DNA from: a virus
Reading direction: 5' to 3' (one strand)
Virus record (IMG/VR): IMGVR_UViG_3300044971_003826
Coordinates: 1-20,653 of that record
Length of the DNA stretch: 20,653 nucleotides
Under the pieces are notes generated by a model, which saw only the letters and a program-made list of their open reading frames with translations, did no database searches and was not told the origin of the DNA. The position numbers were made by a program, and so were the translations under genes. The number at the start of each line of letters is the position of its first letter. Position 1 is the first letter of the stretch. This document shows, piece after piece, positions 1 to 20,653 of the stretch.

Positions 1-1
1 T

Positions 2-2368
2 TCTGTAAATAAACTTTATAACTTCAAAAAGTTTATAGAACAATACAATAAACTTACTCCTGCTTCTCTTTCGCTTTTGAATCCATATATTGAACTATAC
101 AAGATATATGAAGATAATTCACAAAGACTTATACCTTTCAATAACTTTTTTCCCAAAGCAGCACTGGATGCCATCACAAACAGCAGATCAGATCGTGGCT
201 ATCAGGCAAACATACAAAGTATAAAAATAGCATCACAAGGAAAAGATACTGCAACTGATTTTATTTATACAGTTCAAATGAAGTTTATATTTGATTCAGT
301 TCAAACTTTGTTCAATGATAACTCAAAGTATATTGAACTATTCAATCCTCCAAAAAAATACAAGTTCAAAAGAGGTTCTGGCGAACAAAAATATTATCAA
401 ATAAAATTGAAGTTTGGGTGGAATGTAGATACGCAAGGTATACAATCTAATCTAAATCCGGTTTCTGTAAAAGACTTTGCAGATGCATCAAGTAGTGAAA
501 TATTTTTGAACTACATAAAACACACGATTGGCATAAATGAAGACGGTTCAGTATCTTTAAATGTTGAATATGTTGGTTCTCTTGAACTTGAAGCAAGAGA
601 TCCAAATAAGTTTTCTGTTCTAACTTCCGAAAATATAGATAAACTAAAAGAAATAGCAGAACAAATAAGCAATATAGAAGATTCAATAATAAAAAATGGC
701 CTAAAGGCAGTCCCAACCACTGATAAAGATAAAATAAATATAAAAATAATTAACGATCAAGAAAAAGAAGTTCAAAGACCGGAGAGGCAACAACTTGAAC
801 AACTTTATAATGAAAAGAAAAATCTTGAAGGTAATAATGAAAAAGAGTTCAGAGAAGGTATAATGAACAATATTTTATTGCAGTTTGAGACAAGTTTTGA
901 CGAAAATGGACAAGCAAAAACAGGCACTCTCGAAAAAAAACTACCAGTATTTATAATAAACGAACAGGTTCATTCTTCAAGAAAAAGTTTGTTTGAAGCA
1001 GGTGATATTGGTACTCTCGAGAGAAATTCAAAACTTCAACAACTAATAAAACTTGAAAATCAACAAGAAAACGCTTTCATTGGATATAGCCCACAAGGAG
1101 AACAAGATATAAAAAATTATTTAAATAAACTGGAATTTTCAGAGGACCCTGTTACTATAAAAGGCATGGGTGATAAAAAATACTATCGTATTCCATTTTT
1201 TACATTTCGTAATTTATTGAAATCGCTTGTTTCGCTACATGGGAAAGATAATGGTGAAAGTGACTTCATCATACTCGGAACAGAAATGTTTATAGCCAAG
1301 TTCAAAACAGGCGAACTAATAGATCCAAAAACACTGGTAGAGAATTCAGAATATAAAATTCTTATTGATAACGGCTTATCTCTTGGAAAAAACAACCAGG
1401 CTCTTATAGAAAACAAACTTGAAAAAATAAATATTTTAGATATACCAATAGCACTTTCAACTTTTAGATATTGGTTCAATAAAAATATAAGTTCTCAAAA
1501 CATAACAAATATGAGTTTGATGACATTTTTCAACCTTTGTATAAACGAACTTCTTGTATTGTGTGTAAATCCAGTAAATAGTGACTATGTTCCAAGACAG
1601 AATGTAACATTCAAAATGTCTATGGACAAAATAACAATAAATAAAAATAATAAGTTATTTGCAAAAATACAAGAGAATCAAAGCTATACCGAATCCATAC
1701 AATATGATAAAACATATACACTCCTTGAAGAACAAATAAAAACAAGTGAAGCAGTAAATAAAAATGTTGTTATTTTTTACACTGTTCCAAAACACAACAC
1801 AAGAATCAGCAATATCAAAAAAGATCTTGAAGATGGCATTCCTCATTTCTTTTATGGACAAAATAAAGGCATAGTAAATAAAATAACATTTAGAGAAGAA
1901 AATATACCATTTTTCAAAGAAGCAAACATTCAATCCCAAGTAGATAGAAAACCATGGCGACCGGGTATATTTCTTAGATCAAAATATAATGTAGTAATAG
2001 AAATGATGGGGACTGTAAACTTCCGTGTTGGAAGTATGGTTTATATTTCTCCTTCTTTTCCCGGAGTTATAAATACTGCTGAACCTATTGATTATGGTAT
2101 TGGTGGATATTTTGTTATTGTTTCAATCAATACAGAAATAGAAAGTGGAAAATATACAACAATACTTGAATGTAACTGGGTTGCTACTGGAACTGGGGAT
2201 TATACAGATCTAAGCCACCTACCTTTCAAAGTTGTAACACTACCAAGACCACTTGAACAACAAAGAATAGCGGAAGAACAGCAGAAACAACAGGTAGCTG
2301 GTCTTGTGGGCGAAGGTGGCGTCAGCATCGGCGGCCTCGGTGTCATACCTGCGCCGGGTTCTTCTTAA
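2..2368 (+). CDS. Large phage structural protein, probably baseplate or tail (5' partial)
   Basis: The reading frame is already open at the left edge of the window, and the sequence before the TTG at 77 reads as protein (including LTPASLSLLNPYIELYKIY), so the true start lies outside and 77 is an internal Leu codon. At least 788 residues are visible. The protein is soluble, with no signal peptide or membrane segment. It has a charged helical section around residues 210-290 and a beta-rich C-terminal third (NFRVGSMVYISPSFPGVI, GIGGYFVIVSI, TILECNWVATGTGDY) of the kind seen in large tail and baseplate proteins. It ends in a Gln-rich then Gly-rich tail whose DNA is clearly GC-richer than the rest of the gene. 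The virion role is inferred from size, beta-rich character and position beside another gene of similar style. I cannot name the exact family. An enzyme is less likely, since no catalytic motif is visible. Confidence 0.6.
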   Translation, partial: SVNKLYNFKKFIEQYNKLTPASLSLLNPYIELYKIYEDNSQRLIPFNNFFPKAALDAITNSRSDRGYQANIQSIKIASQGKDTATDFIYTVQMKFIFDSVQTLFNDNSKYIELFNPPKKYKFKRGSGEQKYYQIKLKFGWNVDTQGIQSNLNPVSVKDFADASSSEIFLNYIKHTIGINEDGSVSLNVEYVGSLELEARDPNKFSVLTSENIDKLKEIAEQISNIEDSIIKNGLKAVPTTDKDKINIKIINDQEKEVQRPERQQLEQLYNEKKNLEGNNEKEFREGIMNNILLQFETSFDENGQAKTGTLEKKLPVFIINEQVHSSRKSLFEAGDIGTLERNSKLQQLIKLENQQENAFIGYSPQGEQDIKNYLNKLEFSEDPVTIKGMGDKKYYRIPFFTFRNLLKSLVSLHGKDNGESDFIILGTEMFIAKFKTGELIDPKTLVENSEYKILIDNGLSLGKNNQALIENKLEKINILDIPIALSTFRYWFNKNISSQNITNMSLMTFFNLCINELLVLCVNPVNSDYVPRQNVTFKMSMDKITINKNNKLFAKIQENQSYTESIQYDKTYTLLEEQIKTSEAVNKNVVIFYTVPKHNTRISNIKKDLEDGIPHFFYGQNKGIVNKITFREENIPFFKEANIQSQVDRKPWRPGIFLRSKYNVVIEMMGTVNFRVGSMVYISPSFPGVINTAEPIDYGIGGYFVIVSINTEIESGKYTTILECNWVATGTGDYTDLSHLPFKVVTLPRPLEQQRIAEEQQKQQVAGLVGEGGVSIGGLGVIPAPGSS

Positions 2369-2401
2369 GAAAGCGCGACACGAAATAGGTGATTGACAAA
2401 C

Positions 2402-3676
2402 ATGAAATACAAAAACACTAACAACAAATATCTAAAAGAAATAAACAAAACAGCAGAAGAGACAAAATACTTTTCTGACGATCCGATCCATTCAATAATA
2501 CCTCAATCAAACAACAAGTCAAGTGCTCTGCCTATGTATTTGAATAGATTGAACTATGAAATACAGTTTGATCGTGTTTTGCCGATCATGTCGTTGAAAC
2601 CAGAAAACTTCAAAGATTTTTTATATTCAGATCAACTATATGGTAAAATAAATACAAATAATGATATTGTCAATATAAATGAACAAGAACTGAAGTCTTT
2701 ATCTGCAAAACAAACACTTAGTCTTGTTGCTCCTGCTGCTGATGCTTTCAATGAACTTTTCGTAAGGCACAAAAATCTGCTTGACAAGCAAGTTATAGAT
2801 AGTAAAAGCGTGTTTGCTGATATAGCCCCTCAAAAAGCATTTATATCACCTAATCTACAGCACAATGAGTATCTAAATTTTTATTTCAATAATTTTTATA
2901 ACTTTATAAACAGTAATGATCTAAATAAAAAAATAACTGATTTTCATAGTTTTATAAAGTATTTTATAGTGTTTTATAATACAAGAGAAAAAATAATAAA
3001 CAGAACTACTTTTATAAAAACTAAAACGTGCAGTCCTCTCGCTACTGGACTTGTTGTAGAGATAGCGGACCAAAAACACGGCGATGATAAAGAAGTTTAT
3101 ACAAAATATGTTCAAGACCCTTCTTTCCCAATATTTGATACTCTAACAAAACAATATGGGTTTGTTATGGACAAGCATTCTCCATGGAGGCTTATATTTG
3201 ATATTGCCGGTGCTAATGCACAACCTTATTTGCTTAGATACAATATATCAAGCACAGAAGAGTATTTCAATCAGTTTTATTATTACACTGACTATTTCAA
3301 CTATGAAAACTTAAAAATAAACTTACTAAACTTGTATAACTTTATTGTAAAAGAAAAACCAATATTTAAAGATATAAAAACAAAGTCAATAAATGGTAAA
3401 GTGTGTATAAGCAAAGTTCTTATAGAAAGAAACTTTATTGTATATGACGATCTGTTTCAAAACATAGCAGAAGAAGATATGTTGAAAATATATGCATACA
3501 CTATCTGTTGTGAAAATAACATGATCTCAACACAAACTCAGTTTGAAACACTGTTTGCTGAAATGATGACAATAAAAAGATATTTCAATGACTTTGAAGC
3601 ATTTGACTTTTTGAATAATAAAAGAAAAGAACTCAGCAACACCGGAACAAATACTTTCACAAAGTCTTTTTTCTGA
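2402..3676 (+). CDS. Putative virion structural protein of unknown family
   Basis: A 424-residue protein. I chose ATG 2402 over the in-frame TTG at 2393 because AGGTGA (2387-2392) sits 9 nt upstream. It is rich in Asn, Phe, Tyr and Lys, with many aromatic segments (for example NEYLNFYFNNFYNFI), and has no signal peptide, transmembrane helix or recognised catalytic motif. A conserved-looking core near residues 250-280 contains YGFVMDKHSPWRLIFDIAG. It follows the large structural gene by 33 nt and is probably co-transcribed with it, so a tail or baseplate role is inferred from context. I do not recognise the family. The gene ends 40 nt before the DNA polymerase, where function changes from virion to replication. 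Confidence 0.5.
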   Translation: MKYKNTNNKYLKEINKTAEETKYFSDDPIHSIIPQSNNKSSALPMYLNRLNYEIQFDRVLPIMSLKPENFKDFLYSDQLYGKINTNNDIVNINEQELKSLSAKQTLSLVAPAADAFNELFVRHKNLLDKQVIDSKSVFADIAPQKAFISPNLQHNEYLNFYFNNFYNFINSNDLNKKITDFHSFIKYFIVFYNTREKIINRTTFIKTKTCSPLATGLVVEIADQKHGDDKEVYTKYVQDPSFPIFDTLTKQYGFVMDKHSPWRLIFDIAGANAQPYLLRYNISSTEEYFNQFYYYTDYFNYENLKINLLNLYNFIVKEKPIFKDIKTKSINGKVCISKVLIERNFIVYDDLFQNIAEEDMLKIYAYTICCENNMISTQTQFETLFAEMMTIKRYFNDFEAFDFLNNKRKELSNTGTNTFTKSFF

Positions 3677-3678
3677 TC

Positions 3679-3707
3679 TTGACTTCTTCCACAGATCGCG
3701 ATAGGTT
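3679..3707 (+). promoter_or_regulatory. Weak candidate promoter before the DNA polymerase
   Basis: TTGACT (3679-3684) is followed at 17 nt by TAGGTT (3702-3707). The -35 is good and the -10 is poor. The gap is GC-richer than the flanking genes, like other promoter-bearing gaps here. The predicted start would lie almost at the ATG, which argues against it. Confidence 0.22.
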
Positions 3708-3716
3708 TGTGGCACT

Positions 3717-4901
3717 ATGACTTTTTTGACCCTTGATGATAAAGAAGAGTGTGTTGGTTACTACCATGATGGAAAGCTGGTATTTGGTGAACCGATACCA
3801 CAACATTTAGATAAAACTTGGAAGTATCACACTTATCTAAAAAATAAAAACATCAAATGTGCCAACATCTTTGTCGCCGGCAAAGAATACGATGAAGTAT
3901 GCCCAGAACATCTCCATGAAGAATGGAAAGCTCTAAACACAAAAGCAAAAGCATTTATTCGTAGTTTTATTGAATCAAAAGTTTCACTAAAACAAAACTG
4001 CTTTTTTGATCTTGTTCCGCAAAAGTTTTTGACAGATTATTGTGAAATAAAGTGTCAAATATCAAACTGGGTATTTGAAAACATCCCAGAACCACAAGAT
4101 TACCAGTTCAAACTGGAGCTTGAAATGTTGATCACTGAAATGCGAAAGCAAAAAATAAGTTTTGATGAAGAAGAAATAAAAAACAACTTACATGATATAA
4201 AAACAAAAGAGTTTTATCAAACTTACGGTCAAAAAGACAACTATATCAGTTATAACCAGTTTTCTTCAAAGACTGGCCGGCTAACAACAGAAGAAAATAG
4301 TTTTCCTATTCTAAATCTATCAAAAAATTTGAGATCATATATCAAAGCAGATAATGACTTTTTGTTAGATATTGATTATAACGCAGCGGAGGTGCGTGTA
4401 TTTCTCGCATTAGGCGGCGTAAAACAGCCCACAAGCGACATTCATGAGTGGAACATGGATAAGTTTGGGTATAGCACCAGAACGCTTGCTAAAAACGATT
4501 TTATCTCTTGGTTGTATGGCAAGAAAAACGATAGAGAAGCAGAGTTTCGTAAATATTATAACGCAGACAAAATAAAAAGCAAATATTGGGATGGTAATAG
4601 CGTTACAAATTATTATGGCAGAAACATACAGGCAGATGATTTCCATGCAATAAATTACATGGTTCAAAGCACAACAGCAGATATGGCGTTACGACAAGTA
4701 TTGAAGATAAATGAAATATTAAAAGGATATCAGTCAAAAATAAAAATGGTTATACATGACAATATTGTTATTGATATGAAAAAAGAAGAAAAACACCTAA
4801 TAAAAAGTATTGTTGATACTTACAATAATACAGACTTTGGTAAGTTCAAGTCTTCCATAAGAATAGGTAAAAATCTGGGAAATATGAGGAATATACTATG
4901 A
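3717..4901 (+). CDS. Compact family A DNA polymerase (polymerase domain only)
   Basis: A 394-residue protein with the ordered motifs of Pol I-type polymerases. The template/primer loop is SSKTGRLTTEENSFPILNLS (183-202). Motif A is DYNAAEVR, with metal-binding D220 and steric-gate E225. Motif B is RTLAKNDFISWLYG, with R255, K259, Y267 and G268. A helix NYMVQSTTADM (313-323) follows, and motif C is IHDN with H347 and D348. It should replicate the phage genome. It is far shorter than Pol I or T7 polymerase: the first 130 residues show no DEDD exonuclease motifs, so proofreading is absent or encoded elsewhere. Two differences stand out: the usual HDE of motif C reads HDN, and the residue equivalent to Pol I F762 is Ile. 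The start has only a weak ribosome site. Its end overlaps the next gene by 4 nt (ATGA), implying translational coupling. Confidence 0.85.
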   Translation: MTFLTLDDKEECVGYYHDGKLVFGEPIPQHLDKTWKYHTYLKNKNIKCANIFVAGKEYDEVCPEHLHEEWKALNTKAKAFIRSFIESKVSLKQNCFFDLVPQKFLTDYCEIKCQISNWVFENIPEPQDYQFKLELEMLITEMRKQKISFDEEEIKNNLHDIKTKEFYQTYGQKDNYISYNQFSSKTGRLTTEENSFPILNLSKNLRSYIKADNDFLLDIDYNAAEVRVFLALGGVKQPTSDIHEWNMDKFGYSTRTLAKNDFISWLYGKKNDREAEFRKYYNADKIKSKYWDGNSVTNYYGRNIQADDFHAINYMVQSTTADMALRQVLKINEILKGYQSKIKMVIHDNIVIDMKKEEKHLIKSIVDTYNNTDFGKFKSSIRIGKNLGNMRNIL

Positions 4902-5746
4902 TATCTGTTGTAGGTATTGGTGAGTTTTGTTCTAAGCTTGCCAATGGTTTGTCAAAATATAGCCAATATAATGTTTATGCAGTAGCAGATAGCAAACTAT
5001 CAACAAACTGTCTTGTAGTGAAGTCACTTGACAACGCAGAACAATATGAAAAGGAATATTCCGAGTTTGCTTGGAGTTCTCTTGTAAAAGACAGTAATAC
5101 TGAAATATCGGTAATAGTGGATGGATCGGAAGCAGTAAGTGGAGTTGTTCTTGCTCTTTTAGAAAAGTTTAGAGATAGAAAAATAAATGTTTATTATGTC
5201 AAGTCAGATCTTGAACTGATGGGAAACATAGAAAAACTACAACATAAAGTGTGTTTTGGTATACTACAAGAATATGCCCGTTCTGGTTTGTTTGAAAACT
5301 TTATTTTATTTGATAAAACAAAACTGGAAAATATGTTGAATAATGTCAGTATTTTAGAAATAGAAGAAGAAACAGCAACTCTTATGAATTCAACATTACA
5401 TTATGTAAATGTTTATAGTAACTTGAAGCCAATGATGTCAAACAATGTATCAATGAGTGATATAACAAGAATACAAACTATTGGACTATCAGAAATAGGC
5501 TCTCTTGATATCAACTGGTTTTATGATCTGGAAAATATAGAAGAAGTTATATATTATTTCGCTATAAACTCTGATACTCTCAAAAAAGAAAAAAAACTGC
5601 TACAAACAATAAAAAATCAAGTAAAGGAAAAACAAAAAGAAAACAACATAAAAGTCAGTTTTAGTATTTTTGAAACAAAATACAACCAAAACTTTGTATA
5701 TTGTGTAGGAAAAACAAAACATATCCAGCAGCAGCAGACGGCTTGA
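4898..5746 (+). CDS. Possible tubulin/FtsZ-fold protein with a degenerate nucleotide loop
   Basis: A 282-residue protein coupled to the polymerase by an ATGA overlap. The N-terminus reads as a Rossmann-like strand-loop-helix-strand: VVGIGEFCSKLANGL (4-18) then YNVYAVADSK (24-33), matching the start of FtsZ/tubulin folds. After a predicted strand (EISVIV, 69-74) comes DGSEAVSGVVLALLEKF (75-91), where FtsZ has its Gly-rich signature loop GGGTGTG followed by a helix. This continues into INVYYVKSDLELMGN and a helix ending EYARSGLFENFILFDKTKLE, resembling the FtsZ region that leads to IVIPND.LL. What is visible is this order of elements. The family call is inference, and the GTP loop is not canonical. 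The C-terminal part is Lys/Glu/Gln-rich and ends in a Gln run. It could instead be an unrelated NAD-binding-like protein. The stop codon lies inside the -35 box of the next promoter. Confidence 0.45.
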   Translation: MISVVGIGEFCSKLANGLSKYSQYNVYAVADSKLSTNCLVVKSLDNAEQYEKEYSEFAWSSLVKDSNTEISVIVDGSEAVSGVVLALLEKFRDRKINVYYVKSDLELMGNIEKLQHKVCFGILQEYARSGLFENFILFDKTKLENMLNNVSILEIEEETATLMNSTLHYVNVYSNLKPMMSNNVSMSDITRIQTIGLSEIGSLDINWFYDLENIEEVIYYFAINSDTLKKEKKLLQTIKNQVKEKQKENNIKVSFSIFETKYNQNFVYCVGKTKHIQQQQTA

Positions 5747-5771
5747 CAGGTGATCTGATCGGTGCTATGAT
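5743..5771 (+). promoter_or_regulatory. Strong sigma70-type promoter for the Arg/Ser-tail gene
   Basis: TTGACA (5743-5748), a 17-nt spacer and TATGAT (5766-5771) make a near-consensus promoter. The TGA stop of the upstream gene (5744-5746) lies within the -35. Transcription should begin near 5778, below the in-frame ATGs at 5767 and 5770, which fixes the real start of the next gene at 5827. Six-base arms TCGGTG (5759-5764) and CACCGA (5782-5787) flank the -10 and could form an operator or hairpin. Confidence 0.8.
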
Positions 5772-5826
5772 GCCTCACCATCACCGAACAACCGCTGGTT
5801 GCAGGTGCTCTAACAAAGGAAACAAA

Positions 5827-6231
5827 ATGTCAAAAGTAACAGTAAATCGTCGTGGTCCCGTAGGAAATGCTGGTCGCGTAACACTTTCTCATCTTCGTGC
5901 TGGTGAGACTTTCCGTTTTCCACGTTCAGCCCCAGGAACCGTATATCAACTACTGACTATCTCAAACCGTTCTGTTGACGAGGGATTTGAGGGAGTAGAT
6001 GCTTTTATGTTTGCTAATGTTGCTACCGGACAAGTCTATGTAGCAGAGGATAGCCGAACTGTTGTTCCAGTTGACTGTTCTCTAACTGTTCGTGAGCGTG
6101 TAAATGTTGAACCAACCCGCTCATCACGTTCAAGCCGTTCTTCATCTGCTCGCTCAACTCGTTCTTCAACTACTCGTTCAAGCCGTTCATCAACCACTGT
6201 TCGTGCTACAAAGCGTCGCTCACGTCGTTGA
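5827..6231 (+). CDS. Small beta-rich protein with an Arg/Ser-rich basic tail
   Basis: A 134-residue protein starting at ATG 5827 after the ribosome site AAAGGA. Residues 1-95 look like a compact beta domain (LSHLRAGETFRFP, GTVYQLLTIS, FANVATGQVYVAED, VVPVDCSLTV), a pattern common in uncharacterised small phage proteins. Residues 97-134 are almost entirely Arg, Ser and Thr (repeated RSS, RST and SSR units ending KRRSRR), giving a very high positive charge suited to binding nucleic acid. Codon use differs from its neighbours: many CGT Arg and GTT/GCT codons, as in highly expressed genes. It has its own near-consensus promoter and its own terminator, so it is a monocistronic unit and probably abundant. 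A nucleoid- or DNA-packaging-like role is inference; I cannot name the family. Confidence 0.75.
   Translation: MSKVTVNRRGPVGNAGRVTLSHLRAGETFRFPRSAPGTVYQLLTISNRSVDEGFEGVDAFMFANVATGQVYVAEDSRTVVPVDCSLTVRERVNVEPTRSSRSSRSSSARSTRSSTTRSSRSSTTVRATKRRSRR
6127..6188 (+). repeat. Imperfect internal repeats encoding the RS tail
   Basis: The 14-mer CGTTCAAGCCGTTC occurs at 6127-6140 and 6175-6188, 48 nt (16 codons) apart and in the same frame, within a longer low-complexity run of CGT, TCA and TCT codons. This suggests growth of the tail by in-frame duplication. Confidence 0.6.
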
Positions 6232-6250
6232 TAAAAAATACATAGGTATT

Positions 6251-6279
6251 GGGCCGAGAAATCGGCCCTTTACTTTTTT
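6251..6279 (+). terminator. Rho-independent terminator of the RS-tail gene
   Basis: A perfect 7-bp stem GGGCCGA/TCGGCCC closes a GAAA tetraloop and is followed by a T-rich run (6269-6279). It lies 19 nt after the stop codon. Confidence 0.88.
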
Positions 6280-6334
6280 ATGAGACAGTGATAAAGTAGA
6301 AACAGTCAATATTGAAAGTTATTAGATAATCTTA

Positions 6335-6408
6335 TTGACAACATGATTGGCTTTGTTTGTGCCAACATTTACGGTCTTCTCAACAATAAGTTGATGAGCC
6401 ACAAGGAG
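6335..6408 (+). promoter_or_regulatory. Structured leader of the ssDNA-binding protein gene
   Basis: TTGACA (6335-6340) resembles a -35 box, but no good -10 follows at 15-19 nt. Downstream are two small hairpins: TTGGC/GCCAA (6347-6365, 9-nt loop) and TCAAC/GTTGA (6380-6394). Next comes the ribosome site AAGGAG (6403-6408). A 22-codon open frame (6343-6411) runs through the leader and stops on the ribosome site, but has no ribosome site of its own. T4 gene 32 is translationally autoregulated through leader structure, so this leader may serve the same purpose; that is inference. Confidence 0.35.
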
Positions 6409-6416
6409 TAAGTAAA

Positions 6417-7154
6417 ATGGGTATTGATATTCGCGCTATGCAAAAAAAACTTGAAAAACTCAATAACAAGGGTAAGTCAAGTTCAGAGTCTGCTTTCTGG
6501 AAGCCAGATGATGGTATTCACGAAGTTCGTGTTCTACCAACACCAGATGGCGATCCATTCAAGGAGTTTTGGTTTCATTATAATGTTGGAAACCAAAGTG
6601 TAATGTGTCCAAAGCGTAACTTTGGAGAGGATTGTGCTGTTTGTGAGTTCGCCACAAAGTTGTTCAAGAGTGGTGAGCCAGATAGTGTTGCTGCAGCAAA
6701 AGAACTTTTTGTTCGTCAGCGTTTTCTATCTCCTATCCTTGTTCGTGGAAGTGAAAAGGATGGAGTAAAAGTTTGGTCCTACTCAAAGACTGTATATGAA
6801 GAACTACTAAAAACAGTTCTTGATCCAGACTTTGGAGATATTACAGATCCAGAAAATGGTTTTGATCTAAAAGTAGATAAGGGCAAGAAAAATGGTGCTC
6901 GTTATTCAACCATGACAGTAAAACCCAAGCCAAAGTCAACACAAATGTGCAAGGGTCTTGGTAGTCAAGAGTGCAAAGAACTACTTGATAGTGTTCCTGA
7001 TCTATCAGCTATCTTTACACGAATGTCTCCACAGGAAGTTCAAGCAGCACTTGATAAACATCTGGCAGAACCAGATGAAGCAAGTGTTGGTGTAGAAAAA
7101 GGTGGTGGCGTTGAAAATGCTGTTGACGCCGCTCTACGCGAACTTGATCTTTGA
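6417..7154 (+). CDS. gp32-like single-stranded DNA-binding protein
   Basis: A 245-residue protein that should coat single-stranded DNA during replication and recombination. The layout matches T4 gp32. A basic N-terminal segment of about 20 residues (MGIDIRAMQKKLEKLNNKGK) precedes a core beginning FWKPDDGIHEVRVLP. Within the core are a probable zinc site H54, C64, C73, C76 (H-x9-C-x8-C-x2-C; T4 gp32 uses one His and three Cys in similar order) and aromatic residues around FKEFWFHYNVG. The Asp/Glu-rich C-terminus (for example LAEPDEAS and ALRELDL) is as expected for the tail that recruits replication partners. A strong ribosome site AAGGAG precedes the ATG. It lies one gene upstream of the recombinase, its expected partner, but a terminator and a fresh promoter lie between them, so the two are expressed separately. 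Confidence 0.88.
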   Translation: MGIDIRAMQKKLEKLNNKGKSSSESAFWKPDDGIHEVRVLPTPDGDPFKEFWFHYNVGNQSVMCPKRNFGEDCAVCEFATKLFKSGEPDSVAAAKELFVRQRFLSPILVRGSEKDGVKVWSYSKTVYEELLKTVLDPDFGDITDPENGFDLKVDKGKKNGARYSTMTVKPKPKSTQMCKGLGSQECKELLDSVPDLSAIFTRMSPQEVQAALDKHLAEPDEASVGVEKGGGVENAVDAALRELDL

Positions 7155-7167
7155 TGCACAATAGAAG

Positions 7168-7196
7168 TTGACAAAGACGACCAAAGAGGGTAAAAT
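7168..7196 (+). promoter_or_regulatory. Strong promoter for uvsX, with its -10 in a terminator loop
   Basis: TTGACA (7168-7173), a 17-nt spacer and TAAAAT (7191-7196). The -10 box occupies the loop of the terminator hairpin at 7177-7208, and the predicted start near 7203 falls in its 3' arm, so the new transcript cannot form the hairpin. Confidence 0.82.
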
Positions 7197-7211
7197 CTCT
7201 TTGGTCGTTTT
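7177..7211 (+). terminator. Terminator of the ssDNA-binding gene overlapping the next promoter
   Basis: A perfect 12-bp inverted repeat ACGACCAAAGAG/CTCTTTGGTCGT (7177-7188 and 7197-7208) has an 8-nt loop and is followed by T residues. Pairing can extend into the flanking A and T bases. It ends the upstream transcript while hosting the promoter of the next gene. Confidence 0.85.
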
Positions 7212-7250
7212 CTATTTGCAGCATAACTATTTCAAGGAGAAAAAAGAAAT

Positions 7251-8405
7251 ATGGCAAAACTAAAAGAAGTAAAAGCGGGAAAAGTAGATGTAGCCGAACT
7301 ACGAAAAGCACTAAACAGTAAACTAAAAGGTGCTGTTTATGATCTGCGTGAACAAAATCCAACAGATGTAAAAGATTGGATCTCAACTGGTTCAACATGG
7401 CTTGATGGTATTGTTTGCAAGGGTAAAATGGCTGGTATACCAGTTGGAAAAATAATAGAAATAGCCGGTATACAAGCAACAGGAAAAAGTTTTCTTGCTG
7501 CGCAAATAGCAGGCAACTCACAAAAACTTGGCATTACACCAGTTTATTTTGATGCTGAAAGTGCGCTAAACAGCGACTTCCTGACAAAAGCAGGATGTGA
7601 TCTTGAAAGCTTGATATATATTCAGCCAACTGATCTTGAAAGTGTTTTTGAAACAATGGAAACACTTATGGGTTCAAGTGATCAAAGATTTCTTTTTATC
7701 ATTGATTCGCTTGCGGCAACACCAACAAAAGTTGATATTGAAGGAACATTCAATCCAAATGAGCGTATTGGCGTAAAAGCAGCACTACTTGCAAAAGCAT
7801 TTCAAAAAATAACAACACCACTTGCTCAACGAGAATGCACACTCATTATACTAAACCAACTAAAAGTAAACATCAAAGCAACAAGTGAAGCCCCGATGGG
7901 TGGCAAATATCTAACAGATAGTCAAAAATACAATACACCAGGCGGTAGTTCACCAGACTTTTTTACAAGTTTGCGTATATGGCTTACCAAGTCATTTGCC
8001 AAAGACAGCATGGTTTATGATGATAAAGGCTATCAAATAGGTTCATTTGTAAAAGCAAGAATAGAAAAAAGCCGTTTTGGAACACAAAATCGTGTTGCCG
8101 AGTTCAAAATATTGTGGGGCGATCAAGTTGGTGTTCTAAATGAAGAAAGCATTCTTGAAGCAATCAAGGGAAAAACCGAACACCTTGAAACAGGAGGTTG
8201 GAACAAACTAACCTATGCCGATGGAACAGTAGAAAAGTGGCAGGGTTTGGAAGAAGGTTTTGTAGAACTAATGAGAACAAATGAAAAGTTCCACAATCGT
8301 GTTATGGAAATATTTGATTATGAAGTTATTCAGAAGTTTGATAAGAAATTGGGAGATGCCAAGGATTTCCTAAATGATGGCAAAGGCGAAGACGTTCAAC
8401 ATTGA
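7251..8405 (+). CDS. uvsX: UvsX/RecA-like recombinase
   Basis: A 384-residue ATP-dependent strand-exchange protein, close to the length of T4 UvsX. The ATPase core shows Walker A GIQATGKS (73-80), the RecA-type catalytic segment DAESA with E103 (101-105), and Walker B FLFIIDSLAA (147-156). A later stretch, LIILNQLKVN, followed by a Gly-rich loop with PGGSSPDFF, corresponds to the DNA-binding loop region of the family. The C-terminal 100 residues are charged. It should form filaments on single-stranded DNA coated by the gp32-like protein, supporting recombination-dependent replication and repair. AAGGAGA precedes the ATG. The TGA stop lies within TTGACT (8402-8407). UvsX is preferred over bacterial RecA because of the phage context, but the distinction rests on inference. 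Confidence 0.88.
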   Translation: MAKLKEVKAGKVDVAELRKALNSKLKGAVYDLREQNPTDVKDWISTGSTWLDGIVCKGKMAGIPVGKIIEIAGIQATGKSFLAAQIAGNSQKLGITPVYFDAESALNSDFLTKAGCDLESLIYIQPTDLESVFETMETLMGSSDQRFLFIIDSLAATPTKVDIEGTFNPNERIGVKAALLAKAFQKITTPLAQRECTLIILNQLKVNIKATSEAPMGGKYLTDSQKYNTPGGSSPDFFTSLRIWLTKSFAKDSMVYDDKGYQIGSFVKARIEKSRFGTQNRVAEFKILWGDQVGVLNEESILEAIKGKTEHLETGGWNKLTYADGTVEKWQGLEEGFVELMRTNEKFHNRVMEIFDYEVIQKFDKKLGDAKDFLNDGKGEDVQH

Positions 8406-8433
8406 CTATTTAGTTTTTGTAGGGATAAAACAC

Positions 8434-8526
8434 ATGAAACTTACAAAAGAAAAACTAAAACAGATAATCAAAGAAGAGCTTGGAGATGTTCTAAAAGAAC
8501 AAAAAGAAAGCTCTAAAGCTAAATAA
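8434..8526 (+). CDS. 30-residue peptide with KLK.IIKEEL motif (unit 1)
   Basis: A short open frame, MKLTKEKLKQIIKEELGDVL followed by ten more residues, mostly Lys and Glu. It looks like a single amphipathic helix. It lies 28 nt after the recombinase gene and just before a strong terminator. A second gene 75 nt further on begins with nearly the same peptide and shares the leader and terminator, which supports this one being real. The segment I-K-E fits the (L/I)-x-E cleavage consensus of T4-type prohead proteases, so a capsid-targeting-like leader is one possible reading (inference). There is only a weak ribosome site (AGGGA, 8421-8425). Confidence 0.55.
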   Translation: MKLTKEKLKQIIKEELGDVLKEQKESSKAK

Positions 8527-8530
8527 CCAA

Positions 8531-8560
8531 AGAACCCGCAGAAATGCGGGTTTCTTCTTT
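8531..8560 (+). terminator. Terminator, copy 1 of a 31-bp exact repeat
   Basis: An 8-bp stem AACCCGCA/TGCGGGTT (8533-8540 and 8545-8552) has a GAAA loop and a T-rich tail. The same 31 bases recur exactly at 8993-9023. Confidence 0.88.
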
Positions 8561-8600
8561 ACAATCTAACTATTTAATATTTGTAACAGGAGATATGATA

Positions 8601-8879
8601 ATGAAACTATCGCGTGATAAATTAAAAAAGATTATCAAAGAAGAACTTAACAATATTGTTGCCGAACAAGCTAACACAATTGTCGATAAATTGCTAGACA
8701 ACACGGATGGTCCTGTGACGCCGTTTGTTGTCATGAGTCGGGCGGTCAAGATGGCTCAAAAGAACCCCACCTTTGACAGCTACGAGCTGACAAACGCGCT
8801 TCACGATGCGCTGGCACAGGTTGGCGTCCGGGAGTTGGATGGAGACGGTCTGCCTTCTGGGGAGTTCCCTTCAAGGTAG
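8601..8879 (+). CDS. 92-residue protein with KLK.IIKEEL leader and unrelated body (unit 2)
   Basis: ATG 8601 is preferred over ATG 8595 and an upstream in-frame start because AGGAG (8588-8592) sits 8 nt before it. Residues 1-23 (MKLSRDKLKKIIKEELNNIV...) are clearly related to the 30-residue peptide encoded just upstream. The rest (from about residue 34) has no counterpart there: a mixed helical segment VVMSRAVKMAQKNPTFDSYELTN... ending in GEFPSR. The DNA encoding the body is markedly GC-richer than the leader part, suggesting that the leader was joined to sequence of another origin. Function unknown. If the leader is a targeting peptide, the body would be its cargo (inference). Confidence 0.6.
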   Translation: MKLSRDKLKKIIKEELNNIVAEQANTIVDKLLDNTDGPVTPFVVMSRAVKMAQKNPTFDSYELTNALHDALAQVGVRELDGDGLPSGEFPSR

Positions 8880-8992
8880 TTCTGATAAGAGTCGGGAGAA
8901 ATGCCTCTTGGTATGAAACCCTTGAGAATGTCTGTTGTGGGTGGTATATCAGGAAATTTACGTGACACCTTCAGAGGAAAATAATACCCCTG
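8880..8992 (+). other. GC-richer intergenic stretch without a clear gene
   Basis: It lies between the unit 2 gene and its terminator. A 67-codon frame opens at ATG 8902 after GGGAG, but it runs through the terminator and the next promoter, so I do not call it. Base composition matches the 3' part of the preceding gene. Confidence 0.4.
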
Positions 8993-9022
8993 AGAACCCG
9001 CAGAAATGCGGGTTTCTTCTTT
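8993..9022 (+). terminator. Terminator, copy 2 of a 31-bp exact repeat
   Basis: Identical to 8531-8560: stem AACCCGCA/TGCGGGTT (8995-9002 and 9007-9014), GAAA loop and T-rich tail. It stands 21 nt upstream of the next -35 box. Confidence 0.88.
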
Positions 9023-9043
9023 ATAACAACCCGCGCTCGCTGC

Positions 9044-9072
9044 TTGACACCGCACCGATCTGCTGCTACAAT
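9044..9072 (+). promoter_or_regulatory. Strong sigma70-type promoter for the deaminase gene
   Basis: TTGACA (9044-9049), a 17-nt spacer and TACAAT (9067-9072). Start expected near 9079, followed by AGGAG (9088-9092) and ATG 9102. Confidence 0.8.
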
Positions 9073-9101
9073 CAGGACAACCAACATAGGAGCCTGATAC
9101 C

Positions 9102-9597
9102 ATGAAGTATCTTGATTTTGTAGTACCTCGCTGAAGATATTGCATCACAGTTTCGTGATGATACTCTACAGCATCAAGTTGTTGCCCTTGCTGTCAAGGG
9201 TGGCAAGATTATCAACTTTGGCGTCAATAAGCGCCGTTACAGTCGCGGAAAGAGTGTTTTCAAGTGTTCAATGCACGCTGAAATTGATCTTTTGAGCAAG
9301 ATGGAAGAACGAGCGAGAGGAAGCAAGATTTATATCTATCGTTTCAACAATACAACTTCTCCTATTGCTCGCGAGAACAAGAATGGCAAGCCTTGTCCGC
9401 TCTGCCAACACGCACTGAAGAACGCTGGTGTTTCAAGGGTTATTTATATTGATGACGATGGCGAGATGAACACAATGAAGAATCGTGATATGATCGGTCT
9501 TGTTGGACAGCCAAGCAATATCACCAACCATTTCCTTGAAAGGTTTGGAGATCAACATCACGGTAAGTTTTTGGTAAATCAGTTTATTGCTGCATAA
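9102..9597 (+). CDS. Cytidine/dCMP deaminase-like protein with an apparent frameshift
   Basis: A zinc-dependent deaminase, probably acting on dCMP or another cytidine compound in nucleotide supply. The zinc motifs are HAE (ATG 9271 region) and PCPLC about 40 residues later. The only well-placed start is ATG 9102 (promoter and AGGAG upstream), but that frame stops at TGA 9132 after MKYLDFVVPR. The deaminase continues in the +1 frame from 9124: LAEDIASQFRDD, VVALAVKGGKIINFGVNK, then the zinc site. That second frame has no ATG, GTG or TTG before 9271, and starting there would remove the first strands of the domain. Dropping one base of GTAGTA (9120-9125) would give MKYLDFVYLAEDIASQF, which reads naturally. 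It may be a sequencing indel, a recent inactivation or +1 programmed frameshifting. Confidence 0.72.
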
Positions 9598-9605
9598 AGG
9601 AAAAT

Positions 9606-9800
9606 ATGAAAAGCAACTTCAGTAAAGAAACAAGTGAAGGTGTTTATTCTTGGACCAGCGAAGAAGTATTTGAAGCACTTTCTATGTGGTGTTCTGTAAG
9701 GGGCATCAATCTAAAAGATAAACAGCGTATTGCTTTTGACTGCTCTGGCGATCCAAGCTTTGTAGTAGAACTTGTATTCAATGGAAAAGTAAGCAAATAA
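9606..9800 (+). CDS. Small hypothetical protein
   Basis: A 64-residue protein with an AAAGGA ribosome site, 8 nt after the deaminase gene and probably on the same transcript. It begins polar (SNFSKETSEG), contains YSWTSEEVFEALSMWC and ends with a beta-like stretch (SFVVELVFNGKV). No signal peptide or membrane segment is visible. I do not recognise it. Confidence 0.6.
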   Translation: MKSNFSKETSEGVYSWTSEEVFEALSMWCSVRGINLKDKQRIAFDCSGDPSFVVELVFNGKVSK

Positions 9801-9801
9801 A

Positions 9802-9839
9802 GGTTATTATTGGAAATATAAGGAGGAATAAACATGCCT
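9802..9839 (+). repeat. Upstream copy of a 38-bp direct repeat: homing-endonuclease tail remnant
   Basis: It matches 10583-10620 at 34 of 38 positions. Read in the frame of the downstream endonuclease it encodes GYYWKYKEE and a stop, then AACATGCCT. All four differences (GGT/GGA, TAT/TAC twice, AAA/AAG) are synonymous, so this copy looks like the leftover 3' end of a related endonuclease gene. Confidence 0.8.
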
Positions 9840-9893
9840 CACCCGAGGAAATATATGAACTTCATACTATTTATTAGTAGAGGTGCGATATGA
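9834..9893 (+). other. 19-codon frame after the upstream repeat, probably a displaced gene start
   Basis: ATGCCT with a strong AAGGAGG ribosome site (9820-9826) leads into a 19-residue frame that ends in an ATGA overlap with the endonuclease gene. The peptide shows no relation to the basic peptide that follows the downstream copy of the same start. It may now serve only to couple translation into the endonuclease. Confidence 0.4.
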
Positions 9894-10612
9894 AATCGGG
9901 AATATATAAAATTACAAATAAAATAACCAATAAATTTTACATAGGATCGGCAGTAGATATAAAAAGTCGCTGGTCTGGTCATAAAAGAAGATTGAAAGCC
10001 AATACTCATGACAATAAACACTTGCAAAGTGCTTGGAATAAAGATGGTATAGAAAACTTCTTATTTGAAATAGTAGAAATATGTGAAAGAGAAATACTAA
10101 TACCAACAGAGCAAAAATATTTAGATGAATATAAATGTTGGGATAGAGAAATTGGTTATAATATAGCAAAAATAGCAGGCAATACAACAGGTTGTTTTCA
10201 CACAGAAGAAAGTAAAAACCTAATAAAAAAGAATAATAAAGCAAGCGACGAACAAACAAGAAAGAAAATGAGAGAGTATTGGTCAAACCCAGAAAATAGA
10301 AAATATCAAAGTGAAAAAAGAAAACAATACTTCTCAAAAAAAGAAAATAGAGAAAAACAAAAAAACTCTCTTACTGAATATTATAAGAACAATCCAGAGA
10401 AAAAACTTTTTGCTGAAAAGAATCCATCTTATGGACTAAAGTTTCGAAATAAACATGTTGAAAGGATTGATCCAAGCACAGGCGAAATAAAAGAATATGA
10501 AAGTATTCGTGATACTGCAAAAGATGGGTTTATGTCTACTACGGTTGGTAAAGTTTGCAGAGGCCAACTAAAAACCCACAGAGGATACTACTGGAAGTAT
10601 AAGGAGGAATAA
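9890..10612 (+). CDS. GIY-YIG homing endonuclease
   Basis: A 240-residue site-specific DNA endonuclease of the I-TevI class, which spreads its own gene by cutting DNA that lacks it. The catalytic domain (residues 1-92) shows GIYKI (4-8), FYIGS (16-20), catalytic R27, catalytic E74 and IGYNIAK. A charged linker follows, with HTEESKNLIKK (104-114) resembling a NUMOD3 DNA-binding repeat and a Lys/Asn/Glu-rich helix. The C-terminus (about 200-240) has ESIRDTAKDGF, a Val-Gly-Lys-Val turn, CRGQLKTHRGYYWKY, fitting a NUMOD1/IENR1 helix-turn-helix. All catalytic residues are present, so it is probably active. No intron boundaries are visible; it is a free-standing gene in an intergenic site, and its last codons overlap the 38-bp repeat. 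Its composition is very A-rich. Confidence 0.92.
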   Translation: MKSGIYKITNKITNKFYIGSAVDIKSRWSGHKRRLKANTHDNKHLQSAWNKDGIENFLFEIVEICEREILIPTEQKYLDEYKCWDREIGYNIAKIAGNTTGCFHTEESKNLIKKNNKASDEQTRKKMREYWSNPENRKYQSEKRKQYFSKKENREKQKNSLTEYYKNNPEKKLFAEKNPSYGLKFRNKHVERIDPSTGEIKEYESIRDTAKDGFMSTTVGKVCRGQLKTHRGYYWKYKEE

Positions 10613-10620
10613 ACATGCCT
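10583..10620 (+). repeat. Downstream copy of the 38-bp direct repeat
   Basis: It contains the last ten codons of the endonuclease gene including the stop (GYYWKYKEE), which also supply the AAGGAGG ribosome site for the following small gene, and ends in ATGCCT. It differs from 9802-9839 only at four synonymous positions. Confidence 0.8.
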
Positions 10621-10710
10621 TGGGAAAAAAAGAACAGGCCACGAAAAGGACGACGAAAAATCGGTTCCGCTAAACGTAAAGCCCGCAAGAAGAACAAAAA
10701 GCAGAAATGA
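10615..10710 (+). CDS. 31-residue very basic peptide
   Basis: It starts two bases after the endonuclease stop, with AAGGAGG supplied by the end of that gene. It reads MPWEKKNRPRKGRRKIGSAK followed by RKARKKNKKQK, so over half of it is Arg or Lys. The density of charge, the good ribosome site and a terminator 40 nt downstream support a real gene. Binding to nucleic acid, or a role as a minor virion component, is inference. It was probably the gene present before the endonuclease inserted. Confidence 0.6.
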   Translation: MPWEKKNRPRKGRRKIGSAKRKARKKNKKQK

Positions 10711-10741
10711 AAACTTAGTTATAGCAAACACACTTTTTATG

Positions 10742-10750
10742 TGTTATGAT
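10742..10750 (+). promoter_or_regulatory. Extended -10 promoter abutting a terminator hairpin
   Basis: TGTTATGAT fits the extended -10 pattern TGnTATAAT. No clear -35 is seen. The predicted start near 10757 falls in the 5' arm of the hairpin at 10751-10770, so the new transcript would escape termination and could drive the 5' nuclease gene. Confidence 0.6.
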
Positions 10751-10778
10751 ACCCCACTGCAAAGTGGGGTTTTCTTTT
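10751..10778 (+). terminator. Terminator after the basic-peptide gene
   Basis: An 8-bp stem ACCCCACT/AGTGGGGT (10751-10758 and 10763-10770) has a GCAA tetraloop and the tail TTTTCTTTT. The 3' arm AGTGGGG sits 9 nt before ATG 10779 and may double as a weak ribosome site. Confidence 0.87.
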
Positions 10779-11759
10779 ATGGGTAAAAAAATGAGCAAAA
10801 TACTTGTTATAGACTTTCTAAATCTTTTTATCAGGTCTTATGTTGTAAATCCATCTATCTCCAAACAAGGAGAACCTATAGGTGGAATAGTTGGTGTTTT
10901 CAAGTCACTACAAAAGCTTTGTAGAGAAACAAAACCAGACAAGATCATATTTTGTCACGATGGTCCCGGTGGAAGTAGAAAGAAAAAAGCCCTACACAAA
11001 GATTATAAAGAAGGTAGAAACCCACTGCGACTGAATAGAAATATAAAAGTCTTGGACGAAAAACAAGAGTTTGAGAACCGTATTTGGCAGCAACTAAAAA
11101 CATTTGACTATCTAAATCTCTGTCCTGTTATCCAACTAATGGAAGAAAATGTTGAAGCAGACGATCTTATTTCTTATATTGTTCAGCATGAAGAATACAC
11201 AGATAGTGTAAAAATGATTGTATCCAGTGATAAAGACTTTATTCAGTTGCTGGACGATAAAACCATTCTTATCCGCCCAGTTCAAGATGAGATATTGAAT
11301 AAAAATCGTGTTATAGAGGAATACAAAATACACCCAAACAACTTTGCTATTGCTCGTGCTATAGCAGGTGACAAAAGTGACAATCTTGAAGGAGTTAGAG
11401 GAGTTGGGCTAATAAGTTTGTCAAAAAAGTTTCCCATTCTTGCCGAAGAAGCAAAATATACTGTTGATGATATATTTGAAAAATGTGAAACAAACAAGGA
11501 AGATGGAAAAATATATAGCAATATACTTGATGAAAAGCAAAAAGTATATCTAAACTATCAAATAATGCAACTGCGACAACCAAACATGTCATTGCAAGCA
11601 CAACAAAAAACAGATTATACATTAGAAAACTTCATTCCAGAGTTCAATAAAACAGACTTCCTAAAGTCTTCTATTGTTGATGGTTTTGCTGATTTGAAGC
11701 TCAACGACCTATTTACTACTTTCAACAGAATCATCAGTGATTCAAAGAACGGCTCTTGA
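10779..11759 (+). CDS. FEN-family 5' nuclease (T4 RNase H-like)
   Basis: A 326-residue nuclease that probably removes RNA primers and 5' flaps during lagging-strand synthesis. The acidic metal-site motifs occur in family order: VIDFLNLFIRS, FCHDGPGGSRKK, EENVEADDLISYI, VSSDKDFIQLL and AGDKSDNLEGVRGVG (the last resembles the helix-hairpin-helix/H3TH entry). The basic arch region KKKALHKDYKEGR follows the DG motif. ATG 10779 is used; ATG 10791 (MSKILVID) is an equally sensible alternative, since neither has a strong ribosome site. The gene is the first after a terminator/promoter overlap. Its TGA stop lies in the -35 of the helicase promoter. A separate FEN protein suits a polymerase that lacks its own 5' nuclease domain. 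Confidence 0.87.
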   Translation: MGKKMSKILVIDFLNLFIRSYVVNPSISKQGEPIGGIVGVFKSLQKLCRETKPDKIIFCHDGPGGSRKKKALHKDYKEGRNPLRLNRNIKVLDEKQEFENRIWQQLKTFDYLNLCPVIQLMEENVEADDLISYIVQHEEYTDSVKMIVSSDKDFIQLLDDKTILIRPVQDEILNKNRVIEEYKIHPNNFAIARAIAGDKSDNLEGVRGVGLISLSKKFPILAEEAKYTVDDIFEKCETNKEDGKIYSNILDEKQKVYLNYQIMQLRQPNMSLQAQQKTDYTLENFIPEFNKTDFLKSSIVDGFADLKLNDLFTTFNRIISDSKNGS

Positions 11760-11784
11760 CCTCCATAGTAAGATCCGTTATGCT
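11756..11784 (+). promoter_or_regulatory. Promoter for the helicase-RNR operon
   Basis: TTGACC (11756-11761), a 17-nt spacer and TATGCT (11779-11784). The upstream gene's stop codon (11757-11759) is inside the -35 box. Confidence 0.7.
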
Positions 11785-11804
11785 GGCAAGCCTGCGAGGA
11801 AATA

Positions 11805-13196
11805 ATGGCCAATAAAAATGAACCTTCACTTGGAAGTTTTGGAAAAGACTTTCAAGAAAAGTTAGTTTATATCATTTTAGAAGATAATGTATTTGCAGCA
11901 CAAATAAGTGAAGTGCTTGATACAAGCTTCTTTGAACTAAAATATCTACAAGTATTTATTGATATTGTTTTCAAGTATAAAGACAGTTATAATTGCTTTC
12001 CAAGCAACTCAACTATTGAAACAATGCTACGAACAGAACTGGAAAAGCAAAATCCAGTAACCCAAAAGCAAGTTCGTGACTTTTTTGCTCGTATTCTTGC
12101 GGGAACAATAGAAGATATTGATGACGAATATGTAAAAGATAAAAGTCTTGATTTTTGTAAAAAACAAAAACTAAAAGAAGCCATGTTGAAAAGTGTTTCA
12201 CTCATGGAAAACTCTTCTTTTGATGAAGTTTCTAAAATAATCAATGGTGCTCTAAAGCTTGGCCTTGATAATGAACATGGCTATGACTTTCTAAAACATT
12301 TTGAAGAGCGATATAAAATAAAAGCACGAGATCCTGTTTCAACTGGATGGGATGTTGTTGACAACCTTATTCAAGGTGGTCATGGCAAAGGTGAACTTGG
12401 TGTTGTTGTTGCTCCAACAGGTGCAGGAAAAAGTATGGCTTTGGTTCATCTTGGTGCTCAAGCAATGAAGCAAGGTAAAAATGTTGTTTATTACACATTA
12501 GAACTTGGAGACACAGTTATTGGTCGTCGTTTTGACAGTTGCTTGACTGGTTTTCCTCTAAAAAACCTAAATATGGCAAAAGAAGAAGTATTGGAATCGG
12601 TAAGACAAGTCCCAGGTAAACTTATTATCAAAGAGTATCCAACAAAAACTGCTTCTACTGAAACCATTAGAAATCATCTAAAAAAACTGGAACAGCGAGA
12701 CTTCAAGGTTGATATGATAATAGTTGATTATGGTGATCTACTAAAGCCAGTTTCAGCACAGAGAGAAAAACGAAACGAACTTGAAGGTATTTACGAAGAG
12801 TTGCGAGGTATTGCAGCAGAAATGAAATGTCCACTTTGGACCGCTTCACAAACAAATAGATCTGGTCTAAATGCCGAAGTTGTAACAATGGAAAGTATCA
12901 GTGAAGCATTCAATAAATGTTTCGTTGCTGATTTTATTTTTTCTCTTTCCCGAACAGCAGCACACAAGCAAAACAATACCGGCAGAATATTTATAGCAAA
13001 GAATAGAAATGGACCAGATGGCGTAATACTTCCTATATTTATGGATACTTCTAATATCTCTATAAAAGTATTGGAACCAACAAACGAAACAATAGAAGAC
13101 ATAAATAAAAACTCTGCTGCAGAGCAGTCAAAGAAGTTGAAAGAAAAATACGCTAAACACAGAAAAGAACAAAAAGAAATGGCAAAGGGAGAATGA
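11805..13196 (+). CDS. DnaB/gp41-like replicative helicase
   Basis: A 463-residue hexameric DNA helicase that should unwind the fork ahead of the polymerase. The N-terminal 160 residues are helical, as in the DnaB N-domain. The RecA-like motor follows: Walker A APTGAGKS (203-210), YYTLELGDTVIGRR (the H1a-type glutamate motif), Walker B VDMIIVDYGDLLKP, and WTASQTNRSG with the sensor Gln. The C-terminus is a Lys/Glu-rich tail. Start ATG 11805 has GAGGA upstream. It begins an operon with the ribonucleotide reductase genes: its TGA overlaps an ATG at 13193. I see no primase domain in the protein or in neighbouring genes, so priming must be encoded elsewhere. Confidence 0.92.
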   Translation: MANKNEPSLGSFGKDFQEKLVYIILEDNVFAAQISEVLDTSFFELKYLQVFIDIVFKYKDSYNCFPSNSTIETMLRTELEKQNPVTQKQVRDFFARILAGTIEDIDDEYVKDKSLDFCKKQKLKEAMLKSVSLMENSSFDEVSKIINGALKLGLDNEHGYDFLKHFEERYKIKARDPVSTGWDVVDNLIQGGHGKGELGVVVAPTGAGKSMALVHLGAQAMKQGKNVVYYTLELGDTVIGRRFDSCLTGFPLKNLNMAKEEVLESVRQVPGKLIIKEYPTKTASTETIRNHLKKLEQRDFKVDMIIVDYGDLLKPVSAQREKRNELEGIYEELRGIAAEMKCPLWTASQTNRSGLNAEVVTMESISEAFNKCFVADFIFSLSRTAAHKQNNTGRIFIAKNRNGPDGVILPIFMDTSNISIKVLEPTNETIEDINKNSAAEQSKKLKEKYAKHRKEQKEMAKGE

Positions 13197-13198
13197 AA

Positions 13199-14986
13199 AT
13201 GAGCGAGATAAAAATAGATTACAGTAGAGATGAACTGTTTGATGAACTTGGTCGCAAAAGACTAAAAGAGTCTTATATGACTGATAAAGAAAACTCGCCA
13301 CAAGAGCGTTTTGCTTTTGTATCGCAACAGTTCTCTTCAAATACAGAACACGCACAGCGATTATATGACTATTCATCAAAGCATTGGTTGAGCTATTCAA
13401 CTCCAATCCTTTCTTATGGTCGTTCAAAAAAGGGACTTCCGATCTCTTGTTTCCTAAACTACATGACTGATTCGGCAGAAGGTCTTGTTGATACATTGAG
13501 CGAAACAAACTGGCTTTCAATGCTCGGTGGTGGTGTAGGTGTGCATGTTCAAATCCGTTCTGCTGGTGATAAATCAACAGGCATTATGCCTCATATGAAA
13601 ATCTATGATGCTTCTTCGCTTGCTTATCGTCAAGGTAAGACTCGTCGTGGTTCATACGCTGCTTATCTTGATATCAACCATCCAGACATTATTCAGTTTT
13701 TAGAAATACGAAAACCAACAGGAGATCAAAATCTCCGTTGTCTAAATCTGCATCACGGAATCAATATCACTGATGATTTTATGAATATTATTGAAAAGTG
13801 TATGCTTGATCCAAACGCTGATGATACTTGGGAACTAAAAGACCCAAATAGCAATGTTGTAAAGGAAAAAGTCTCAGCAAAAGAGCTATGGCAGCGCATA
13901 CTTGAAATGCGTATGCAAACTGGTGAGCCATATCTTTGTTTTATTGATACAGCAAACAAAGCACTACCAGAATGGCTAAAAAAAGAAGAACTAAAAATAC
14001 ATGGTAGTAATCTTTGTAGTGAGATCTTTTTGCCAACAAGCAAAGACAGAACAGCAGTTTGTTGTCTATCGTCACTAAATTTGGAATATTATGACGAATG
14101 GAAAGATGATTCTGTTTTTATCAGCGATGTTGCTGAAATGTTAGATAATGTTTTGGAGCAGTTTATTGAAAATGCGCCTGATACTATTAGCAGAGCGAAA
14201 TATTCTGCTATGCGAGAAAGATCAATCGGCCTTGGCACTCTTGGCTTTCATGCTTATTTACAAAAAAAGCATATTCCATTTGAAAGTGCTCTTGCAAAAT
14301 CTGCTAATATGAAAATATTCAAGAATATTCGCTCCAAAATGGATGAAGCAAATGTTAGACTTGCCAACGAAAGAGGAGCGTGTCCTGATGCTAAAAAGCA
14401 TGATGTCAATGTTCGCTTTTCACATATGCTTGCAATAGCGCCAAATGCTTCTACTTCACTTATTATGGGTAATACTTCTCCAAGCATTGAACCATATCGT
14501 GCAAATGTATTCCGTCAAGACACACTTTCAGGAGCACATGTATACAAAAATCGTTTCCTTGAAAAAATACTGGAAAAGAAATGTGAAGAACTAAAACTTG
14601 ACATAAACGAAGTTTGGTCTTCTATCATTTCAAATGATGGTTCCGTTCAGCATTTAGAATGGCTTGATGACTATACAAAAGATGTATATAAAACAGCGCC
14701 AGAACTTGATCAAAGATGGATTATTGAGCTTGCCAGTGATCGTCAAGAATTTGTTGATCAAGGTCAAAGTGTAAATATCTTTTTTAGACCAGATGTAAAT
14801 ATTCGGTATCTACATGCGGTTCATTTTCAGGCTTGGAAACAAGGTTTGAAGTCGCTATACTACTGTCGCAGTGATAAACTACGCAAAGCAGATCGCGTTG
14901 GTCAAAAAGTTGAGCGTAAAAAGATTGAAGACGAAATAGATATGAAAAAGCTCGCCGAAGGTGATGAATGTCTTGCTTGCACTTGA
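13199..14986 (+). CDS. nrdA: Class Ia ribonucleotide reductase, large subunit
   Basis: A 595-residue catalytic subunit that reduces ribonucleoside diphosphates to the deoxy forms. Visible active-site features (numbered from ATG 13199) are C84 in LPISCFLNY, the NLCSEI motif with N271, C273 and E275, a Cys pair in AVCCLSSLN, the radical-transfer tyrosines Y554 and Y555 in LYYCRSDK, and the C-terminal redox pair CLAC (591 and 594). The usual N-terminal ATP-cone is missing, so dATP feedback through that domain is not expected. ATG 13199 is chosen over the overlapping ATG 13193 because AGGGAG (13186-13191) lies 7 nt upstream of it. It is coupled to the helicase gene in front and nrdB behind, tying dNTP supply to fork movement. 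Confidence 0.94.
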   Translation: MSEIKIDYSRDELFDELGRKRLKESYMTDKENSPQERFAFVSQQFSSNTEHAQRLYDYSSKHWLSYSTPILSYGRSKKGLPISCFLNYMTDSAEGLVDTLSETNWLSMLGGGVGVHVQIRSAGDKSTGIMPHMKIYDASSLAYRQGKTRRGSYAAYLDINHPDIIQFLEIRKPTGDQNLRCLNLHHGINITDDFMNIIEKCMLDPNADDTWELKDPNSNVVKEKVSAKELWQRILEMRMQTGEPYLCFIDTANKALPEWLKKEELKIHGSNLCSEIFLPTSKDRTAVCCLSSLNLEYYDEWKDDSVFISDVAEMLDNVLEQFIENAPDTISRAKYSAMRERSIGLGTLGFHAYLQKKHIPFESALAKSANMKIFKNIRSKMDEANVRLANERGACPDAKKHDVNVRFSHMLAIAPNASTSLIMGNTSPSIEPYRANVFRQDTLSGAHVYKNRFLEKILEKKCEELKLDINEVWSSIISNDGSVQHLEWLDDYTKDVYKTAPELDQRWIIELASDRQEFVDQGQSVNIFFRPDVNIRYLHAVHFQAWKQGLKSLYYCRSDKLRKADRVGQKVERKKIEDEIDMKKLAEGDECLACT

Positions 14987-14998
14987 ATGGAGAAAACA

Positions 14999-15976
14999 AT
15001 GACAAAGAAAAAACTAAAAATAACTGACGAAAGACAATATTTCAAACCTTTCAGCTATCCCTGGGCCTTTGATGCTTTCAAAGAAAGTGAACAAATGCAT
15101 TGGCTATGGCAAGAAGTTCCTATGCTTGAGGATGTAAAAGATTGGAAAAATACGCTTACAGAAAAAGAAAAGCATTTTCTAACTCATATTTTTCGCTTCT
15201 TTACTCAAGCAGATGTTGATGTGGCTGGAGGATATGTAAAAAACTATCTTCCTCATTTTCCACAACCAGAAGTTCGTATGATGTTGAGTTCTTTTGCTGC
15301 TCGCGAAGCAATACATGTTGCTGCATATTCTCACCTTATTGAAACAATAGGTATGCCAGAGGCAACATACAATGAGTTTCTTCAATATGAAGCAATGAAA
15401 GAAAAACATGAATATTTTACAAAGTTTGCCGAAAAAGATGCAAATAGTATTGCTCAACAAATAGCAGCATTTTCAGCATTTACAGAAGGAATGCAGCTTT
15501 TTAGTTCGTTTGTTATGCTGTTGAACTTTGCTCGTAACGGTAAGATGAAAGGCATGGGCCAAATCATTGCTTGGAGTATTGCAGACGAAACACTTCATGC
15601 TGAAAGTATGATAAAACTATTTCGTGAGTTTATTGGAGAAAATAAGCACATATGGAACGATGAACTAAAAAGCGAAATATACACGATTGCAACAAAAATG
15701 GTTGAACTTGAAGATAAGTTTGTTGATCTTGCTTTTGATGTTGGAGAAATACAAAACTTGACAAAAGATGAAGTAAAGCAATATATTCGTTATATTGCAG
15801 ATCGCAGACTTATAAGTCTTGGCATGAAAGGTATTTTCAAAGTAAAGAAAAACCCATTACCATGGGTTGATGGAATGCTGGGTGTTACTCACAGTAACTT
15901 CTTTGAACAAAAAGTAACAGACTATGCCAAAGGTGCTCTTACTGGTGATTGGTCGTCTGTTTGGGCACAAGAATAG
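14999..15976 (+). CDS. nrdB: Class Ia ribonucleotide reductase, small subunit
   Basis: A 325-residue radical-generating partner of NrdA. The diiron and radical residues are present (numbered from ATG 14999): D72 in QADVDVAGG, E103 and H106 in EAIHVAAYSHL, the radical tyrosine Y110 in the same segment, E163 in AFTEGM, and E197 and H200 in ADETLHAE. The tyrosine identifies it as a class Ia-type R2 rather than a Tyr-less variant. The start is placed at ATG 14999 because GGAG (14989-14992) precedes it by 6 nt; ATG 14987, directly after the nrdA stop, lacks a ribosome site. The C-terminus, which docks into NrdA in this family, ends GDWSSVWAQE. Confidence 0.94.
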   Translation: MTKKKLKITDERQYFKPFSYPWAFDAFKESEQMHWLWQEVPMLEDVKDWKNTLTEKEKHFLTHIFRFFTQADVDVAGGYVKNYLPHFPQPEVRMMLSSFAAREAIHVAAYSHLIETIGMPEATYNEFLQYEAMKEKHEYFTKFAEKDANSIAQQIAAFSAFTEGMQLFSSFVMLLNFARNGKMKGMGQIIAWSIADETLHAESMIKLFREFIGENKHIWNDELKSEIYTIATKMVELEDKFVDLAFDVGEIQNLTKDEVKQYIRYIADRRLISLGMKGIFKVKKNPLPWVDGMLGVTHSNFFEQKVTDYAKGALTGDWSSVWAQE

Positions 15977-15993
15977 ATAACCGCAGGCATCGC

Positions 15994-16021
15994 TTGACAG
16001 CGTCTGAAAACATGCTAAACT
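15994..16021 (+). promoter_or_regulatory. Promoter abutting the terminator after nrdB
   Basis: TTGACA (15994-15999), a 16-nt spacer and TAAACT (16016-16021). The predicted start near 16028 lies within the 5' arm of the hairpin that follows, shortening its stem in the new transcript. Confidence 0.62.
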
Positions 16022-16024
16022 TGG

Positions 16025-16050
16025 AAGCGTCCCTTGATCGGGGCGCTTTC
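16025..16050 (+). terminator. Terminator after the helicase-RNR operon
   Basis: A 9-bp stem AAGCGTCCC/GGGGCGCTT (16025-16033 and 16040-16048, one G-T pair) has a 6-nt loop and a short T tract that continues TTTCT. Confidence 0.7.
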
Positions 16051-16063
16051 TACTGGAGAAAAT

Positions 16064-16345
16064 ATGACTGATCTAAAAACTCTTGAACAAAATGATAAGA
16101 AACTAACTCGTGAAGAACATATTATCAACTATCTAAAAGCACTAAACACTATTGAACAGGCTATTGAACCATATCGTGAGCACAAGTTGGCTCTCAAAAA
16201 GCATTATGCTGATAGTAGTTTTCTTTCCCGCGAAGATCAAAGCAGGCTTCTAAAAGCATATCGTATGGCTCAAAAAGGTGAGGAACTTGAAGATTTTGAG
16301 GAGTTCCTAAACATTATTAAGAGCAAGATGAAAGTAGGTGTTTGA
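16064..16345 (+). CDS. Small helical hypothetical protein
   Basis: A 93-residue protein starting at ATG 16064 with GGAG 5 nt upstream. It is almost wholly helical and charged (HIINYLKALNTIEQAIEPYR, EDQSRLLKAYRMAQKGEELE), with no Cys, signal peptide or membrane segment. It is first in a cluster of small genes transcribed after the nested promoter/terminator, and the next start lies one base past its stop. Family not recognised. Confidence 0.65.
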   Translation: MTDLKTLEQNDKKLTREEHIINYLKALNTIEQAIEPYREHKLALKKHYADSSFLSREDQSRLLKAYRMAQKGEELEDFEEFLNIIKSKMKVGV

Positions 16346-16346
16346 T

Positions 16347-16619
16347 ATGAAACTTGAACCAAGGAATAAGCATCTTCTTTTGGAAGTTGTAAAAAACGAT
16401 TCAAAAGAAGAAAAAGTAAGTGAGTTTTTTGGTGCATCTGCTAAAAAACCAGACAACTTGACATATCGTGTTGTTGACAAGTCTGATGATTGCGCTATAT
16501 CAGTTCATGTAGGCCAACTTGTTGTTATTGAGGGTAACATGGTTCATGAAAGCAAAATTGGAGAACTTACTTTTTTGACATGTAAAGAAAACTTTGTTAT
16601 TGGTGTTCTAAAAGACTGA
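16347..16619 (+). CDS. GroES-like small beta-barrel protein
   Basis: A 90-residue protein from ATG 16347; a GTG nine bases earlier is in frame but unnecessary. The opening KLEPRNKHLLLEVV matches the start of GroES-type co-chaperonins (L.P...LLV), and it continues with YRVVDKSDD, VGQLVVIEGNMV and ends FVIGVLKD, the typical beta-barrel closing strand. Residues 25-38 (VSEFFGASAKKPDN) could be the mobile loop that touches GroEL. T4 encodes a comparable co-chaperonin (gp31) for capsid folding, so a similar role is plausible. I judge this from pattern alone; a GroES-fold protein of another function is possible. Confidence 0.5.
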   Translation: MKLEPRNKHLLLEVVKNDSKEEKVSEFFGASAKKPDNLTYRVVDKSDDCAISVHVGQLVVIEGNMVHESKIGELTFLTCKENFVIGVLKD

Positions 16620-16634
16620 ACTTAGAGGTGGAAT

Positions 16635-17021
16635 ATGGGCTTGTATGATGAAGTCAAAATAAACTTCTTGTTTGAAGAAAAATATAAACATTTACAAGAC
16701 CTCTTATTCCAAACAAAAAGTTTATTTTGTGGTCTTGATGAATATCTCATAGACGAAACAGGCCAACTATGGCTTCAAGAAGCTACTTGGGAAACAGTCC
16801 CAGAAGAAAAAAGACCATACTATAACTCTCCAGAGTGGGAAAAGCCTCTTGGAAAGATTATTGGAAGCCTTGAAATAAAAAAAGAAGAACCAATAAAGCA
16901 CAGTCATACTGGCGAGGTAAGGATGCACTATTATGATAAAAATGTTGATTGCGAGATAGTGTGTTTTTTTGATGATGGTAAAATGTTGTCATTCAAAATT
17001 ATAGAAAAGGAAACAAAATGA
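16635..17021 (+). CDS. Phage hypothetical protein with MGLYDEV start
   Basis: A 128-residue protein preceded by AGAGGTGG. The opening MGLYDEVKINFL resembles a recurrent class of phage hypothetical proteins that begin MG.YD. A middle part with aromatic residues (GQLWLQEATWETVPEEKRPYY) and a beta-rich end follow. It is soluble, with no motif that reveals function. It overlaps the next gene by 4 nt (ATGA). Confidence 0.65.
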   Translation: MGLYDEVKINFLFEEKYKHLQDLLFQTKSLFCGLDEYLIDETGQLWLQEATWETVPEEKRPYYNSPEWEKPLGKIIGSLEIKKEEPIKHSHTGEVRMHYYDKNVDCEIVCFFDDGKMLSFKIIEKETK

Positions 17022-17551
17022 AAAAAGATCTTCAAGATTCGCTTTTTGAAAAGTATCCAAAGCTATTTCGTGATATTAAATATCTTGAGTGTGATGATGG
17101 TTGGTATGAACTTATTGCCACAATGTGTCACCAAATACAAGGTCATATTTCAAATACCAGAAACGGCGCAGCAAGAACAAAGCGATATAATCGTGCCTTG
17201 AAGCAAGCATTGTCTGGTAATCTTTCTAATCTTGAATATTATTATCGCTCCTCGCCTGATAAAGATAAGATGATAGCAAAAGAAATAGAAATGAGAACTT
17301 TTCGCACAGTGTGGCTTGATAGAATACCAACACAAATGCATTTTACACAAATAAAAGAAAAGTTTGGAACATTGAGAGCATATACCGTAGGTGGTGATGC
17401 TTATTGTGAAGGTGTTGTAGCAATGGCCGAAGGTATTAGTTCTAAAACTTGTGAAGGATGTGGACTTCCTGGTAGGCCAACAAAATCTGGTTGGATAAAA
17501 ACACTTTGTAAGGAATGCACAAATGAAAGATACAAGCCAAGAACTATATAA
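17018..17551 (+). CDS. Phage hypothetical protein with a C-terminal zinc ribbon
   Basis: A 177-residue protein of a type I recognise in many phages but whose function is not known. The N-terminus has YPKLFRDIKYLECDDGWYELI, the middle has the characteristic IKEKFGTLRAYT and the C-terminus has CEGCGLPG...TLCKEC, a four-Cys zinc-binding pattern. The Cys motif suggests contact with nucleic acid or protein. The start is coupled to the previous gene through ATGA, and the 3' end overlaps the next start by 29 nt. Confidence 0.75.
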   Translation: MKKDLQDSLFEKYPKLFRDIKYLECDDGWYELIATMCHQIQGHISNTRNGAARTKRYNRALKQALSGNLSNLEYYYRSSPDKDKMIAKEIEMRTFRTVWLDRIPTQMHFTQIKEKFGTLRAYTVGGDAYCEGVVAMAEGISSKTCEGCGLPGRPTKSGWIKTLCKECTNERYKPRTI

Positions 17552-17774
17552 TATAGGGCAACTTGTTAGTTCTAATAGTCCAGAGCAAGGTCAAAAATTT
17601 GATTTTGGTGTTGTAACAAGAGTGACTAAAACAAAGAAAAATCAATATAGATATTATATTCTATGGCAAAAGGACAAAGATACTTGCGGACCATATGACA
17701 CTTTAGATATAAGTGTATTTGTTGATTTTTATAAGAAATGGGAAAGCCAAAATGTTCAAAATAACAAAGATTGA
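17523..17774 (+). CDS. Small SH3-like phage hypothetical protein
   Basis: An 83-residue protein whose ATG lies inside the previous gene, with AAGGA about 7 nt upstream. A beta pattern NIGQLVSS, FGVVTRVT, YRYYILWQKD and an ending DTLDI...VDFYKKW resemble small SH3-like phage proteins. No catalytic residues are evident. It overlaps the following gene by 23 nt. Confidence 0.6.
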   Translation: MKDTSQELYNIGQLVSSNSPEQGQKFDFGVVTRVTKTKKNQYRYYILWQKDKDTCGPYDTLDISVFVDFYKKWESQNVQNNKD

Positions 17775-18291
17775 AAAAAGTGAAAACAATAAATCTTATA
17801 GTGCCGGTTCTTATTGGTTTTCATTAGATGTTGAATTTGAAATTGATGGAAACGAAGAAGAACTGCATTTTGGCACTCTTGGTAAATATTACAAACAGCT
17901 TGTGATGTTTGATCGTCAAAAATACGAAGATTATTACAATAACTTACCAGAAGATGATATGTATTTTGAAGATATTGAGGGAACAGATTTTTCAACAATG
18001 AAATTTAAAAGTGAAAGCCCATATGATCTTGGATATTGTAAGCTTATGGATGTTTCTGGAAATGATTGTATAGTTGAACTTGAGAAAGGTAAGTACAAAT
18101 ATTCTAATTGTACAAATTTGAACTATATTACAGAAGCAGCAGTAAAACAACTTGAAGAAATGAAACAGCATATTGATGCTGGATACTGTCGTTATGGAGA
18201 CTATCCAGAACAAGTTGGTGCTTTTCGTAGTGGCGATCCATTTAGCGACTTTATTGGTATTTTAGAGACACTTGATAGGTTTTGGGATTGA
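17752..18291 (+). CDS. Acidic hypothetical protein
   Basis: A 179-residue protein from ATG 17752 (an earlier in-frame start at 17713 would lie deep inside the preceding gene). It is acidic and rich in Tyr, Asp and Glu, with SYWFSLDVEFEIDGNEEEL, LGYCKLMDVSGNDCIVELEKG and AFRSGDPFSDFIGILETLDR. The mix of short strands and turns suggests a compact globular protein. The ribosome site is weak (GGGAAA), so translation may depend on coupling to the overlapping gene before it. Family not recognised. Confidence 0.6.
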   Translation: MFKITKIEKSENNKSYSAGSYWFSLDVEFEIDGNEEELHFGTLGKYYKQLVMFDRQKYEDYYNNLPEDDMYFEDIEGTDFSTMKFKSESPYDLGYCKLMDVSGNDCIVELEKGKYKYSNCTNLNYITEAAVKQLEEMKQHIDAGYCRYGDYPEQVGAFRSGDPFSDFIGILETLDRFWD

Positions 18292-18297
18292 TATAAT
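18272..18297 (+). promoter_or_regulatory. Candidate extended -10 promoter before the small membrane protein gene
   Basis: TGATATAAT (18289-18297) is a perfect extended -10 and overlaps the TGA stop of the upstream gene. TTGATA (18272-18277) is a possible -35 at a short 14-nt spacing. The start near 18304 would leave a very short leader. Confidence 0.45.
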
Positions 18298-18314
18298 ATT
18301 GCGAGGTATAAACT

Positions 18315-18425
18315 ATGTTAGATCTTGGATTTTATTTAGTTATGGCATCGTTTTTGTCAAGCATACCGGTTTGGATTATTGCTATGGCACTAACAAGCAT
18401 TGCTGAAAGTGCTAAAAGAAAATAA
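18315..18425 (+). CDS. 36-residue single-pass membrane peptide
   Basis: The sequence is MLDLGFYLVMASFLSSIPVW followed by IIAMALTSIAESAKRK. About 28 of 36 residues form one hydrophobic segment, ending in a positively charged tail (AKRK). GAGG (18303-18306) precedes the ATG. It stands a short distance before two probable cell-wall hydrolase genes, so a holin-like or holin-regulating role is possible, though the peptide is shorter than typical holins. This is inference from hydrophobicity and position; no family match is claimed. Confidence 0.55.
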   Translation: MLDLGFYLVMASFLSSIPVWIIAMALTSIAESAKRK

Positions 18426-18592
18426 ATAAAACTATTTATCCTTTTGGCACATTTGTAGTATTACAAATACTAACTTATCTTGATCTTTATAACTGTTCTC
18501 AATAAGAACTTTGAGAACTTTCTTTAGCTTATTTACAATCTCAGTTCTTCTGGTAAAACTTGTTGTTCAGAACTCAAATATGGGGAGACAAA
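18426..18592 (+). promoter_or_regulatory. Structured leader region before the cell-wall hydrolase genes
   Basis: A 167-nt gap without a gene. It holds two mutually exclusive hairpins at 18451-18472 (ATTTGTA/TACAAAT and TAGTATT/AATACTA). It also holds a cluster of GTTCT/AGAAC half-sites at 18495, 18505, 18515, 18544 and 18569, including GTTCTC/GAGAAC (18495-18518) and AGTTCT/AGAACT (18543-18574). GGGGAG (18582-18587) is the ribosome site of the next gene. No consensus promoter is seen. Confidence 0.4.
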
Positions 18593-19015
18593 ATGAAACT
18601 AAGTGAAAACTTTTCGTTGCAAGAAATGACTAAATCGCAAACAGCAGAACGAAAAAAAATTGATAATACACCAACGCAAGAAGTTATTGACAATCTAAAA
18701 CAATTGTGTGAAAATGTATTGGAAAAAGTAAGAGAGCATTTCAAAAGACCTATTATGGTGAATAGTGGCTATCGTGGTCCTAAACTAAACAAAGCTATTG
18801 GTGGAGCAAAAAATAGCCAACATCTAACAGGTCAAGCGGCAGACATAGAAATTCCAGGTTTGGATAATAAAGTTGTATTTGATTGGATCAAAGATAATCT
18901 TGATTTTGATCAACTCATTCTTGAATACTACAAACCAGGCATTCCAGATAGTGGTTGGGTTCATGTATCTTGGAATAGTAAAAAGAACAGAAAGCAAGTT
19001 ATAAAAATTGGCTGA
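18593..19015 (+). CDS. M15-family peptidase (cell-wall endopeptidase or carboxypeptidase)
   Basis: A 140-residue zinc peptidase that probably cuts peptide bonds in peptidoglycan. ATG 18593 has GGGGAG upstream. The family motifs are present: VNSGYRGPKLNKAIGGAK (56-73), the zinc ligands H77 and D84 in SQHLTGQAADIE, and the third ligand H124 in WVHVSW. There is no signal peptide, so export would need a holin, or the protein could be part of the virion. The N-terminal 30 residues (MKLSENFSLQEMTKS) match the usual opening of this family. The next gene, a GH24 lysozyme-like protein, starts inside its final codons, suggesting that the two enzymes are made together. Confidence 0.88.
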   Translation: MKLSENFSLQEMTKSQTAERKKIDNTPTQEVIDNLKQLCENVLEKVREHFKRPIMVNSGYRGPKLNKAIGGAKNSQHLTGQAADIEIPGLDNKVVFDWIKDNLDFDQLILEYYKPGIPDSGWVHVSWNSKKNRKQVIKIG

Positions 19016-19562
19016 AAAAAAGGTTTATGTTTTGTTTTTGGCAGTATTTTTCTTGTTATTTTCTCACGGGGATATTATGCCTCGTGAGCAAGAACAAAAC
19101 TTACAACTAAAAACATCTACAAAAGGTATCTCTCTTATAAAAGAGCATGAGGGCTTTTCTCGTGTTCCCTATGAATGTCCTGCTGCTGTGATTGCTATTG
19201 GTTATGGTTCTACAACTTATGAAAATGGAAAACCAGTATTATTATCTGATCCTCCAATAACAGAAGCAGTCGCAGATCGTCTTTTTAGGAAAAAGATTCA
19301 TAAATATGAAAAATGGGTAAATAAACTGGTAAAAACTGATATAAATCAAAATCAGTTTGATGCGCTTGTAAGTTTATCTTACAACATTGGTTTTGGTTCC
19401 ATAAAGCGTTCGCAATTGCTAAAGCTTGTAAATGTAAATCCAAACGATCCACAAATAGCTATTGAGTTTCTAAAGTGGAGAAAAGCAAATGGAAAAGTAA
19501 CAAAAGGATTAGAAACTCGCAGACAAAAAGAAGTTGAACTATATTTCAAATCTATTTATTAG
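19008..19562 (+). CDS. GH24 lysozyme-like protein with an altered active-site triad
   Basis: A 184-residue T4-lysozyme-family protein expected to cleave the glycan strands of peptidoglycan. Family features are LIKEHEGF, AIGYGST, DALVSLSYNIGFGSI and KGLETRRQKEVELY. In this family the triad is Glu, 8 residues, Asp/Cys, 5 residues, Thr. Here it reads E48, C57 and A63, so the Thr is replaced by Ala. The start is uncertain. TTG 19008 overlaps the upstream stop and adds MAEKKVYVLFLAVFFLLFSH, which looks like a signal or signal-anchor sequence. ATG 19077 has GGGG at 5 nt and gives a 161-residue protein without it. The intact hydrophobic stretch in the same frame favours the longer form, but TTG lacks a clear ribosome site. 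Confidence 0.82.
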   Translation: MAEKKVYVLFLAVFFLLFSHGDIMPREQEQNLQLKTSTKGISLIKEHEGFSRVPYECPAAVIAIGYGSTTYENGKPVLLSDPPITEAVADRLFRKKIHKYEKWVNKLVKTDINQNQFDALVSLSYNIGFGSIKRSQLLKLVNVNPNDPQIAIEFLKWRKANGKVTKGLETRRQKEVELYFKSIY

Positions 19563-19579
19563 CACAGTGGAGACGCGAT

Positions 19580-20653
19580 ATGGCAGAAAGAAAAGTAAAA
19601 ATAGGCATAACAGTTCTAATAGATAAGCCAAGTGATTCGTTGTTCACAAACGGTATTCGTCAAAATGTTATTATATTGAGAGAATTGTTTGCAAAGTGCA
19701 AAAATGTTTCTGAATCTTATATTATTAATACTGCAAAAAATGTGGTTATACCAGATGATGACACAACAACTTGGGGTCCATATGCCAAGCATATTATATC
19801 GCTTGAAGAAGCAAGAGATAAATGCGATCTTATTGTAATGGCACAAGGAAGTGCTCATGTTGATACGTACAAGGAACTAAGTAAAAAAGGTATAAAAATA
19901 ACCAAGCACATCATGGGTGCAGAACTAAATGTTTTCAATGAAACCATTTTATTCAAAGATAACAAAGAAGCAAGAAATCTTTATACAAGAAATGCTGGAA
20001 CTGTATCAAATGTTTGGATATCTCCTCATTTTTTTGATACAGATAGATATTTTTTTGAAACTCAATATGATTGCGAAGCCGTTGTAGGACCATATGTTTG
20101 GGACCCAAGATTTATTCAGCATCACATAGACATTTTCAAAAGTAAAGACGCTAATGAAACTGGACTTTATAAACCAAGTGGAAAGTTAGAAAAAAGACTG
20201 TCTACAATGGAACCAAACATAAATATGGTAAAAACCAGTGTTGTTCCTATTATGACAACAGAAAGACTTTACAGAAAAAGTCCAGAAACTCTTGATAAGT
20301 TGAGTGTGTTTTGTGGCGATGGCATAAAGAAAAAAACTGATATGGTAAACTTTGTAAAAGAACTTGATTCTTACAAAGCAGGTAAAATGTTCTTTGAAGC
20401 CAGATATCCAATAGTTTGGACTCTACTAAAACATACCGATATCGTTCTATGTCATCAACATCAATGTGCTCTAAATTATCTTTATCTTGATGCTGCTTGG
20501 ATGGGTTATCCAGTTGTTCATAACAGCGAATATATGAAAGAACTTGGTTGGTATTATGAAGGAAATGATGTTGAAAAAGCAGCAGAATATCTAAAAAATA
20601 TAGCATATAACTTTGATAGTGAAAATCACCAAAACGAAGAATATATCAAAAAA
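19580..20653 (+). CDS. Glycosyltransferase-like protein, resembling DUF2827 (3' partial)
   Basis: It starts at ATG 19580 with GGAG 7 nt upstream and stays open to the window end (358 codons). The opening KVKIGITVLIDKPSD...NGIRQNVIILREL resembles DUF2827-type proteins, which are related to GT-B glycosyltransferases. It is followed by a central VVGPYVWDPRFIQHH and a late NYLYLDAAWMGYPVVHNSEYMKELGW, which looks like the donor-sugar binding end of the fold. No signal peptide is present, so it should act in the cytoplasm. Possible substrates are phage DNA bases, virion proteins or host surface sugars; the sequence does not say which. Its promoter is not evident; CTATTTA (19552-19558) lies 21 nt upstream. 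Confidence 0.6.
   Translation, partial: MAERKVKIGITVLIDKPSDSLFTNGIRQNVIILRELFAKCKNVSESYIINTAKNVVIPDDDTTTWGPYAKHIISLEEARDKCDLIVMAQGSAHVDTYKELSKKGIKITKHIMGAELNVFNETILFKDNKEARNLYTRNAGTVSNVWISPHFFDTDRYFFETQYDCEAVVGPYVWDPRFIQHHIDIFKSKDANETGLYKPSGKLEKRLSTMEPNINMVKTSVVPIMTTERLYRKSPETLDKLSVFCGDGIKKKTDMVNFVKELDSYKAGKMFFEARYPIVWTLLKHTDIVLCHQHQCALNYLYLDAAWMGYPVVHNSEYMKELGWYYEGNDVEKAAEYLKNIAYNFDSENHQNEEYIKK

Follow-up and report, generated by a model that had tools for sequence, protein, structure and literature searches.

A predicted insulator-restart element in which a promoter is interlaced with a terminator hairpin between gp32-like and uvsX-like phage genes

Elements combining a promoter with a stem-loop are known from T4-like phages as PeSL (promoter-early stem-loop) cassettes, according to excerpts of PMC4503421, which cites Arbiol et al. 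2010 (doi 10.1093/gbe/evq006) and Comeau et al. 2014 (doi 10.1093/gbe/evu129). The element analyzed here, found in a 20.7-kb virus fragment from an IMG/VR record (the window, that is, the whole stretch of DNA analyzed), resembles them in combining a strong sigma70-type promoter with a stem-loop terminator where two genes meet, and in the proposed logic of stopping and then restarting transcription. A terminator downstream of gene 32 is conserved in five of six T4-like genomes (excerpts of PMC1524935), likewise directly after the ssDNA-binding gene; those excerpts mention no promoter within that terminator, a difference from the element described here. In phage RB49, our scan recovered many tandem PeSL-like cassettes, and in the typical ones the hairpin is followed by the promoter, whose -10 falls some 40-56 nt beyond the loop, whereas promoter and hairpin are interlaced in the gp32-uvsX element. 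No paper on overlapping promoters and terminators was found in a literature search, although the original PeSL papers may describe interlaced cases.

In the window, a promoter and a terminator hairpin occupy the same 44 bases (7168-7211), within the 96-base gap between the gp32-like and uvsX-like genes. The features are as follows:

6251-6268, + strand: terminator upstream of gp32 (scan)
6417-7154, + strand: gp32-like ssDNA-binding protein gene, 245 aa, the upstream unit (Pfam PF08804, E=1.7e-11; phrog_1192)
7168-7173, + strand: -35 hexamer TTGACA (sequence, promoter scan; TTGAC invariant in 15 sequences)
7177-7188, + strand: 5' arm of the terminator hairpin, ACGACCAAAGAG, within the promoter spacer (sequence, fold, compensatory changes)
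7189-7196, + strand: hairpin loop, GGTAAAAT, holding the -10 hexamer
7191-7196, + strand: -10 hexamer TAAAAT, in the hairpin loop (sequence, promoter scan, relatives)
7197-7208, + strand: 3' arm of the terminator hairpin, CTCTTTGGTCGT (sequence, fold, relatives)
7203, + strand: predicted transcription start, midway along the 3' arm (7 nt past the -10; G at this position in all relatives)
7209-7217, + strand: T-rich tail of the terminator, TTTCTATTT (sequence; T-rich in all relatives)
7234-7239, + strand: ribosome-binding site AAGGAG of the uvsX-like gene (sequence)
7251-8405, + strand: UvsX/RecA-like recombinase gene, 384 aa, the downstream unit (Pfam PF00154, E=1.8e-34; phrog_97)

The sequence-only reading had described TTGACA-17-TAAAAT as interwoven with a T-tailed inverted repeat of 12 perfect base pairs (7177-7188/7197-7208), which is correct to the base, and had placed it between two replication genes, in agreement with the Pfam and PHROG assignments of a gp32 family protein upstream and RecA/UvsX downstream. 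The hexamers, 17 nt apart, match the promoter consensus at 11 of 12 positions in the promoter scan (scored against the general sigma70 consensus), and thus have the form of a sigma70-type promoter, with TTGACA/TATAAT-like hexamers 16-18 nt apart that are kept in relatives. The hairpin has the form of an intrinsic terminator, namely a stable stem (12-15 bp, -22 to -23 kcal/mol) followed immediately by a T tract on the same strand. RNA of 7168-7220 folds at -23.1 kcal/mol (shuffle mean -8.2, z -6.7) and RNA of 7150-7230 at -30.2 kcal/mol (z -6.8); a longer pairing in the latter, 81-nt fold (7154-7166/7211-7224) was rejected as part of the element since it is not kept in relatives. We counted as comparable any composite in which a promoter matching at least 10/12 has its -10 within the loop of a hairpin of at least 10 bp that carries a T tail; dinucleotide-shuffling the window 2,000 times produced none on either strand. 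The palindrome has no second copy within the window, even with mismatches allowed, the junction DNA has no match among 50,697 phage records, and neither an Rfam family nor a tRNA was matched.

We found the element at the same gp32-uvsX junction in 14 of 14 related contigs (gp32 85-100% identical). In all 15 sequences the spacer is 17, the -35 reads TTGAC(A/G/T) and the -10 reads TAAAAT or TAATAT, and the loop position of the -10 and the T-rich tail on the promoter strand are kept throughout. Pairing is equally constant, with Watson-Crick pairs in 150 of 150 core-stem cells (ten core pairs in 15 sequences), compared with a mean of 136 when the 3' letters were re-dealt; none of 20,000 such shuffles reached 150. 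Both partners differ in three pairs (G-C to C-G, A-T to T-A and A-T to G-C), compensatory changes that preserve the pairing of an intrinsic terminator; all changes run in the same direction, and because only four distinct stems occur, few independent compensatory events are represented. Three contigs (L031, L034 and L036) were missed by the hairpin scanner owing to its G-T limit, and direct pairing gives 11 Watson-Crick pairs in each. A DNA pattern run across the whole collection matched 12 contigs. In ten, already known as relatives, the match is at the gp32-uvsX junction; the matches in L142 and L149 lie within unrelated sequence and were rejected as chance. Since promoter and pairing are both conserved, the latter with two-sided changes, selection appears to hold both.

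We consider it likely that the element at 7168-7211 is a compact insulator-restart, in which a promoter was fitted into an older post-gp32 terminator. RNA arriving from gp32 would carry both arms, fold the hairpin and stop at about 7209-7217, while a new polymerase at TTGACA/TAAAAT would start at about 7203, inside the 3' arm. Because the 5' arm is absent from it, this new RNA is proposed to escape termination, forming no hairpin, passing the T tail and entering uvsX with a leader of roughly 48 nt. The two genes would then become separate, separately controlled transcription units. In folding, the full hairpin reaches -22.4 kcal/mol and RNA from the predicted start 0.0, with no hairpin retained. 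The sequence-only reading had also proposed an insulator and restart at this junction; the conserved hexamers, spacer, pairing, loop and tail and this difference in folding uphold its design, with the start and stop sites themselves being predictions. Termination may be partial because the T tail is interrupted and the stem is only half G-C, and promoter activity in the host is predicted from a sigma70 consensus match, which is not proof of it.

Such an overlap could also regulate. A terminating polymerase might cover the uvsX promoter, so that heavy gp32 transcription would block it, an occlusion that would add to insulator-restart. The two signals overlap fully, and gp32 probably has a promoter region of its own as well as the upstream terminator, which leaves the gene bounded by terminators on both sides. 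Compactness alone nonetheless accounts for the overlap, because composites sit in very short gaps: they are intergenic, between co-directional genes, and mostly begin 3-26 nt past a stop codon. We therefore regard an occlusion switch as possible, although unlikely.

The same geometry occurs in phage RB49 at the junction of gene 39 with the gene that follows, where TTGACA-16-TATAAT forms a 12/12 promoter whose -10 makes up the loop of a hairpin of 13 bp; TTTTCTTTTATG comes after the hairpin, with TTTTCTTTT as the predicted 3'-end tract. This region occurs in 58 records from phages of Escherichia and Shigella, and the element is intact in nine of the nine records read, all Krischvirus, with a single tail base change in one. 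The GEC-3S record annotates promoter, -35, -10 and terminator overlapping at this site, so the interlaced arrangement already exists in annotation. While the geometry is shared, the Krischvirus element differs from the gp32-uvsX element in its unrelated sequence, its genes and its phage group, and we infer an independent origin of the two. In JSE (L253), a 564-base open reading frame (locus 178-741) lies between gene 39 and the intact RB49-type element, and in W115 an HNH endonuclease is annotated under the match corresponding to this inserted frame.

In-loop forms of unrelated sequence were also found in L188 (after uvsX), L208, L094, L221/L239 (after a ribonucleotide-reductase gene) and L190 (before a ligase-like gene), and those in-loop cases that were folded, RB49 included, show essentially the same loss of the hairpin from the predicted start. 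Around 296 unique terminators of other phages, counting same-strand promoters, seven matching at least 10/12 place the -10 no more than 8 nt from the centre of the loop, where the background would give about 1.3 per 16 nt, although one of the seven is the same site counted twice in two registers. At a threshold of at least 11/12, four lie in the loop against a background of 0.24. The excess is about 5-fold and 15-fold, respectively, with chances by hand Poisson calculation of about 0.002 (at least 10/12, six cases) and 0.0001 (at least 11/12), in a peak built on few independent cases (4-7). The tandem arrangement accounts for a second same-strand peak, of 14 cases, at +40 to +56, and the opposite strand has weaker peaks or none. 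One could go further and treat interlaced terminator-promoters as a separate, repeatedly evolved class, in which the overlap would act as a protein-free either/or switch (gp32 versus uvsX) readable from the geometry of a -10 in the loop; we find this doubtful.

The history of the junction can be read from more distant phages (gp32 43-51% identical), in which uvsX also lies 3' of gp32, usually 42-106 bases off. In most of these gaps there is a hairpin that looks like a terminator and has an unrelated sequence; no promoter of at least 10/12 accompanies it, although a few weak 9/12 matches occur. In another lineage (L085), a strong promoter stands in tandem after the same kind of post-gp32 terminator. 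L047, whose post-gp32 hairpin loop contains TATAAT unaccompanied by a -35, was not counted as a composite. Because distant phages keep the terminator without a strong promoter, the terminator is probably old, with the promoter hexamers fitted inside it later, in the group of close relatives. These same phages lend some weight to the simpler reading that an ordinary terminator merely carries a chance or inactive promoter-like match and that uvsX is expressed by read-through, since in them a terminator stands at the junction without any strong sigma70-like match, so that read-through or unrecognised promoters must serve them. In the 15 close sequences, however, the hexamers and their exact 17-nt spacing are kept without exception while neighbouring spacer and stem bases change, which makes this reading improbable.

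The inverted repeat across the -10 is also the classic geometry of a repressor site, and symmetric changes would be expected if a regulator and its site had changed together. The repeat might then be a palindromic operator for a dimeric regulator, its resemblance to a terminator incidental. This is very improbable in light of the single copy of the palindrome, the unrelated terminators without a promoter at the same place in distant phages, and the T-rich tail that every relative keeps on the strand of the promoter. Likewise, in-loop cases in other phages prefer the same strand by 11 to 0 (-20 to +9 of the loop centre), an excess that is smaller in a looser count around about 300 terminators. 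Sigma reads the -10 as single-stranded DNA, and a DNA hairpin promoter would present the -10 exactly in the loop of an extruded cruciform to aid polymerase binding. This can hardly be credited here, as extrusion would draw the spacer into the cruciform and abolish the 17-nt spacing invariant in 15 sequences, and the T tail would be needless. The promoters of the phage N4 virion RNA polymerase consist of a 5-7 bp hairpin with a 3-nt loop and no sigma70 hexamers, a type from which the 12-bp stem, 8-nt loop and both sigma70 hexamers set the element apart.

Insulator-restart remains our preferred reading of this junction, and we considered whether the design extends beyond it, as the sequence-only reading had supposed from two further junctions (10742 and 15994). 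Both exist, but they are of a looser type in which the -10 is not in the loop:

10745-10770, + strand: hairpin ACCCCACTGCAAAGTGGGGT immediately preceded by an extended -10, TGTTATGAT; a 5'-3' exonuclease gene follows
15994-16050, + strand: TTGACA-16-TAAACT and then an 11-bp hairpin with a weak T tail, after nrdB

Because the -10 lies just before the hairpin, the predicted start at each falls inside the 5' arm. At the exonuclease junction (TATGAT 10745-10750, hairpin 10751-10770, without a good -35), an arrangement also found in L115 and L117, RNA begun at the predicted start retains about 0 to -1.4 kcal/mol of folding energy. After nrdB, where the promoter (15994-16021) stands just before the hairpin (16023-16050), six of 11 pairs survive at about -9 kcal/mol, and such RNA would therefore not clearly escape. 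The post-nrdB composite is conserved in seven related contigs, and L117 has a different sequence in the same layout. In L112, L114, L120, L127 and L130, the post-nrd composite tracks a downstream MTDLKTLEQ-like gene, and the upstream reading frame varies.

In about 405 kb of close relatives, all strong in-loop composites lie at the gp32-uvsX junction, one per genome, and one weak 7-bp in-loop match occurs elsewhere, in L116. A genome-wide in-loop design within this phage group, as originally put forward, is thus rejected. The excess of promoter-terminator overlaps that had been expected is lacking within the group and present across phages, around the roughly 300 terminators scanned; because in-loop promoters exceed background there, the wider claim seems to hold in a weaker, cross-phage form.

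Several other features were observed in the window. Strong promoters whose spacer contains GATC and whose -10 is extended (TTGACAGGTGATCTGATCGGTGCTATGAT and TTGACACCGCAGCGATCCGCTGCTACAAT; the spacer of TTGACACCGCAGCGATCCGCTGCTACAAT also contains a palindrome) lie at 5743-5771 and 9044-9072, and also occur in related contigs; they are possibly a methylation-sensitive or regulator-bound class. The gp32 leader (6300-6410) contains several stem-loops with compensatory changes among relatives, one of them (GTCAATA..TATTGAC / GTCGGTA..TACCGAC) just before a TATGAT-like -10, and others at TTGGC..GCCAA and CAACAATAAGTTG; from their sequence, they resemble an activator site or an autoregulatory leader. 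The terminator GAACCCGCAGAAATGCGGGTTTCTTCTTTA occurs twice (8532-8553 and 8994-9015), about 460 bases apart, its copies flanking small genes that begin MKL(T/S)..KLK.IIKEEL, suggesting a duplicated cassette.

If the element works as proposed, one transcript is ended and the next begun in about 44 bases, with the same DNA read in two ways, and the escape rule, a start past the 5' arm, yields a sharp, testable prediction. RB49 infects laboratory E. coli, so its element is open to immediate testing. Where annotation software handles promoters and terminators as separate features, such sites will be overlooked or misinterpreted, and the element could offer a ready, compact insulator for gene-circuit work.

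Compared with PeSLs, the element likewise combines a promoter and a stem-loop at a gene junction. Nonetheless, the tandem order of PeSLs is absent, the -10 being inside the loop, as are many copies that could serve as recombination sites: PeSLs are repeated in variable regions, whereas this element is present once per genome (single in the window, and at one junction in about 405 kb), at a conserved replication junction. Because it departs from PeSLs in both order and copy number, we do not file it as one; it would work like a PeSL and is a variant of composite terminator-promoter elements, and we take it for an apparently genuine, if modest, compact form of the terminator-promoter cassettes of phages.
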